Source: Lachnospira eligens
GTDB lineage: Bacteria > Bacillota > Clostridia > Lachnospirales > Lachnospiraceae
Reading direction: 5' to 3'
DNA: 64,000 nt
Assembly: GCF_009680455.1 (NCBI RefSeq)
Contig: NZ_WKRD01000012.1
Location: forward strand, 14,989 to 78,988
Shown here in pieces: positions 1 through 64,000 of this stretch (position 1 is its first letter; every line of letters begins with the position of its first letter). A program made the position numbers and the translations under genes. Below the pieces are notes generated by a model. It was not told the DNA's origin, made no database searches, and worked only from the letters and a program-made list of their open reading frames with translations.

Positions 1-914
1 CACACAGCCTTAAGGTTACAGGTGAGGATGAGAAGGAAGACCCACTTGATTTCGTTCTCTGGAAGCCTAAGAAAGAAGGAGAGCCATCTTGGCCATCACC
101 TTGGAGCGATGGAAGACCGGGTTGGCATATTGAATGCTCTGTTATGTCTAAGAAGTACCTTGCTGACGAAATCGATATCCATGCAGGTGGAGAGGATTTA
201 ATATTCCCTCACCATGAGAATGAGATTGCACAGTCAGAGGCAGCTAATGGAGTACCATTCTCTAAGTACTGGATGCACAATGCATTTCTTAATATTGATA
301 ACAAGAAGATGTCTAAGTCTTTAGGCAATTTCTTTACAGTAAGAGATATAAGCAGGGAATATGACCTTGAAGTGTTAAGATTCTTCATGTTAAGCGCACA
401 TTACCGCAATCCTGTTAATTTCAGCCATGACCTTATGGAATCAGCAAAGAACGGATTAGACAGAATCTTAACTGCAGTTGATAATTTAAGACATCTGTCA
501 GAGAATGCCAAAGATGTTCCAATGACAGAGGATGAGAAGAAGATAATAGCTTCTATAGATGACATTTATAAGAAATTCGAAGATTCAATGGATGATGATT
601 TCAATACAGCAGACGCAATATCAGCTATATTTGAACTTGTAAAGCTTGCTAACTCTAATTCAAGCTCAGACAATTCCAAGGAATACATCGATACTCTTAT
701 GAAGAAGATTACAACTCTCACAGATATTCTTGGACTTAAGACAGACAAGAAGGAAGAAATGCTTGATGAGGATATAGAGGCACTTATTGCCGAGAGACAG
801 CAGGCAAGAAAAGATAAGAATTTTGCAAGAGCTGATGAAATTCGAGATGAGTTATTAGCAAAGGGAATTGTTCTTAAGGATACAAGAGAGGGCGTAAGAT
901 GGAGCAGAGCCTAG
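1..914 (+). CDS. cysS: Cysteine--tRNA ligase, 5'-truncated by window edge
   Basis: C-terminal 303 codons of a class I aminoacyl-tRNA synthetase that charges tRNA-Cys in the cytoplasm. The open frame runs from base 3 without a start, so the N-terminal part with the HIGH motif lies before the window; bacterial CysRS is usually about 460 residues, so roughly a third is missing. Visible are the GWHIECSVM zinc-site segment, HAGGEDLIFPHHENEIAQ with further zinc ligands, and KMSKS at 306-320. The helical anticodon-binding tail follows. The stop overlaps the start of mrnC by 16 nt, the usual cysS-mrnC-rlmB arrangement of Firmicutes. The identification is secure; the missing start is purely a window effect. 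Confidence 0.97.
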   Translation, partial: HSLKVTGEDEKEDPLDFVLWKPKKEGEPSWPSPWSDGRPGWHIECSVMSKKYLADEIDIHAGGEDLIFPHHENEIAQSEAANGVPFSKYWMHNAFLNIDNKKMSKSLGNFFTVRDISREYDLEVLRFFMLSAHYRNPVNFSHDLMESAKNGLDRILTAVDNLRHLSENAKDVPMTEDEKKIIASIDDIYKKFEDSMDDDFNTADAISAIFELVKLANSNSSSDNSKEYIDTLMKKITTLTDILGLKTDKKEEMLDEDIEALIAERQQARKDKNFARADEIRDELLAKGIVLKDTREGVRWSRA

Positions 915-1342
915 ATAACGACCTTGTAAAATGCATATATGAAGGTCTGGATATGAAGCATACAGAGCCTTCGCAGTTATCACCTCTTGTTCTTGCATAT
1001 ATCGGGGACAGCATATATGACCTTGTCATTAAGACATGGGTTATAGAGCAGGGCAATATGCAGGTTAATAAGCTTAACAAGAAAACGAGCAGTATTGTTA
1101 AGGCAGAATCACAATCTGCCATGATAGGTGTAATAGAGCCAATGCTCAGTGAACATGAGGAAGCTGTGTATAAGAGAGGACGTAATGCAAAGTCATACAC
1201 ATCTGCCAAGAATGCAAGCATTGGAGATTACAGAAGAGCAACGGGTTTTGAGGCTCTTATGGGATATCTGTATCTTAGCGGGCAGTATGAGAGGATGATG
1301 GAACTGGTTAAAGCGGGACTGGAAAGCCTTGAGATAAAGTAG
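899..1342 (+). CDS. mrnC: Mini-ribonuclease 3
   Basis: 147-residue RNase III-like nuclease without a dsRNA-binding domain, the known 23S rRNA 3'-end maturation enzyme of Firmicutes. The RNase III signature LAYIGDSIYDL near residues 37-47 carries the catalytic acidic residue, and the FEALMGYLYLSG segment near the C terminus matches the second family motif. Length is typical. The ATG at 899 lies inside cysS, behind a GAGAGGGC ribosome site, so the two genes are probably translationally coupled. Position between cysS and rlmB supports a role in rRNA processing. Confidence 0.94.
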   Translation: MEQSLDNDLVKCIYEGLDMKHTEPSQLSPLVLAYIGDSIYDLVIKTWVIEQGNMQVNKLNKKTSSIVKAESQSAMIGVIEPMLSEHEEAVYKRGRNAKSYTSAKNASIGDYRRATGFEALMGYLYLSGQYERMMELVKAGLESLEIK

Positions 1343-1349
1343 AGCCGGT

Positions 1350-1392
1350 AAAGCAGAATCCATATCTGTAATGGATAACTGGATTCTGCTTT
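1350..1392 (+). terminator. Intergenic 13-bp hairpin between mrnC and rlmB
   Basis: Perfect 13-bp stem (1350-1362 with 1380-1392, AAAGCAGAATCCA arm) with a 17-nt loop. The 3' arm ends in TTT but no long T tract follows, and the rlmB ribosome site begins 9 nt later. It could be a weak or partial terminator, or an RNA-processing or stability hairpin in a cysS-mrnC-rlmB transcript. Confidence 0.6.
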
Positions 1393-1412
1393 GTTAATAT
1401 AAGGAGAAATAT

Positions 1413-2153
1413 ATGAGATATAATGAATTAACATTTCAGGGGAGAAATGCTGTATTAGAGGCATTCCGCTCTGGTAAAACTATTGATAAGCTTTTTATTC
1501 TTGACGGCTGTCAGGATGGACCAATAAAGAGTATTGTCAGAGAAGCAAAGAAAACAGATGCAATTATCAATTATGTTGATAAGGAAAGACTCGACAGACT
1601 TGCAGGAACAGGACATCATCAGGGAGTTGTTGCCATTGGCGCAGCTTATGAATATGCAGAGGTTGAGGATATACTTGCAGCAGCTAAGGAAAAGGGAGAA
1701 GATCCATTTATATTCATTCTTGATGAGATAGAGGATCCTCACAATCTTGGTGCTATTATAAGAACTGCCAACCTTGCAGGTGCACATGGAGTTATTATTC
1801 CTAAGAGAAGAGCTGTCGGACTTACAGCAACTGTAGCTAAGACATCAGCAGGCGCGATTAATTACACACCTGTAGCTAAGGTTACTAATATTTCACAGAC
1901 AATCGAGGAACTTAAGAAGCAGGGACTCTGGTTTGTATGCGCTGATATGGGCGGGGAGACAATGTATAATCTTAATCTCAAAGGACCTATCGGCCTTGTT
2001 ATAGGTAATGAGGGCAATGGAGTAAGCCGTCTTGTTAAGGACAAATGTGATTTCATCGCATCAATTCCTATGAAGGGTGATATTGATTCTTTAAATGCCT
2101 CAGTTGCAGCAGGTGTTCTTGCATACGAAATAGTCCGTCAGAGACTTAATTAG
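1413..2153 (+). CDS. rlmB: TrmH/SpoU-family 23S rRNA 2'-O-methyltransferase (RlmB)
   Basis: 246-residue SPOUT methyltransferase, predicted to methylate the 2'-OH of a 23S rRNA guanosine (G2251 in E. coli numbering). An N-terminal substrate-binding L30e-like domain (about 1-85, starting with GRNAVLEAF) is followed by the SPOUT domain: motif 1 EDPHNLGAIIRTA with the conserved Asn and Arg, motif 2 GLVIGNEGNGVS, motif 3 SLNASVAAGVLAYE, which form the knotted SAM site. AAGGAG lies 7 nt before the ATG. It follows mrnC, as in other Firmicutes. RlmB versus a paralogous TrmH-type enzyme cannot be settled from sequence alone, but RlmB is the best call by context. Confidence 0.9.
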   Translation: MRYNELTFQGRNAVLEAFRSGKTIDKLFILDGCQDGPIKSIVREAKKTDAIINYVDKERLDRLAGTGHHQGVVAIGAAYEYAEVEDILAAAKEKGEDPFIFILDEIEDPHNLGAIIRTANLAGAHGVIIPKRRAVGLTATVAKTSAGAINYTPVAKVTNISQTIEELKKQGLWFVCADMGGETMYNLNLKGPIGLVIGNEGNGVSRLVKDKCDFIASIPMKGDIDSLNASVAAGVLAYEIVRQRLN

Positions 2154-2164
2154 GGAGTTTTTTT

Positions 2165-2776
2165 ATGAAGCATATGGAAGAGTATCCTGATGAAGAGCTT
2201 ATTGATATGTACAGGGCAGGTAATGAGCAGGCAATTGAGTACATATTTGAGAGATATAAGTATATAGTGCGAAAGAAAGCAAAAGCCATGTTTCTTGCCG
2301 GAGGAGACAGTGATGATTTAATCCAGGAGGGAATGATAGGCCTTTATAAGGCTGTCCGTGACTATGATAAGCAAAAGGATGCTTCTTTCATGACATTTGC
2401 AGGAATGTGCATAAACAGGCAGATTCTTAATGCGGTTACAGCTTCTAACAGAAAGAAGAATACACCACTTAATACATATGTTTCTTTTGATGAGCCGGTC
2501 AATCCAGAAGATGATTCTCAGGTAAAGCTGGTGGATGTACTAAAGTCTGATAAGGAACAGAATCCGGAAAGACTTTTTATTGATCAGGAAAATGCTGAAA
2601 GTTTAGAAGATAAATTATACAGTGTGTTAAGTGATTTTGAAAAAAATGTGCTGGAATTATATATGTCTGGCAAAGATTATATAGCTATTGCGCAGATGCT
2701 TGATAAGCCGCCAAAATCTATAGATAATGCTATACAAAGGATAAGGAATAAAGTTGACAAAATAACCAACCTATAA
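2165..2776 (+). CDS. sigH: RNA polymerase sporulation sigma factor SigH
   Basis: 203-residue sigma-70 family factor, the early-sporulation and stationary-phase sigma-H. Region 2 is clear: AGNEQAIEYIFERYKYIVRK, then DDLIQEGMIGLYKAVRDYD (core-binding and -10 recognition) and ASFMTFAGMCINRQILNAV. Region 4 near the C terminus (DFEKNVLELYMSGKDYIAIA, then a helix-turn-helix KSIDNAIQRIRNKV) would read the -35 element. Location right after the cysS-mrnC-rlmB block is the classical Firmicute neighbourhood of sigH. A second in-frame ATG three codons downstream is possible; GGGAG lies upstream of the first. Sporulation genes cotJABC at 22.5 kb fit the presence of this regulator. Confidence 0.93.
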   Translation: MKHMEEYPDEELIDMYRAGNEQAIEYIFERYKYIVRKKAKAMFLAGGDSDDLIQEGMIGLYKAVRDYDKQKDASFMTFAGMCINRQILNAVTASNRKKNTPLNTYVSFDEPVNPEDDSQVKLVDVLKSDKEQNPERLFIDQENAESLEDKLYSVLSDFEKNVLELYMSGKDYIAIAQMLDKPPKSIDNAIQRIRNKVDKITNL

Positions 2777-2804
2777 TATTATGAATAGGTGTGTTAAGAC
2801 ACAT

Positions 2805-2876
2805 GCTATTGTAGCTCAGGGGTAGAGCACTTCATTGGTAATGAAGAGGTCACGGGTTCAATTCCCGTCAATAGCT
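2805..2876 (+). tRNA. tRNA-Thr (anticodon GGT)
   Basis: Cloverleaf folds by eye: acceptor GCTATTG pairs with CAATAGC, D arm GCTC/GAGC, anticodon stem CTTCA/TGAAG with loop TTGGTAA (anticodon GGT), T arm ACGGG/CCCGT with loop TTCAATT. Discriminator T at 2876; no CCA encoded. It lies 29 nt after sigH and 43 nt before purA. Confidence 0.97.
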
Positions 2877-2918
2877 TAATTTAATGTTTGTGTTTTTTAA
2901 AACAGATTGGAGGACGCT

Positions 2919-4214
2919 ATGGTAAAAGCTATTGTAGGTGCTAACTGGGGTGATGAAGGAAAGGGTAAGATTACTGATATGCTTGCCGAAGAATCAGACA
3001 TCATCGTAAGATTCCAGGGAGGAGCTAATGCGGGACATACTATTATTAATGATTATGGAAAGTTCGCGCTTCATCTTTTACCTTCTGGAGTTTTCTATAA
3101 CCATACAACAAGTGTCATTGGCAACGGCGTAGCTCTTAATATTCCATATCTTGTTAAGGAATTAAAGAGCCTTACAGACCGTAATGTACCAATGCCTAAG
3201 ATTCTTGTATCAGACAGGGCACAGATTCTTATGCCTTATCATGTTGCATTTGATACATATGAAGAAGCAAGACTTGCTGGTAAATCATTTGGTTCTACCA
3301 AGTCAGGTATTGCTCCATTCTATTCAGATAAGTATGCTAAGATTGGTTTCCAGGTTAATGAATTATTCGGAGACGAGCAGGAACTTAAGGAAAAGATTGC
3401 TAATGTATGTACATTAAAGAATGTTATGCTTGAGCATCTCTATCATCAGCCACTTCTTAATGAAGAAGAGATATTCAATACTCTTATGGAATATAAAGAG
3501 ATGGTTGAGCCATATGTATGTGATACATCAGCATTTTTACATCAGGCACTTAAAGACGGAAAGAAGATTTTACTTGAGGGTCAGTTAGGTTCTCTTAAGG
3601 ATACTGACCATGGTATATATCCAATGGTAACTTCATCATCAACATTAGCTCCTTATGGTGCTATTGGTGCTGGTATTCCGGCTGCATCAATTACAGATGT
3701 TGTTACAGTTGTTAAGGCATATTCTTCAGCAGTTGGTGCCGGAGCATTTGTAAGCGAAATCTTTGGTGATGAGGCAGATGAACTCAGACGCAGAGGTGGA
3801 GACGGTGGTGAATTCGGAGCTACTACAGGACGTCCTAGAAGAATGGGATGGTTCGATGCAGTTGCTACACGTTATGGCGTAAGAATGCAGGGAACAACAG
3901 AGGTTGCTCTTACAGTTCTTGATGTACTTGGATATCTTGATGAGATTCCAATGTGTGTTGGATATGAGATAGATGGAAAGATTACTAAGGATTTCCCAAC
4001 TACTCCACAGCTTGAGAAGGCTAAGCCGGTATTAAAGACTATGCCAGGCTGGAAGTCAGATATCAGAGGAATTACTAACTATGAAGAACTTCCTGTTGAG
4101 TGCCGTAACTATATTGAGGCTATTGAGCAGGAAATTGAAGCCCCTATCACAATGGTATCTAATGGCCCTGGAAGACATGAGATTATCCACAGAAAGAGTA
4201 AATTTTCTAAATAA
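2919..4214 (+). CDS. purA: Adenylosuccinate synthetase
   Basis: 431-residue GTP-dependent ligase joining IMP and aspartate to give adenylosuccinate, the first committed step from IMP to AMP. The N-terminal GANWGDEGKGKITD is the family P-loop, GGANAGHTI carries the IMP/Mg site, GSTKSGIAPFYSDK and QLGSLKDTDHGIYPMVTSS follow, and the GTP-binding TMVSNGPGR lies near the end. Start chosen at 2919 (MVKAIVGANW) because GGAGG sits 6 nt upstream; an in-frame TTG at 2907 overlaps that site. A strong terminator follows the stop. The rest of de novo purine synthesis lies far away at 59-62 kb. Confidence 0.97.
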   Translation: MVKAIVGANWGDEGKGKITDMLAEESDIIVRFQGGANAGHTIINDYGKFALHLLPSGVFYNHTTSVIGNGVALNIPYLVKELKSLTDRNVPMPKILVSDRAQILMPYHVAFDTYEEARLAGKSFGSTKSGIAPFYSDKYAKIGFQVNELFGDEQELKEKIANVCTLKNVMLEHLYHQPLLNEEEIFNTLMEYKEMVEPYVCDTSAFLHQALKDGKKILLEGQLGSLKDTDHGIYPMVTSSSTLAPYGAIGAGIPAASITDVVTVVKAYSSAVGAGAFVSEIFGDEADELRRRGGDGGEFGATTGRPRRMGWFDAVATRYGVRMQGTTEVALTVLDVLGYLDEIPMCVGYEIDGKITKDFPTTPQLEKAKPVLKTMPGWKSDIRGITNYEELPVECRNYIEAIEQEIEAPITMVSNGPGRHEIIHRKSKFSK

Positions 4215-4229
4215 TAATATTTAACATTA

Positions 4230-4268
4230 CCGTATCTGCAGTACAACAGTTTTGCAGATACGGTCTTT
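4230..4268 (+). terminator. Rho-independent terminator of purA
   Basis: Perfect 11-bp GC-containing stem CCGTATCTGCA (4230-4240) with 4253-4263, 12-nt loop, followed by TCTTTTT. Confidence 0.9.
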
Positions 4269-4287
4269 TTATAGGTAATTGAAGGTA

Positions 4288-4350
4288 AATCCCTCTCCTC
4301 ACCTGAGGGGAATGTGCTTACAATAAGCACATGGATTTTGCTTCGCAAAA
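4288..4350 (+). other. deoC leader with consecutive hairpins
   Basis: Between the purA terminator and deoC lie three small inverted repeats: one around 4294-4310 (CCTCACCTGAGG core), ATGTGCTTA/TAAGCACAT at 4312-4332, and TTTTGC/GCAAAA at 4336-4350, immediately before the AAGGAGGG ribosome site. No T tract follows any of them. They may be a structured 5' leader affecting translation or RNA stability; no known riboswitch is recognised. Confidence 0.4.
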
Positions 4351-4363
4351 CAAGGAGGGAAAT

Positions 4364-5011
4364 ATGAAGTTTAATAAATATTTTGACCACACTGACTTAA
4401 AGCCGGAAGCGACTAAGGATGATATACGTACATTATGTGAAGAAGCAAAAAAGTATAATTTTGCATCAGTATGCGTTAATGGAATATATACAGCATTTGC
4501 AAAAGAATGTCTTTCCGGAAGTGATGTTAAGACATGTGTTGTTGTTGGATTTCCGCTGGGAGCTATGAGTACAGACGTAAAGGCTTATGAGACTAAGAAA
4601 GCCGTAGAAGATGGTGCGGATGAGATTGATATGGTTATTCCTGTAGGACTTCTTAAAGCAGGTGAATATGATGCTGTGTATGAGGATATTAAGGCAGTAA
4701 GGGATGCATGTGCAGGAAAAGCTTTAAAGGTTATATTCGAGAACTGTCTTCTGACTGATGAGGAGAAGATTAAGGCGTGCGAACTGTCTGTTAAGGCAGG
4801 AGCTGATTATGTCAAGACTTCAACAGGATTCTCTACAGGAGGTGCAACAATAAGTGATGTTGCACTTATGAAAGCCCATGTGGAAGGAAAGTGTAAGGTT
4901 AAAGCGGCAGGCGGAATAAGAGATTACAACACAGCAGCTGCCATGATAGATGCCGGAGCTGACAGGCTTGGAACAAGCGCTACAATTAAGATTATGGAAG
5001 GAAGGCAGTAA
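4364..5011 (+). CDS. deoC: Deoxyribose-phosphate aldolase
   Basis: 215-residue class I aldolase cleaving 2-deoxyribose 5-phosphate to glyceraldehyde 3-phosphate and acetaldehyde in deoxynucleoside salvage. A TIM barrel with [10 protein letters not shown] at the start, VCVNGIY, the [10 protein letters not shown] strand, [10 protein letters not shown], and the Schiff-base lysine in [11 protein letters not shown]; a second conserved lysine lies in [10 protein letters not shown]. Start taken at 4364 because AAGGAGGG sits just upstream; the longer frame from 4331 would begin inside a hairpin. No deoxynucleoside phosphorylase or phosphopentomutase gene is beside it here. Confidence 0.95.
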
Positions 5012-5013
5012 AA

Positions 5014-5220
5014 TTACTGCTTATTCCTTCCTGAAAGAATCTTGTATACAAGTGTCATTGCATATATTACAACAGGAAATACAATGTCTGTGAAGAGCAG
5101 ACCTGTAAATACTTTATGACATGCCTCATTGTCTATGAATGCAAGTATTAAAGTGGCGATTATCATTATGCCCCAGAGTATGACTGCAGTTAATGCAGCA
5201 AATCGTTTTAATCGTTTCAT
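5014..5220 (-). CDS. Small two-TM membrane protein, unknown
   Basis: 68-residue protein with a basic start (MKRLKRF) and two hydrophobic segments at about 6-26 and 38-58, ending in a basic tail (SGRNKQ). Start chosen at 5220 because GGAGG stands 8 nt before that ATG on the minus strand; the longer frame to 5259 lacks a site. It is convergent with deoC, the stops being 2 nt apart. No family recognised; the coding call rests on the ribosome site and the membrane-protein-like composition. Confidence 0.6.
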   Translation of the reverse strand: MKRLKRFAALTAVILWGIMIIATLILAFIDNEACHKVFTGLLFTDIVFPVVIYAMTLVYKILSGRNKQ

Positions 5221-5295
5221 GAATAAGACCTCCAATGTCAGATACTTAATAATATACATTACATTGGCATGCCGCTCAAGTTATTTATAAAAATG

Positions 5296-5323
5296 TTGCG
5301 TAACAGATAAAAAATGTTATAAT
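5296..5323 (+). promoter_or_regulatory. Sigma-A-type promoter for the FliD-like gene
   Basis: TTGCGT (5296-5301), 16-nt spacer, TATAAT (5318-5323), about 55 nt upstream of the ribosome site of the gene at 5389. The spacing is acceptable and the -10 is perfect. No flagellar sigma-D site with correct spacing was found. Confidence 0.6.
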
Positions 5324-5388
5324 TAAATGAGGCATGGAGGCCGATGTAACTATTAGGAAACAGAATCAATAGACAAGGAGGTATGCAT

Positions 5389-6153
5389 ATGTCAATTAAT
5401 GCTTATAATGCCAGTACAATATCAGCATTGTTCGCAGGACTCAATAATTCGTCTAGTGGAACATCATTGTCATATGGCATTGATTTTACAACTTATAATT
5501 CAATAAAGAATGGCTCTTATAGCAAACTGATGAGGAAGTATTACAGCAATAAGGCTTCTGAATCAACGGATGGTGCGACTGCCAATAAGAATACCGGTAA
5601 GGTACAGAGTATTGATATACAGAAGAATAATGCGACGGTAAACAGAGACAACGCAGCATCACTTGTGGATTCAGCATCAGAACTTAAGAAGTACTCTCTG
5701 TGGTCTAAAGTTGATAAGACAGATAAAGATGGCAATACAGCTAAAGAATATGATACTGATAAGATTGCAAAGGCAGTATCTTCATTTGTTAAGAATTATA
5801 ATTCTTTAGTATCATCTACAGCAGATTCTTCAAGCAGATATGTGCTTAACAGTGCATCTAATATGGTGAATTATACAAGGGTTAATGCTGATCTTCTTAA
5901 GAAGATTGGTATATCTGTCGGCTCAGATAATAAGCTGACGGTAGACGAGGATAAGTTAAAGGCTTCAGATATGGCTGTGGTTAAGTCGGTATTCAAGGAT
6001 TCCGGCTCATTTGGACAGACAATATCTGCCAAGGCTTCAACTATATATGGTAATGCAGTATCACAGTTATCAGAATTATCTACTAAGAATTCTTATACAT
6101 CTAATGGACTGTATTCATACTCATCTGGTTATACATACAACCAGTACACATAA
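5389..6153 (+). CDS. FliD-like (flagellar hook-associated protein 2-like) protein
   Basis: 254-residue protein rich in Ser, Asn, Thr and Lys, with no signal peptide and no TM segment. The second half resembles the C-terminal region of flagellar cap protein FliD: a segment reading ISVGSDNKLTVDEDKLKASD followed by a VKSVFKDSG-type end, and helical stretches with NYNSLVSSTADSSS. Full FliD is usually much longer and lies in flagellar operons; this gene stands alone. The ATG at 5389 fits the AAGGAGGT site better than the ATG at 5383. It may be a stand-alone secreted or flagellum-associated protein; the FliD link is by motif resemblance only. Confidence 0.5.
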   Translation: MSINAYNASTISALFAGLNNSSSGTSLSYGIDFTTYNSIKNGSYSKLMRKYYSNKASESTDGATANKNTGKVQSIDIQKNNATVNRDNAASLVDSASELKKYSLWSKVDKTDKDGNTAKEYDTDKIAKAVSSFVKNYNSLVSSTADSSSRYVLNSASNMVNYTRVNADLLKKIGISVGSDNKLTVDEDKLKASDMAVVKSVFKDSGSFGQTISAKASTIYGNAVSQLSELSTKNSYTSNGLYSYSSGYTYNQYT

Positions 6154-6181
6154 TTAATATTTTGAAAGGTAACAATCAGAC

Positions 6182-6688
6182 ATGGCATTATTAGAAACAT
6201 GGAGAAAACTCGCATACGAGACAGAGATGGATCAGAAGAACGCTTCAGAATTCTGGGGTTCATATTTTAATCAGGAGAAGGCTATTTATGAGCAGATTCT
6301 CGCAGATTCTGATACAGTAGTTAAAGGAACTGTTAAGGAATTAGCAGAGAAGTTTGGAGTAGAAGTACTTCTTATGACAGGATTCCTTGATGGTATCAAT
6401 GACAGCTTAAAGACTCCTAATCCAATTGAAACTATGGATGAGAATACAGAAGTTAGTCTCGATTATGACAAGGAAAAACTTTATTACAACATGGTAGGCT
6501 GCAAGGCTGACTGGCTTTATGAATTGCCACAGTGGGATAACCTTCTTGATGAGCAGACAAGAAAAGACCTTTACAAGAAGCAGAAGCTTTCTGGAACTGT
6601 TGTTAAGGGCAAGAAAATCGGAAGAAATGATCCGTGCCCATGCGGAAGTGGAAAGAAATATAAGCAGTGCTGTGGAAAGAATGCATAG
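6182..6688 (+). CDS. SEC-C metal-binding domain protein
   Basis: 168-residue cytoplasmic protein. The N-terminal 140 residues are helical and not assigned to a family with a known function. The C terminus is a textbook SEC-C zinc motif, [19 protein letters not shown], as found at the end of SecA, with the CxCxnCC/H ligand set. The motif binds Zn and in SecA contacts SecB or ribosomes; its role in stand-alone proteins is unknown. A GAAAGG site precedes the ATG and a strong terminator follows, so it may be monocistronic. Confidence 0.85.
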
Positions 6689-6702
6689 CTTTTAAACACT
6701 AA

Positions 6703-6730
6703 GACCTGCCAGATAATGGCAGGTCATTTT
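6703..6730 (+). terminator. Rho-independent terminator
   Basis: GACCTGCCA (6703-6711) pairs perfectly with TGGCAGGTC (6717-6725), 5-nt loop, followed by ATTTT. Confidence 0.88.
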
Positions 6731-6765
6731 AATGTTAAGTACAGGAATGATAAGAGGTAATTATA

Positions 6766-7512
6766 ATGGATGCATATACAGGCTTTGCATATGTTTATGA
6801 TGAGTATATGGATAATATTCCATATGAGGAATGGGGGCAGTACATGATTGCTCTCCTTAAGGAAAATGGTGTGTCAGGTGATTCATCAGTGCTTGAATTG
6901 GGCTGTGGAACAGGAACTGTTACAAGAATGCTTGCTAAGGAAGGCTATGACTGTGTTGGACTTGATATGTCTGAGGATATGCTGTCTATAGCTTCTGAGA
7001 AAACATTTGAAGAGGGTTCGCAGGTTATATATACATGTCAGGATATGAGGGATTTTGAAGTGCCTTATGAAGTAGACGGTATGATAAGTATAGGGGATTC
7101 CATGAATTATATTACATCTGTTCCTGACCTTGAAAGTGTATTTGCATGTGTTAGTGAGAACCTTAAAAAAGGCGGTGTATTTATATTTGATTTAAAGACA
7201 ATACATTTCTTCAGGGATATACTTGCTGAGAATACATATGCTGAGAACAGGGAAGATTCTGCATTTATATGGGACAACTATTATGATGAGAAAGAACGCA
7301 ATAATGAATATGAGCTTGCTGTGTTTGTTAAGAATGAGGATGGTACATTTGACAGATTTGAAGAACAGCACTATCAGCATGGCTTTACTATAGATGAGGT
7401 TACAGGTGCAGTTAATAAGGCTGGACTTACCGTGAAAAATGTGTATAATGCATTTACTAAGGATATGCCTGACGATAAGTCGGAAAGATTATATTTTGTG
7501 ATTGAGAAATAA
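6766..7512 (+). CDS. Class I SAM-dependent methyltransferase
   Basis: 248-residue Rossmann-fold methyltransferase. Motif I VLELGCGTGTVTRML near residue 43 binds SAM, followed by GLDMSEDMLSIA (motif II acidic residue), and MISIGDSMNYI and GGVFIFDLKT for later strands. It starts with FAYVYDEYMDNIPYEEW, typical of the YqeM/UbiE-like small-molecule or tRNA-modifying methyltransferases of Firmicutes, but the substrate cannot be told. hslO begins 13 nt after the stop, suggesting cotranscription. Confidence 0.85.
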   Translation: MDAYTGFAYVYDEYMDNIPYEEWGQYMIALLKENGVSGDSSVLELGCGTGTVTRMLAKEGYDCVGLDMSEDMLSIASEKTFEEGSQVIYTCQDMRDFEVPYEVDGMISIGDSMNYITSVPDLESVFACVSENLKKGGVFIFDLKTIHFFRDILAENTYAENREDSAFIWDNYYDEKERNNEYELAVFVKNEDGTFDRFEEQHYQHGFTIDEVTGAVNKAGLTVKNVYNAFTKDMPDDKSERLYFVIEK

Positions 7513-7525
7513 TAAGGAGATAATT

Positions 7526-8404
7526 ATGGGTGATTATATTGTTAGAGCCACAGCAGCAGGTGGCCAGGTAAGAGCATTTGCCACTACAACGAAAGGGCTT
7601 GTTGAAGAAGCAAAAGAAAGACATAACATGAGTCCTATCGCAACTGTTGCACTTGGAAGACTTCTTACAGGTGGTGCGATGATGGGCGCAATGATGAAGA
7701 ATGATGCGGATATTCTTACTGTACAGATTAAGGGCAATGGTCCAATCGGAAGTATGACAGTTACAGCTAATCCTAAGGGGGAGGTTAAGGGATTTGTTGG
7801 CAATCCACAGGTTATGCTTCCACTTAAGGATGGAAAGCTTGATATTGCGGATGCGGTAGGAATTGGTGTATTAAGTGTAATTAAGGATATTGGACTTAAA
7901 GAGCCATATGTTGGTGATACTATTCTTATCACAAGTGAGATTGCAGATGACCTTACTTATTATTTTGCTAACAGTGAGCAGGTTCCATCTTCTGTAGGAC
8001 TTGGCGTTCTTATGAATAAGGATAATACTGTTGAGCAGGCTGGAGGATTTATTATCCAGCTTATGCCGGGAGCAACGGATGAATTTATAGATAAGCTTGA
8101 GGCTAGAATTAAGGAGATTAAGTCTGTTACAGCCATGCTGGAGGAAGGAATGACTCCTGAACAGATTCTGGAACATATTCTTGGGGATATGGAGCTTGAT
8201 ATTCTTGACACTATTCCAACAAAGTTTTACTGTAACTGTTCTAAGGACAGAGTGAGCAAAGCTGTTATCAGTGTAGGAAAAGAAGAAATACAGAAGATGA
8301 TTGATGATGGTGAGCCAATTGAGGTTAATTGTCACTTCTGTAATTCACATTATACATTTACAGTTGATGAGCTTAAGGAAATGTATGACTGCTGTACAAG
8401 ATAA
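7526..8404 (+). CDS. hslO: Redox-regulated chaperone Hsp33
   Basis: 292-residue holdase chaperone activated by oxidation. The N-terminal domain begins GDYIVRATAAGGQVRAFA, followed by PIATVALGRLLTGGAMMGAM. The C-terminal redox switch has the four zinc cysteines as CNC near residue 236 and CHFC about 30 residues later, which form two disulphides under oxidative stress. Start at 7526 chosen for the AAGGAG site 7 nt upstream; the longer frame overlaps the methyltransferase. An oxidant-responsive chaperone fits an anaerobe. Confidence 0.95.
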   Translation: MGDYIVRATAAGGQVRAFATTTKGLVEEAKERHNMSPIATVALGRLLTGGAMMGAMMKNDADILTVQIKGNGPIGSMTVTANPKGEVKGFVGNPQVMLPLKDGKLDIADAVGIGVLSVIKDIGLKEPYVGDTILITSEIADDLTYYFANSEQVPSSVGLGVLMNKDNTVEQAGGFIIQLMPGATDEFIDKLEARIKEIKSVTAMLEEGMTPEQILEHILGDMELDILDTIPTKFYCNCSKDRVSKAVISVGKEEIQKMIDDGEPIEVNCHFCNSHYTFTVDELKEMYDCCTR

Positions 8405-8427
8405 ATCTCAGGCGTATGGAGGTACAC

Positions 8428-8940
8428 ATGAATAATATTATACTTATAGGCATGCCGGGAAGCGGAAAAAGTTCACTTGGAGTAGTGCTTGCCAAGAAGA
8501 TAGGATTTGGATTCATTGATTCAGATCTTGTTATTCAGCAAAGAGAGGGAATGACTCTTGAAAGGATAATTGAAAAGCACGGAGATGCAGGATTCATACA
8601 GATTGAAAATGAAGTGAATTGTTCCATCAGTCCACACCACACGGTTATTGCAACAGGTGGGAGTGCTGTATATGGAAAAGAGGCAATGGAACATTTTAAG
8701 GATATTGGTACTGTGGTTTATCTTGAACTTCCACCAGAATCACTTGAGGAGAGACTTGGAAGTCTTAAAGAACGTGGGGTTGTGTCTAATGGAAAGACAA
8801 CTGTGGAAGAGATATATGCTGACAGGGCCGCACTTTATAAGAAATATGCAGACATTACGCTTAATGAGCAGGGAAAGCAGATAAGAGAAACTGTGGAGAT
8901 GCTGTATGATATTATAATGAATAAAGACCAGTATAATTAA
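8428..8940 (+). CDS. Shikimate-kinase-fold small-molecule kinase, substrate uncertain
   Basis: 170-residue P-loop kinase. Walker A is GMPGSGKSS (residues about 8-16) and IDSDLVI carries the conserved acidic residues, as in shikimate kinase. However, the shikimate-binding FRxxE motif reads F56-I-Q-I-E60, so its arginine is missing, and the usual TGGG reads TGGS (G77-G78-S79). The LID region (ERGVV...) and adenine-site R...ALYKKYAD are present. No other aro gene is nearby. Automatic annotation would call this aroK; the lost substrate arginine makes another substrate possible. GGAGG lies before the ATG chosen. Confidence 0.75.
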
Positions 8941-8948
8941 ACAACTGG

Positions 8949-8977
8949 TTGAACTATGTAAGAATTTAGGGTACAAT
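8949..8977 (+). promoter_or_regulatory. Sigma-A promoter of glnS
   Basis: TTGAAC (8949-8954), 17-nt spacer, TACAAT (8972-8977), 40 nt upstream of the glnS start. The leader is far too short for a T-box. Confidence 0.75.
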
Positions 8978-9016
8978 AATCTTTACCTTTTAAATACGAA
9001 AACAAGGAGGATTAAC

Positions 9017-10693
9017 ATGGAAAACGAAGCTCTTTCTAAGAACTTTATTGAGCAGATTATAGATAAGGATATTGAGAGTGGCCATTGCAAGAAGGTCATT
9101 ACAAGATTTCCACCAGAACCTAATGGATATCTTCATATTGGACATGCCAAGTCTATATTATTAAATTATGGACTTGCAAAGGAATATGGCGGACAGTTTA
9201 ATATGAGATTTGATGATACTAATCCTACTAAGGAAAAGGTTGAATTCGTAGACTCTATTAAGGCAGATGTTGAATGGCTTGGAGCAGAGTGGAACGGAGA
9301 CGTCCTTTTTGCATCAGATTATTTTCCACAGATGTATGAAGCAGCTGTAAAACTTATCAAGAAGGGAAAAGCTTATGTAGATGATTTATCTGCGGAGGAG
9401 ATTAGAAAGTACAGAGGAACTCTTACTGAACCAGGTAAGGAAAGTCCTTATAGAAACCGTTCTGTAGAAGAGAATCTTCAGCTTTTTGAGGAGATGAAGG
9501 AAGGAAAATATGCAGACGGAACGAAGGTTTTAAGAGCTAAGATTGATATGGCATCTCCTAATATTAATATGAGAGATCCTGTTATTTACAGAGTTGCACA
9601 TATGACACACCACAGAACAGGAGATCAGTGGTGCATATATCCGATGTATGATTTTGCACATCCTATTGAGGATGCAGTAGAGGGAATTACACATTCTATA
9701 TGTACACTTGAATTTGAGGATCACAGACCTCTTTATGACTGGGTTGTAATTGAGACCGGTTATAAGACATCTCCAGAGGAGAATCCTAAGCAGATTGAAT
9801 TTGCAAAGTTATATCTTACTAATGTTGTAACAGGTAAGAGATATATTAAGAAGCTTGTAGAAGATGGAATTGTTGACGGATGGGATGATCCAAGACTTGT
9901 ATCTATTGCAGCTTTAAGAAGAAGAGGATTTACTCCTGAAGCTATTAAGATGTTCGTTGAGCTTGTTGGTGTTACTAAGGCACAGGGTTCAGTTGAATAT
10001 CCAATGCTTGAATATTGTATAAGAGAAGATTTAAAGCTTAAGGTTAAGAGAATGATGGCTGTTCTTGATCCTGTTAAGCTTGTCATTGATAATTATCCTG
10101 AAGGCCAGGTTGAATATATGGAAGTGGCTAATAATCAGGAAAATCCAGAGATGGGAACAAGAAAAGTTCCATTTACAAAGGAACTTTATATTGAGAGAGA
10201 GGATTTCATGGAAGAGCCTCCTAAGAAATATTTCAGACTTTTCCCTGGTAATGAAGTGCGTCTTATGAATGCATATTTTGTTACATGTACTGACTATGTC
10301 AAGGATGAGAATGGAAAGGTTATAGAAGTACATTGTACTTATGATCCTGAGACTAGGGGTGGAAATTTCACAGGCCGTAAGGTTAAGGGAACAATACACT
10401 GGGTTTCTGCTACAGAAGGCTGTAAAGCTGAAGTCAGATTATACGAGAATATCGTAGATGAAGAAAAGGGCGTTTATAACGAAGAAGATGGTTCTATGAA
10501 TATCAATCCGAACTCTAAGATTGTTCTTACAGAGTGTTATCTTGAACCAGAGCTTATGAAAGCTGTAAGTGAAGATAAGTTCCAGTTTGTAAGAAATGGC
10601 TATTTCTGCGTTGATAATAAAGATTCAGAACAGGGTAAGCCTATATTTAACAGGATAGTTTCACTTAAGAGTTCATTCAAATTACAGAAATAG
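9017..10693 (+). CDS. glnS: Glutamine--tRNA ligase
   Basis: 558-residue class I synthetase of GlnRS rather than discriminating GluRS type. The HIGH motif is [15 protein letters not shown] at about residue 30. The catalytic core includes [20 protein letters not shown] and [22 protein letters not shown]. The KMSKS counterpart is degenerate ([11 protein letters not shown]), followed by [22 protein letters not shown], as in other GlnRS. Two beta-barrel anticodon domains make up the last 200 residues. Length is normal. AAGGAGG is 6 nt before the ATG. Having GlnRS suggests tRNA-Gln is charged directly, though GatCAB may exist elsewhere. Confidence 0.96.
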
Positions 10694-10706
10694 TGAGGTT
10701 ATCCTG

Positions 10707-11438
10707 ATGGAAGGTATTGGACAAAAGAAGGAAACAGATTATATTTTTGATAAGACAATCAAATGTGATGTATGTGGGAAGGAATTTAAAACAAAGCAGG
10801 TAAGAACCGGAAAAGCAAGATTTATTGGGACAGATGATATATTAAAGCCTCTATATGAAGGAATTGATACATGTAAATATGATATAATAATGTGCCCACA
10901 TTGTGGCTATGCAGCCAGTTTACGTTTGTTTGGACATCATACTGAAAAACAGAGGCAGGCTGTAAGGGACAATGTGTCTTCAAGATTTACTGCAAAGGAG
11001 CCGGAAACAGAAACTTACAGCTATGAGAGAGCTGTGAAACGATGCAAGATGGCGATGCTTACAGAGATGGTGACAGGTGGCAAGATAAGTGAGAGTGCAT
11101 ATCTTTGCTTAAAGCTGGCGTGGATATATCGTGGGGAGATACAAGAGGCAAAGGCTAATGGAGCAGCACAAGAACGTATAAGTATGTATGAGAAATATGA
11201 AAAAGAGTATCTGGAAGATGCATACAGAGGTTTTAAACAGGCAAGAGAGACTGAATATCCTCCAATAGCGGGAATGGACGAGAATACGATAACATATCTG
11301 CTCACAAGCATTGGAATCCATTGTGGAAAGATAGATGAGGCAAGAAGATATGGTTCTGCTTTGCTTATATCCAGAACAGCCAGCATGAAATTAAAAAATA
11401 AAACAAGAGATGTATTGGAGACTATTAAAAAGAATTAG
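10707..11438 (+). CDS. DUF2225 family protein
   Basis: 243-residue cytoplasmic protein. The N terminus has two paired cysteine motifs, IKCDVCGKEF and MCPHCGYAA, spaced about 40 residues apart, consistent with zinc binding and matching DUF2225 of Clostridia. The remainder (about 95-243) is helical and TPR-like with repeated YEKYEKEYLEDAYRGF-type segments. The function of the family is unknown. It begins 13 nt after glnS and ends 23 nt before the LTA-synthase-like gene, so it may be read from the glnS promoter. Confidence 0.8.
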   Translation: MEGIGQKKETDYIFDKTIKCDVCGKEFKTKQVRTGKARFIGTDDILKPLYEGIDTCKYDIIMCPHCGYAASLRLFGHHTEKQRQAVRDNVSSRFTAKEPETETYSYERAVKRCKMAMLTEMVTGGKISESAYLCLKLAWIYRGEIQEAKANGAAQERISMYEKYEKEYLEDAYRGFKQARETEYPPIAGMDENTITYLLTSIGIHCGKIDEARRYGSALLISRTASMKLKNKTRDVLETIKKN

Positions 11439-11461
11439 CACTAAAGGGGCGTATAATCATT

Positions 11462-13474
11462 ATGAACAGGGTTAAAGCTTTTGTACAGAAGATATGGACC
11501 TATGATCTGGTTCACACAGCAGTTTATTCTATTGTTCTTGAACTAATAGTTGAATGTTTTAACAGAAGAGGAATAATGGGACTTGCATTTCCATTTATGC
11601 ATCCAATTATTTTTATATACAATACACTTATAATAATGACAAGCATGGCACTTGCATTATTTTTTAGGAGAAGAATGTTTGTGTATAGTGTGGTTTCTGT
11701 TTTTTGGATTGGATTGGCACTTACTAATTTTATAATACTTTCTTCAAGAAAAACGCCATTTACGGCGATGGATTTTTATCTTATAAAAGATGCTATAAAG
11801 GTTGCGGGATTATATGTGAGTGTTATACAGATTATTCTTATTGCATTACTGGTTATAGCGGTTATTGCAGGACTTGTTTTTCTGTGGCGGAAAGCCCCAA
11901 AACTTGAAGTGACAATTAAGAAAACAAAGTTTGTTGCATATGCAGCAGTACAGATGATACTTGTATTTCTTGCAGCATACGGAATGGGAATTACTCTTCT
12001 GTTTACAGGAGCTGTTGAAGGTCACTTTGGTAATCTTGCCCAGGCATATAAGAAATACGGATTCAGTCACTGCTTTGTGAGCAGTGTGCTTGACCGGGGA
12101 ATTAAGAAATCAGGAGATTATTCTGAAGAATATATGGATTCACTTAAGAATGATCTTGATAATGTTGATGTTGAAGCGAGTGAAAAGACTCCTAATATTA
12201 TATTTGTCCAACTGGAGTCTTTTTTTGATCCTACACATGTAAAAGGAATAACTTTATCAGAGAATCCGCTGCCTAATTATCAAAAACTTATATCTGAATG
12301 TTCTTCAGGATATCTCTCAGTTCCATGCTTTGGAGCAGGAACATGTAATACAGAGTTTGAAGTACAGACAGGAATTAATATTGATGATTTTGGACCAGGT
12401 GAATATCCATATAGAACAATTATGAAATCCAAGGTATGTGAGTCTATGGCCTATGACCTTAAGAAACTTGGTTATTCAACTCATGCAATACACAATAATG
12501 ATGGAACATTCTATGATAGAAATCTGGTGTTTTCACATCTGGGATATGAAACATTTACTTCAATTGAATATATGGATGGGTTTGAAGAAACGCCTATGGG
12601 ATGGGCTAAGGATTATATTCTTACAGGAGAGATTACTAAGGCACTTGATTCAACAGCTGGAACTGACTATGTGTTTACAATATCTGTACAGGGACATGGT
12701 GATTATCCATCTACACCAATGGAAGGATACACACCAGAGATTAAAGTGACTAACTTTCCAGTTGCAGAACAGCAGACATCATTTGAATATTATGTAAACC
12801 AGATTCATGAGATGGATAAGTTCATAGGTGAGCTTATACAGTCTTTATCAGAGAGAGATGAAGAAACTGTACTTGTGCTTTATGGAGATCATTTACCTAC
12901 ATTTGATTTTACAGATGAAATGCTTACTAACGGAGATAAATTCCAGACACAGTATGTAATCTGGAGTAACTTTGATATGGACAGACAGGAAAAGAATATT
13001 CAGGCATATCAGTTGTCTGCGTATGTAATGCAAAGACTTGGTATATCTGAGGGATATATCATGAAATATCATCAGTCAAAGCAGAAACTTCCAGAAGATG
13101 AGTATTTGAAGAATCTCAAAATTCTGGAATATGACATTCTGTATGGTAAAAAGGAAATTTATGGTGGAGAAACACCATATGAGGCTACAAATCTTAAGAT
13201 GGGTATTGATGATATTGAGATAACAGATGTCTATAATTATAATGATACGGTGTTTATTGAGGGCAGCAGTTTTAACGATTACAGTTGTGTTCTGATTAAC
13301 GGGAAAGAATATACCACGGAAAAGGTGAGTGACCGTCTTTTAAGAGTTAATGGTATTAATGTAAAGAAGGACGATGTAGTTGTTGTTGCACAGAAGGGCG
13401 ATGATAAAGTTGAACTCAGCCGTACAACTTTTACAGTAAAGCAACAGAGTAAGAAAAACGCACAACAACAGTAA
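11462..13474 (+). CDS. LTA synthase family (sulfatase-fold) phosphoglycerol transferase-like membrane protein
   Basis: 670-residue protein with about five N-terminal TM segments (between residues 15 and 180) and a large extracellular sulfatase-like domain (about 240-580). The domain opens with TPNIIFVQLESFFDP (metal-binding Glu). The catalytic threonine region reads GAGTCNTEFEVQTG, and later YGDHLPTFDF supplies metal ligands. LTA-synthase family enzymes polymerise or transfer glycerol phosphate from phosphatidylglycerol onto cell-surface polymers. A C-terminal beta-rich extension of about 90 residues is not part of LtaS and may be an extracellular Ig-like domain. The exact acceptor is unknown. 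Confidence 0.87.
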   Translation: MNRVKAFVQKIWTYDLVHTAVYSIVLELIVECFNRRGIMGLAFPFMHPIIFIYNTLIIMTSMALALFFRRRMFVYSVVSVFWIGLALTNFIILSSRKTPFTAMDFYLIKDAIKVAGLYVSVIQIILIALLVIAVIAGLVFLWRKAPKLEVTIKKTKFVAYAAVQMILVFLAAYGMGITLLFTGAVEGHFGNLAQAYKKYGFSHCFVSSVLDRGIKKSGDYSEEYMDSLKNDLDNVDVEASEKTPNIIFVQLESFFDPTHVKGITLSENPLPNYQKLISECSSGYLSVPCFGAGTCNTEFEVQTGINIDDFGPGEYPYRTIMKSKVCESMAYDLKKLGYSTHAIHNNDGTFYDRNLVFSHLGYETFTSIEYMDGFEETPMGWAKDYILTGEITKALDSTAGTDYVFTISVQGHGDYPSTPMEGYTPEIKVTNFPVAEQQTSFEYYVNQIHEMDKFIGELIQSLSERDEETVLVLYGDHLPTFDFTDEMLTNGDKFQTQYVIWSNFDMDRQEKNIQAYQLSAYVMQRLGISEGYIMKYHQSKQKLPEDEYLKNLKILEYDILYGKKEIYGGETPYEATNLKMGIDDIEITDVYNYNDTVFIEGSSFNDYSCVLINGKEYTTEKVSDRLLRVNGINVKKDDVVVVAQKGDDKVELSRTTFTVKQQSKKNAQQQ

Positions 13475-13564
13475 ATGTGCTATCTTTAATTGACAGCGGG
13501 TACCTGAAATGGTAATATTAGTAAGGTGTTTCAAACATCAAGATTTTTTTTGGAGGTACTTGAA

Positions 13565-13762
13565 ATGAAGGGTACAGTTAAATGGTTCAACAACCAGAAG
13601 GGTTACGGCTTTATCAGTGATGAGTCAGGAAAGGATGTATTTGTACATTACTCTGGACTTAACATGGAAGGCTTCAAGTCTTTAGAGGAAGGCGCTCAGG
13701 TTGAGTTTGATGTAACAGATGGCGCAAAGGGTCCTCAGGCTACTAACGTAACAAAATTATAA
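13565..13762 (+). CDS. cspA: Cold shock protein (CspA family)
   Basis: 65-residue OB-fold RNA chaperone. [17 protein letters not shown] contains RNP1 (KGYGFI) and DVFVHYSGL contains RNP2. Start at 13565 fixed by GGAGGT 9 nt upstream; the longer open frame from 13526 would cover the ribosome site. About 90 nt of non-coding DNA precede it, which could form the long structured leader usual for these genes, though no specific motif was recognised. Confidence 0.96.
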
Positions 13763-13834
13763 TCGGTTGTTTTTCAGTGTGCCTTTTTTATATTATATAT
13801 AGAAAGATATATTGTAACACAATAGGATTATGGG

Positions 13835-13867
13835 GGCGGTCACAATTAATATTGGACCGCCTTTTTT
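13835..13867 (+). terminator. Rho-independent terminator after cspA
   Basis: GGCGGTC (13835-13841) pairs with GACCGCC (13855-13861), 13-nt loop, then TTTTTT. It ends 22 nt before the next start codon. Confidence 0.85.
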
Positions 13868-13889
13868 GATAATATAATCTGGAGGTTTT

Positions 13890-14738
13890 ATGGAGAATTT
13901 AAATATTAATTATGACAAGACAGTGAGTAATGCAACTGTCAGTATGATATCAGCAGGCGCAATACTTGTTATATCTGTTCTGATAGTTCTTCTTGTGTTG
14001 GTAATTAAGAGATGGAAGGGAAGATTTATACCTTTGGCATTAGGTGTTCTTTCGTATGTTGTATTTGGGTTTATGTTTTCACAGCTTTTGATGAGTGTTC
14101 TTTCGCTTATACCTAATGTTGATCAGTCATTTACGTATAATACCAATGCATATGTGGTTATATATAATATTCTGCTTGCAGCAGGGTTTGGTATTGCAAG
14201 ATGGTTTACGGCAAAGATGATGACTGACAGATATAACAGAACAGGGGACGTGCTTATGGCAGGAACGGGTCTTGCAATTGGAGATACCGTTATTACTTAT
14301 GCATTGTCAATGTTTACATTTTTTGTATATGCACAGGCAATATCAGCTAATGGATTAGAAAAATTCATCTCGGATATGTTTAACAGCGGAATGGCTGAGA
14401 GTGATGTAATTACATTATATACTTCAAATGTATCACAGCTGATTGATTCGCCTGCGATTTTGTGGTTTTTAATGGCTGTATCTGCGGTTCTTGATATTGC
14501 ACTTAATATAATGCTGTTTATGGTTGTATATGGCGTAGTAAAGAAACAGGTTAATTATATGTATGCATATTATGCGATAATTGCACAGTTTGTTTCTAAT
14601 ATAATGTTCCAGTTATATAATGCATTTTCACTTACTAATATTATTGTTTTGTTTATTGTTAAGCTTGTGATTGTGGGAGGAATAGCTTTATTTATCAAGC
14701 AATTCATTATGAAGGAGATAAAATACTCAAATGACTGA
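13890..14738 (+). CDS. YhfC-like polytopic membrane protein, catalytic motif apparently lost
   Basis: 282-residue integral membrane protein with about eight hydrophobic segments. Order and spacing of the TMs (KRWKGRFIPLALGVLSYVVF early, then a long second half) resemble the YhfC glutamic-type intramembrane protease family. In that family the helix after the third TM carries an AGxFEExxR motif; the corresponding stretch here is AAGFGIARW with the arginine but no glutamates, and the later GxGxGxxE helix reads GTGLAIGDTV. So it may be an inactive relative, or a different family. The gene overlaps the P-type ATPase start by 8 nt, indicating translational coupling and perhaps an accessory role. 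Confidence 0.45.
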   Translation: MENLNINYDKTVSNATVSMISAGAILVISVLIVLLVLVIKRWKGRFIPLALGVLSYVVFGFMFSQLLMSVLSLIPNVDQSFTYNTNAYVVIYNILLAAGFGIARWFTAKMMTDRYNRTGDVLMAGTGLAIGDTVITYALSMFTFFVYAQAISANGLEKFISDMFNSGMAESDVITLYTSNVSQLIDSPAILWFLMAVSAVLDIALNIMLFMVVYGVVKKQVNYMYAYYAIIAQFVSNIMFQLYNAFSLTNIIVLFIVKLVIVGGIALFIKQFIMKEIKYSND

Positions 14739-17112
14739 TGTGAAAAAAGGACTAACAGCAGATGAAGTAGAGCAGTTAACAAATGATGGCATGGTCAATG
14801 TGTCAGTTGGAAAACAATCCAAGACCATTGGCCAGATTGTTGCGGGCAATGTATTTACATATTTCAACCTGATATTTGCTGTATTTGCTGTTCTTCTGGC
14901 TTTTGTGAGGTCATATAATAATATGACATTTCTTCCAGTAATTATTTCTAATATGTTTATTGGAATAATTCAGGAGATAAGAGCTAAGAAGGTTCTTGAT
15001 AAACTTACGGTGGTTAATGCACCTAAGACATCGGTTATAAGAGATGGACAATTACATACTGTAGCTTCGGAGACTCTGGTTAAGGGAGATTTGTGCGTAT
15101 TTTCAGCTGGAAACCAGCTGAGTGCAGATGCAATTCTTGTTGATGGGTTTGTTCGTGTCAATGAATCATTAGTTACTGGTGAGTCTGACGAGGTTGTCAA
15201 GAATGCCGGGGATATATTACTCTCCGGCAGTTTTATTGTGTCAGGAGAATGTAAGGCTGTGCTTACAAATGTCGGTCTTGACGCATATGCAGCAAAGCTT
15301 GCAATAGAAGCAAAGGCAGGACGAAAGAAACACAAAACAGATATGATGCAATCTCTTGATAAGCTTGTTAAGACAATCGGTGTCCTTATAATACCTATAG
15401 GAGCAGGACTGTTTTTACAGAGCAGATTTGCAGTCGGGGGCTCAATAAAGAGCAGTATAGATTCAATGGTAGCCTCACTTGTCGGAATGATTCCAGAAGG
15501 GCTGTATCTGCTTGCAAGTGTTGCACTGGTTGTCAGTGTTATGAGACTTGGAAAGAAGAATGTTATTGTACATGAGATGAACTGTGTAGAAACACTGGCG
15601 AGAGTTAATGTATTGTGTGTTGATAAAACCGGAACAATAACCAGACCAGATATGTCAGTTACCCATGTTGAAATATTGGATTACACAGATGGTTACGGAA
15701 AGCATACTGATTACCATGAAACAGAGAGAATTATAAAAAATGTAGTGGCAGCAATCAGTTCTGACAATGCAACAATGGAAGCAATACATTCGTATTATGG
15801 AATTGAAGAAGAATGTGAATGTGACCAGGTATTTCCATTTTCTTCTCAGAATAAATACAGTGGTGCAAGATATGGAAAAGATGTATATCTGTTAGGCGCA
15901 CCTGAATATCTGCTTCTTGATTCATATCCTGATTATAGGAATATTATTGATAAGTATTCATGCAATGGAGAGAGAATTGTCGTGTTTGGGCTGGCAAATG
16001 AGCAGATAACAGGAGAGGCTGTCACAAAGGCGATAACTCCTATGGCTTTTATAATACTTGAGAATGAGATAAGAGAAACGGCAAAAGAAACATTTGAATA
16101 TTTTAAAAAGCAGGGGGTCGCAATTAAAGTTATATCTGGAGATAATCCGCTGACTGCATCAAAGGTTGCAATACGGGCAGGGATAGATGATGCCACATAT
16201 TACATAGATGCGACTACACTTAAAACGGATAAGGATATAGCAGATGCGGTTCAGAAATATACTGTTTTTGGAAGAGTTATTCCGGAGCAGAAGAAAAAGA
16301 TTATAGAAGCATTTAAGATGGCAGGCAATGTTGTCGCAATGACAGGTGACGGGGTCAATGATGTACTTGCATTAAAATGTGCTGACTGTAGTGTTGCAAT
16401 GGCATCAGGAAGTGAGGCTGCCAGCAATGCAGCACAGATAGTTCTTCTGGACTCTGATTTTTCAAAGATGCCGGATGTTGTTGGAGAAGGAAGAAGGGTT
16501 GTCAATAATATTAAGCGTTCAGCATCGCTGTTTCTTGCAAAGAATATATTCTCAATGCTGCTTACGATATTTACACTTATATCAGTTAATCTGTATCCTT
16601 TATATCCGACCCAGTTATCATTCTTAGGAATATTTACAATAGGTGTACCGGCTTTCTTTCTGGCATTACAGCCTAATAAGAGTCTTATAAAGGGTGATTT
16701 CCTGCTAAATGTAGTACTAAAGGCGTTGCCTACAGGTCTGACGGATTTTATTGTAGTTACGATTATAACAATATATGGCAATTGCACAGGTGCACCACAT
16801 GAGCAGACAGCGACTGCAGCAACACTTGTGCTTCTTACCGTGGGCATGGCAGCACTGGTAAGAGTATGTAAGCCATTCGATATAATAAGAGTATGTGTAT
16901 GCGTTGCAATGGCATGCGGAATTGTATTTTCAATGATATTTTTACGCTCATTATTTGCAATGGTTGTATTAAAGGGGCTGGCACTTAATCTTACTGTTAT
17001 GATGATGGTTCTGTCGCTGCCTCTGTACAGATATGTATGCAGGATGACGGCATGGCTGATAGATTTCTTTGAGAACCATAACCGTCATTTCAGACACCTG
17101 CTTAAAGGCTGA
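14731..17112 (+). CDS. Cation-transporting P-type ATPase (CtpE-like)
   Basis: 793-residue P-type ATPase. The start GLTADEVEQLTNDGMVN and VAGNVFTYFNLIFA resemble mycobacterial CtpE, an actinobacterial and Firmicute calcium-type pump. Actuator loop TGES is at residues 149-152, the PEGL motif of the transport helix follows GMIPE, and the phosphorylated aspartate is D298 in DKTGT. The hinge MTGDGVNDVLALK and about four to six C-terminal TM helices complete the pump. No metal-binding N-terminal domain of the CopA/ZntA type is present. Calcium is the best guess from family resemblance; the substrate is not proven. Translationally coupled to the upstream YhfC-like gene. Confidence 0.88.
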   Translation: MTDVKKGLTADEVEQLTNDGMVNVSVGKQSKTIGQIVAGNVFTYFNLIFAVFAVLLAFVRSYNNMTFLPVIISNMFIGIIQEIRAKKVLDKLTVVNAPKTSVIRDGQLHTVASETLVKGDLCVFSAGNQLSADAILVDGFVRVNESLVTGESDEVVKNAGDILLSGSFIVSGECKAVLTNVGLDAYAAKLAIEAKAGRKKHKTDMMQSLDKLVKTIGVLIIPIGAGLFLQSRFAVGGSIKSSIDSMVASLVGMIPEGLYLLASVALVVSVMRLGKKNVIVHEMNCVETLARVNVLCVDKTGTITRPDMSVTHVEILDYTDGYGKHTDYHETERIIKNVVAAISSDNATMEAIHSYYGIEEECECDQVFPFSSQNKYSGARYGKDVYLLGAPEYLLLDSYPDYRNIIDKYSCNGERIVVFGLANEQITGEAVTKAITPMAFIILENEIRETAKETFEYFKKQGVAIKVISGDNPLTASKVAIRAGIDDATYYIDATTLKTDKDIADAVQKYTVFGRVIPEQKKKIIEAFKMAGNVVAMTGDGVNDVLALKCADCSVAMASGSEAASNAAQIVLLDSDFSKMPDVVGEGRRVVNNIKRSASLFLAKNIFSMLLTIFTLISVNLYPLYPTQLSFLGIFTIGVPAFFLALQPNKSLIKGDFLLNVVLKALPTGLTDFIVVTIITIYGNCTGAPHEQTATAATLVLLTVGMAALVRVCKPFDIIRVCVCVAMACGIVFSMIFLRSLFAMVVLKGLALNLTVMMMVLSLPLYRYVCRMTAWLIDFFENHNRHFRHLLKG

Positions 17113-17127
17113 TATATTAAAAATGTA

Positions 17128-18150
17128 TTACTGCTTATTTAGAGCTTTTTCAGAGAATTCAGTTGTTACAAGGCTGCTGTAAGGAACTGGAGATTTAAGC
17201 TCACCAGCCTGCGTAAGAATGTCCTGTAAAAGATTAAAACTGTCTTCGGTGAATACAGTAGAGGTTTTCCATGTATCCTGTGATTTATATCTTTCAACAA
17301 TTGCGGTTATTGTTGCAATATCGGTTTCTTTAAACTGAGGTGCAATGATGGCCGCAATTTCTGCTGATGAATGTGTATTGACATAATCAAGCCCCTTCTG
17401 TGTAGCGTTAGTGAATTTCTGGATTACATCAGGATTTTTCTTGATATAGCTTTTCTTTGCACAATATGCTGTGTAAGGAACATAGCCGCTTTCTACACCG
17501 AGCGAGGCGATAACGTGGCCTTCACCCTGCTGTTCAAGTAAAGTTGCAGAAGGCTCAAATTCAACTGTGTAATCACCTATTCCAGATGTGAATGCGGCAG
17601 AAGTTGAACCAAAATCAACATTCTGAAGGATTTCAAGGTCTGTTTCAGGGTTAATATTATTCTTTTTCAGAATATATTCAAATAACATCTGGGGCATACC
17701 GCCGGCTCTGCCGCCGATAACAGTTTTTCCTTTAAGTTCAGACCAGTCAAAATTATCATTGGATTCTCTTCCTACAAGGAAATTGCCAGCACGCTGTGTA
17801 AGTCCGGCAAAGTTGACAGCATAGTCATCAGAGCCTTCGGCATATACATAGATTGATGATTCAGAACCCATGAATCCAATATCTGCATCACCGGATATTA
17901 AGGCTGTCATTACTTTGTCAGCACCAAAACCATTAGTTACGGTAAGCTCAAGCCCTTCGTCGGCAAAATATCCATTCTCAATGGCGACATATTGTGGTGC
18001 ATAGAATATAGAGTGTGTAACTTCGCAGAGAGTGATTTTTTTAACGGAATTGTCTGCATTTTCTTTGTTGCAGGCTGTCATTGGAAATGTTGTGACCAGT
18101 ATGATGGTCATAATAATAAATAATGATATATATTTGCTGAAATTCTTCAA
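17128..18150 (-). CDS. ABC transporter substrate-binding lipoprotein (NMT1/SsuA-like)
   Basis: 340-residue periplasmic-binding-fold lipoprotein. The N terminus has a basic start, a hydrophobic stretch and a lipobox-like TFPMTAC with Cys at about residue 27. The mature part has the NMT1/THI5-SsuA features ITLCEVTHSIFYAPQYVAIE and DIGFMGSESSIYVYAEG, as in importers of taurine, nitrate or thiamine-precursor pyrimidines. No permease or ATPase gene lies next to it, so its transporter must be elsewhere or it has a sensory role. Convergent with the P-type ATPase; GGAG is 9 nt before the start. Confidence 0.88.
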   Translation of the reverse strand: MKNFSKYISLFIIMTIILVTTFPMTACNKENADNSVKKITLCEVTHSIFYAPQYVAIENGYFADEGLELTVTNGFGADKVMTALISGDADIGFMGSESSIYVYAEGSDDYAVNFAGLTQRAGNFLVGRESNDNFDWSELKGKTVIGGRAGGMPQMLFEYILKKNNINPETDLEILQNVDFGSTSAAFTSGIGDYTVEFEPSATLLEQQGEGHVIASLGVESGYVPYTAYCAKKSYIKKNPDVIQKFTNATQKGLDYVNTHSSAEIAAIIAPQFKETDIATITAIVERYKSQDTWKTSTVFTEDSFNLLQDILTQAGELKSPVPYSSLVTTEFSEKALNKQ

Positions 18151-18229
18151 TGAAATTCTCCGTTGTAGCTGCTTTTATTGTTATAGTATTATTTTTCTGT
18201 AATTTTGTTCCACAAAAGTAATAAAAAGA

Positions 18230-18259
18230 TTGTCATTTAATGAGAAATTATGGTATCAT
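18230..18259 (+). promoter_or_regulatory. Putative promoter of the chemoreceptor gene
   Basis: TTGTCA (18230-18235), 18-nt spacer, TATCAT (18254-18259), about 50 nt before the gene at 18311. Matches sigma-A better than the flagellar sigma consensus. Confidence 0.5.
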
Positions 18260-18310
18260 AATAGAAAATTACAGTGTAGATAATTTAATATCTGTATATG
18301 GAGGAGCGTT

Positions 18311-19738
18311 ATGTTTAGAAAGAATAAAACAACAGCTAAAGCAGCGTCAGGTAATGATTTGAATACATTGCTTGATGTATTTGATAAGATAATATCTGGT
18401 GAGATATCGCATACAGGTGAATCACCGGCTGATATAACACTTTTTGAAAATCCTGAGGTTGCCAATAAGTTTAATGAAGTTGTTGAGACTTATAAGAGAT
18501 TCAATAATAATTTCGTAATGAGACTTAATGAGGCTATGGAGTCAATTGGCGATAATTCATATGTAAAGAATATGATGGATGAGGTGCAGTCACAGGCTCA
18601 GGCTATTGGTGCTATGGGAGAGTCAGGACATAATCTTGAAGAATCTATTAACCACATTAATGTTGCCATGGCTGATATTAAGGACAATACTCATGAGATG
18701 CTTGCTGCTACACAGAACAGTACAGCTAATATGAATGAGAGTATTAAGGTTGTTAATGAGTCATCAGAAAAGATTTCGGATATTAACAGACAGGTACAGG
18801 AATTTCAGGACAAGATTCATAAGATTGGAGAGATTGTTGATATTGTGAAGAAGGTTGCAAGCCAGAGTAATCTGTTAGCTCTCAATGCTTCTATTGAGGC
18901 TGCAAGAGCAGGAGAGGCAGGAAAAGGTTTTGCAGTTGTTGCTGATCAGGTAAGACAGTTATCAAGCAGTACATCAGAATCTGCTGATGATATTGTTAAT
19001 TATGTAAGGGAACTCAATGATGATATTGGAAGATTGGCAGTATCCATGGATGATACAACTGTTAAGCTTTCAGAAGGTAATTCAAAGGTTGAAGAATCAC
19101 TTTCAGATATTGAAAGAATGAATAACCAGATGGTTGCAATTAATGATGCTGTTAACGGAATATTCGCAGATATTGATACACAGTCATCTATTACTACAGA
19201 ATTTGCCAAGCAGGTAGACAGTATTGCGGCAAGCTATGATAAGTTATCTGATAACTGTATGGCTACAGGTACTCATATCTATAAGATTGGCAGATATATT
19301 GATACTGCAAGAAGTGATATGTTCAGGTCATTCTCTAATGTTACAACACAGGATATGATAAGAATATTCCAGATTGACCACTTTATCCTTATGTGGAGAG
19401 TATATAATAATGCTGTTGGATTTGAAACTCTTAAGGTTACACAGCTTAACAATCCGGATGGATGTAAGTTAGGTAAGTGGATGAAAGCACAGACAGATAC
19501 GCGTATTACAGGAAGCAGACAGTTTAAGGATCTTGATGCGGCACACAGACAGATTCATAAATATGCTGTTGATTCTTGGAACGCCAAGGAGTCTGGTAAT
19601 GTAGAACTTGCACTTGAATACTTCCAGAAGTGCTATGATGCATTTGGTGTATATAGTAATAAGATAGAAGAGTTCAAGAGCTATATGAGAACAATTGGTT
19701 ATACTGATGAAACTGAAAAAGTGACTTTCAGAAAGTAA
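18311..19738 (+). CDS. Soluble methyl-accepting chemotaxis protein with CZB domain
   Basis: 475-residue cytoplasmic chemoreceptor without TM segments. The signalling coiled coil (about 80-335) has the highly conserved hairpin tip [20 protein letters not shown] and [17 protein letters not shown]. The C-terminal 120 residues are a chemoreceptor zinc-binding (CZB) domain: [19 protein letters not shown] and AHRQIHKYA supply the 3His/1Cys zinc site. CZB domains sense zinc-linked redox signals such as hypochlorous acid in other bacteria. It would feed CheA/CheW arrays; cheX/cheY-like genes lie at 31 kb. GGAG precedes the ATG, and a terminator follows. Confidence 0.92.
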
Positions 19739-19750
19739 TTAAAGTGAATG

Positions 19751-19783
19751 GTCTCCTATGGTGAAGCATAGGAGACTTATTTT
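19751..19783 (+). terminator. Rho-independent terminator
   Basis: GTCTCCTATG (19751-19760) pairs perfectly with CATAGGAGAC (19767-19776), 6-nt loop, then TTATTTT. Confidence 0.9.
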
Positions 19784-19838
19784 AATGTAAGAAGGAATAG
19801 AGTGGTTTAGATAATTATAAGGAGATAGCAAACAGAGT

Positions 19839-21500
19839 ATGGAAGAATATAAAGAAAAAGCAAAGGAAATTATGGTTATAGGCCATAAAAATCCTGACAC
19901 AGATTCAATATGTTCGGCAATATGTTATGCTGATTTAAAGAATAAGATAACCGGAACAGATAATTATGTGCCTAAGCGGGCGGGACATCTTAATGAGGAA
20001 ACTCATTTTGTACTGAACAGATTCGGTGTAGAGGCTCCGGAATATATTAAAGATGTACGTCCACAGGTAATGAACATAGAGATAAGACACACAGAGGGAA
20101 TAGACAGAGAGATTTCGGTGCGTAATGCGTGGAAACTGATGGATTCACTTAATGTTGTAACACTTCCTATAACAGAAGGCAGAAAACTTACAGGCCTTGT
20201 TTCGATTGATGACATTGCCAAATCGTATTTTGAAACATTTGATAACAGAGTATTGTCGAATGCTAAGACAAGTTTTGCTAATATTGTTGAAACACTTGGG
20301 GGAAGAGTAATTACAGGTGATGAAAGCGAGATATTTGACAAAGGAAAGATGCTTATTGCAGCGGCTAATCCTGATATGATGGAGAGCATGATTGATGAGG
20401 GGGATATTGTAATTCTTGGTAACAGATACGAATCACAGCTCTGTGCAATAGAGATGGAGGCAAAATGTCTTATAATATGTGAGGGAGCAAAGGTATCCAA
20501 TACAATTGCCAAGATTGCAAAGAGCCATAACTGTATTATTATTGAAACTGATTATGATACATATACTGTTGCAAGGCTTATGAATCAGGCAATTCCGGTT
20601 GGATTCTTTATGACACCAAGAGACAGAATTGTATGTTTCAAGACAACAGATTATGTTGAAGATATTCAGGAGATTATGACTAAGAAAAGGTTCAGGGATT
20701 TCCCTATAGAGGATGAAAACGGTAATTATGTAGGAACTATTTCAAGAAGAAATCTCCTTCGTTCAGGCAGAAAGAAAGTTATTCTTGTTGATCACAATGA
20801 GAAGAACCAGGCAGTCAATGGAATTGAAGATACAGAGATTCTTGAGATAATTGACCATCACAGATTAGGACCTATACAGACAATCACACCTGTATTTTTC
20901 AGAAATCAGCCTCTTGGCTGTACGGGAACAATTATTTATAAGATGTATCAGGAGACAGGAATTAGTATAGAGCCTGTTATAGCCGGGCTGATGTGTTCGG
21001 CAATTATATCGGATACATTAATATTCAAATCTCCAACATGCACACCTGATGATATAGAAGCGGCAATGGAGCTCGCTGATATTGCAGGAATTGACCCTGA
21101 AGTGTACGGAAGACAAATGTTTGGAGCTGGAAGTAATCTTGATGAAAAGACAGACAGAGAAATATTCTATCAGGATTTTAAGAAGTTCGCAATTAATGAT
21201 GTTACCGTAGGTGTGGGGCAGGTTAATGCAATGGGACCTGAGGATATAGAGAAGATAAAAGCAAAGGAAGTGCCGTTCATAGATACAGTAACAGGTGATG
21301 GCGGGCTTGATGTAGTATATTTTCTTATGACAGACATATCAACGGAATGCTCTTATGTACTGTGTTCAGGTAAAAATGCGGATACAATAATGTCACAGGC
21401 ATTTGGAGTTGACAAACAGCAGGATACATATATACTAAAGAATGTTGTTTCAAGAAAGAAACAGTTCCTCCCGGCCATTATGGAAGCTATGGAGCAGTAG
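19839..21500 (+). CDS. ppaC: CBS/DRTGG-type manganese-dependent inorganic pyrophosphatase
   Basis: 553-residue family II pyrophosphatase with regulatory insert. The DHH catalytic part starts VIGHKNPDTDSICSAICYAD, continues after the insert with VILVDHNEKNQAV and IIDHHRLGPI, and ends with a DHHA2 domain. Between residues about 70 and 310 a CBS domain, a DRTGG domain (SFANIVETLGGRVITGDE region) and a second CBS (MTPRDRIVCFKTTDYVEDI) are inserted. Family members of this architecture are regulated by adenine nucleotides through the CBS pair. It hydrolyses PPi made in biosynthesis. Standard family II enzymes are about 310 residues, so the length fits the insert. Confidence 0.92.
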   Translation: MEEYKEKAKEIMVIGHKNPDTDSICSAICYADLKNKITGTDNYVPKRAGHLNEETHFVLNRFGVEAPEYIKDVRPQVMNIEIRHTEGIDREISVRNAWKLMDSLNVVTLPITEGRKLTGLVSIDDIAKSYFETFDNRVLSNAKTSFANIVETLGGRVITGDESEIFDKGKMLIAAANPDMMESMIDEGDIVILGNRYESQLCAIEMEAKCLIICEGAKVSNTIAKIAKSHNCIIIETDYDTYTVARLMNQAIPVGFFMTPRDRIVCFKTTDYVEDIQEIMTKKRFRDFPIEDENGNYVGTISRRNLLRSGRKKVILVDHNEKNQAVNGIEDTEILEIIDHHRLGPIQTITPVFFRNQPLGCTGTIIYKMYQETGISIEPVIAGLMCSAIISDTLIFKSPTCTPDDIEAAMELADIAGIDPEVYGRQMFGAGSNLDEKTDREIFYQDFKKFAINDVTVGVGQVNAMGPEDIEKIKAKEVPFIDTVTGDGGLDVVYFLMTDISTECSYVLCSGKNADTIMSQAFGVDKQQDTYILKNVVSRKKQFLPAIMEAMEQ

Positions 21501-21518
21501 AGAAAATGGAGAATAGTG

Positions 21519-22391
21519 ATGAAGGCATTACGAAAAGATGATTTCTGCTGGTGTAACAGTGGGAAAAAATATTGTGACTGTCACATGGAATTTGATAGAA
21601 AATTAGATAATTTCAAGAGAAAGTTTCATAAGGTACCACCAAGAAATATTATAAAGAATGAAGAACAGCTTGCAGGAATGAGAGAAAGCAGCAAGATTAA
21701 TATTGCTGTGCTTGATTATGTTGCAGAGAATATTCATGCAGGAATGACAACTCAGGATATAGATGATTTGGTATACCAGAAAACAACCGAGATGGGTGGA
21801 ATACCTGCACCACTTAATTACGAAGGATTTCCAAAGAGTGTGTGTACTTCAATTAATGAGCAGGTATGTCATGGAATACCATCTAAGAATATCCAGCTTC
21901 TTGATGGTGATATAATTAATGTTGACTGTTCAACGATATTAAACGGATATTTTTCGGATTCATCAAGAATGTTCTGTATAGGTAATGTTGCACCAGAACA
22001 TAAGAAGCTGGTGGATGTTGCAAAAGAATGTGTTGAGTTAGGTCTTGCACAGGTTAAGCCATGGGGACATCTTGGAGATGTTGCGGCGGCAATAAATGAA
22101 CATGCAAAGGCTAATGGATATTCAGTAGTAAGAGAAGTTGGTGGACATGGAATAGGTCTTGAATTTCACGAAACCCCATTTGTAAGTTATGTAATTAAGA
22201 AGGGAACAGGAATGGTCATGGCACCGGGCATGGTATTCACAATTGAGCCAATGATAAATGCGGGACTTCCAGACATATATATAGACGAGGGCAACAACTG
22301 GACAATATATACAGATGATGATTCGTACTCAGCACAGTGGGAAATAATGGTGCATGTGACTGAGGACGGATATGAGGTTATGAGCTACTAA
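21519..22391 (+). CDS. map: Methionine aminopeptidase with N-terminal SEC-C motif
   Basis: 290-residue type I methionine aminopeptidase removing the initiator Met. The N terminus has a SEC-C-like zinc motif (DFCWCNSGKKYCDCH), a Clostridia-type extension. The pita-bread catalytic domain shows the five metal ligands in order: NVDCSTILNGYFSDSSRMF (two Asp), GHGIGLEFHETP (His), FTIEPMI (Glu) and a final Glu in QWEIMVHVTEDG. Start at 21519 (ATG) chosen over the overlapping GTG at 21516, with GGAG 7 nt upstream. It follows ppaC by 18 nt, likely one transcript. Not in its frequent ribosomal-operon location, so a second map could exist. Confidence 0.95.
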   Translation: MKALRKDDFCWCNSGKKYCDCHMEFDRKLDNFKRKFHKVPPRNIIKNEEQLAGMRESSKINIAVLDYVAENIHAGMTTQDIDDLVYQKTTEMGGIPAPLNYEGFPKSVCTSINEQVCHGIPSKNIQLLDGDIINVDCSTILNGYFSDSSRMFCIGNVAPEHKKLVDVAKECVELGLAQVKPWGHLGDVAAAINEHAKANGYSVVREVGGHGIGLEFHETPFVSYVIKKGTGMVMAPGMVFTIEPMINAGLPDIYIDEGNNWTIYTDDDSYSAQWEIMVHVTEDGYEVMSY

Positions 22392-22477
22392 AAGTTTGTG
22401 TATATTCGCAGATGAACACAAACAATAAAACAGACACAACACATCCGTCCTGACAGGACATACAACAATAAGTGAAA

Positions 22478-22520
22478 AGCTCCATATACTGTAGTGATAC
22501 ATGTATATGGAGCTTATTTT
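22478..22520 (+). promoter_or_regulatory. 12-bp hairpin between map and cotJA that includes the cotJA ribosome site
   Basis: AGCTCCATATAC (22478-22489) pairs perfectly with GTATATGGAGCT (22503-22514), 13-nt loop, then TATTTT and immediately the cotJA ATG. It can serve as map terminator, but its 3' arm contains GGAG (22509-22512), the only ribosome site for cotJA. A CATACAAC sequence at 22459-22466 resembles a sigma-E -10, without an evident -35; a transcript from there would carry the hairpin. Confidence 0.65.
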
Positions 22521-22661
22521 ATGATGATGACACAACAGGTTCCGGCGATGTGCTATGTACCGTGGCAGCGTTGGGATGAATTATATGAGCCTTCGCGGGC
22601 AATTATGCGGGGAACTATGTTTCCTGTACTTGATAAACCATTTACAGGAGGCAGGTCATGA
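22521..22661 (+). CDS. cotJA: Spore coat-associated protein CotJA
   Basis: 46-residue protein beginning MMMTQQVPAMCYVPWQRWDE and containing the CotJA signature of Pro/Trp/Tyr-rich residues followed by RGTMFPVLDKPF. Too short for many gene callers but clearly coding by family match and by its ATGA stop-start overlap with cotJB. CotJ proteins are made in the mother cell under sigma-E and sit in the inner coat. First gene of cotJABC. Its ribosome site lies within a hairpin arm. Confidence 0.88.
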   Translation: MMMTQQVPAMCYVPWQRWDELYEPSRAIMRGTMFPVLDKPFTGGRS

Positions 22662-22936
22662 ATTGTTGTAATAATATTAGAAATGAAAAAGCTATGATTA
22701 TGAAGAATATTTATGAGCTTGGCTTTGCACTTGTTGAAACTATGCTTTATCTTGATACCCATCCGGATGATGCAGCAGCTATTGAATATTATGCAGAGAT
22801 TAAGGATAAATATGTACAGTTTATGAAAAAATATTCAGATTATTATGGACCTCTCAGCATGGAATATATGGTAAATGACAACTACTGGATGTGGGTGGCA
22901 ACACCTATGCCATGGGAATATAAGGGAGGTATGTAA
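22658..22936 (+). CDS. cotJB: Spore coat protein CotJB
   Basis: 92-residue small acidic coat protein. Recognisable CotJB segments are LGFALVETMLYLDTHPDDA and a C-terminal YGPLSMEYM...WMWVATPMPWEYKGG. Start overlaps the cotJA stop by 4 nt; GGAGG sits 7 nt before it inside cotJA. In Bacillus CotJB is needed with CotJA and CotJC for coat incorporation. Only 1 nt separates its stop from cotJC. Confidence 0.93.
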   Translation: MNCCNNIRNEKAMIMKNIYELGFALVETMLYLDTHPDDAAAIEYYAEIKDKYVQFMKKYSDYYGPLSMEYMVNDNYWMWVATPMPWEYKGGM

Positions 22937-22937
22937 T

Positions 22938-23537
22938 ATGTGGAATTATGAAAAGAGACTTCAGTATCCGATTAATATAAAGAATTGTAATCCTACGCTG
23001 GCAGCAATGATTATTTCGCAGTATGGTGGACCAGATGGTGAGCTTGGAGCATCAATGAGATATCTTTCACAGAGATATTCCATGCCATACAGGGAGGTTG
23101 CCGGATTGCTGACTGATATAGGCACGGAAGAACTTGGCCATCTTGAAATGGTCAGTACAATGGTTCATCAGCTAACAAGAAATCTTACAATGGAACAGAT
23201 AAAAGGAACTCCGTTTGAGGCATATTATGTTGATCATACGGTTGGAGTATGGCCGCAGGCTGCAGGAGGTGTACCTTTCTGCGCAATTGAATTCCAGTCA
23301 AAGGGGGATGCAATAACTGATATTGCAGAGGATATGGCAGCCGAGCAGAAAGCAAGGAGTACTTATGATAATCTGTTAAGACTCTGCCGTGATGATCCGG
23401 ATGTGTATGAACCGCTGAAGTTTTTAAGAGAAAGAGAAGTTGTGCATTTTCAGAGATTCGGAGAAGCTATGTCGATTATACAGAGCAAGCTGGATTCTAA
23501 GAACTTCTATGCATATAACCCGGAATTTAAAAAATAA
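22938..23537 (+). CDS. cotJC: Spore coat protein CotJC (manganese-catalase family)
   Basis: 199-residue ferritin-like di-manganese protein of the manganese-catalase family. It begins MWNYEKRLQYPINIK and has the four-helix ligands: Glu in LGASMRYLSQRYSMP neighbourhood, the EELGHLEMV Glu and His, and later ExxH-type REVVHFQRFGEA. CotJC is the usual catalase-like component of the spore coat. Start at 22938 set by GGAGGT upstream; the longer frame from 22875 lies in cotJB. Genes like this occur also in Lachnospiraceae not known to sporulate readily. Confidence 0.93.
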   Translation: MWNYEKRLQYPINIKNCNPTLAAMIISQYGGPDGELGASMRYLSQRYSMPYREVAGLLTDIGTEELGHLEMVSTMVHQLTRNLTMEQIKGTPFEAYYVDHTVGVWPQAAGGVPFCAIEFQSKGDAITDIAEDMAAEQKARSTYDNLLRLCRDDPDVYEPLKFLREREVVHFQRFGEAMSIIQSKLDSKNFYAYNPEFKK

Positions 23538-23606
23538 TAAATAGAATGATATTAATAAAATATTATGATAGAATACATTTATAAAAGACTGATTAAAGGA
23601 GTACTT

Positions 23607-24347
23607 ATGAAAGAGAAGATATATACTATACCTGTTAATGATGCATTTTCATCAGACTGTGAATGTCCGATTTGTTCAATGTATAAGGCACTGGAGGATG
23701 ATGCAGTAAGCTATACAATGGGACCTAGTTATATGGAAGATGATATAAGGGCTGTGACTGATAAAAAGGGTTTCTGTCAGAAACATTTAAAGAAAGTGTA
23801 TGACTGTGAGAACAGACTTGGCTTTGCACTTGTCATGAAGACACATCTTGATAGGGTGATTAATGATATTGAAAGTCTGCAAGATGGAAAAGTGGCAGGA
23901 AAGTCTATGTTTAAGAAAGCAGATAAACCGGCTGTGACAACGTATACTGAACAGCTTGAAGGCACATGCTTTGTATGTGAAAGGATTGATAACACATTTA
24001 AGAGATATCTGGACACTATATTTCATATGTATAAGCATGATAGTGATTTCAGGGGAAAGTATAAAGCATGTAAGGGATTCTGTACGAAGCATTATGGCAT
24101 ATTGCTTGAGCAGGCAGCTAATTCTTTAAAGGGGGATATGTTAGATGAATTTATTAAGACAACTAACAGTCTCTATATTGAGAATATGAAGCGGGTAAGA
24201 GATGATGTTGAATGGTTTATTAATAAGTTTGACCATAAATATATTGATGAGCCATGGAAGAATGCGAAAGATTCACTGGTAAGAGCTATGATAAAGGATG
24301 GTTCTTATATAGCAGATGAACCAGGAAAAAGGAATAATACGAGATGA
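23607..24347 (+). CDS. DUF6062 family protein
   Basis: 246-residue cytoplasmic, cysteine-rich protein matching Lachnospiraceae DUF6062 proteins. Three paired Cys motifs stand out: CECPICSM near residue 16, GFCQKHLKKVY, and CFVCERI, then KGFCTKHYG, each resembling half of a zinc or heme site; the pattern CxxC...FCxKH repeats twice, suggesting an internal duplication. No function known. Start at 23607 has AAAGGAG 7 nt upstream. It follows the cotJ operon by 70 nt and is followed by a bidirectional terminator. Confidence 0.75.
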   Translation: MKEKIYTIPVNDAFSSDCECPICSMYKALEDDAVSYTMGPSYMEDDIRAVTDKKGFCQKHLKKVYDCENRLGFALVMKTHLDRVINDIESLQDGKVAGKSMFKKADKPAVTTYTEQLEGTCFVCERIDNTFKRYLDTIFHMYKHDSDFRGKYKACKGFCTKHYGILLEQAANSLKGDMLDEFIKTTNSLYIENMKRVRDDVEWFINKFDHKYIDEPWKNAKDSLVRAMIKDGSYIADEPGKRNNTR

Positions 24348-24354
24348 TAAATAA

Positions 24355-24388
24355 CAGCCCTGTGGTGTGAGATACCGCAGGGCTGTTT
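24355..24388. terminator. Bidirectional terminator
   Basis: 12-bp stem 24355-24366 with 24374-24385 (CAGCCCTG core, one G-T pair), 7-nt loop, followed by TTT. It lies between the ends of two convergent genes. Confidence 0.8.
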
Positions 24389-24407
24389 GCACATGTAATA
24401 ATATCTG

Positions 24408-25490
24408 TTAATACGAAAATGTAACAGAATACATTGTATAATTGTTTCGTATGGTTGTTTTATATGAGTACGAAAGCTGTACACCGGCACTGGAAACAGC
24501 GGATTTAATATCAAGGTCGTTAGTTGTTGTGAATTCTATATGCTGGGAACGGCTTTTAATACACCTTAATATATAACGGTCAAGTTCATACTGTGTTCCA
24601 GCTGAATGAAGCTTAGCCTGAACAGGATATGTATATATATATCCATTAGCTGGATTAGTTTCGTTGAAATCAGATGTCCATGTATGATCAATTGCCATAT
24701 CTGAATCAGATATATTGAAGTAACTGTGGTCAATATATTCCTGTGAGCTGCCTACCGGGTCATCCCATGTGACATCTACCTGATACCAGTCATTATCAAG
24801 CTTAACAACATTCCATATATGTTGTTCGTTACCAGCCTTTCCGGATATTGTATAATTCTCGATTCCTAACATATCCATAAATGTTTTGAAACTTTCTGTA
24901 TAACCGCTGCATACAGCCTCACCATTAATCATAGCGTCATAGGCATTAAAAGTTGAACCACCATTATCAATGTACGTTATATGTGATACAAGATAATCGT
25001 GGATTGCCAGTTCATTTTCATAATCGCTTCTTGCAGGTGAGGTTACTTCGGCAAGAACTTCTATGTATTTGTTATAGAGTTCAACCTGACGGCTGTTTAA
25101 CTGGGAAGTGTTTCCTGAATTAAAAGCTTTTATAATTGCATAATTATCCCAGCATTCAAATGTTACAACAAGGTTATAACCATCTTTAATTCTACGATAT
25201 TCACATTTTATCTGCTCAATTCCGCTTATTCTTGTCAGCCATTCATTGGCATCTATAAGGTCAGGGTCGGGAACAAATATGTTACATGAAGTCTGGTTAT
25301 CCGACATTGCTTCTATGATGAAATTAATTATATCTTCTGTGTCAGTTGCTTTATTGTCAAATGCTGTATATGAAATCTCTGTAGAACTGTCAGAGCTGTT
25401 ATCATTCGTAAACGGTAATGTGCATCCGCATAGGGATGCAAGAATTACGGCTCCGGTTAAAAGAGACGCCCAATATTTTATATGTTTCAT
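24408..25490 (-). CDS. Transglutaminase-like domain lipoprotein
   Basis: 360-residue predicted surface lipoprotein: basic start MKHIKYW, hydrophobic stretch and lipobox LCGC (Cys about residue 23), then a Ser/Thr/Asp-rich linker. The transglutaminase-like core (about 150-260) has the catalytic triad motifs AVCSGYTESFKTFMDMLGI (Cys), GNEQHIWNVVKLDNDWYQVD (His) and VTWDDP (Asp). Such domains may cross-link or cleave peptides at the cell surface. The C-terminal 90 residues are beta-rich and unassigned. Start at 25490 preferred for its CAGGAG site; the longer frame would remove the signal peptide. Divergent from the glycosylase gene. Confidence 0.85.
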   Translation of the reverse strand: MKHIKYWASLLTGAVILASLCGCTLPFTNDNSSDSSTEISYTAFDNKATDTEDIINFIIEAMSDNQTSCNIFVPDPDLIDANEWLTRISGIEQIKCEYRRIKDGYNLVVTFECWDNYAIIKAFNSGNTSQLNSRQVELYNKYIEVLAEVTSPARSDYENELAIHDYLVSHITYIDNGGSTFNAYDAMINGEAVCSGYTESFKTFMDMLGIENYTISGKAGNEQHIWNVVKLDNDWYQVDVTWDDPVGSSQEYIDHSYFNISDSDMAIDHTWTSDFNETNPANGYIYTYPVQAKLHSAGTQYELDRYILRCIKSRSQHIEFTTTNDLDIKSAVSSAGVQLSYSYKTTIRNNYTMYSVTFSY

Positions 25491-25578
25491 GTGTGGTCTC
25501 CTGAAAATTCTGTTATAATCATATACGATTGTATAACGAGATAATTGCAAATGTAAAGCATATTTATGGAGGAATTTT

Positions 25579-26442
25579 ATGTCAGATTATAAATTAAAAA
25601 ATGTATGTGATTTCGACCTGGCACAGACATTGGAATGTGGTCAGTGTTTTCATTTTGTAAAGCTTGATGAAGAGGATTATGTATTGGCTGCAAAGGGGCA
25701 TGTACTGCATGTTTCACAGGAGGACGATACCGTTACATTCTATGATACGGAAGAAGATGAATATGTAAATGTATGGAAAGATTATTTTGATATGGACAGG
25801 GATTATTCGGCAATTAAGAAAAAGCTGCTGGAAAAAGATGATAAGTTAAAAGATGCAATTGAAAGTATGTGGGGAGTGAGGATTCTTAATCAGGATTTTT
25901 TTGAAACTCTTATATCATTCATTATATCGCAGAATAAGCAGATACCCCATATTAAGAAGATAGTATCTGATATATCTGCAAAGTTTGGTACATATAAGGG
26001 AACATATGGCGGAGTAGATATGTATACATTTCCATTACTTGATCAGCTTGCTAATGCAAGTGAAGAGGACTTTAAAGAGTTAAAGACAGGATTCCGTGCA
26101 CCTTATATTATGGATGCAATAAGAAGGAATAGGGAAGGCCAGTTTGATGAAAATGAACTTAAGAGCATGGATTATGATTCGTGCATTAAGGAACTTATGA
26201 CAATAAAAGGTGTTGGAGAGAAGGTTGCCAACTGCGTAAGCCTTTTCGGACTTGGAAAGAAAGAAGCATTTCCTGTTGATGTGTGGATTAAAAGAATTAT
26301 GGAGACAATGTATTTTGACGGTGTGGACACTCCAAAGGATAAGATTGCTGCTTTTGCAAAGGAACAGTTTGGGGAACTGGGGGGATTTGCACAGCAGTAT
26401 CTGTTTTATTATGGAAAATCAATAAAAATGGGTGTTAAATAA
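25579..26442 (+). CDS. ogg: 8-oxoguanine DNA glycosylase/AP lyase (OGG1 family)
   Basis: 287-residue base-excision repair enzyme. An N-terminal OGG domain begins with FDLAQTLECGQCFHF, the OGG1-type substrate-pocket segment. The HhH-GPD fold follows, with FIISQNKQIPHIKKI, then the helix-hairpin-helix MTIKGVGEKVANCVSLFGLG carrying the catalytic lysine (in GEKVANC) and the catalytic aspartate in FPVDVWIKR. It removes oxidised guanine and nicks the abasic site. GGAGG lies 8 nt before the ATG. Divergently arranged with the transglutaminase gene. Confidence 0.92.
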   Translation: MSDYKLKNVCDFDLAQTLECGQCFHFVKLDEEDYVLAAKGHVLHVSQEDDTVTFYDTEEDEYVNVWKDYFDMDRDYSAIKKKLLEKDDKLKDAIESMWGVRILNQDFFETLISFIISQNKQIPHIKKIVSDISAKFGTYKGTYGGVDMYTFPLLDQLANASEEDFKELKTGFRAPYIMDAIRRNREGQFDENELKSMDYDSCIKELMTIKGVGEKVANCVSLFGLGKKEAFPVDVWIKRIMETMYFDGVDTPKDKIAAFAKEQFGELGGFAQQYLFYYGKSIKMGVK

Positions 26443-26488
26443 TAATTATTAATAAAATCTAAAAAATATAATATATTTGAATTAGCTG

Positions 26489-26518
26489 TTGACAAATAAA
26501 AGCGTGAAGTGTTACATT
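26489..26518 (+). promoter_or_regulatory. Sigma-A promoter of groESL
   Basis: Perfect -35 TTGACA (26489-26494) and -10 TACATT (26513-26518) with an 18-nt spacer; a TTACAT reading gives 17. The CIRCE operator starts 12 nt downstream. Confidence 0.85.
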
Positions 26519-26529
26519 ATGTGCAGTGG

Positions 26530-26556
26530 TTAGCACTCGAAAAGAATGAGTGCTAA
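26530..26556 (+). promoter_or_regulatory. CIRCE operator (HrcA site)
   Basis: Perfect inverted repeat TTAGCACTC-N9-GAGTGCTAA at 26530-26538 and 26548-26556, identical to the consensus. HrcA repressor bound here would block groESL transcription until heat or unfolded-protein stress. Confidence 0.98.
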
Positions 26557-26623
26557 CAGGAAAATGAATGCTGCCATGAAGGGTTCACTCTCATGTGAAG
26601 ACAGCGGAATGGAGGAATATATA

Positions 26624-26911
26624 ATGAAATTAGTACCATTAGGAGACAGAGTTGTTATTAAAGCATTAGTTGCAGAGGAGACTACTAAATCAGGAATCGT
26701 CCTTCCTGGACAGGCTAAGGAGAAGCCACAGCAGGCAGAGGTTATTGCTGTAGGACCTGGCGGAGTTGTTGATGGTAAGGAAGTTGTTATGCAGGTTAAG
26801 CCTGGTGATAAGGTTATTTATTCTAAGTATTCTGGAACAGAGGTTAAACTTGATGAAGATGAGAATCTCATCATTGTAAAGCAGTCTGATATTCTTGCTA
26901 TCATTGAATAA
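26624..26911 (+). CDS. groES: Co-chaperonin GroES
   Basis: 95-residue Hsp10 that caps GroEL. MKLVPLGDRVVIKALVAEE is the family start, the mobile loop ETTKSGIVLPGQAKEKPQ contacts GroEL, and the end NLIIVKQSDILAIIE is typical. Start at 26624 set by GGAGG 8 nt upstream; the longer open frame from 26546 would begin inside the CIRCE element. First gene of the HrcA-controlled groESL operon. Confidence 0.98.
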   Translation: MKLVPLGDRVVIKALVAEETTKSGIVLPGQAKEKPQQAEVIAVGPGGVVDGKEVVMQVKPGDKVIYSKYSGTEVKLDEDENLIIVKQSDILAIIE

Positions 26912-26970
26912 TTGACAATGTCAGTTGCAGATGAGGGTAGTTTGAACATATAAGAAGTATATTTATTTAG

Positions 26971-28608
<1,638 letters not shown>

Positions 28609-28633
28609 TTCCACAGAATAATTAAAACTTACA

Positions 28634-28659
28634 GCCCGGTGGGGAATTTCCCGCCGGGC
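28634..28659 (+). terminator. Hairpin terminator of groESL
   Basis: 10-bp GC-rich stem (28634-28643 with 28650-28659, GCCCGG core, one G-T pair). The T tract after it is poor (ATATTGCTTT), so termination could be partial. Confidence 0.7.
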
Positions 28660-28688
28660 ATATTGCTTTAAAGAAAGGTTATTGAATT

Positions 28689-29195
28689 ATGATAGAAGGA
28701 ACAGTAGAGCAGATTGTTAAAGTTACCGCTCCTAAGATTTCAATTTTTTACAGAATAATACTTGTGATTGCATGTCTGCTCGCAGCGACAACAATTGTGC
28801 AGACAGGATGGCTGGGTGTAATAGTTCTTGTTATATTTATATTTTTTACGGTGTTTGTATTTGAATATTATAACGCTGAATATGAATATTCATATGTTAA
28901 CGGAAGCCTCACTATAGATAAGATTATGGCTAAGTCTGTGAGAAAGAATGTGGGAAGCTTTGACCTTACAAGAGCAACTTTGGTTGCCAAAGTAAACAGT
29001 CAGGAAGCTTTGGGCAAGGCAAGGCAGCAGTTAAGGACATACAATTGTTCATCAGGAGTTGATGACCCCGGAGATATTGTAATATACACATATGACAATG
29101 ACAGCAATGAGATGATAAGACTGTTTATGCTTCCGGATGATTCAATGAAAGAAGCAATTGTAAGTGCTGTTGGCAACGGAGTTGCACATTTATAA
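28689..29195 (+). CDS. Two-TM membrane protein (DUF6106-like)
   Basis: 168-residue protein with two adjacent hydrophobic segments at about 20-38 and 40-60 followed by a soluble domain of about 105 residues, mostly beta and charged (YEYSYVNGSLTIDKIMAKS, then FDLTRATLVAKVN). The arrangement matches Lachnospiraceae proteins labelled DUF6106, whose soluble part resembles a PH-like domain; this is memory-based. Function unknown. GAAAGG lies before the ATG, and a strong guaB promoter starts just after the stop. Confidence 0.6.
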   Translation: MIEGTVEQIVKVTAPKISIFYRIILVIACLLAATTIVQTGWLGVIVLVIFIFFTVFVFEYYNAEYEYSYVNGSLTIDKIMAKSVRKNVGSFDLTRATLVAKVNSQEALGKARQQLRTYNCSSGVDDPGDIVIYTYDNDSNEMIRLFMLPDDSMKEAIVSAVGNGVAHL

Positions 29196-29202
29196 AAAAT
29201 AT

Positions 29203-29231
29203 TTGACTTTTAGCGGCAGTTTTGTTATATT
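29203..29231 (+). promoter_or_regulatory. Sigma-A promoter of guaB
   Basis: TTGACT (29203-29208), 17-nt spacer, TATATT (29226-29231). Predicted transcription start about 29238, giving a leader of roughly 115 nt. Confidence 0.8.
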
Positions 29232-29237
29232 CTCTTG

Positions 29238-30814
<1,577 letters not shown>

Positions 30815-30830
30815 TTAATAATAGTATTCA

Positions 30831-30865
30831 ACCCGGACAGATTGTGTTGTCCGGGTATTTTTTTT
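30831..30865 (+). terminator. Rho-independent terminator of guaB
   Basis: ACCCGGACA (30831-30839) pairs perfectly with TGTCCGGGT (30848-30856), 8-nt loop, followed by A and eight T. Confidence 0.95.
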
Positions 30866-30895
30866 CATGATAAAATGTAATTTCTTCTGAAATTA

Positions 30896-30925
30896 TTGCT
30901 ATTGAACAATGGTATGATGTATAAT
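30896..30925 (+). promoter_or_regulatory. Putative promoter of the cheX-cheY-truA-argS run
   Basis: TTGCTA (30896-30901), 18-nt spacer, TATAAT (30920-30925), about 75 nt before the cheX-like start. Confidence 0.55.
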
Positions 30926-31002
30926 GGACTAAGTATTTATATATTAATGTGAATGAACAGGGTATATTTTGGGGCGCTAAATCAACGAGAAGGAGAAAAA
31001 CT

Positions 31003-31587
31003 ATGAAGGACAGAATACTCGGCAGATATATTGCAAAGAATCACTCAGATAACGTGTTCACTGACAGAGAGTTACAAGTCATAAAGCAGGGAGATACGGA
31101 TACACTTGTTGAAACATTTCTGCATATGGACAATGATTATTACAAGACGCAGATGCAGTGTACATTGAAAAGTCTTGGAATGTTCATGGATTGTAATATT
31201 GAACTGAACCAGATAGATTACGAAAGAGAATATAAGGGTCAGTTTATTGGCTGTCAGGTTATGGATGGGGATATTGATGTGTTTCTTGGCGTAGCTGGTG
31301 ATAACAGGGAACTTTTGAAAGTGGCATCGACATTTGCACAGGAAGATATTGAAGAATTCGATGAAGATGCTTATGATGCATTATGTGAACTTATTAATGT
31401 GATGAATGGGGCATATGCAACTAAACTTGGGGAAGCAGATATTGAAGTAACACTTCACCCGCCAGTTTTTTATAAAGATACAGAAGTTACGGCAGATACC
31501 GGTTTTTATGTTGTGACTTTCAATATTGAAGATAATGTATTTAAGATTTTAATGGCTGCTGATAATAAAATCCAGCTTTCAGCTTAA
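31003..31587 (+). CDS. CheX/CheC-like chemotaxis phosphatase
   Basis: 194-residue cytoplasmic protein. The C-terminal 130 residues match the CheX fold; ALCELINVMNGAYATKL is the helix carrying the conserved Glu and Asn that in CheX dephosphorylate CheY-P. The family normally has about 155 residues, so the N-terminal 50 residues (with a KDRILGRYIAKN start) are an extension. The next gene, 14 nt downstream, is a single-domain CheY-like receiver, its probable substrate. Start at 31003 is set by AAGGAG; the longer frame starts near the promoter. Confidence 0.75.
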   Translation: MKDRILGRYIAKNHSDNVFTDRELQVIKQGDTDTLVETFLHMDNDYYKTQMQCTLKSLGMFMDCNIELNQIDYEREYKGQFIGCQVMDGDIDVFLGVAGDNRELLKVASTFAQEDIEEFDEDAYDALCELINVMNGAYATKLGEADIEVTLHPPVFYKDTEVTADTGFYVVTFNIEDNVFKILMAADNKIQLSA

Positions 31588-31601
31588 TAAGGAGAATAGT
31601 T

Positions 31602-31967
31602 ATGGCAAAAATTTTGATAGTAGATGATTCTAAGACATCAAGAAAATTTTTAAGAAATATGCTTGAAGATGCAGGACATGAGATTGTATCAGAGGCAGTT
31701 AATGGGGTAGAAGGCGTAGAAAAATTCAGGTTGTATAAGCCTGATGTTGTTACAATGGATATTACAATGCCTGTTATGGATGGTATAGAAGCAGTAAGAG
31801 AGATTATTGAGATTGATCCTGGGGCAAAAGTTATTATGGTAACTGCCGCTGGTCAGAAGACTAATATGGTTGAGGCATTAAAGAGAGGTGCTGCTGATTT
31901 TATTCAGAAGCCATTTGATAGTGCTGTAATTATTAATACAATAGAAAAGGTTTTGGAAGACGAATAA
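31602..31967 (+). CDS. Single-domain CheY-like response regulator
   Basis: 121-residue receiver domain. LIVDDSKTSRKFLRNML carries the acidic pair, VVTMDITMPVMDGIEA the phosphorylated Asp, VMVTAAGQ the switch Thr and FIQKPF the conserved Lys. No output domain. In a pair with the CheX-like gene it probably works in chemotaxis or a related phosphorelay; flagellar motor binding cannot be judged. AAGGAG before the ATG. Its TAA shares one base with the truA start (TAATG), so translation is coupled. Confidence 0.92.
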   Translation: MAKILIVDDSKTSRKFLRNMLEDAGHEIVSEAVNGVEGVEKFRLYKPDVVTMDITMPVMDGIEAVREIIEIDPGAKVIMVTAAGQKTNMVEALKRGAADFIQKPFDSAVIINTIEKVLEDE

Positions 31968-32704
31968 TGTATAATTACCGTATAGAGATAGAGTACGATG
32001 GTGGAAGATATGATGGTTGGCAAAGACTGGGCAAGGATGCCAGCACGAATACTATAGAGAGCAGACTGTGTGAGATAATAGCAAGAATGACTGGTGAGAC
32101 AGTTGACATGTATGTTGGATCAAGAACAGAAAAGGGCGTGCATGCACTTTGCCAGACAGCGAATTTCAAGCTTGAGAAGGAAGTTAAGGCACTTGATATT
32201 AAGAATTATCTTAACAGATATCTGCCGAGAGATATTGCGGTTATGTCTGTTTCACAGGTTGATGAAAGATTTCACAGCCAGCTTAATGCAAAGTCCAAGA
32301 TATATGAGTACAGACTGGATACAGGTAATGTAGCTAATGTGTTCAGAAGAAAATATGCGTATCATACATTCAGTATGCCGGATTTTGATGCCATGAGAAA
32401 GGCTGCCGGATATTTTGAAGGAAAACATGATTTTAAGGCATTTACAACAGCAAAGAAGAACAAAAGCACAGAGAGAACTATTAAGAGGATAAACATTCAG
32501 TATGAAGGAACAAGAGCTTACATAAGGATTGAAGCTGATGATTTCCTTCATAATATGGCAAGATTTATGATTGGGATGCTGCTTGATGTAGGTAATGGTA
32601 TTAAGAAGCCGGAAGATGTGAAGAGATGTCTTGATGGGGAAAACGTACAGATGTCATTACCGGCAGAGAGTTATGGGCTGTTTCTTGTAAAGGTGGTTTA
32701 TTAG
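31967..32704 (+). CDS. truA: tRNA pseudouridine synthase A-like, catalytic Asp replaced by Glu
   Basis: 245-residue TruA family protein, expected to form pseudouridine at positions 38-40 of the anticodon arm. Family segments: IEYDGGRYDGWQRL at the start, LPRDIAVMSVSQVDERFHS, KSKIYEYRLDTG and FLHNMARFMIGMLLDVG. The catalytic motif, RTDxGVHA in essentially all TruA, reads SRTEKGVHA, so the catalytic aspartate is glutamate (E55). The protein is otherwise intact, and a second canonical truA near the ribosomal genes is common in Clostridia. Activity or substrate may differ. Overlaps cheY by 1 nt. Confidence 0.85.
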   Translation: MYNYRIEIEYDGGRYDGWQRLGKDASTNTIESRLCEIIARMTGETVDMYVGSRTEKGVHALCQTANFKLEKEVKALDIKNYLNRYLPRDIAVMSVSQVDERFHSQLNAKSKIYEYRLDTGNVANVFRRKYAYHTFSMPDFDAMRKAAGYFEGKHDFKAFTTAKKNKSTERTIKRINIQYEGTRAYIRIEADDFLHNMARFMIGMLLDVGNGIKKPEDVKRCLDGENVQMSLPAESYGLFLVKVVY

Positions 32705-32725
32705 ATATTGTAAAAGGTGGAGAAT

Positions 32726-34492
32726 ATGAAGACGATTATTGAACTTATTACTGATGAGATTAAAAATGTATTCACTGAATGTGGATATGATGAGGCATAT
32801 GCGAAAGTTACAGTTTCTAACAGACCTGACCTGTGCGAGTTTCAGTGTAATGGTGCTATGGCAGCAGCCAAAGCATATAAGAAAGCACCATTTATGATCG
32901 CTGATGAGGTCGTTGCAAAGTTAACGGATAACAAGATGTTTTCTAAGATTGAGAGTGTTAAGCCTGGATTTATCAATATTAATATATGTGAGGATTATCT
33001 GGCTGGATATCTTAATGAGATGTCTGAAACAGAGAAGTTTGGATATTTTAATGCTGATAAGGAAAAGACTGTTATTGTAGATTATGGCGGAGCTAATGCT
33101 GCAAAGCCACTTCATGTCGGACATTTACGTTCTGCAGTTATAGGAGAAAGTGTTAAGAGAATCAATACATTTGCTGGAAATAAAACTATAGGTGATGTCC
33201 ATCTTGGAGACTGGGGTCTGCAGATGGGACTTATCATTGAAGAATTAAGAGATAGAAAACCAGAACTTCCGTATTTTGATGACAGTTTTACCGGTGAGTA
33301 TCCAGAGGAAGCACCATTTACTATCTCAGAGCTTGAGGAGATTTATCCGGCAGCTTCTGCAAAGTCTAAGGAAGATGCTGAATTTGCAGAAAGAGCTCAT
33401 GAAGCTACACTTAAGTTACAGAGCGGTGACAAGGCATGCCGTGCAATATGGCATCATATTATGAAAGTTTCTAAGGCTGATCTTAAGAAGAATTATGATA
33501 ATCTTAATGTACATTTTGATTTATGGAAAGGTGAATCAGATGCACAGCCATATATTGACGATATGGTTAATAAGATGATTGCAGACGGAATTGCTTATGA
33601 AAGCCAGGGTGCAACTGTTGTAGATATCCAGCAGGAGGGTGATACTAAGGAACTTCCACCATGCATCGTAAGAAAATCTGATGGTGCGGCACTTTATGCA
33701 ACATCTGACCTTGCAACTATTGTTGAAAGAGAAAAGTTATATCATCCTGATACATATATTTATCTTGCTGATAAGAGGCAGGAACTTCATTTTACACAGG
33801 TATTCAGAACGGCTAAGAAGGCTGGGATTGTAGCGCCTGATGCAGATATGAGATTTGTGGGCTTTGGTACTATGAACGGTAAAGATGGTAAACCATTCAA
33901 GACGCGTTCAGGTGGTGTTATGAGACTTGAGCATCTTATAGCTGATATTGATGAAGCTGTATATGAGAAAATTATGTCTAACAGAACTGTTGAAGAGACA
34001 GAAGCAAGAGATACAGCTAAGATAGTAGGACTTGCTGCATTAAAGTATGGAGATCTTTCTAATCAGGCATCAAAGGATTATGTGTTTGATATTGAGAGAT
34101 TTTCATCATTTGAGGGTAATACAGGACCATATATTCTTTACACAATTGTAAGAATTAAGTCTATCCTTAACAAATATACAGAAAATGGTGGAAGCACAGA
34201 TAACCTTAAAATTATGGCTGCTACAGAAGAAAGTGAGAAGAATCTTTCTTTATCACTTATTAAGTTTGCAGATATAATTGATGGGGCATATAAGGATAAT
34301 GCACCACATAAGATATGTCAGTTTATATATGAGGTATCTAACGCATTTAATGGCTTTTATCATAACAATAAGATACTTTCAGAACCTGACGAGGCTAAGA
34401 AGGCAAGTTATATTGCACTTATCAGCCTTACGAAGAGCATTCTCGAGCAGTGTATTGATTTACTTGCGATTGAATGCCCTGACAGAATGTAA
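32726..34492 (+). CDS. argS: Arginine--tRNA ligase
   Basis: 588-residue class I synthetase. The N-terminal additional domain (about 1-110) for tRNA D-loop recognition precedes the HIGH motif, here AKPLHVGHLRSAVIGE. GDVHLGDWGLQMGLIIEEL and ATSDLATIVEREKLYHPD follow; the KMSKS region is replaced by KPFKTRSGGVMRLEHL as in many ArgRS. The DALR helical anticodon domain ends the protein. Start at 32726, with GGTGGAG as ribosome site; the GTG at 32717 overlaps that site. It lies 21 nt after truA. Confidence 0.96.
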   Translation: MKTIIELITDEIKNVFTECGYDEAYAKVTVSNRPDLCEFQCNGAMAAAKAYKKAPFMIADEVVAKLTDNKMFSKIESVKPGFININICEDYLAGYLNEMSETEKFGYFNADKEKTVIVDYGGANAAKPLHVGHLRSAVIGESVKRINTFAGNKTIGDVHLGDWGLQMGLIIEELRDRKPELPYFDDSFTGEYPEEAPFTISELEEIYPAASAKSKEDAEFAERAHEATLKLQSGDKACRAIWHHIMKVSKADLKKNYDNLNVHFDLWKGESDAQPYIDDMVNKMIADGIAYESQGATVVDIQQEGDTKELPPCIVRKSDGAALYATSDLATIVEREKLYHPDTYIYLADKRQELHFTQVFRTAKKAGIVAPDADMRFVGFGTMNGKDGKPFKTRSGGVMRLEHLIADIDEAVYEKIMSNRTVEETEARDTAKIVGLAALKYGDLSNQASKDYVFDIERFSSFEGNTGPYILYTIVRIKSILNKYTENGGSTDNLKIMAATEESEKNLSLSLIKFADIIDGAYKDNAPHKICQFIYEVSNAFNGFYHNNKILSEPDEAKKASYIALISLTKSILEQCIDLLAIECPDRM

Positions 34493-34504
34493 AGGAGAAA
34501 TTTG

Positions 34505-35530
34505 ATGGGTAAATTATTATCATTTGCAATACCATGTTACAACTCCGCAGAGTATATGGAACATTGTATTAATACAGTGCTTGCCGGTGGGGATGAAGTT
34601 GAGGTTATTATAGTTGATGATGGTTCAACAAAGGATAATACATATGAAATAGCCAAAAGATATGAAAAGGAATATCCAGATATTGTCAAGGCTGTACATC
34701 AGGAGAATGGTGGACATGGTGAGGCTGTAAATACAGGTATTAAGCATGCAACAGGAAGGTTCTTTAAGGTTGTTGACAGTGATGACTGGGTAGATGGCAA
34801 AAGTTATAAAAGAATGCTTGCTACATTAAGAAGCTTTGAAGAGGGCAGTGAGCCGGATATGGTTATTGCAAACTATGTATATGAAAAGGTCGGAGCCAAG
34901 AGAAAGAAAGTTATCCACTACGAGAATGTATTTCCTGTAGAGCAGATGTTTACATGGGATGATATTAATATAGGCGATTTTAAGGTTGACCAGTATATTC
35001 TTATGCATACTGTTGTATATAGAACACAGCTTTTAAAGGATTGTGGATTAGAGCTTCCTAAGCATACATTTTATGTTGATAACATATTTGTGTTCGAGCC
35101 ACTTCCGTATGTTAAGAACATGTATTACGTAAATACTAATTTCTACAGATACTTTATTGGACGAGAAGATCAGTCTGTTAATGAGAGTGTTATGATTTCA
35201 AGAATTGACCAGCAGCTTTCTGTTAATAAGAGAATGATTGATTCGTTTCTTTCAGAAAATCCTCAGGATATTAATTGTAGAAAATATATGATTAACTATT
35301 TAAGAATTATGATGGAAGTATCGTCTATATTCTTAATTGTATCTGGAACAAAGGAACATCTTGCGAAGAAGAAGGCACTCTGGCAGTATGCTAAGGATAA
35401 GGATGAAGTGCTTTACAAGAAGTTACGACACAGTCTTTTGGGCTGGTCTGTTAATATCCCTACATCTGCAGGAAGATGGATATCTAAGCAGGGATACAAG
35501 ATAGCTAATAATATAATAGGTTTTAATTAA
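34505..35530 (+). CDS. Family 2 glycosyltransferase
   Basis: 341-residue GT-A glycosyltransferase, no TM segments. Nucleotide-sugar site: LSFAIPCYNSAEYMEHCI, VEVIIVDDGSTKDNT, and the metal-binding DxD in KVVDSDDWVDG. The C-terminal 120 residues are helical and may contact the membrane or acceptor. The substrate cannot be told; such genes make cell-wall or capsular glycans. Start is the ATG at 34505 with AAAGGAG upstream. It follows argS by 12 nt and precedes kduD by 24 nt. Confidence 0.85.
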   Translation: MGKLLSFAIPCYNSAEYMEHCINTVLAGGDEVEVIIVDDGSTKDNTYEIAKRYEKEYPDIVKAVHQENGGHGEAVNTGIKHATGRFFKVVDSDDWVDGKSYKRMLATLRSFEEGSEPDMVIANYVYEKVGAKRKKVIHYENVFPVEQMFTWDDINIGDFKVDQYILMHTVVYRTQLLKDCGLELPKHTFYVDNIFVFEPLPYVKNMYYVNTNFYRYFIGREDQSVNESVMISRIDQQLSVNKRMIDSFLSENPQDINCRKYMINYLRIMMEVSSIFLIVSGTKEHLAKKKALWQYAKDKDEVLYKKLRHSLLGWSVNIPTSAGRWISKQGYKIANNIIGFN

Positions 35531-35554
35531 AGAGATTTAGAAGGAGAAGAATAT

Positions 35555-36319
35555 ATGTCTATAATTGATGCATTCAGACTTGATGGAAAGGTTGCAGTAG
35601 TAACAGGTGCCAATACAGGTCTTGGACAGGGAATGTCCGTTGCACTTGCGCAGGCAGGTGCTAAGGTTGTAGGTGTTGCAAGAAGATCCTGCGAGGATAC
35701 TAAGAAGCTTATTGAAGCTGATGGAGGAGAATTTGCTGAGGTTATAGCAGACCTTTCAGATATGTCAGCTATAGATGTTATTGTGAATGGTGCACTTGCA
35801 GCTTTTGGAAAGGTTGACATTCTTGTTAATAATGCAGGACTTATTAAGAGAAATGATGCTATTGATTTCACAGAAGATGAATGGGATAGTGTTATTCAGG
35901 TTAATCAGAAGATGGTATTCTTCTTAAGCCAGGCATTTGCAAAGCAGTATATTAAGCAGGGACATGGTGGTAAGATTATTAATATCAATTCCATGCTTTC
36001 ATATCAGGGAGGCATAAGAGTTCCTTCTTATACAGCAAGTAAGAGTGCTGGTATGGGACTTACAAAAGCTATGTGTAATGAGTGGGCATGCCATAACATT
36101 AATGTTAATGCTATTGCACCAGGATATATGGCTACTAATAATACGGCACAGTTAAGGAACGATTCTGACAGAAGTGAAGCTATTATAGATAGAATTCCGG
36201 CAGGACGCTGGGGAACTCCTGATGATATGAAGGGAGCCGTTGTGTTCCTTTCATCAGCTGCATCGGATTATGTTAATGGATTTACACTGGCTGTTGATGG
36301 CGGATGGCTTGCAAGATAA
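35555..36319 (+). CDS. kduD: 2-dehydro-3-deoxy-D-gluconate 5-dehydrogenase (KduD)
   Basis: 254-residue short-chain dehydrogenase. Rossmann motif TGANTGLGQG, NNAG, and catalytic Ser plus YTASK are all present. The start FRLDGKVAVVTGANTGLGQG and later ADLSDMSAID, NQKMVFFLSQAF and NSMLSYQGGIRVPSYTASK are characteristic of KduD, which acts on the 5-keto-4-deoxyuronate pathway from pectin. The partner isomerase kduI and the kinase/aldolase are not in the window, so the role in pectin use is inferred from family only. GAAGGAG precedes the ATG; a bidirectional terminator follows. Confidence 0.9.
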   Translation: MSIIDAFRLDGKVAVVTGANTGLGQGMSVALAQAGAKVVGVARRSCEDTKKLIEADGGEFAEVIADLSDMSAIDVIVNGALAAFGKVDILVNNAGLIKRNDAIDFTEDEWDSVIQVNQKMVFFLSQAFAKQYIKQGHGGKIININSMLSYQGGIRVPSYTASKSAGMGLTKAMCNEWACHNINVNAIAPGYMATNNTAQLRNDSDRSEAIIDRIPAGRWGTPDDMKGAVVFLSSAASDYVNGFTLAVDGGWLAR

Positions 36320-36332
36320 CTTAAAAGATGAT

Positions 36333-36370
36333 AAAAGGCGTTTCAACTTTAACTGTTTGAAACGCCTTTT
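36333..36370. terminator. Bidirectional terminator after kduD
   Basis: Perfect 14-bp stem 36333-36346 with 36357-36370 (AAAAGGCG...CGCCTTTT), 10-nt loop, between convergent genes. Confidence 0.92.
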
Positions 36371-36381
36371 GTGTATTGTTT

Positions 36382-36903
36382 TTAGAAGTTGATTTTGCAA
36401 ATGTTTCTGTCAACATGAGACTTGATATACGCAGGAACAGCAGCTTTAATATCATCGGGCATGTCCTTCTGACTTAACATGACAATCATACGTCCTTTGT
36501 TAAATAACATGTAATAGCCGAATTTGTTGTAAACATTAGTGAACTGATTCCACTCATATGTGTATACAAGATTATGCTCAGGAATATCTGCCATAATAGC
36601 ATTATTCATAAGAGTAATTGTACATGGGGCTTCTTCTGATGGATCTCTGTGCTTTAAATGATAGTTAACACTTGATCTGAACTGGTATCCAAAAATATAT
36701 ATTGGGTAAAACCAGCATACAGCATAAAGAATCAGTAAAAAGCTGGAATAATAATGAAGGCATAGAAGCACAAGCGAAATTACGGCAGGAAGCCATGACA
36801 GAATAAGCTCAATGGGATTTCTTATAAATCTGTTCCAAAATACAATCTTGAAATAATCCTTTCCAGAAGCTTTTAATGTTGTGTTAAATTTAATAATGTC
36901 CAT
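36382..36903 (-). CDS. YcxB-like membrane protein
   Basis: 173-residue protein with two TM segments (about 37-52 and 54-75) in the first half and a soluble beta-rich domain (about 85-170). The soluble part, with NNAIMADIPEHNLVYTYEWNQFTNVYNKFGYYMLF, matches the YcxB-like C-terminal domain. Function unknown. Start at 36903 chosen for the GAGG site; the longer open frame up to 37032 has an implausible hydrophobic leader and crosses the divergent gene's upstream region. Confidence 0.75.
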   Translation of the reverse strand: MDIIKFNTTLKASGKDYFKIVFWNRFIRNPIELILSWLPAVISLVLLCLHYYSSFLLILYAVCWFYPIYIFGYQFRSSVNYHLKHRDPSEEAPCTITLMNNAIMADIPEHNLVYTYEWNQFTNVYNKFGYYMLFNKGRMIVMLSQKDMPDDIKAAVPAYIKSHVDRNICKINF

Positions 36904-37087
36904 AATAATCCTCATAAATAAATTGATATAGAGATATAATAACACCCTTAAATAGATAAAACAATTAATTATCTGTGAAATTAAAAATGTATATTGAAAT
37001 GATTGTAAAATCATGCAAAAATCAGTTTCCAAAAAGATTGTAATAGGCTATAATATTATTAGATTTGTGTATTGCTGGAGGAATATT

Positions 37088-39211
37088 TTGAGTAGTGATA
37101 ATAACAGAAATATAGGGCTTTCAGAGATTATACGTATGCTTGAAAATAATGTTACATTTACTCAGGCAGCAGATAGTGTTCTTGAATGCATAACTGACAG
37201 CATGGATATATGTGATGCTGTTGTAATGCAGATAGACAGGGAAAGTGACACTATGCATGTGATATCTGAAACCGGAAATTGTTTTAAAGATGAATCAGGC
37301 ACGGTTAAACGGTCAGAGTTTGTATTATGTTCAGATGCAATTAAGATTACATACGAAGGAAATGCGGATACAGCACAGAAAGGGCTTCTGGATAGACTTG
37401 GAGTAAAGCTGAGCATAACAGTACCGATTTTAATTAATAATGTAAAAGCAATGTATCTTATAGTTCTTAGTAATGATGTACAGGCAGTATCAGATAATAA
37501 GATTAAGGAATACATAAGCGACATGGCACTGGTACTTCATGGTATAGCACAGAGCAAGGTGATTAATAATTCACTGATATCATCTTATGATGTTTTACAG
37601 AAGATTCTTGATAATATAGGCTCTGGAATTATTGTGTGCAGCAGGTATTCTGGCAATATATTGTTTGAGAATGAGATGGCAGCTAATGTACAGGAGGTTC
37701 GGGATACAATAAGGGAATGTCTGGAGGATGTGTTTACATGCGAAGATGTACACAGAAATATCGGAGCATCCATGGAACGCTACAATACAGAGTCAGGATT
37801 GTGGTTTGAGGTGAGGTTTTCTGAATTGAAGTGGATTGACGGAAGTGAGGTTATTGTTGTGACCGCCGTAGATATTACCCAGAAGAAAAAGAATCAGCAG
37901 AAGATTGAATATCAGGCACATAATGATTTTCTTACAGGTCTGTATAACCGTATGAAATGTGAAGTCGATTTAAGAAAAGTTATAAGAAGAACGGAAAAGG
38001 CAGGACTTAAAGGAGCGGTACTGTTTATTGATCTTGATGATTTCAAGCATATTAATGATGGACTTGGCCATCAGTATGGGGATATACTTCTTCAGCAGAT
38101 TGCGGCAGGACTTACGGGAATTCCAGGTTTGCGTGGACATTGTTACAGAATGGGTGGAGATGAATTTGTAATAATAGTTGAACCTGAAATATTTGGAGAC
38201 ATAGATAATATTATTGGCAATATAACTGCTTTATTTAATAAGCCGTGGTATCTTATGGAAACTGAATATTTCTGTACAATGAGTATGGGAGTTGCTGTGT
38301 TCCCGGATAACAGTGTTGATGTTCATGAAATAACAAGAATGGCAGATGTTGCGATGTATGAGGCAAAGAGGTCAGGAAAGAACGGCTATACTTATTACAG
38401 CAGTGAGGTTGAGAATTCGACAGCCAAGAGACTTGATATCGAGAATAACATGAGACAGGCAGTTTCTACAGGAATTGAGGAATTCGTAGTATTCTATCAG
38501 CCCGTTGTTGATGTCAACACACAGATGTGTACTTCCTGTGAGGCACTTGTAAGATGGGACAGCAAAGCACTGGGATTTATGGGACCGGGTGAGTTCATAC
38601 CGCTGGCAGAATATCTTGGACTTATTACTTCAATTGGTGACTATGTTCTTGAGGAGGCATGCAGAAGATGTAAGCTATGGAATGATAATGGATATCCGGA
38701 TTTCTATATTAATGTGAATCTGTCGGTAGTGCAGCTTTTACAGAAGAACGTGGTTGAGAATATTAAAAGAATTCTTGATAAGACAGGTGTTAATCCTAAG
38801 AATATAGTACTTGAGATTACAGAATCATTTGCAATTAATGATATGCAGAGGGTTATGGATATTATTACAGGTCTTAAGAAGTTAGGACCTAGGATTGCAC
38901 TTGATGATTTTGGTACAGGTTATTCTTCACTTAACTATATAAAGCAACTTCCTCTTGATATCATTAAGGTTGATAAGACATTTATTGATGATATTGTTGA
39001 AGATGATTATGCACAGGCATTTATTAAGCTTATAGTTGACCTTTCCAAGACTATCGGTACTAAGATTGTTGTTGAAGGTGTTGAACATAAGGAGCAGTTT
39101 GAACTGCTTAAAAGTCTTGGTGTGGATTATATACAGGGATATTATTTTGGGAAGCCTGTACCAGCCAATATTTTTGAAGAGAAAAACTTAGAGGGGAGAT
39201 TGGGCGAATGA
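37088..39211 (+). CDS. GAF-GGDEF-EAL cyclic-di-GMP enzyme
   Basis: 707-residue cytoplasmic signalling protein. An N-terminal GAF-like domain (about 10-165) and a short PAS-like segment (about 180-275) precede GGDEF (about 290-440) with an intact MGGDEF motif at 355-360, and EAL (about 460-700) with E485-A-L and the catalytic DDFGTGYSS loop. Both c-di-GMP synthesis and hydrolysis motifs look intact, so net activity cannot be predicted. TTG at 37088 is the preferred start because GGAGG lies 6 nt upstream; the ATG at 37013 has no ribosome site. Its stop overlaps pyrC by 4 nt. Confidence 0.9.
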   Translation: MSSDNNRNIGLSEIIRMLENNVTFTQAADSVLECITDSMDICDAVVMQIDRESDTMHVISETGNCFKDESGTVKRSEFVLCSDAIKITYEGNADTAQKGLLDRLGVKLSITVPILINNVKAMYLIVLSNDVQAVSDNKIKEYISDMALVLHGIAQSKVINNSLISSYDVLQKILDNIGSGIIVCSRYSGNILFENEMAANVQEVRDTIRECLEDVFTCEDVHRNIGASMERYNTESGLWFEVRFSELKWIDGSEVIVVTAVDITQKKKNQQKIEYQAHNDFLTGLYNRMKCEVDLRKVIRRTEKAGLKGAVLFIDLDDFKHINDGLGHQYGDILLQQIAAGLTGIPGLRGHCYRMGGDEFVIIVEPEIFGDIDNIIGNITALFNKPWYLMETEYFCTMSMGVAVFPDNSVDVHEITRMADVAMYEAKRSGKNGYTYYSSEVENSTAKRLDIENNMRQAVSTGIEEFVVFYQPVVDVNTQMCTSCEALVRWDSKALGFMGPGEFIPLAEYLGLITSIGDYVLEEACRRCKLWNDNGYPDFYINVNLSVVQLLQKNVVENIKRILDKTGVNPKNIVLEITESFAINDMQRVMDIITGLKKLGPRIALDDFGTGYSSLNYIKQLPLDIIKVDKTFIDDIVEDDYAQAFIKLIVDLSKTIGTKIVVEGVEHKEQFELLKSLGVDYIQGYYFGKPVPANIFEEKNLEGRLGE

Positions 39212-40530
39212 ATATACTGATTAAAGAGGGCAGAGTGCTTGACCCTGCAAGTAAAACAGACAAAGTTATTGATGTGCTTATTAAGGACGGATTTATTGCT
39301 GCAGTGGAGGAGAATATTGATGAGTCACAGGCTGATGAAGTGATTGATGCATCAGGATGCATGGTTATGCCTGGACTGGTTGACCTTAATGCACATTTCA
39401 GGGAACCGGGACTTGAGCATAAGGAAACTATAAGAACAGGCTCAAGAGCGGCAGCTAGGGGCGGATATACAACAGTCTGCATGATGCCTAACACGAAACC
39501 TGTAATTGATAATGTTGATATGCTGCAGTATGTAACAGATAAGGCAGAAGAGGTTACTGACATTAATCTGTATACAATAGCTGCCATGACAGCAGGTCAG
39601 GAGGGTGAGTATCTTACTGATTTTGAGGCACTTAAGGATGCAGGTGCTGTTGCAGTCAGTGACAATGGCGGAACTATTATGAATGCAAGAACTGCAAGGC
39701 AGGCTATGAGGCAGGCAGCAGAGGTTGACATTCCGGTATTTGCACATTGTGAAGATACTAACTTGGCTGCAAGAGGTGTTATGAATGCCGGAGAGAGAGC
39801 TAAGGAACTTGGTCTTTTCGGAATAATGGATGCCGTTGAGGATGTTATTGTTGCAAGAGATATTCTTCTTGCAAAGAATACAGGTGCAAAGCTGCATATA
39901 AGTCATGTGTCTAATAAGGAATCAGCATTTATTATAAAGATTGCCAAGGAACAGGGGATTCCAGTGACAGCAGAGGTTGCCCCACATCATTTCACACTGA
40001 CAGAGGAAGCGGTGAACGGGGATGATGCAAACTTTAAGATTAACCCTCCTTTAAGAAAGGCAGATGATGTAAAGGCTCTTAAAGAAGCGCTTGCATCAGG
40101 GGTTATTGATGTTATTGCAACAGACCATGCTCCACATCATCCTACTGAGAAGGAAAGACCTTTTGACGAAGCACCGTTTGGTGTAGTAGGTCTTGAAACA
40201 GCAGTTCCGGTTACTATTACTGAGCTTGTAAGAACAGGAGTGCTTACTCCGTTACAGATGGTTGAGAAAATGAGTTATAATCCGGCTAAGATACTTGGAA
40301 TTGACAGAGGAGTTCTTGCACCGGGAAAAGTTGCTGATATAACAGTTGTTAATCCTACAGAAGAGTATGATATTGACAGCAACAGATTTGCTTCAAAGGG
40401 AAAGAATACTCCATTTGAAGGAATGCATGTGTATGGAAAGGTTTTATATACGCTTGTTAATGGAAGAGTTGTGTATTCAGACCATAATGGAACAGAAATT
40501 CTTATTGAAAGAGAAGTTCCAAAGTTGTAG
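39208..40530 (+). CDS. pyrC: Dihydroorotase (type I), first zinc His replaced by Asn
   Basis: 440-residue amidohydrolase closing carbamoyl-aspartate to dihydroorotate. Typical segments: MPGLVDLNAHFREPG, TTVCMMPNTKPVIDN, HISHVSN, EVAPHHFTLT and ATDHAPHH (catalytic Asp). The metal-binding HxH motif normally found after VD reads N61-A-H63, so one zinc ligand is asparagine; the other ligands are present. The start overlaps the GGDEF-EAL stop (ATGA). It heads the run pyrC-pyrF-pyrK-pyrD. GAGGGGAG lies before the start, inside the upstream gene. Confidence 0.93.
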   Translation: MNILIKEGRVLDPASKTDKVIDVLIKDGFIAAVEENIDESQADEVIDASGCMVMPGLVDLNAHFREPGLEHKETIRTGSRAAARGGYTTVCMMPNTKPVIDNVDMLQYVTDKAEEVTDINLYTIAAMTAGQEGEYLTDFEALKDAGAVAVSDNGGTIMNARTARQAMRQAAEVDIPVFAHCEDTNLAARGVMNAGERAKELGLFGIMDAVEDVIVARDILLAKNTGAKLHISHVSNKESAFIIKIAKEQGIPVTAEVAPHHFTLTEEAVNGDDANFKINPPLRKADDVKALKEALASGVIDVIATDHAPHHPTEKERPFDEAPFGVVGLETAVPVTITELVRTGVLTPLQMVEKMSYNPAKILGIDRGVLAPGKVADITVVNPTEEYDIDSNRFASKGKNTPFEGMHVYGKVLYTLVNGRVVYSDHNGTEILIEREVPKL

Positions 40531-40575
40531 AATAAAGTGATTTTGCGTATGAATTAAGGAGGCTAAAGTAGATTA

Positions 40576-41499
40576 ATGATTAAGAAGCTTGTTGATAAGA
40601 TTGTAGAGACTAATGCACCAATAGTTGTAGGACTTGATCCGATGATGAAGTATCTTCCAAAGCATCTTGCAGATGTTGCATTTGAGCAGTATGGTGAGAC
40701 ACTTGAGGGAGCAGCAGAGGCTATATGGCAGTATAACAAAGGCATTATAGATAATATATATGACATTGTTCCAGCTGTTAAACCACAGATTGCAATGTAT
40801 GAGCAGTTTGGAATTGAAGGACTTAAGGCATTCAAGAAAACAGTTGATTACTGTCACGAGAAAGGCATGATTGTTATCGGTGATGTTAAGAGAGGCGATA
40901 TTGGTTCAACTTCTGAGGCTTATGCGGTAGCACATCTTGGAAAGGTAAATGTTGGCTCTAAGGCAATTACTCCTTTTGACGAAGATTTTGCAACTGTTAA
41001 TCCATATCTTGGCTCTGATGGTATCAATCCATTTATTAAGGTTTGTAATGAGCAGGACAGAGGTATATTTATACTTGTTAAGACATCTAATCCTTCAAGT
41101 GGAGAATTCCAGGATCAGCTTATTAACGGAAGACCATTATACGAGTTAGTTGGTGAGAAGGTTAATGAGTGGGGAGCTTCAAGCATGGACGGAGATTACA
41201 GTAATGTCGGTGCGGTTGTTGGAGCTACTTACCCAGAGATGGGAAGAGTATTAAGAAAGGTTATGCCTAAGGCGTATATCCTTGTACCAGGATATGGTGC
41301 ACAGGGCGGACAGGGCAAGGATCTTGTTGATTTCTTTAATCCTGACGGACTTGGAGCTATTGTAAACAGCTCAAGAGGAATTATTGCAGCATATACTAAG
41401 GAGCAGTATGCGAAGTTTGGTGAGAAGAACTTCGGAGAAGCTTCAAGACAGGCTGCTCTTGATATGATTGCTGATATCAACGGAGCACTTGGCAAGTAA
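40576..41499 (+). CDS. pyrF: Orotidine 5'-phosphate decarboxylase (type 2)
   Basis: 307-residue TIM-barrel enzyme converting OMP to UMP. PIVVGLDPMMKYLP starts the barrel; the catalytic Lys-Asp array is in IVIGDVKRGDIGSTS. LVPGYGAQGGQG and NSSRGIIAAY near the end form the phosphate site. The length (about 300 rather than 240 residues) marks the type-2 subfamily. AAGGAGG is upstream; it lies 45 nt after pyrC. Confidence 0.96.
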   Translation: MIKKLVDKIVETNAPIVVGLDPMMKYLPKHLADVAFEQYGETLEGAAEAIWQYNKGIIDNIYDIVPAVKPQIAMYEQFGIEGLKAFKKTVDYCHEKGMIVIGDVKRGDIGSTSEAYAVAHLGKVNVGSKAITPFDEDFATVNPYLGSDGINPFIKVCNEQDRGIFILVKTSNPSSGEFQDQLINGRPLYELVGEKVNEWGASSMDGDYSNVGAVVGATYPEMGRVLRKVMPKAYILVPGYGAQGGQGKDLVDFFNPDGLGAIVNSSRGIIAAYTKEQYAKFGEKNFGEASRQAALDMIADINGALGK

Positions 41500-41538
41500 T
41501 TATACATATTTACACACAGGTTAATAATGGAGATTATT

Positions 41539-42339
41539 ATGGCGTACAGAGAAAATGCGAAGATTCTTAAGGCGGATTGTCTTGCTGACGGAGTCTATGA
41601 AATATGGTTTGAAACAAAGGATATTGCTAAGGCCGCTAAGGCAGGACAGTTTATATCAGTATATTCTAATGATGGTTCAAGAATGTTACCAAGACCTATC
41701 AGTATATGTAAGGTTGAGAATAATAATTTAAGAATTGTATTCAGAGTTGCCGGCAAGGGAACAGAAGAGTTTTCTAAGATGAAGGCAGGAGAGTATCTTG
41801 ATATTCAGGGACCCCTTGGCAATGGTTATAATCTGGGAAAAATTGCTGCAGAGATTAAGGCAGAAGGCAGAAGCTTTGATAAGGCTATTCTTTTCGGTGG
41901 CGGAATAGGTGTTCCTCCTATGCTTGAGCTTGCAAGAAGATTAGACTGCCACAAGAATGTTGTAGTTGGTTACAGAAACAGCCAGACTTTCCTTAAGGAA
42001 GATTTTGAAGCAGTTGCTGATACAGATGTGTATATTGCAACTGAAGATGGAAGTGTTGGAACAAAGGGAAATGTATTAGATGCTGTAAAACAGGAAAAGG
42101 TTGAGGCAGATGTTATATTTGCATGTGGACCAACTCCTATGCTTCGTGCAATTAAGGCATATGCACTTGAGAATGATATTCCATGTTATGTTTCGTTAGA
42201 AGAGAAGATGGCATGCGGAATTGGTGCATGTCTTGCATGTGTATGTAAATCAACTGAGATTGACGACCATTCTCAGGTTAAGAATAAGAGAGTGTGCAAG
42301 GAAGGTCCGGTATTTAATGTTAAGGAGGTAGAACTGTAA
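41539..42339 (+). CDS. pyrK: Dihydroorotate dehydrogenase electron transfer subunit
   Basis: 266-residue FAD and [2Fe-2S] subunit that passes electrons from PyrD to NAD. FAD domain with MLPRPISICKVENNNLRIV, NAD-binding AILFGGGIGVPPMLELA, and cysteine cluster CGIGACLACVC plus a fourth Cys (RVCKEGP). Start at 41539 with GGAG upstream. The TAATG overlap with pyrD fits equal production of both subunits. It implies an NAD-linked class IB DHOD. Confidence 0.95.
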   Translation: MAYRENAKILKADCLADGVYEIWFETKDIAKAAKAGQFISVYSNDGSRMLPRPISICKVENNNLRIVFRVAGKGTEEFSKMKAGEYLDIQGPLGNGYNLGKIAAEIKAEGRSFDKAILFGGGIGVPPMLELARRLDCHKNVVVGYRNSQTFLKEDFEAVADTDVYIATEDGSVGTKGNVLDAVKQEKVEADVIFACGPTPMLRAIKAYALENDIPCYVSLEEKMACGIGACLACVCKSTEIDDHSQVKNKRVCKEGPVFNVKEVEL

Positions 42340-43250
42340 TGAGCGATATTAATATGTCAGTGAATATTGCAGGAGTTGAATTAAAGAATCCTGTGACAGT
42401 TGCTTCCGGAACATTCGGTTCAGGCATGGAGTACGGAGAATATGTTGATCTTAACAGACTCGGTGCAGTGACAACCAAGGGTGTTGCCAATATTCCGTGG
42501 CCGGGCAATCCTACACCAAGAATTGCTGAGACTTATGGTGGGATGATGAATGCTATCGGATTACAGAATCCGGGACTTGATACATTTGTAAAAAGAGATA
42601 TTCCATTTCTTAAGCAGTATGATACTAAGATTATTGTTAATGTATGTGGAAAATCTGAAGCAGATTATGTGGATGCTGTTGAAAAGCTTGGTGAACAGCC
42701 AGTTGACCTTCTTGAAATCAATATCTCATGCCCTAATGTCAAAGAGGGTGGAATTGCTTTCGGACAGGTTCCAGCTTCTGCAGAGGCTATTACTAAGGCG
42801 GTTAAGAAGGTAGCAAAGCAGCCGGTTATTATGAAGTTAAGTCCTAATGTTACTGATATTACAGAGATGGCAAAGGCTGTAGAGGCAGGTGGTGCTGACG
42901 CGGTTTCGCTTATCAATACTCTTACAGGTATGAAGATTGATGTGAACAGAAGAACATTTGCAGTAGCTAACAAGACTGCGGGTGTATCAGGACCTGCTAT
43001 TCATCCAATCGCAGTAAGAATGGTTTATCAGGTTGCCAATGCAATTAACCTTCCTATAATCGGAATGGGTGGAATCAGAACAGCAGAGGATGCACTTGAA
43101 ATGATTATGGTTGGTGCGAGTGCAGTTGCTGTTGGAACAGCAAATTTTAATGATCCATATACAACTATTAAGGTTATTGATGGAATCAGGGAATATATGG
43201 AAAAGAATAATGTAGCAGATATTAAGGAGTTGATTGGTTGTGTCAGATAG
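42339..43250 (+). CDS. pyrD: Dihydroorotate dehydrogenase, catalytic subunit (class IB)
   Basis: 303-residue FMN-dependent TIM-barrel enzyme oxidising dihydroorotate to orotate. NPVTVASGTFGSGMEY near the start, the catalytic Cys in EINISCPNVKEGG, KLSPNVTDI, and the FMN phosphate site GMGGIRTAEDALEM. AAGGAGG upstream of the ATG lies in pyrK. The following glycosyltransferase gene starts inside its last codons. Confidence 0.97.
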   Translation: MSDINMSVNIAGVELKNPVTVASGTFGSGMEYGEYVDLNRLGAVTTKGVANIPWPGNPTPRIAETYGGMMNAIGLQNPGLDTFVKRDIPFLKQYDTKIIVNVCGKSEADYVDAVEKLGEQPVDLLEINISCPNVKEGGIAFGQVPASAEAITKAVKKVAKQPVIMKLSPNVTDITEMAKAVEAGGADAVSLINTLTGMKIDVNRRTFAVANKTAGVSGPAIHPIAVRMVYQVANAINLPIIGMGGIRTAEDALEMIMVGASAVAVGTANFNDPYTTIKVIDGIREYMEKNNVADIKELIGCVR

Positions 43251-44442
43251 AATACTTTTCTTAAGTAATGGTTCTATATGCTATGACTCAACAACTTACT
43301 TTATTGAATGTATAAGTGAAGAATTAAAAGCTATGGGCTGGGAAGTCATGCATATCAGATTAGATAAAGCCACACAGAAGGACAAGCTGTGTGTGCTGGC
43401 TGATGAGTATGACTCTCAGCCTTTTGATTATGTGTTTGATATTAATACAAAGCTGGACGCAGTATGTGATGATTCAGGAAGATACTGCTTTGACAGACTT
43501 GGAAAAGCGGTCTGGCATTATATTCTTGACCATCCGTTCTATCATCATGACAGTCTAAAAGTGCCTTTAAAGAACATGAATGTAATATGTCTTGATGAGA
43601 TGCATAAAAAGTTTATTGATGAAACTTATCCTCATATTAACAGCTGTATTGTTCTTCCGCTTGCTGCAAAGCAGGCAGAGAGCGGTCTGAAGCCATATGA
43701 TATGCGTGAGAATGACCTGGTATTCACAGCGTCTTATACTGACCCTGATATGGTGTATTTTAAGGCAAAGAAGCAGGATAGTGAAAATGTTGTTTTTTTT
43801 AATACATTTACACAAATACTGCTTGATAATCCGGAGCTTACGCAGGAGGAAGCCATAAGGCAGATGTATCCGGGTATCAGCGGAACACAGACAGCAGAGA
43901 AGCTGCAGCAGAATTTCATGGCTGATGTTTATATTCAAGCGGCCATAAGACAGGAGATTGTGGTTCAGCTTATAAGAAATCATGTGCCTGTGAAGCTGTA
44001 TGGACATAACTGGGATACTTTTCTTACAAAGGCAGAGGTTCTTATGAAGGATGATCTGCCATTTATTAAAGAGTTTGTTAAGGATTGTGGAGAGGTAACA
44101 TATGGCGAGCTTCCGGCTATATACAATAATGCAAGGTTTTCAGTTAACCAGCTTCCATGGTTTAAGGCAGGAATACATGACAGGACGCCGCTTGCACTTA
44201 TGAATGGCTGTGTGAGTATTACAGATGGAAGTACTTATATGCGCCGGGAGATTCCTATGGATTCAGGAGTTGAATATTATTCTCTTGATGAACTGGAAAA
44301 TGTTGGAGAGAAGATTAAAAGCCTTGTGGATGATGTGGGGTCTATGAAGGAGAAAGTGGCAAGAGGCGTTCAGTATGCAGAAGATATGTGGTCGTGGAAG
44401 CACTGGGCTGTGGAGTTTGTGGAGGCTGCCAAGGAATGTTGA
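43240..44442 (+). CDS. CgeB-like glycosyltransferase
   Basis: 400-residue protein with two Rossmann-like halves. The C-terminal region (about 235-390: PVKLYGHNWDTF, ELPAIYNNARFSVNQLPWF, DRTPLALMNGCVSITDGS) matches the Glyco_trans_1_2 domain of CgeB and related spore-surface or flagellin-linked glycosyltransferases. The N-terminal half (DUF3880-like) is less conserved. GTG at 43240 is preferred (AAGGAG 10 nt upstream); TTG at 43234 is possible. It overlaps pyrD by 11 nt, so it is expressed with the pyrimidine genes although no metabolic link is evident. Confidence 0.78.
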   Translation: MSDRILFLSNGSICYDSTTYFIECISEELKAMGWEVMHIRLDKATQKDKLCVLADEYDSQPFDYVFDINTKLDAVCDDSGRYCFDRLGKAVWHYILDHPFYHHDSLKVPLKNMNVICLDEMHKKFIDETYPHINSCIVLPLAAKQAESGLKPYDMRENDLVFTASYTDPDMVYFKAKKQDSENVVFFNTFTQILLDNPELTQEEAIRQMYPGISGTQTAEKLQQNFMADVYIQAAIRQEIVVQLIRNHVPVKLYGHNWDTFLTKAEVLMKDDLPFIKEFVKDCGEVTYGELPAIYNNARFSVNQLPWFKAGIHDRTPLALMNGCVSITDGSTYMRREIPMDSGVEYYSLDELENVGEKIKSLVDDVGSMKEKVARGVQYAEDMWSWKHWAVEFVEAAKEC

Positions 44443-44511
44443 GGCGTGCTGAGGCGTGGCGCTTGAGACTGTTGGTGAGATAACTGTAATGTGGCGCTCA
44501 GGCTGGCGCGT

Positions 44512-44703
44512 CCTATAAGATTGTTTTTTATAGAGGTTTTATAGGCTGTTTTCAGACAGAAAAAGTGTTTTCGGTGCGGAATTACCTATAAGGCTGGCAC
44601 GAGGAAGCTTTTGATAGGTGGATTGAGAGATAAAATGACTGGTTTAGCAGGCAATTTGCTGAAATTGTCCTATAAGAACTTGACTAATGCGACTATCTAT
44701 AGG
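44512..44703 (+). repeat. Triple inverted-repeat element, copy A
   Basis: In the 399-nt gap between the glycosyltransferase and the DXS-like gene. Three units: 44512-44545, 44585-44618 and 44669-44703, each opening with CCTATAAG and closing with a pairing arm (TTTATAGG, TTGATAGG, TCTATAGG) after an 18-19-nt centre. Spacers are 39 and 50 nt. The same layout with different arm sequence recurs at 54634 and 63898. The remaining gap holds only the terminator listed next. Confidence 0.75.
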
Positions 44704-44775
44704 TATCACGTCAAATATGCATGTATTTAATCATGCCACAGCCATTATGGAAACTAAAGACAGGGATAAATTCTA

Positions 44776-44819
44776 AAAAGACATGACAGTCATTGATAAA
44801 AATGATTGCCATGTCTTTT
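44776..44819 (-). terminator. Terminator of the DXS-like gene, likely bidirectional
   Basis: 19-nt arms 44776-44794 and 44801-44819 (AAAAGACATG...CATGTCTTTT) with one mismatch and one G-T pair, 6-nt loop; T run on the minus strand after the hairpin. Confidence 0.85.
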
Positions 44820-44841
44820 CGATTATAATGAAACAATATAG

Positions 44842-46596
44842 TTATAATGTTGCTGCGATATCTTCTGCAATCTGTTCAGGAGTAAGGTGGTTGTCCTTTA
44901 ATACTTCTGATGCATCGTATCTGTCGATAAATTCTTTCTTAATACCGAAGTTTAATACCTTCATATCAGAAGAACCATAGTATGCTGCAATCTTAGCTCC
45001 GAAGCCGCCTTCAAGGTAGCCGTCCTCAAGAGTTGCAACTACTGCGTGGTCTTTCTTTAATTCATTAAGAGTGTCTGCGTCAATACCTGAGATATAGTAA
45101 GGATTGATAACAGTTGCGTCAATTCCGTGTGAAGTCTTAAGAATATTAGCGGCTTTTACAGCAGTTTCATAGAAAGTTCCAAGCCCGAGGATAGCAACTC
45201 TGCTTCCTTTCTTAGTAATCTCGTAAGTGTCAAGCTTGCTGAAATCTTTAGTTACAGGTACACCTGTTGAAATCATGCTGCCGCCCGGAACTTTAATAGC
45301 AACAGGATACTCATTCTGTGTTAAAGACCAGTCAAGCATTGCAATATAATCTTCCTTGGTAACAGGTGCAAGATATATAAGTCCCGGAATGCTGTTGAGC
45401 ATAGGGATATCCTGAAGTCCGAGATGTGTAACATCATTCATCCCGTACACAGAGCCTGCAAATACTGTAAATGTTACAGGACTGCCATTGATACATACAT
45501 CCTGAGTAATCTGGTCATAGGCTCTCTGTATAAATGAGCTGTAAACACCAAATACAGGCTTTCCGCCGTTAGCAGCGATACCGGAAGCCAACGCAACAGC
45601 AGTTTCCTCTGCGATACCAACATCAACAAACTGTTTTCCTGCTTTAGCTCTCATGTCAGCAGTAAATCCCATAACAGTAGGAGTTCCGGCTGTGATTGCA
45701 ACAACACTCTTATCATCGTCCATCTTCTTTAACAGATATTCTAAAGAAGCGTCAGAGAAATCAGGCTCTCCGCCCTTGGAAAGAGATTCGCCGGTTGCTA
45801 TATCAAAAGGTGCATGCCAGTGCCATTTTTCTTTATTCTGCTCGGCAGGTGCATAACCTTTGCCTTTAAGAGTATTAATGTGGACAACAACAGCTTTTGT
45901 AGTGTCTTTAACCTTTTCAAATGCTTCAATTAAAGAAGCAATATCATTACCCTTGTCAACATAGATATAATCAAGGTTCATTGCCTTAAAAAGATTACAT
46001 TCAGCCTGTCCATTTGTTTCACGAAGAAGCTTTAAATTAGCATAAAGACCACCGTGATTTTCAGCGATGGACATATCGTTATCATTAGCAACAATAATCA
46101 TGTTGCTATTTAATTCAGAAGCAAAATCAAGACCCTCCAGAGCCTCACCGCCGCTTAAGGAACCATCACCTATAACAGCGATTATATTACCATCTTCACC
46201 GTTTAAATCTCTTGCTTTGGCAAGACCGCAGGCAAGACTTATAGAAGTTGAAGTATGACCTACAGTAAAGAAATCATGTTCGCTTTCGTCCGGATTAGTG
46301 TATCCTGACACATCATCATAATGTTCCTCATAAAGATATGCATCTTTTCTTCCGGTAAGCATTTTGTGAGGATAGCACTGGTGTGATACATCAAATACGA
46401 TTTTATCTTTAGGCGAATCAAATACATAATGCATGGCGATGATTGCTTCTACCATACCGAAGTTAGGACCAAAATGTCCGCCGTGTTTGCTGGCTCTTGT
46501 AAGAAGGGCGTGACGCATTTCTTCTGCAAGGACATTAAGCTGCATAATGTTTAATTTCTTCACATCAGCAGGACTGTTAATATTCTCAATATACAT
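44842..46596 (-). CDS. DXS-like thiamine-diphosphate enzyme, substrate arginines absent
   Basis: 584-residue transketolase-family protein most similar to 1-deoxy-D-xylulose-5-phosphate synthase. ThDP features: GGHFGPNFGMVEAIIAMHYV, VSHQCYPHKMLTGR, VGHTSTSISLA, VIGDGSLSGGEA (Mg site), GIAEE (catalytic Glu) and YSSFIQRAYDQ. It is shorter than typical DXS (about 620). Where DXS has the phosphate-binding DRAG arginine this protein reads F379-A-G-S, where DXS has ADGPTH it reads N387-D-V-T-H, and the YPRG arginine is V436-P-G-G. So it may use another acceptor, and the true dxs may be elsewhere. Alone between the accessory region and the pyr genes. Confidence 0.75.
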   Translation of the reverse strand: MYIENINSPADVKKLNIMQLNVLAEEMRHALLTRASKHGGHFGPNFGMVEAIIAMHYVFDSPKDKIVFDVSHQCYPHKMLTGRKDAYLYEEHYDDVSGYTNPDESEHDFFTVGHTSTSISLACGLAKARDLNGEDGNIIAVIGDGSLSGGEALEGLDFASELNSNMIIVANDNDMSIAENHGGLYANLKLLRETNGQAECNLFKAMNLDYIYVDKGNDIASLIEAFEKVKDTTKAVVVHINTLKGKGYAPAEQNKEKWHWHAPFDIATGESLSKGGEPDFSDASLEYLLKKMDDDKSVVAITAGTPTVMGFTADMRAKAGKQFVDVGIAEETAVALASGIAANGGKPVFGVYSSFIQRAYDQITQDVCINGSPVTFTVFAGSVYGMNDVTHLGLQDIPMLNSIPGLIYLAPVTKEDYIAMLDWSLTQNEYPVAIKVPGGSMISTGVPVTKDFSKLDTYEITKKGSRVAILGLGTFYETAVKAANILKTSHGIDATVINPYYISGIDADTLNELKKDHAVVATLEDGYLEGGFGAKIAAYYGSSDMKVLNFGIKKEFIDRYDASEVLKDNHLTPEQIAEDIAATL

Positions 46597-46637
46597 GTTT
46601 TCTGATACTCCTTATCTTATATTTTAATACATTTTAT

Positions 46638-46668
46638 ATCATAGCACCTAAAGTTAGGTTTAGGTCAA
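46638..46668 (-). promoter_or_regulatory. Putative promoter/operator of the DXS-like gene
   Basis: On the minus strand TTGACC (46668-46663) with TATGAT (46643-46638) at a long 19-nt spacing, or GCTATG at 17. The spacer holds an inverted repeat CCTAAA-N6-TTTAGG (46647-46664) that could be an operator. Confidence 0.35.
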
Positions 46669-46820
46669 GAGGAATGTGTTGGGAGTTTGTAGAAGTAAAT
46701 TCTGAAAGATAGCAATTATATCTGATTAGCATGGATTAATTACTAAATGTCACATCAATATTGAAAGCTGATTGTTAAAATGATAAAGTTACCTTATAAA
46801 ATATGAAAATGAGGATTTAA

Positions 46821-47582
46821 ATGAAAAAAGTAGAGATAGCAGTATGCGATGATGAATATATACATGTAGAGAGGATTGTCAAATATATTGGAGTGTATTC
46901 TGAAGAGTGTGAAATTGATATCAATGTGACCGAATACAATTCTGGAAAGTTATTGTTAGAAGCTGTTGAGGGAGATACATCTAAATATGATATTATATTT
47001 CTAGATGTTGAGATGCCGGATTTTGATGGTGTGGATACAGCAAGAGGTATCCGTAAAGTTTCAGAAGATGTAATAATATGTTTTGTGACCAGCTTTGATA
47101 AATATGCCATAGCAGCTTATGGGGTAGAAGCACTTGCTTATGTTGTCAAACCTGTTACTTATCCAGAATTAAAAAGAGTACTTGGAAGGGCCGTTGTTAT
47201 GGTTCAGTATGCTTTTGACCATAAAGAAGCAGAAGAAAGGTACATAGAAGTTCAGGTTGCTAAAAATACAAGAATAGTAGATGTAAGAAATATTCAGTAT
47301 ATTGAAAAAAGGAGAAATCAATGTGTACTTCATTGTTCAGATGCTGAGATAACATGTTATGAAACATTGAAAAAGATGTATGGCAAACTAGATAAAAATA
47401 TATTTATATATATACATCAGGGTTATATAGTAAATTTTGATGCAATAAAAGAGGTTAAAGAAAATGCAGTATTTCTTGGAGATGGAGTAGAAGTGCCATT
47501 GAGCAGAAGTCACTATAAATCAGTTAAAGAAAGACATATGAGTAAGATAAGAAAGCTACTTGAAGAAAGAAAAATGAATTGA
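46821..47582 (+). CDS. LytTR-family response regulator
   Basis: 253-residue AgrA/ComE-type regulator. Receiver domain (1-125) with CDDE acidic pair, phospho-Asp in IIFLDVEMPDFDG, FVTSFDKYA switch and VVKPV lysine. The LytTR DNA-binding domain (about 145-245) has VQVAKNTRIVDVRNIQYIEK and HQGYIVNFDAIKEV. It probably acts with the GHKL kinase encoded opposite, and LytTR-type repeats lie at 48962. Unusually, kinase and regulator genes are convergent, not in one operon. GAGG lies before the ATG. Confidence 0.92.
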   Translation: MKKVEIAVCDDEYIHVERIVKYIGVYSEECEIDINVTEYNSGKLLLEAVEGDTSKYDIIFLDVEMPDFDGVDTARGIRKVSEDVIICFVTSFDKYAIAAYGVEALAYVVKPVTYPELKRVLGRAVVMVQYAFDHKEAEERYIEVQVAKNTRIVDVRNIQYIEKRRNQCVLHCSDAEITCYETLKKMYGKLDKNIFIYIHQGYIVNFDAIKEVKENAVFLGDGVEVPLSRSHYKSVKERHMSKIRKLLEERKMN

Positions 47583-47613
47583 CATACTTTACATAAAAAT
47601 AATTAAGCTATTA

Positions 47614-48900
47614 TTATATGTAATTAGGAATAAGAATATCAATGCTGAAAACAGATTCATTATAATTGATATCCAGTGTTCCGCCACTTTTTTCTACAGC
47701 ATTAGTTATACTTATTATGCCCAGACCATGTAGTGAATTAGAATTCAAACCAGTAGAAGGCTTGCTTGAAATAAAGCGGCCTTCTCTTTTTTTGATTTTT
47801 TCGTTGTGATTGTTTTCGCAATGTATTGAGAGATAAGTATCAGCTTGTGAGATTGAAAGTCTGATGTATCCATTGTCAGTTTTAGACGCAGCAGTTATGG
47901 CATTATCAAGAATATTGCCAAGAATTGTTATAAGTGTAAAGTCACTTATATAAATATTATTGAAATCAAGCTGGAGGTCAAAAGTTATATCTGAATCATC
48001 ACATATAAGTTTTTTAGAGTTAAGCAGAGAAGATATAGTGGAAGATGAAGATGAAATAGTTTGAGTCTGACTGAGTTCGTCTGATATTTTAGATATGTAA
48101 TCGTGAATTTGCTCGTTTTTATATTCCGCAGAAAGGCTGTCTATCATGAGAAGGTGGTTTTTCATATCGTGTCTTAAAGTATGAAGCTGTTGTAATTTGT
48201 TATCAATCTGTGTGGTGTATTCGGCTTCTAAAGCGGATTTTTCAAGCTGAATTTTGTTGATAGCATTTTCTTCAAGTGTAAATATTATTTTACTATAAGT
48301 AGAGAGACAAAATGTTATTATAAATGCAATTAATACAAAAAACACAGGAAGAACCTGTTCTAAATTGAGTAAAGAAGGCTCAATAAGGACAGGTGATATC
48401 GAAAGCGCAATAATTGTAGCTATTGATATAGAATAATAAAGAAAAATAAATGATTTAGCTGAATTAAATTCTTTAACTTTTTTAGTATTGAAATACATGC
48501 AGGCAACTATATAAGAAGCAATTATACTTGAAATGGTATTGTAATTATTATACAGTTGATTGTTATATAATTGGTGAAAATCCTTTAATATAACCATGCG
48601 GATACCAAGAATTGCAATGGCAGACATGTAAGAATAAACATAATATTCTGCAAGAACAATCATACGCTGATATAATTTCTTATCACAGCATATAAGAATC
48701 TGCATACAGGTTAAGACATCTATTATGTATGAGCAAGAATAAAATCCAGAGATATCATATAATATTGTTGCCAGTAGAAAAAAAGGCATAAGAATATGTT
48801 GAAGTTTATGATTCTTCGTGTTAAATGTAATAAATAAATTTATAATTAAAAAGCCAAATAAATCCCCAATTATATGAAAAAATATTGAATAAAAATCCAT
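47614..48900 (-). CDS. GHKL sensor histidine kinase (AgrC-like)
   Basis: 428-residue membrane kinase. Six or seven TM segments in the first 210 residues, a coiled-coil linker, then LHTLRHDMKNHLLMIDSL with the phosphorylated His (HDMKNHL, typical of AgrC/ComD-type peptide-pheromone receptors). The ATPase has LGNILDNAITAA (N box) and GLGIISI (G box). The start at 48900 has AAGGGGAT upstream; the longer frame to 48939 lacks one. Such kinases sense secreted peptides; the double-glycine peptides encoded divergently are candidates. Confidence 0.9.
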   Translation of the reverse strand: MDFYSIFFHIIGDLFGFLIINLFITFNTKNHKLQHILMPFFLLATILYDISGFYSCSYIIDVLTCMQILICCDKKLYQRMIVLAEYYVYSYMSAIAILGIRMVILKDFHQLYNNQLYNNYNTISSIIASYIVACMYFNTKKVKEFNSAKSFIFLYYSISIATIIALSISPVLIEPSLLNLEQVLPVFFVLIAFIITFCLSTYSKIIFTLEENAINKIQLEKSALEAEYTTQIDNKLQQLHTLRHDMKNHLLMIDSLSAEYKNEQIHDYISKISDELSQTQTISSSSSTISSLLNSKKLICDDSDITFDLQLDFNNIYISDFTLITILGNILDNAITAASKTDNGYIRLSISQADTYLSIHCENNHNEKIKKREGRFISSKPSTGLNSNSLHGLGIISITNAVEKSGGTLDINYNESVFSIDILIPNYI

Positions 48901-48961
48901 TAAAAATCCCCTTTTTATAACATTATTTTTATTATACATAATTAAAAATTTAAGTCAATTT

Positions 48962-49016
48962 ATACCAAATAGCACTGTTTGAATACCAAACAGCATATGG
49001 ACATTGTATTTATAAT
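48962..49016 (+). promoter_or_regulatory. LytTR-type direct repeats and -10 element of the peptide operon
   Basis: ATACCAAATAGCA (from 48962) and ATACCAAACAGCA (from 48983) are direct repeats with a 21-nt period, the 9-bp plus 12-bp-gap geometry of ComE/AgrA-class sites. A perfect TATAAT follows at 49011-49016; the -35 position (about 48988) falls within the second repeat and has no -35 consensus, as at activator-dependent promoters. The site is also in the divergent region upstream of the kinase gene. Confidence 0.7.
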
Positions 49017-49056
49017 TTCCAGATGTTATCTTGAATACAAGAGAGGAGATGAACAT

Positions 49057-49176
49057 ATGCAAAATACGCAATTTAGAGAATTAGAGGAACAAGAGATATT
49101 TGTTATTCAGGGTGGAGAATATGACAGAATAAATTCATGCTTTAATAGAGAAATAAATAATGAATTCAAGAAATAA
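49057..49176 (+). CDS. Double-glycine-leader peptide 1 (pheromone or bacteriocin precursor)
   Basis: 39 residues. Leader MQNTQFRELEEQEIFVIQGG ends in Gly-Gly with hydrophobic residues at -4, -7 and -12, the pattern recognised by C39-peptidase ABC exporters. The predicted mature peptide is 19 residues, charged, with a single Cys (EYDRINSCFNREINNEFKK). GAGAGGAG lies upstream. It stands directly behind the LytTR repeats, so it is the best candidate for the autoinducing peptide of the adjacent kinase/regulator pair. The gene overlaps the CPBP gene by 17 nt. Confidence 0.72.
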   Translation: MQNTQFRELEEQEIFVIQGGEYDRINSCFNREINNEFKK

Positions 49177-49834
49177 ATTAATGCTGAAATGGATAGGGAT
49201 TCTGTACATTTTAGGTACAATAATAGTAGCAACTACTGTTGTTTCAATAACATTTTTACTGGGAAAAGATATAAGCATGGATATGCTTACACATATAACA
49301 AGCTGTGTGATATACATAATTGCTGGAATGATTACAATAAAGTTATATTGGGGCATTATATATAAAGATTTTGGTAATACAAAATCCCTGTGTTCGTGGA
49401 TTTGGAAGACTATTATGTTTTCGATTATATATCTTATTATAAATATTTTGCTTACCAGATTATTATATTTACTGAATAATCTGATGATTACCCATAATGA
49501 ACAGATTATAAGTGGATACGATAATTCCGGGATAGTAACTGTGTTGAGTGTTATAGCAATGTGCTTTATGGGGCCATTGGTAGAAGAAATTTTATTCAGA
49601 TATATATATCAGAATTGGTTGGTCAGTAAGATGAAGATGTGCAATGGAATAATAGCCATAGTTATTGTATCAATTTCGTTTGGTATGATTCATAGCGGAT
49701 TGTCAGTTCTTGAATTAAGTTATTATTCAATATTAGGATTAATATTAGGACTTATATATGACCATACAGATAGTATTACAATGGTTATAATGATACATAT
49801 GATTAACAATACAGTTGGAATGTTGACTGATTAA
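49160..49834 (+). CDS. CPBP-family intramembrane metalloprotease
   Basis: 224-residue polytopic protein (about seven TM segments). The CPBP/Abi motifs are present: EEILFRYIYQNWL (EExxxR), SFGMIHSG (His) and MIHMINNTVG. In class II bacteriocin loci such proteins often act as self-immunity factors or in peptide maturation, and the position between double-glycine peptides fits that. The start at 49160 overlaps peptide 1; no strong ribosome site is visible, suggesting translational coupling. An ATG at 49181 is an alternative. Confidence 0.87.
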   Translation: MNSRNKLMLKWIGILYILGTIIVATTVVSITFLLGKDISMDMLTHITSCVIYIIAGMITIKLYWGIIYKDFGNTKSLCSWIWKTIMFSIIYLIINILLTRLLYLLNNLMITHNEQIISGYDNSGIVTVLSVIAMCFMGPLVEEILFRYIYQNWLVSKMKMCNGIIAIVIVSISFGMIHSGLSVLELSYYSILGLILGLIYDHTDSITMVIMIHMINNTVGMLTD

Positions 49835-49872
49835 TAATGAAAATAATAAATTAAGATTTAGAGGTGATTATT

Positions 49873-50034
49873 ATGAAAAAAGGTTTTACAGAAATAAAGA
49901 CAAGTGAATTACAGGAAATAAATGGTGGAGGTATATTAACGGGATTATTGGCTGCAGGAGGAGTATTTCTTACTATAGTGGGGATTGCACAGTGCTGTTA
50001 CGATTTATATAATGGTTGGAATGATTATAAATAA
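49873..50034 (+). CDS. Double-glycine-leader peptide 2 (class II bacteriocin-like)
   Basis: 53 residues, too short for ordinary gene calling. Leader MKKGFTEIKTSELQEINGG, then a hydrophobic, glycine-rich mature peptide of 34 residues starting GILTGLLAAGGVFLTIVGIA and ending with CCYDLYNGWNDYK. A GxxxG motif (GILTG) and one amphipathic or TM-like helix are typical of two-peptide bacteriocins. GAGGTG is 9 nt upstream. It lies 38 nt after the CPBP gene and 22 nt before peptide 3. Confidence 0.8.
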   Translation: MKKGFTEIKTSELQEINGGGILTGLLAAGGVFLTIVGIAQCCYDLYNGWNDYK

Positions 50035-50056
50035 AAATTGAGGGGAATTATTTGTT

Positions 50057-50203
50057 ATGGAATTTGAAAATATGAATGACAGTGAAATATTATTAATTCA
50101 AGGTGGGGGTAAAGGCGATATTTTTTATGATTTAGGTTGGTGGTTAGCATCAAAATATAAAGATGTTGGCGGTAATACAGGTATTTCTGGTGGGCATTTT
50201 TAG
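50057..50203 (+). CDS. Double-glycine-leader peptide 3 (class II bacteriocin-like)
   Basis: 48 residues. Leader MEFENMNDSEILLIQGG resembles that of peptide 1; the mature part of 31 residues starts GKGDIFYDLGWWLASKYKD and is rich in Gly and aromatic residues, ending GGHF. GAGGGGA lies 11 nt before the ATG. With peptide 2 it could form a two-component bacteriocin. No exporter or C39 peptidase gene is in the window. Confidence 0.77.
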   Translation: MEFENMNDSEILLIQGGGKGDIFYDLGWWLASKYKDVGGNTGISGGHF

Positions 50204-50295
50204 GTGTAATAATATAATGCTGTTATTTGTATATGGCGGTTTATTTAGATGACTTATATTGGACAAATTAAGTTATGATATAAAGGAGTTGAGAT

Positions 50296-50472
50296 TTGAA
50301 AAATAAAATTTTAAAAATCGTTCTATTTATTATGTCATTAATATATATAATGTCTAATGTTTATACATTGATTGCATATCATAAGGTGACAATCAGAAAT
50401 ATTATTATGCTATTACTGCTCTTAATATGTTTGATTGGTTTGATTATTTTAAAATATAAAGATAATAAGTGA
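50296..50472 (+). CDS. Small two-TM protein, candidate immunity protein
   Basis: 58-residue protein starting from TTG (50296) with AAAGGAG 8 nt upstream. Two hydrophobic segments (about 7-27 and 35-52) and basic ends. Size, topology and position directly after bacteriocin-like peptides are typical of bacteriocin immunity proteins, but no sequence family is recognised. Strong terminators follow 25 and 66 nt later, closing the operon. Confidence 0.6.
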   Translation: MKNKILKIVLFIMSLIYIMSNVYTLIAYHKVTIRNIIMLLLLLICLIGLIILKYKDNK

Positions 50473-50496
50473 AATGTCAAACATTTGAAATGTATA

Positions 50497-50523
50497 CCCC
50501 CACGAGGAGGTAGCTCGTGGGGG
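50497..50523 (+). terminator. GC-rich hairpin after peptide operon
   Basis: Perfect 10-bp stem CCCCCACGAG (50497-50506) with CTCGTGGGGG (50514-50523), 7-nt loop. No T tract follows; it may act with the next hairpin. Confidence 0.7.
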
Positions 50524-50537
50524 TTCGTGCATAGCTT

Positions 50538-50603
50538 GAATATAGTTATCTATCCAATGGCATTATGTCATGCGTTATTGGATAGATAACTATATTCTTT
50601 TTT
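50538..50603 (+). terminator. Long perfect-stem terminator
   Basis: 21-bp perfect stem (50538-50558 with 50577-50597), 18-nt loop, followed by six T. Ends the peptide operon and insulates the following ATPase gene. Confidence 0.9.
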
Positions 50604-50650
50604 AATGGAAGGATAAAATATTTGTTATAAGGAAATAATGTTTCAAAAAC

Positions 50651-50765
50651 AATCGAATTGAAAATTGAAAATTAATCGGATTGAAAATATGAAATCAATC
50701 GGATTGGAAATCAAAAATCTGTCGGGTTGTAATTGAAAAATTAATCGGGTTGGATTATAATGATG
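50651..50765 (+). repeat. Five 23-bp tandem direct repeats (operator/iteron-like)
   Basis: Units begin at 50651, 50674, 50697, 50720 and 50743, exactly 23 nt apart. Cores: AATCGAATTG, AATCGGATTG, AATCGGATTG, TGTCGGGTTG, AATCGGGTTG, each followed by an A-rich half. The core is itself nearly palindromic (CAATC-G-GATTG). Units 4 and 5 overlap the -35 and -10 of the promoter for the ATPase at 50838. It lies in the 365-nt gap after the peptide operon; nothing else was seen there. Confidence 0.85.
50733..50761 (+). promoter_or_regulatory. Sigma-A promoter of the AAA/DUF4143 gene
   Basis: TTGAAA (50733-50738), 17-nt spacer, TATAAT (50756-50761), embedded in repeats 4 and 5 of the 23-bp array, so a protein bound to the array would control it. 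Confidence 0.75.
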
Positions 50766-50837
50766 AAGAAGAAAATGTATATAGATTAAGCTTAAACCAA
50801 TAATATTAATAATATATAAGAATAGAATGGAGAGAAT

Positions 50838-52112
50838 ATGGAAAGAAAGGATTACAGACCAAGACTGATTGACAATATAATTGATAGTTATTTAGAGGCA
50901 TTTGGTGCAGTATGTGTGGAGGGACCGAAGTGGTGTGGAAAAACTTGGACATCATCATATCATTGCCAAAGTGAAATTATGCTTGGCAATCCCGATGGTA
51001 ATTTTCAAAATAGACAGTTGGCACAGATGAGTCCTTCATTGGTTTTAGAAGGAGAAACACCGAGATTGATTGATGAATGGCAGGAAGTTCCCCAGTTATG
51101 GGATGCTGTCAGATATAAGGTTGACCAAAATGGTAATAAAGGGCAGTTTATATTGACGGGCTCTGCGACACCAAATCATAAAGGAATATTGCATAGCGGA
51201 GCAGGAAGAATTGCAAAATTGAGAATGCGACCAATGTCATTATTTGAAAGCGGAAATTCCAGTGGAGATATTTCATTAAGAGATATATGTGAGGGCAGAA
51301 TAGAGCCTAAGATACTAGGTGAGGTTGATTTGAGAAAGCTTATTGATTTCATTATAAGAGGAGGCTGGCCTGCTAATCAGGAGACAACATTAAAACAGGC
51401 GGCATATCTTCCTATACAGTACATCCGGGCTGTATTAGACGATGATGTATATAGAATTGATAATGTAAAAAGAGATAAGCATAAAATGGAGCTTCTTCTT
51501 CGTTCACTTGCAAGAAATGAAGCAACAACTGTAACAAATAAGAAATTAAAAAATGACATTAAGGAAATTGATAATGAAGATATTGATGTGGAAACAGTTG
51601 CTGCTTATCTTGATGTTTTCCAAAGACTTTTCCTCACAGACAATCAGAAACCTTTTGAGGCTAAACTTAGATCATCAATCCGCATTAAGCAGGCGGAAAA
51701 GAGACATTTGTCAGACCCATCATTAGCAGTCGCATTGTTAAATGCGACACCTGAAATGTTACTGAATGATTTAAATACATTGGGATTCTTATTCGAAGCA
51801 TTGTGTGAAAGAGATTTGAAAATATATGCTGAGTCATTTGATGCAGAATTGTATCATTATCAGGATTATAATAACAATGAAATGGATGCAGTTATAGCAA
51901 TGCCTGATGGAAAATGGTGTGGATTCGAAATCAAATTGGGTGCAAACCAAATAGATATGGCGGCAGAGAATCTTATAAAAATAAAAAATGAAATTAAAGC
52001 AAGTGGAGGAATTGCGCCAGATTCGTTATGTGTTATATGCGGATTATCTAATGCTGCATATCAAAGACCTGATGGAGTATTTGTTGTTCCGATTACAGCG
52101 TTAAGAAATTGA
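50838..52112 (+). CDS. AAA-family ATPase with DUF4143 domain
   Basis: 424-residue cytoplasmic protein of the AAA_14/DUF4143 group. Walker A is in VEGPKWCGKTWTS (about 28-40), Walker B-like LIDEWQEVPQLWDAVR, and FILTGSATP is sensor 1. The C-terminal half (about 190-424) is DUF4143 with a nuclease-like end: AVIAMPDGKWCGFEIKLGANQ resembles the PD-(D/E)xK core ExK. Function is not established; such genes are common in anaerobes and often travel with accessory DNA. GGAGAG precedes the ATG. Unlike neighbours it has a repeat array at its promoter. Confidence 0.87.
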   Translation: MERKDYRPRLIDNIIDSYLEAFGAVCVEGPKWCGKTWTSSYHCQSEIMLGNPDGNFQNRQLAQMSPSLVLEGETPRLIDEWQEVPQLWDAVRYKVDQNGNKGQFILTGSATPNHKGILHSGAGRIAKLRMRPMSLFESGNSSGDISLRDICEGRIEPKILGEVDLRKLIDFIIRGGWPANQETTLKQAAYLPIQYIRAVLDDDVYRIDNVKRDKHKMELLLRSLARNEATTVTNKKLKNDIKEIDNEDIDVETVAAYLDVFQRLFLTDNQKPFEAKLRSSIRIKQAEKRHLSDPSLAVALLNATPEMLLNDLNTLGFLFEALCERDLKIYAESFDAELYHYQDYNNNEMDAVIAMPDGKWCGFEIKLGANQIDMAAENLIKIKNEIKASGGIAPDSLCVICGLSNAAYQRPDGVFVVPITALRN

Positions 52113-52179
52113 TATTTGAACAGTTGAAATCACTCAATATCCATGATAACATAATAAACGAGTAGTTTTACAAAAACAA

Positions 52180-52256
52180 AAGAGAGGTAAACCTGCAGAA
52201 ATGCAGGGACACAAAGCTACAAGTCTAAGTTGATTCAGTAGTCTGGGGAGTATTGG
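52180..52256 (+). ncRNA. Cyclic-di-GMP-I riboswitch (GEMM)
   Basis: Matches the GEMM-I core: GAGGTAAACC, P2 stem TGCA/TGCA closed by a GAAA tetraloop, GGGACACAAAGC, then TCTAAG tetraloop receptor and a GTCTGGGGAG 3' strand. By alignment to Vibrio Vc2 from memory, the ligand-specifying position 20 is G (52186), favouring c-di-GMP over cGAMP, and position 47 is A. It lies between the ATPase gene and an SMI1/KNR4 gene. Confidence 0.82.
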
Positions 52257-52285
52257 ATATATTGAAGATATAAGATGGTTGAGTT

Positions 52286-52330
52286 GCAGATGATGTCACG
52301 GAATGTGATGTTGTCTGCTTTTTTGTTTTT
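52286..52330 (+). terminator. Riboswitch expression-platform terminator
   Basis: 14-bp stem (52286-52299 with 52305-52318, several G-T pairs), 5-nt loop GGAAT, followed by six T, G and five T. Placed 30 nt after the GEMM aptamer and before the ribosome site at about 52331, it is suited to ligand-controlled termination. Confidence 0.8.
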
Positions 52331-52353
52331 GGAGGAAAGAGAGGATAATAAAT

Positions 52354-52851
52354 ATGTATACAAAGATAGGGATACCAGAAAATAACAGTTTAAAGAGCAA
52401 GATTGAAGAATTATATGAGTGGTGTGACAAGCGGGACAATGATGATGAGCTTGGAAAAACATATTTTAATGAACCAATAGATGAAGATAAATTAAATAAA
52501 TGGGAGGAGGCAAATGGCGTAAAGATTCCAGAGACATATAAGGAATGGCTCAGATTTACAGAAAAATGTCTGATTGATGGATCGAGTGCAATGTTTTGGG
52601 GAACAGATGATTTCCATCATAATTTTATGCCAGATAATCTGACGGTTATAGGAGAAATGTCAGGAGATGGAGAAGTAGTATGCTTCTCCAATGATAATGG
52701 CGAATTCATGGGATATTATGAAGGTGATATTACATATAGAACAAATGATTTTTCTCAGGTTATTGACCAGATATTTGAGAGAAACAGTGCATGGGGTGGA
52801 ATGTCTAAGGAAGCTATGGAATTATTTATGAAATTTTGTGAAGAAGAATAA
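52354..52851 (+). CDS. SMI1/KNR4 (SUKH) family protein
   Basis: 165-residue cytoplasmic acidic protein. The SUKH fold is recognised by INEDKLNKWEEANGVKIPETYKEWLRF-like segment (about 45-70), then a TDDFHHNFMPDNLTVIGEMSGDGEVVCF strand region and a Gly/Asp-rich loop. SUKH proteins are typical immunity proteins of polymorphic toxin systems, though some have other roles. No toxin gene is beside it. It stands behind a GEMM riboswitch and terminator, so expression should respond to c-di-GMP. GGAGG and GAGAGGA sites precede the ATG. Confidence 0.82.
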   Translation: MYTKIGIPENNSLKSKIEELYEWCDKRDNDDELGKTYFNEPIDEDKLNKWEEANGVKIPETYKEWLRFTEKCLIDGSSAMFWGTDDFHHNFMPDNLTVIGEMSGDGEVVCFSNDNGEFMGYYEGDITYRTNDFSQVIDQIFERNSAWGGMSKEAMELFMKFCEEE

Positions 52852-52917
52852 AAGAAAAAGCAGAAATGGAACACGATGATTAATATATCACGGGTTCGGT
52901 ATAAAGAGGGAAAATGT

Positions 52918-52968
52918 ATGACAGCAATAATAGCTGCTTCATTAGCTGTAGCGTTGATATGGCATTAA
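52918..52968 (+). pseudogene. Truncated copy of the small membrane gene at 53552
   Basis: 16-codon frame MTAIIAASLAVALIWH, with upstream GAGGGAAAATGT, closely resembles the start of the gene at 53552 (MAAIIVVALVAAWLF, with AAGGGAAAATAT upstream). The remainder is missing. It precedes the first 166-residue paralog just as the intact copy precedes the second, so it looks like the remnant left after tandem duplication. Confidence 0.6.
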
Positions 52969-53007
52969 TTATTAATGTGCTTTAATAAAGAGATGCGGGG
53001 TAAAATT

Positions 53008-53508
53008 ATGAAATATATATATGACTATATTTCAGAAGAAAGAAAAAAAGAAATAGCAGATATGAATATTGTTGATACATATCAACATACAGGGTATTTA
53101 AAGATTCCCACAGGTAGAGTTGTTAAAAGTAAGGATGAGCATCTTTTATTATGGAATAATTTAGCAGATACACTTTGTCTTAGGCAACAAATAGAAGAAA
53201 CAAGTTCATCAGATATTGGAAAAGAAAGATATATATTCATATATGGTGATAAATATATGAATATAGAGATACCTGATGAAAATTGGATGGAAAAGGATGA
53301 ATATCCCAATAATGATCCAACGTTTAATATAAATACAGAAAAAATGAAACAATATAACACAATTGATTTAAGCTTTTTAAGGAACTGTGGATATAAAAAT
53401 GAAATATGTAAGATGCTTTCAAAATATATACATAGTTCGGCTGCATGGTTTAGAATTATAAAAAATAAAATTTTTATTGATGATGAAATTATAGTGGAGG
53501 AATTCTGA
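53008..53508 (+). CDS. Uncharacterised 166-residue protein, paralog 1
   Basis: Acidic cytoplasmic protein beginning MKYIYDYISEERKKEIADM, about 70 percent identical by eye to the protein at 53889. Shared blocks: VKSKDE, DTLCLRQQIEET, IYGDKYM, EKMKQYNTIDLSFLR and a conserved C-terminal WF-I-KNKI-ID-EI. No known family recognised. Size, duplication and the neighbouring SUKH gene suggest an immunity-like role, but this is inference. Start at 53008 chosen by alignment with the paralog; ribosome site GCGGGG is moderate. Confidence 0.75.
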   Translation: MKYIYDYISEERKKEIADMNIVDTYQHTGYLKIPTGRVVKSKDEHLLLWNNLADTLCLRQQIEETSSSDIGKERYIFIYGDKYMNIEIPDENWMEKDEYPNNDPTFNINTEKMKQYNTIDLSFLRNCGYKNEICKMLSKYIHSSAAWFRIIKNKIFIDDEIIVEEF

Positions 53509-53551
53509 TTGAAGTATATAATTAATTTTATGAGTGTGAAAGGGAAAATAT

Positions 53552-53863
53552 ATGGCAGCAATAATAGTAGTTGCATTAGTTGCAGCTTGGTTATTTATAG
53601 GAAATTATATTCCAAAGCTAATAAGGTATATTATAAGTGGTATATTAGATGTTGTAGCAATAGTGTTATTTATAGTGACACCAATGAATCTTATTATAAG
53701 AATAATAATTATAGCTCTATTGGCTTTTATGGCAATCATATGGCTAGCTAAGTTTAACAGATTTAATGGTAATAAAAAGATAGATTGGGGACAATCAAGA
53801 GTAGACGGCATTATGTTTACAGCAGGTGTGATAATAATTACATTAATTATTGATTTGTTTTAA
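53552..53863 (+). CDS. Small three/four-TM membrane protein
   Basis: 103-residue, strongly hydrophobic protein (AAIIVVALVAAWLFIGNYI, IISGILDVVAIVLFIV, LIIRIIIIALLAFMAIIWLA and a C-terminal IMFTAGVIIITLIIDLF) with a short basic loop (KFNRFNGNKK) and a GQSRVDG stretch. No family recognised. It lies between the two paralogous 166-residue genes; a truncated copy precedes the first. AAGGG lies before the ATG. Possibly the membrane partner in a duplicated two-gene module. Confidence 0.7.
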   Translation: MAAIIVVALVAAWLFIGNYIPKLIRYIISGILDVVAIVLFIVTPMNLIIRIIIIALLAFMAIIWLAKFNRFNGNKKIDWGQSRVDGIMFTAGVIIITLIIDLF

Positions 53864-53888
53864 TAGAAATAAAAAACGAGGTAAAATT

Positions 53889-54389
53889 ATGGATTATATA
53901 TATGATTATATTTCAGAAGAAAGAAAAAAAGAAATAGCAGATATGAATATTGTTGATACATATAATCGTACGGGATATTTAGACATTCCAGGGGATAAGG
54001 TTGTCAAAAGCAAAGATGAATATTTTTTATTTTGGTATAATTCACCGGATACACTTTGTCTCAGGCAGCAGATAGAAGAAACAGGCTCGTCTAGTATTGG
54101 AAAAAAAAGATATATGCTCATATATGGTGATAAATATATGGATATCGAGATACCTAATGAGAATTTTGGAACAGAATATGAATATCCTGATAATAATTCG
54201 GGATTTGACAAAAATACGGAAAAAATGAAACAATACAATACTATAGACTTAAGCTTTTTAAGAGATTGTGAATATAAAAATGATATATGTAATATGCTTT
54301 CGGAATACATACATGGTTCTGCTGTGTGGTTTAAAATTATGAAAAATAAAATTACTATTGACAATGAAATTATGGTGAAGGAGTTTTGA
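53889..54389 (+). CDS. Uncharacterised 166-residue protein, paralog 2
   Basis: Second member of the tandem pair: MDYIYDYISEERKKEIADMN, VVKSKDEYFLFW, DTLCLRQQIEET, IYGDKYMDIEIP, EKMKQYNTIDLSFLRDC and HGSAVWFKIMKNKITID. Differences from paralog 1 cluster in the region of residues 40-50 and 95-115. CGAGG precedes the ATG. No function known. The stop is followed by 627 nt without a gene before pyrE. Confidence 0.75.
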   Translation: MDYIYDYISEERKKEIADMNIVDTYNRTGYLDIPGDKVVKSKDEYFLFWYNSPDTLCLRQQIEETGSSSIGKKRYMLIYGDKYMDIEIPNENFGTEYEYPDNNSGFDKNTEKMKQYNTIDLSFLRDCEYKNDICNMLSEYIHGSAVWFKIMKNKITIDNEIMVKEF

Positions 54390-54633
54390 GCTTTGTTAAT
54401 CGAGATTTAAAAGAAAATGAAAGAAGCGATTATGTGCTGGAATATCTCATATGTGATTAGAAATATAAAAATCGTGTTTTTAAGTTTGAAGGTGTAACTT
54501 TTGTTTTCCAAACGATTGGGGAGAGATATACATAAAGTTTTGATAAAAGGTGTGGAAACCTATTAATTCAGTGTTCGATGTAAATTTGGTATATTATTTT
54601 GGCACATATTCAAGATAATTGACAGTAACAAGA

Positions 54634-54828
54634 CCTACTAATCAGGCAGGAAGAAGCCTTTTTAGTAGGTTTTATAAGTATAAAATGAATGTTCATTCCT
54701 CTGGAAAGCAGGAAAAAGACCTACTAAGGAGAAACATTTTAACAGATTGGTAGGTGAACTGGCGGGAGAATGAAAAGCGGCTGCCTGAAATAACCTACTA
54801 AATTATGAGATTGATAATGGTTAGTGGG
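54634..54828 (+). repeat. Triple inverted-repeat element, copy B
   Basis: Inside the 627-nt gap upstream of pyrE. Units 54634-54669, 54720-54754 and 54794-54828 all open with CCTACTAA and close with TTAGTAGG, TTGGTAGG and TTAGTGGG (G-T pairs kept), centres 19-20 nt. Spacers 50 and 39 nt. Spacer 50 shares TAAAATGA and AGCAGG with the 50-nt spacer of copy A. The rest of the gap (54390-54633) is AT-rich with no recognised feature. Confidence 0.8.
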
Positions 54829-54925
54829 TTTTAGGGATTTCCGGCTGCCAGATAATCGGGAAAAGGCATACATAGTATGTTGATATTCAGATTTTAATAT
54901 GTATTTGTAATGTTCCAAAGACGCA

Positions 54926-54954
54926 TTGAAACGGGAAAACATTTATGATAAAAT
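54926..54954 (+). promoter_or_regulatory. Putative promoter of pyrE
   Basis: TTGAAA (54926-54931), 17-nt spacer, TAAAAT (54949-54954), about 60 nt before the pyrE start. Confidence 0.55.
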
Positions 54955-55016
54955 AAAAATCAATATTGAATATGAAGCAGCACCGCCGGACAGCGGGGAT
55001 GAATAAGGAGGATATA

Positions 55017-55703
55017 ATGGAGCAGTATAAGCAGGAATTTATAGATTTCATGGTAGAGAGTGATGTGTTAAAGTTTGGAGATTTTACTTTAAAGAGTGGA
55101 AGAAAGTCACCTTTCTTCATGAACGCAGGTGCGTATGTTACAGGAACACAGCTTGCAAGACTTGGTGAGTATTATGCAAAGGCTATTCATGAAACATATG
55201 GTGATGATTTTGATGTACTGTTCGGACCAGCATATAAGGGAATTCCAATCAGCGTAGTTACAGCAGTTGCATATGCAAAGCTTTATGGAAAGGAAGTAAG
55301 ATACTGCTCAGACCGTAAGGAAGAGAAGGACCATGGTGCTGATAAGGGAGGATTCCTTGGAAGCAAGTTAAAGGATGGCGACAGAGTTGTTATGATAGAA
55401 GATGTAACAACATCTGGTAAGTCAATGGAAGAGACAGTTCCTAAGGTAAGAGGGGCAGCAGATGTTACTATTGTAGGACTTATGGTTTCACTTAACCGTA
55501 TGGAAGTAGGCCTTGGCGGAAAGGTGAGCGCACTTGAGGAGATTAAGGAAAGATACGGTTTCCCAACAAGCGCAATTGTATCTATGGCAGATGTTGTAGA
55601 ACACCTTTACAATAAAGAGTGTGAGGGTAAGGTAGTTATTGATGATGCACTTAAGGCGGCAATTGACAAGTATTACACAGAATATGGTGTTAAGAACGCA
55701 TAA
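55017..55703 (+). CDS. pyrE: Orotate phosphoribosyltransferase
   Basis: 228-residue enzyme joining orotate and PRPP to form OMP. FGDFTLKSGRKSPFFMNAG near the start binds orotate, FGPAYKGIPISVVTA follows, and the PRPP loop is VVMIEDVTTSGKSMEET. Start at 55017 fixed by AAGGAGG 7 nt upstream. Separated by 11 kb from pyrC-F-K-D, with its own promoter and the triple-repeat element upstream. Confidence 0.97.
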   Translation: MEQYKQEFIDFMVESDVLKFGDFTLKSGRKSPFFMNAGAYVTGTQLARLGEYYAKAIHETYGDDFDVLFGPAYKGIPISVVTAVAYAKLYGKEVRYCSDRKEEKDHGADKGGFLGSKLKDGDRVVMIEDVTTSGKSMEETVPKVRGAADVTIVGLMVSLNRMEVGLGGKVSALEEIKERYGFPTSAIVSMADVVEHLYNKECEGKVVIDDALKAAIDKYYTEYGVKNA

Positions 55704-55730
55704 AACTGATGTTAATGGAGGGTTTTAATT

Positions 55731-55883
55731 ATGGAAGAGAATCTTTATAAGAAATTAAAGTCAGTAGGAGCTTCTAATCTTGTATTTGGTATCCTGATAA
55801 TACTCTTTGGTATCGGTGCAGGTGTAATGATGATTATTAATGGTGCAAGACTTCTTGCACACAGATCAGATAGCTTATTCTAG
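55731..55883 (+). CDS. Small single-TM protein, unknown
   Basis: 50 residues, MEENLYKKLKSVGASN then a hydrophobic stretch LVFGILIILFGIGAGVMMII and a polar tail. TGGAGGG is 8 nt before the ATG, which supports coding. It lies 27 nt after pyrE, in the same direction. No family recognised. Confidence 0.65.
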   Translation: MEENLYKKLKSVGASNLVFGILIILFGIGAGVMMIINGARLLAHRSDSLF

Positions 55884-55893
55884 TGAAGGGGAA

Positions 55894-55926
55894 CTGCCTG
55901 GTGGGTTAATTATGCCTGCCGGGCAG
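55894..55926 (+). terminator. Hairpin after the small TM gene
   Basis: 12-bp stem (55894-55905 with 55915-55926, CTGCC core, two G-T pairs), 9-nt loop, ATTTG after it. It ends 7 nt before the vanZ ATG, so it may also hide that start. Confidence 0.6.
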
Positions 55927-55933
55927 ATTTGTT

Positions 55934-56404
55934 ATGAAAAAGAAACATTATGTAACGCTTATAAAATGGGCGCTTTTTGTTATATATATGATTCTGCTCT
56001 TTTATGTAGTCTTTTTCGCAGAAGGAATGGGAAGGGCAGAGATAGCCAGCGGTTACAAATACAATCTTACACTGTTCACGGAAATCAGGCGCTATTGGCG
56101 TTATCTTGGACATTTTGACTCGCTTGGCTGGATAGCATTTCTTAATATAATTGGAAATGTGCTGGCATTCATACCATTTGGAATATTCGTGCCGTGGCTT
56201 TCCAATGGCAGAATTAATGTATTTGCTACATTTGCATATGGATTCGCACTGTCGCTTACAATAGAAACAGTACAGCTTATATGTAAGGTCGGATGCTTTG
56301 ATGTTGATGACCTTGTACTTAATGTACTGGGTGCATTGTGCGGTTATGCGGTATATGCGATAGCATACAGAATTGTTAAAATGTTTAATAAAAAGGACAG
56401 GTGA
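55934..56404 (+). CDS. VanZ-like family protein
   Basis: 156-residue membrane protein with about four TM segments. VanZ family features: YKYNLTLFTEIRRYW before TM2, NIIGNVLAFIPFGIFVPWL, and FALSLTIETVQLICKVGCFDVDDLVLN with the conserved E...Q...R/G-FDxDD loop. VanZ gives low teicoplanin resistance in enterococci; most homologues are of unknown function, and no van genes are near. The ribosome site is weak and a hairpin lies just upstream. Confidence 0.88.
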   Translation: MKKKHYVTLIKWALFVIYMILLFYVVFFAEGMGRAEIASGYKYNLTLFTEIRRYWRYLGHFDSLGWIAFLNIIGNVLAFIPFGIFVPWLSNGRINVFATFAYGFALSLTIETVQLICKVGCFDVDDLVLNVLGALCGYAVYAIAYRIVKMFNKKDR

Positions 56405-56408
56405 AAGA

Positions 56409-56723
56409 ATGAAACTTTTTAATAAATACAAGTTCTCTGATAAAAGTCAGGCACTTGGTGGTTTGATATCGACTGCGATGGGAATACTGTCATTGCTTTC
56501 TTTGGGTTATGGAGTGTATCTGTCTTTTAAAGCAGCAGGAGAAGGCGGCTTAAGAGTAGGAAGTCTTGGAATATTAAGCCTTATCTTAGCGGTAATTGGA
56601 ACAGTAATCGGACTAATCAGCTTCAAAGAAGATAATAAGTTCTACGGAACTTCGAGATTTGGTTCAATGCTGTGTGGGGTAATAGCAGTATTTATGATAG
56701 CAGTATTCTTAATGGGAATATAA
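56409..56723 (+). CDS. DUF6142-like three-TM protein
   Basis: 104-residue membrane protein, hydrophobic segments at about 22-42, 52-74 and 82-102. FSDKSQALGGLISTAMGILSL and GLISFKEDNKFYG match the DUF6142 pattern of Clostridia by memory. Function unknown. Starts 4 nt after vanZ with GTGAAAG upstream, so the two are probably cotranslated. Confidence 0.65.
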   Translation: MKLFNKYKFSDKSQALGGLISTAMGILSLLSLGYGVYLSFKAAGEGGLRVGSLGILSLILAVIGTVIGLISFKEDNKFYGTSRFGSMLCGVIAVFMIAVFLMGI

Positions 56724-56751
56724 TCCTTATCAGGGCAGAAGGAGAAAGAAA

Positions 56752-58824
56752 TTGTTTAATGATAATGTAGAAGAGCGTTACGCTCTTGCAATAGAAAGAA
56801 TTAAAGAGATAGCAGAGGAGCCGGGGCTTAAGACGGATGGGTTTGCAGATTATTTCAAATGTATCGCTACATTTATTCTTAAGATGGATAAGCTTGCGGC
56901 TGACTTAAAAGCTGATGTTTTCAGAGATTGTTCACTTGAAGAGTATAAGAATGTGAATACAGGACTGTATGAAGATGTAATTGGCAAGGCTTATGAGACA
57001 AGCTACGCTAATCCGGCATATGCAGCTTCAAAGTTAGGGCTTTCAGAGGGAAGGCTTTTGTCATTCCTTTACGTTGAGATAAGAGGAATGATTGTGTATG
57101 CATATGAAGGCAGAATGGCAGAAATGACAGCACTTATGGAGCTTTTTGTTGAAGTGTACTGCATGTGTGCATCGACTGAGGAAGACAGTGGAAAGCCAGA
57201 TTATAAGCAGATGAAAGAGTCTGTATACTGGTATGTTAGTGATTACAGTGATGACCTTATGGAGTACCGGGTAAGAGAGCTGTTAGACCCTGAACTTGAT
57301 TTTGCAACTAAGATAATTATGGAGTCTGACCTTACAGATGTAAGATATCTGTACAGATTCGGTGAGTATGTCACAGACAATGAGATTAAGACAGCAGAGT
57401 ATCTTAGTTCGCTCAGTGAAGAAGAAATCCAGAAGATGGCGGACACATTTACAGAAGGGTACAGAATCGGATTCGAGCTTACAGGCAAGGATTTGTCTAA
57501 GAAGAAAACAGTTAATATAAGATACTGTCTGGGATTTGAAAGACTTGTGAGGGCTGAGATTAAGAATTTTGAAAAGCTTGGACTTAAGCCTACAATATAC
57601 AGGGCAGCGGTCAACACGATTAATAAAAGACTTAACATTAAGGTTGGCTATTACGGAGCTAATCCTAACAAGCAGATGGATTTCGACCATCGTTTTGACA
57701 ATGCACTTTATATGGATGGCGAATTTGTTGAGAGAAAGACTGGTGCATTAAAGCTTGCATATGAGAAGAACAAAGAGCTTGCAGCGGTGCATGGTGGACC
57801 TGCTGTTATGGAGGTGTTTGGTGAAGTGCCATTTGAGCCACAGATTAAGAGCGAGGCTTTAACACTTGATGCAAAGCAGCAGAAGCTTTCTGTGAAATAC
57901 AGCAATGACGCAGGAAGCATTGTTAATGAGTATATCAAAGGCGAAGAGAGAAGCTTTACAATAATTGCTTATCCGATACCTGAGATTGGCGAGAATTTTG
58001 AGGAAATATTCGAGGGTACTGTTAAGATTAATACCCTTGATTATAACAAATATAAAGCTATCCAGCAGGCACTTATTGATGTACTTGATACAGCACAGTA
58101 TGTTGAGGTTAAAGGAGCTAACGGAAACTGCACAGACATGAAGGTTTCTATTATGAAGATAACCGACCATAAGACGCAGACTGTATTTGAGAACTGTCTT
58201 GCGGACGTTAATATTCCGCTTGGAGAAGTATTTACATCACCTGTGCTTAAGAAAACAACAGGTGTGCTTAATGTGAGCAGTGTATATCTTAATGATATTA
58301 AGTTTAATAATCTTACGGTATGGTTTGAGGACGGATTTGTTAAGGACTACACATGCACTAACTTTGATGATGAAGCTAAGAATAGAGAGCTTTTCAAGGC
58401 AAATGTGTTATATGACCATGAAACTTTACCGCTCGGAGAGTTTGCTATAGGAACTAACACTACAGCATATGTGTTTGCCAATAAGCATGATATTGTGTAT
58501 AAGCTTCCGATTCTTATTGTTGAGAAGATGGGACCACATTTTGCAGTCGGTGACACATGCTATTCAAGGGCAGAAGATGTGTATGTAACTAATCCGGACG
58601 GCAAGGAGATTATCTCAAGGGATAATGAGGTTTCACTTCTTCGTAAGACGGAGCCGGACAAGGCTTATTATAACTGTCACACCGATATTACCATTCCGTA
58701 TGATGAGATTGGCAATATTACTGTTGTGGCAGAGGATGGAACAAGAACAGACTTAATTAAGAACGGCAGATTCGTGCTTGATGGCACACTTGCGCTTAAT
58801 GATGCATTTTTACAGGAACAGTAA
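56752..58824 (+). CDS. M29-like aminopeptidase with long N-terminal domain
   Basis: 690-residue cytoplasmic protein, TTG start with AAGGAG 7 nt upstream. The C-terminal half resembles the M29 metallo-aminopeptidase family: ADVNIPLGEVFTSPV (metal Glu), LPLGEFAIGTN (catalytic Glu), EKMGPHFAVGDTCYS (His), then HTDITIPYDEIG. The M29 family is normally about 410 residues; here an extra 280 N-terminal residues are helical and unassigned. It would remove N-terminal residues from peptides. Substrate preference is not predictable. It precedes purE by 107 nt with the purE promoter between. Confidence 0.78.
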   Translation: MFNDNVEERYALAIERIKEIAEEPGLKTDGFADYFKCIATFILKMDKLAADLKADVFRDCSLEEYKNVNTGLYEDVIGKAYETSYANPAYAASKLGLSEGRLLSFLYVEIRGMIVYAYEGRMAEMTALMELFVEVYCMCASTEEDSGKPDYKQMKESVYWYVSDYSDDLMEYRVRELLDPELDFATKIIMESDLTDVRYLYRFGEYVTDNEIKTAEYLSSLSEEEIQKMADTFTEGYRIGFELTGKDLSKKKTVNIRYCLGFERLVRAEIKNFEKLGLKPTIYRAAVNTINKRLNIKVGYYGANPNKQMDFDHRFDNALYMDGEFVERKTGALKLAYEKNKELAAVHGGPAVMEVFGEVPFEPQIKSEALTLDAKQQKLSVKYSNDAGSIVNEYIKGEERSFTIIAYPIPEIGENFEEIFEGTVKINTLDYNKYKAIQQALIDVLDTAQYVEVKGANGNCTDMKVSIMKITDHKTQTVFENCLADVNIPLGEVFTSPVLKKTTGVLNVSSVYLNDIKFNNLTVWFEDGFVKDYTCTNFDDEAKNRELFKANVLYDHETLPLGEFAIGTNTTAYVFANKHDIVYKLPILIVEKMGPHFAVGDTCYSRAEDVYVTNPDGKEIISRDNEVSLLRKTEPDKAYYNCHTDITIPYDEIGNITVVAEDGTRTDLIKNGRFVLDGTLALNDAFLQEQ

Positions 58825-58845
58825 AGATGTAATATGGGCTTTTTC

Positions 58846-58897
58846 TTGACGCGTAGTTTAAAACAAAGTACAATGATAATTAGTGTTTTCACTAATT
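58846..58897 (+). promoter_or_regulatory. purE promoter with palindromic operator
   Basis: TTGACG (58846-58851), 17-nt spacer, TACAAT (58869-58874). A perfect inverted repeat AATTAGTG-TTTT-CACTAATT (58878-58897) covers the expected transcription start. It could be a repressor site or a hairpin at the 5' end of the purEMND mRNA. Confidence 0.72.
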
Positions 58898-58931
58898 TTA
58901 ATATTATATCTATCGGACATAGGAGGTTAAT

Positions 58932-59432
58932 ATGGCTTTAGTAGGAATTGTTATGGGAAGTGACTCTGATATGCCTGTTATGGCAAAGGCAGCAGACATT
59001 CTTGAACAGTTAGGAATTTCGTATGAGATGACAATTATCTCAGCACACAGAGAGCCTGACGTATTCTTTGAATATGCTAAGAGTGCAGAGGAGAAGGGAT
59101 TTAAGGTTATTATTGCAGGTGCAGGTATGGCAGCACATCTTCCGGGTATGTGCGCAGCTATTTTCCCAATGCCTGTTATTGGTATTCCAATGCACACAAC
59201 ATCACTAGGCGGTAGAGATTCATTATATTCAATAGTACAGATGCCTACAGGTATTCCTGTTGCAACTGTTGCTATTAACGGTGGTGCCAATGCAGGCATT
59301 CTTGCAGCCAAGATTCTTGCAACATCTGATGCAGCACTTCTTGAAAGGCTTAAGGATTATACTAAGAATCTTAAGGAAAGTGTTCAGAAGAAGGATGCCA
59401 GACTTCAGGAAGTCGGTTATAAGAATTATTAA
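58932..59432 (+). CDS. purE: N5-carboxyaminoimidazole ribonucleotide mutase
   Basis: 166-residue class I PurE, converting N5-CAIR to CAIR. VGIVMGSDSDMPVMAKAADI is the family start, ISAHREPD contains the catalytic His, and GAGMAAHLPGMCAA and GIPMHTTSLGGRDSLYSIVQM form the active site. The partner purK is not present next to it. AGGAGG is 6 nt before the ATG. First gene of purE-purM-purN-purD. Confidence 0.97.
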   Translation: MALVGIVMGSDSDMPVMAKAADILEQLGISYEMTIISAHREPDVFFEYAKSAEEKGFKVIIAGAGMAAHLPGMCAAIFPMPVIGIPMHTTSLGGRDSLYSIVQMPTGIPVATVAINGGANAGILAAKILATSDAALLERLKDYTKNLKESVQKKDARLQEVGYKNY

Positions 59433-59491
59433 TTAGTAACTGAATAGTTACATTAACTTACATTTATCATAATATTGAAGGAGAAAGAATC

Positions 59492-60517
59492 ATGGATTAC
59501 AAGAAATCTGGAGTTGATATTGAAGCAGGTTACAAGTCAGTTGAGTTAATGAAAGAGGCTGTTAAGTCTACTATGAGAGAAGAAGTGTTAGGCGGAATCG
59601 GCGGATTCTCAGGTGCATTTTCACTCGCTAAGATTAAGGAGATGGAAGAGCCTGTATTACTTTCAGGAACTGACGGATGTGGAACTAAGGTTAAGTTAGC
59701 TTTCATTATGGACAAGCATGATACTATCGGTATTGATGCAGTTGCTATGTGTGTTAACGATGTTGTATGTGCTGGTGGAGAGCCACTCTTCTTCCTTGAT
59801 TACATCGCATGCGGCAAGAATTATCCAGAAAAGATTGCTACTATCGTTGGTGGTGTTGCAGAGGGCTGCAGACAGTCTGAATGTGCACTTATCGGTGGTG
59901 AGACAGCAGAGCATCCGGGACTTATGCCACAGGATGAATATGATCTTGCAGGATTTGCTGTAGGTGTTGTTGATAAGAAGGATCTTATTACAGGCGAGAA
60001 CATCAAGCCGGGTGATACTCTTATCGGTATCGCTTCAAGCGGTGTACACAGCAACGGATTCTCACTTGTAAGAAGCGTATTTACAATGACAGAGGAATCT
60101 CTTAATACATATTACGATTCACTTGGAAAGACATTAGGAGAGGCATTACTTGCTCCGACTAAGATATATGTTAAGACAATGAAGGAAATCAAGAAGGCAG
60201 GCGTTAAGGTTAAGGGCTGCAGCCATATCACAGGTGGTGGTTTCTATGAAAATGTACCTAGAATGCTTCCAGACGGTGTTAAGGCAGTAATTAAGAAGGA
60301 CAGCTACGAAGTACCACCAATCTTTAAGATGCTTGCAGAAGATGGCAATATCGAAGAGCATATGATGTATAATACATTTAACATGGGTATCGGTCTTGTA
60401 CTTGCTGTTGATCCTGCTGATGTTGATACAGTTATGGCAGCAGTTAAGTCTGCAGGTGAGACTCCATATGTTATCGGAAGTATTGAAGCTGGCGAGAAGG
60501 GAGTTACTTTATGCTAA
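59492..60517 (+). CDS. purM: Phosphoribosylformylglycinamidine cyclo-ligase
   Basis: 341-residue AIR synthetase, ATP-dependent ring closure of FGAM. The start [19 protein letters not shown] is typical, followed by [47 protein letters not shown] and the ATP site [14 protein letters not shown]. The end overlaps purN by 7 nt. Full length. Confidence 0.97.
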
Positions 60518-61107
60518 GAGTTGCAGTTATGGTTTCCGGAGGCGGAACTAATCTTCAGGCTATTATCGATGCTGTTAAGGATGGAACAATCACTAACACA
60601 GAGCTTGTAGCAGTTATAAGCAATAATGCCGGAGCATATGCACTCACAAGAGCTAAGGATAACAATATTCCAGCATATTGCATATCACCAAAGGATTATG
60701 AAAGCAGAGATGCATTTAACGATGCGCTGCTTGATAAAGTGAATGAGCTTAATGTTGACCTTATAGTACTCGCAGGATTCCTTGTAAGAATCCCAGAGAA
60801 AATGGTTCATCAGTACAGCCACAGAATTATTAATATTCATCCATCACTTATACCTTCATTCTGCGGAGTTGGTTTCTATGGACTCAAGGTTCATGAAGCA
60901 GCTCTGGCAAAGGGTGTTAAGGTATCAGGTGCAACTGTGCATTATGTAGATGAAGGAATGGATACAGGAGAGATTATTTTCCAGAAGGCAGTTGATGTAC
61001 TTGATGGTGATACTCCTGAAACTCTTCAGAAAAGAATTATGGAGCAGGCTGAATGGAAGCTTCTTCCTAAGGCAATTAACAAGATTGCCAATGAACATGT
61101 TAATTAA
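60511..61107 (+). CDS. purN: Phosphoribosylglycinamide formyltransferase
   Basis: 198-residue GAR transformylase using 10-formyl-[19 protein letters not shown] binds GAR phosphate, LAGFLVRIP and the catalytic triad region [18 protein letters not shown] with Asn and His are present, and [12 protein letters not shown] includes the catalytic Asp. It begins 7 nt inside purM; GGGAG lies upstream. Confidence 0.96.
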
Positions 61108-61153
61108 TGATTACTGACTAAGTATATAGATAATGATATGCGGAGGAATTAAG

Positions 61154-62428
61154 ATGAAAGTATTAGTTGTAGGCAGCGGCGGAAGAGAGCATGCAATATG
61201 CTGGAAGTTAAGCAAGAGTCCTAAGGTTGACAAGATATACTGTGCACCGGGTAATGCGGGAATTGCAGAGCTTGCAGAGTGTGTTGATATTAAGGCAATG
61301 GAGTTTGACAAGCTTGTAGCATTTGCTAAGGAAAACAGTATTGACCTTACTGTTATCGGTATGGATGACCCACTTGTCGGTGGTGTTGTTGATGTATTCG
61401 AGGCAGAGGGCTTAAGAGTATTCGGACCAAGAAAGAATGCCGCTATTCTTGAAGGATCTAAGGCATTTTCTAAGAACCTTATGAAGAAATACAACATTCC
61501 AACAGCAGCTTATGAAACATTTACATCAGCCAAAGAGGCCAAGAAGTATCTTGAGACTGCTGAGTATCCTATCGTTCTTAAGGCTGACGGACTTGCACTT
61601 GGCAAGGGTGTTCTCATCTGTGAGAACAAAGAGGATGCACTTGCAGGTGTTGATGAGCTTATGCTTGACAAGAAATTCGGAACAGCAGGTGATACAATTG
61701 TCATTGAGGAATTCATGACAGGCCGTGAGGTTTCAGTACTTTCATTTGTTGATGGTAATACAATTAAGATTATGTCATCAGCTCAGGATCATAAGAGAGC
61801 TAAGGATGGTGACCAGGGTCTTAACACAGGCGGAATGGGTAACTTCTCACCATCACCTTTCTACACTAAGGAAGTTGATGAGTTCTGTAAGAAATACATT
61901 TATCAGGCAACTGTTGATGCAATGAAGAGTGAGGGCAGACCATTTAAGGGAGTTATCTTCTTTGGACTTATGCTTACTCCAAAGGGACCAAAGGTTCTTG
62001 AGTACAATGCAAGATTTGGTGATCCTGAGGCACAGGTTGTTCTTCCTAGAATGAAGAATGATATTGTTGATGTATTTGAGGCTTGTATCGATGGAACTCT
62101 TGATAAGGTTGACCTTCAGTTTGAGGATAACGCATGTGTATGTGTAATTCTCGCATCTGACGGATACCCACTCGCATATGAGAAGGGCTTCGAGATTAAG
62201 GGAATGGAAAACTTCAAGGGTAAGGATGATTATTTCTTATTCCATGCAGGTTCTAAATTCAATGAAGAGGGCAAGGTTGTAACTAACGGAGGACGAGTTC
62301 TCGGTGTTACAGCACTTGGCAAGGACCTTAAGGAAGCAAGAGCCAAGGCTTATGAAGCTACTGAATGGGTAGATTTCGATAACAAATATATGAGACATGA
62401 TATTGGTAAGGCAATTGATGAAGCTTAA
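61154..62428 (+). CDS. purD: Phosphoribosylamine--glycine ligase
   Basis: 424-residue ATP-grasp ligase producing GAR. The N-terminal MKVLVVGSGGREHAICWKL and FGPRKNAAILEGSK, then the ATP-grasp domain with VLKADGLALGKGV, EEFMTGREVSVLSF, HKRAKDGDQGLNTGGMG and EYNARFGDPEAQVVLP. Start at 61154 chosen with GGAGG 7 nt upstream. Last gene of the operon, 46 nt after purN. purF, purL and purH are not here, so the pathway is split over loci. Confidence 0.97.
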   Translation: MKVLVVGSGGREHAICWKLSKSPKVDKIYCAPGNAGIAELAECVDIKAMEFDKLVAFAKENSIDLTVIGMDDPLVGGVVDVFEAEGLRVFGPRKNAAILEGSKAFSKNLMKKYNIPTAAYETFTSAKEAKKYLETAEYPIVLKADGLALGKGVLICENKEDALAGVDELMLDKKFGTAGDTIVIEEFMTGREVSVLSFVDGNTIKIMSSAQDHKRAKDGDQGLNTGGMGNFSPSPFYTKEVDEFCKKYIYQATVDAMKSEGRPFKGVIFFGLMLTPKGPKVLEYNARFGDPEAQVVLPRMKNDIVDVFEACIDGTLDKVDLQFEDNACVCVILASDGYPLAYEKGFEIKGMENFKGKDDYFLFHAGSKFNEEGKVVTNGGRVLGVTALGKDLKEARAKAYEATEWVDFDNKYMRHDIGKAIDEA

Positions 62429-62507
62429 TTAGTAACTGTTAAGAGTCAGGCAAAATGCGAAGCATTTTCGATACTGGCGGAAAATAGTTAGTATTAAAGA
62501 AAATGGG

Positions 62508-62539
62508 GGCAGATGGCTGGAGAATACCGGTTATCTGCC
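62508..62539 (+). other. Strong hairpin in the purD-hisS gap
   Basis: 13-bp stem (62508-62520 with 62527-62539, GGCAGAT core, several G-T pairs), 6-nt loop, no T tract. It ends 25 nt before hisS. A smaller AAAATGC/GCATTTT hairpin lies at 62452-62468. A T-box is excluded by length. Confidence 0.6.
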
Positions 62540-62564
62540 TTAGTGTGTAAATGAGGAGACAATT

Positions 62565-63839
62565 ATGAAAATAACACCAGTTAAGGGTACTAATGATTAT
62601 CTTCCTAATGAGGTTGAAATCAGGGATTACCTTCAGAATGAGATATTAAAGGTATATGTTGCTAATGGATTTGAACACATTACAACACCTATTATTGAGG
62701 ATATTGAGAATCTTGATAAGAGTGATGGTGGTGAGAATTTAAATCTTATATTCAAGATTATGAAGAGAGGCGATAAGCTTGAGAAGGCTGTAAGTTCACT
62801 TCAGGAAAATCCTAAGACAGGAACAGCCTGTGAGAATGAAATTGCTGATATGGGATTAAGATATGACCTTACACTTCCGCTCAGCCGTTACTTTGCTAAC
62901 AACAAGGACAAGCTCACTCTTCCTATGAAATGTATTCAGATGGACAGAGTGTACAGAGCTGAAAGACCACAGAAGGGCAGACTTCGTGAGTTTGTTCAGT
63001 GTGATATTGATATTATTGGTTCTGATTCTACAGATTCAGAGGTTGAACTTATTCTTACAACAACCAAGGCTCTTAAGGCTATTGGCATGAAGAATTTCAA
63101 GGTTAAGATTAACGACAGAAGACTTCTCCGTTCATTCCTTCAGAATTGTGGATTTACCGAGGATCAGCTTGATAGTGTGTGTATTACATTTGACAAGATG
63201 GATAAGGTCGGACTTGACGGTGTTAAGGCTGAGCTTACAGACAAGGGATTTGATGCTGCTGCAATTGAGAAGTTTATCGGATTCTTTGGAAGTGTTTCAA
63301 GTGCACAGGAGATAAGCCTTGAAAGTGTTGAGGCTATACTGGATGATAAAGCTCCAGCAGAAAGCGTAAGAGGAATTATTAACACTGTAAATGAGCTTTC
63401 AGACGGTCAGTTTGATGTTGTATTTGACCTTTCTTTAGTAAGAGGTCAGGGCTACTATACAGGAACTGTATTTGAAGTTGAAAGTATTGATTTCAAGGGT
63501 GCTATCGCAGGTGGTGGAAGATATGACAACCTTATTGGCAAGTTCTTAGGACAGCAGGTAAGTGCTGTTGGATTCTCAATCGGATTCGAGAGAATCTTCT
63601 CAATCCTTATGCAGAATGGTGTTGAGACTAAGGCATCAGCAGACAAGATTGCTGTTATGTACGATGAGGGACAGGTTAAGGAAGCCTATGCAATAGCAGA
63701 AAAATACAGAGCAGAAGGTAAAGTATGCTCATTATATGTAAAGCCTAAGAAGATGGGAAAGTTCCTCGGAAAGCTTGAGGAACGTGGATATAAAGGATTT
63801 GTTAATGTCAGCAATGGGGACGAGATAAGCTTGTTCTAG
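62565..63839 (+). CDS. hisS: Histidine--tRNA ligase
   Basis: 424-residue class II synthetase. Opening KITPVKGTNDYLPNEVEIRD (motif 1 region), motif 2 in MGLRYDLTLPLSRYFA and FRAERPQKGRLREFVQCDID-like segment, the histidine-specific LVRGQGYYTGTVFEVE and AGGGRYDNLIG, and motif 3 SIGFERIFSIL. The usual RGLDYY reads RGQGYY. A HisZ role (ATP phosphoribosyltransferase subunit) is less likely since the anticodon-binding C-terminal domain (KIAVMYDEGQVKEAYAIAEK) is present and no his genes are near. GAGGAG precedes the ATG. Confidence 0.93.
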   Translation: MKITPVKGTNDYLPNEVEIRDYLQNEILKVYVANGFEHITTPIIEDIENLDKSDGGENLNLIFKIMKRGDKLEKAVSSLQENPKTGTACENEIADMGLRYDLTLPLSRYFANNKDKLTLPMKCIQMDRVYRAERPQKGRLREFVQCDIDIIGSDSTDSEVELILTTTKALKAIGMKNFKVKINDRRLLRSFLQNCGFTEDQLDSVCITFDKMDKVGLDGVKAELTDKGFDAAAIEKFIGFFGSVSSAQEISLESVEAILDDKAPAESVRGIINTVNELSDGQFDVVFDLSLVRGQGYYTGTVFEVESIDFKGAIAGGGRYDNLIGKFLGQQVSAVGFSIGFERIFSILMQNGVETKASADKIAVMYDEGQVKEAYAIAEKYRAEGKVCSLYVKPKKMGKFLGKLEERGYKGFVNVSNGDEISLF

Positions 63840-63897
63840 TGTTGATGTGTAAGCCCCGGGCAGGTTAGAACTATTTCACCGGGATAGTTTGCATAAA

Positions 63898-64000
63898 CCT
63901 ACTAAACTTAGAAAATATATATTAATAGTAGCTTCCTGTATAATTCAAAGTGTAAAGAGTAAATGATTTTACAAAAATAGATACCTAAGTTAAACTGTCA
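63898..64000 (+). repeat. Triple inverted-repeat element, copy C (cut by window end)
   Basis: Unit 1 at 63898-63932 starts CCTACTAA and closes with TAGTAGC after a 19-20-nt centre. A further CCTA (CCTAAGTT) begins at 63984, 86 nt downstream, the same offset as between units 1 and 2 of copy B. The window ends before its closing arm, so the copy is provisional. Confidence 0.5.

What the first reader, a model, noticed from the sequence alone, without database searches (positions are those of the whole stretch)
54634..54828. Second copy of the triple element upstream of pyrE, arms covarying
Units at 54634, 54720, 54794 open with CCTACTAA and close with TTAGTAGG, TTGGTAGG, TTAGTGGG. The arm changes relative to copy A are compensated in both strands, and G-T pairs are kept. 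Gaps are 50 and 39 nt, the reverse order of copy A. Spacers of equal length share short words (TAAAATGA, AGCAGG). This is stronger evidence than copy A alone that the unit is a real element, possibly mobile or a small structured RNA.
Basis: seen in the sequence. Interest (0 to 1): 0.8.

Follow-up and report, generated by a model that had tools for sequence, protein, structure and literature searches.

The report
Helically phased palindrome arrays between genes
The triple repeat is one copy of a family of DNA arrays in a small group of gut bacteria, whose spacing in whole turns of the double helix suggests that a protein binds and wraps this DNA between genes.

Summary
The three units exist exactly as described and belong to a genome-wide family. 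In the nearest held genome (G001, 93% identical here) I found 22 arrays of 2-5 units (69 units): inverted 8-bp arms, CCTATAAR or CCTACTAA, 17-20 bp apart. All 47 start-to-start spacings (partners sought at 60-105 bp) are 73-75, 82-86 or 93-95 bp, that is 7, 8 or 9 helical turns; four related species repeat this (47 of 49). A/T-rich patches recur every ~10.5 bp around units (0 of 1000 phase-randomised controls). Orthologous arms diverge 2.7%, loops 9.6%. The "covariation" is two array dialects: an arm matches its own partner no better than other units' arms. So this is a DNA-level element, most likely wrapped by a sequence-specific protein; it is not a covarying RNA, and no transposition was seen. 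Most CCTATAAR-type arrays carry a 21-bp asymmetric tail (TRCGACTAYYKATAGGTATCA). A tail model matches clearly in 5 of 22 genus genomes and in 0 of 78 from other genera of the family. No binding protein is identified; gyrase is the best known analogue. Some units double as transcription terminators.

The parts
54559..54593 (.). Array B, unit 0: decayed unit (CCTATTAA...TTGGTATA), 75 bp before unit 1; intact CCTACTAG...ATAGTAGG in G001
54634..54669 (.). Array B, unit 1: CCTACTAA-N20-TTAGTAGG (inner AGGC/GCCT stem in the loop)
54720..54754 (.). Array B, unit 2: CCTACTAA-N19-TTGGTAGG, 86 bp after unit 1
54794..54828 (.). Array B, unit 3: CCTACTAA-N19-TTAGTGGG, 74 bp after unit 2
54670..54719 (.). 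Array B, long gap (50 bp)
   Evidence: A/T phasing of internal gaps shown for the family, not for this gap alone
54755..54793 (.). Array B, short gap (39 bp)
44512..44545 (+). Array A, unit 1: CCTATAAG-N18-TTTATAGG
44585..44618 (+). Array A, unit 2: CCTATAAG-N18-TTGATAGG, 73 bp after unit 1
44669..44703 (+). Array A, unit 3: CCTATAAG-N19-TCTATAGG, 84 bp after unit 2; tail unit
44688..44708 (+). Conserved asymmetric tail TGCGACTATCTATAGGTATCA, overlapping the last right arm; sets the orientation of tail-bearing arrays
   Evidence: model R1 match 44669-44712, 45.6 bits

Best explanation
The arrays are DNA elements, not RNA genes. A sequence-specific protein, probably a dimer because the two arms are inverted and equivalent, reads the CCTA core of both arms in the major groove; the DNA between and beside the arms bends towards the protein through A/T-rich minor-groove patches every ~10.5 bp. 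Because units are 7, 8 or 9 helical turns apart, all units face the same side and join into one wrapped or looped complex of about 110-350 bp in intergenic DNA, over-represented between convergent genes. Its likely job is architectural: constraining supercoils or acting as a barrier where transcription of neighbouring genes ends. The conserved tail marks one end for a second, asymmetric contact. Shown by computation: arm conservation, spacing quantisation, A/T phasing, array dialects, tail, lineage restriction. Inferred: the protein, the groove contacts, the wrapping and the function.
For: Spacing: 47 of 47 in 73-75 (17), 82-86 (24), 93-95 (6), none at 76-81 or 87-92, partners sought at 60-105 bp. 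Repeated in G018 17 of 19 (others 51, 76), G012 16 of 16, G009 11 of 11, G231 3 of 3, sought at 50-110 bp. A/T fraction peaks at 0, 11, 21, 31, 41, 51 and about 60 bp from the unit centre; test over 19-59 bp: 0 of 1000 phase-randomised controls reach it; stronger in internal gaps than in outer flanks. Both half-sites share one profile, AAAAtA-CCTA(TA/CT)A(A/G)-W. Ortholog divergence: arms 12/447, loops 47/492, gaps 104/1143, flanks 107/1443; Fisher p 1e-5, 3e-6, 1e-4 for arms against each (tail units, 18/348, left out). Covariation is array-level. Convergent gene pairs 9 of 24 loci vs 63 of 474 background gaps, p 0.004.
Against: No binding protein is identified; HU (PF00216) and ParB (PF02195) counts do not follow array presence. 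Arm starts are 25-28 bp apart, wide for a simple dimer. Some units are real terminators: at locus C1:630655 the only unit in G231 is an orthologous intrinsic-terminator stem (17 bp by eye), and 18 of 71 units look terminator-like by a crude rule. Own loops fold slightly better than shuffled loops (mean z -0.29; 28% below -1, 11% above 1). The window's own units show 5 G.T and 1 A.C on the + strand (by eye). The convergent background rests on greedy ORF calls. With weaker partner units admitted, 6 of 54 spacings fell outside the classes (72, 79, 79, 97, 63, 23).
Confidence: 0.66

Rival explanations
1. The arrays are strong gyrase-wrapping sites, an analogue of BIME-2: each ~35-bp unit is the central segment and each phased gap is DNA wrapped by a GyrA C-terminal domain, placed where convergent transcription builds positive supercoils. 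No clade-specific protein would be needed.
For: The E. coli gyrase motif has a symmetric centre of 36 bp (-16 to 19) and two 47-bp flanks with 10.75-bp periodic GC content, and BIME-2 palindromes hold gyrase sites (PMC6379681, passages). Here: 33-36-bp units, gaps of mostly 49 or 39 bp with ~10.5-bp A/T phasing, and convergent enrichment.
Against: The gyrase motif is degenerate, whereas the arms are nearly invariant (A at arm position 4 in 71 of 71 units, although units were chosen by an arm consensus). An 84-bp period is too short for one ~130-bp gyrase per unit. Gyrase is near-universal (recalled) but the tail-bearing arrays are restricted to a few species.
Confidence: 0.15
2. The arrays are tandem bidirectional transcription terminators (RNA hairpins) at gene ends, close to the first reader's structured RNA.
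For: A-rich tract before and T-rich tract after the hairpin; enrichment between convergent genes; G231 has an orthologous plain terminator at one array locus; at another locus G012 and G009 have unrelated terminator-like hairpins (by eye); array B folds strongly on both strands.
Against: No pair-level covariation, no wobble bias in G001, AT-rich stems with 17-20-nt loops. Terminators need neither a fixed arm sequence, nor 10-bp-quantised spacing, nor A/T phasing 31-59 bp out, nor an asymmetric tail.
Confidence: 0.1
3. The arrays are old non-autonomous mobile elements: phased sites for a transposase or recombinase, the tail being the reacting end.
For: A conserved asymmetric tail at one end; the arrays C1:381932 and C1:1534127 are visibly related in G001, and the AF22-9 ortholog of the second (L173) is 86% identical to the first over 401 bp; arrays also occur on the 627-kb replicon.
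Against: 14 of 17 tails in sister species lie at loci with an array or tail unit in G001; no clean empty site with target duplication was seen at the loci compared; arms are under selection; no transposase seen between the closest pair of arrays; Y1 transposase not found in G012, which has the arrays.
Confidence: 0.09

Closest known systems
REP / BIME elements (BIME-2, RIB/RIP) of enterobacteria and others
   Same: Extragenic, regularly spaced palindromes in clusters, segments between repeats unrelated, some clusters with two repeat types, proposed roles in chromosome organisation and termination (PMC2817692, passages); RIBs at 3' ends of transcription units (title in its reference list).
   Different: No RAYT linkage, 22 arrays rather than >100 copies, only 8-bp arms conserved with unconserved loops, spacing in whole helical turns, A/T phasing, asymmetric tail.
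Gyrase-wrapping sites (E. coli gyrase motif, BIME-2)
   Same: 36-bp centre plus 47-bp flanks with 10.75-bp composition period (PMC6379681, passages and one short section) resembles 33-36-bp unit plus phased gap.
   Different: Near-invariant arm sequence, multi-unit arrays with an 84-bp period, narrow lineage.
Phased A-tract (curved) DNA linked to nucleoid proteins
   Same: A/T runs in phase with the helix (PMC3940949, abstract only).
   Different: Here the phase is locked to a specific palindromic site and to quantised site spacing.
BOX elements of Streptococcus pneumoniae (recalled, no call)
   Same: Modular intergenic repeats with variable number of inner units and a distinct end module.
   Different: BOX modules are conserved along their length (recalled); here only arms, tail and geometry are.

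Membership tests
REP/BIME with RAYT | Cognate REP-associated tyrosine transposase (Y1_Tnp) in the genome | tested here: not met
   PF01797 has no match in G012 (99% complete, 12 tail-model matches); the G001 and G018 full-length copies carry a stop; copies occur in genus genomes without tail-model matches
REP/BIME with RAYT | Conserved palindrome body with GTAG-type tetranucleotide (recalled definition) | tested here: not met
   Only the arms are conserved and CCTATAAG/CTTATAGG contains no GTAG; CCTACTAA-type right arms TTAGTAGG do contain GTAG
REP/BIME with RAYT | Extragenic clusters of regularly spaced palindromes | tested here: met
   23 of 24 candidate loci not inside a predicted ORF; C2:357916 is inside one; 22 multi-unit arrays
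MITE | Terminal inverted repeats and target-site duplication at an insertion with an empty site elsewhere | tested here: inconclusive
   Tail on one end only; loci compared in sister species show unit loss or gain, truncation or replacement, no clean empty site
Structured RNA (covarying hairpins) | Compensatory changes specific to paired arms | tested here: not met
   Own partner matches no better than other units' arms in the same array
Structured RNA (covarying hairpins) | Match to a known Rfam family | tested here: not met
   No array match at gathering threshold; at E<=1 three matches far below their gathering scores for B and none for A
Intrinsic terminators | Stable stem with short loop and U-run | tested here: inconclusive
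   Met by some units (18 of 71 by a crude rule; the unit at C1:630739 and its orthologs), not by most
Gyrase-wrapping site | Symmetric ~36-bp centre with ~47-bp flanks of ~10.75-bp periodic composition | tested here: inconclusive
   Similar lengths and period; phase not comparable without the published matrix
Gyrase-wrapping site | Gyrase cleavage at the site in vivo | not testable with these tools
   Needs Topo-Seq
CRISPR array | Near-identical direct repeats of about 21-48 bp (recalled) | tested here: not met
   Conserved stretches are the 8-bp arms; loops and gaps differ; cas genes were not searched

The most novel reading that the evidence does not exclude
A new class of bacterial chromatin element: modular, intergenic, helically phased palindrome arrays on which a lineage-specific protein wraps DNA in register, nucleosome-like, with two recognition dialects and a directional end signal, insulating or topologically managing gene ends.
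Probability: 0.35. Interest if true: 0.85.

Novelty: new variant of a known kind. Interest (0 to 1): 0.63.

Why it matters
Sequence-encoded wrapping of DNA in helical register over one to several hundred base pairs, repeated at more than twenty places in one genome, is rarely visible from sequence alone. It gives concrete DNA baits to find the protein and a simple spacing test (5 bp against 10 bp), in what is by recall a common human gut commensal. It also warns that "covarying" inverted repeats need not be RNA: arms that change together can reflect dialects of a protein-binding site.

Tried and rejected
Pair-specific covariation: rejected by within-array permutation. RNA wobble: G.T and A.C about equally common in G001. 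Transposon with arrays as its two ends: between the closest pair of arrays in G001 (C1:630655 and 634193) I saw ABC-transporter-like and GntR-like ORFs, named by eye, and no transposase. RAYT, HU and ParB co-occurrence: no match to the presence pattern. Viral carriage: tail pattern absent from viral contigs; array B has no match in the plasmid collection (records near the window may be left out there). Gap words TAAAATGA and AGCAGG: not conserved in G001. A first divergence count mixed paralogs and tail units (arms 3.9% vs loops 14.4% for AF22-9, 5.2% vs 21.6% for S34M) and was replaced. Literature: seven listings showed no description of these arrays; the library lacks most subscription papers and all preprints, so this is weak evidence of novelty.

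Ascertainment: units were found by an arm consensus first seen in the window and G001, so arm conservation inside G001 is partly circular. Spacing inside the 60-105 bp search range, A/T phasing and ortholog divergence were not selected for; tail units were left out of the divergence test. The tail model cannot see CCTACTAA-type arrays without a tail in other genomes, so the stated distribution is that of tails. 25 kb of G001 contig C1 reads N and contig C3 was not examined. The period used for the Rayleigh figure (10.3) was chosen after seeing the data.

Full report
What is in the window. Array B has three intact units at 54634-54669, 54720-54754 and 54794-54828, each an inverted pair of 8-bp arms around a 19-20-bp spacer, with gaps of 50 and 39 bp. 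A further, decayed unit lies at 54559-54593; in the nearest held genome, G001, it is intact and 75 bp from the next. Array A (44512-44703) has the same geometry with left arms CCTATAAG. The window's own assembly is not held. G001 has contigs of 2,144,190 and 626,744 bp, which by recall fit Lachnospira (Eubacterium) eligens ATCC 27750; the genus name used here rests on that.

A genome-wide family. I fetched contigs C1 and C2 of G001 and searched them. Requiring at least two units that each match the arm consensus at 14 of 16 positions, there are 22 arrays with 69 units. By eye arrays carry CCTATAAR-type arms, 5 CCTACTAA-type arms and 3 mix both. A generic detector without any arm consensus gave 47 hits in C1; those beyond the CCTA arrays look like coding or tandem-repeat coincidences, which I did not check one by one. 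The same detector gave 2 hits in 1.5 Mb of Markov-1 sequence.

Spacing is quantised. Partners were sought at 60-105 bp. The 47 start-to-start spacings are 73-75 (17), 82-86 (24) and 93-95 (6), with none at 76-81 or 87-92 (Rayleigh R 0.88 at a period of 10.3 chosen after the fact). With weaker partners admitted, 6 of 54 fell outside (72, 79, 79, 97, 63, 23). In loci from four other species, sought at 50-110 bp, 47 of 49 spacings fall in the same classes: G018 17 of 19 (others 51 and 76), G012 16 of 16, G009 11 of 11, G231 3 of 3. Many of these are orthologs of G001 arrays, so they are not fully independent; G009 has a changed tail and a fresh 75-bp tandem duplication (L209).

The DNA is phased. 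Over 71 units the A/T fraction peaks at 0, 11, 21, 31, 41, 51 and about 60 bp from the unit centre. Tested outside the arms, from 19 to 59 bp, the power is greatest at 10.5 bp, and none of 1000 controls with random phase shifts per unit side reached it (observed 2.48, largest control 1.12). The signal is stronger in internal gaps (94 sides) than in outer flanks (44 sides). The conserved CC of each arm falls in the G/C phase and the inner end of the arm in the A/T phase. This fits DNA lying on a protein with A/T minor grooves facing inwards; that step is inference.

The arms are selected, the loops are not visibly so. Over 14 ortholog comparisons at 11 loci, leaving out tail units (18 of 348), arms differ at 12 of 447 positions, loops 47 of 492, gaps 104 of 1143, flanks 107 of 1443 (Fisher p 1e-5, 3e-6 and 1e-4 for arms against each).

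Not pair-level covariation. Arm positions 5 and 6 vary together (TA against CT). Permuting right arms within each array does not lower the match: own 113, permuted 117.4 +/- 2.2; all eight positions own 465, permuted 466.1 +/- 3.6. Pairing beyond the arm is not above shuffled partners (lowest p 0.06). G.T and A.C mismatches are about equally frequent in G001 (arm position 8: 13 and 14; tail-oriented arrays: 17 and 22). Results that point the other way: the six intact units of the window have 5 G.T and 1 A.C on the + strand (by eye); array B folds better than shuffles on both strands (z -4.6, -4.5), array A does not (z -0.5, -1.5); own loops fold slightly better than shuffled loops (mean z -0.29); 18 of 71 units look terminator-like by a crude rule. 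At C1:630655 one unit is an intrinsic terminator, by eye conserved from G231, where it is the only unit in the piece fetched, to G012 (2 units), G018 and G001 (4 units each).

A directional tail. TRCGACTAYYKATAGGTATCA or a close variant lies at the last right arm. By, 12 of the 14 CCTATAAR-type arrays (one as a variant; in C1:381932 it is in the third of four units) and 3 of 3 mixed arrays have it, and 0 of 5 CCTACTAA-type arrays, array B among them. An exact search found it 13 times in G001 and in none of 199 other genomes drawn across the family, in 17 stretches of the GTDB collection, all from Eubacterium sp. AF22-9 (10) or MAG S34M_St_44 (7), records near the window being left out there, and in no viral contig (pattern shorter by two bases). 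A sequence-only model of the tail unit matches 8 of 22 genus genomes at E<=0.1: clearly G001 (17 matches), G018 (15), G012 (12), G009 (8) and G231 (2), marginally G002, G015 and G019 (one each, E 0.01-0.06). Of 80 genomes drawn across the family, searched with stricter filters, only G001 matches; 78 of the 80 are from other genera. Contig lengths equate G018 with AF22-9 and G012 with S34M_St_44.

Evolution. Nine of 10 AF22-9 tails and 5 of 7 S34M tails lie at loci where G001 has an array or tail unit, judged by aligned flanks, in a few cases on one side only. Unit number changes in place. At C2:508896 G018 has one unit where G001 has four, and at C1:381932 two where G001 has four; both junctions fall at right arms. 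Three further loci show only the tail unit in a sister species (L172, L177, L181). Array B itself is truncated in G018, and absent in G012, where the stretch between the preceding ATPase-like gene and pyrE is much shorter. These fit unit loss and gain between short repeated arms rather than insertion of whole elements.

Context. Of 24 candidate loci (two with only one strong unit), 9 lie between convergent, 12 between co-directional and 3 between divergent ORFs. Against 474 intergenic gaps of at least 200 bp, convergent pairs are over-represented (9/24 vs 63/474, p 0.004); divergent pairs are not significantly fewer (p 0.44). Gene calls were greedy ORFs, so this is rough.

Mechanism and rivals. 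Best supported is a protein-bound, wrapped DNA array. The protein is unknown; Y1 transposase, HU and ParB counts do not follow the arrays. The most attractive known analogue is gyrase: its E. coli motif has a 36-bp centre and two 47-bp flanks with 10.75-bp periodic GC content, and gyrase binds BIME-2 palindromes (PMC6379681, passages and one short section). The strict arms, the 84-bp period and the narrow distribution argue for a separate sequence-specific protein, perhaps together with gyrase. Terminator and mobile-element readings are kept as rivals. Compared with BIMEs (PMC2817692, passages), the clustering, extragenic position and unrelated inter-repeat segments are alike; the RAYT link and conserved repeat body are not.

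Noticed in passing
window 52176-52291 (+): c-di-GMP-I riboswitch (Rfam RF01051, 61.7 bits) upstream of an ORF at 52354.
   Followed up: no
window 52975-53508 and 53850-54389: Two tandem ORFs of 177 and 179 aa, by eye paralogous, just upstream of array B.
   Followed up: no
window 63898-63932: A lone, partly decayed unit CCTACTAA-N19-ATAGTAGC after an ORF end.
   Followed up: partly
window 54549-54610: A block of about 60 bp at the first unit of array B that differs strongly between window and G001 while both sides are nearly identical; looks like local replacement.
   Followed up: no
window 44512-54828: Arrays A and B start 10.1 kb apart in the window but 5.8 kb apart in G001, so the stretch between them differs by about 4.3 kb.
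   Followed up: no
L200 about 1340-1480, and G001 C1 near 1438795: Another inverted-repeat element (AAAAAGTTCCTGC...GCAGGAACTTTTTT) beside a tail in G231, with similar sequence beside a solitary tail in G001.
   Followed up: no
L209 from 1501: Fresh 75-bp tandem duplication of a tail unit in G009, a direct view of how arrays may grow.
   Followed up: partly
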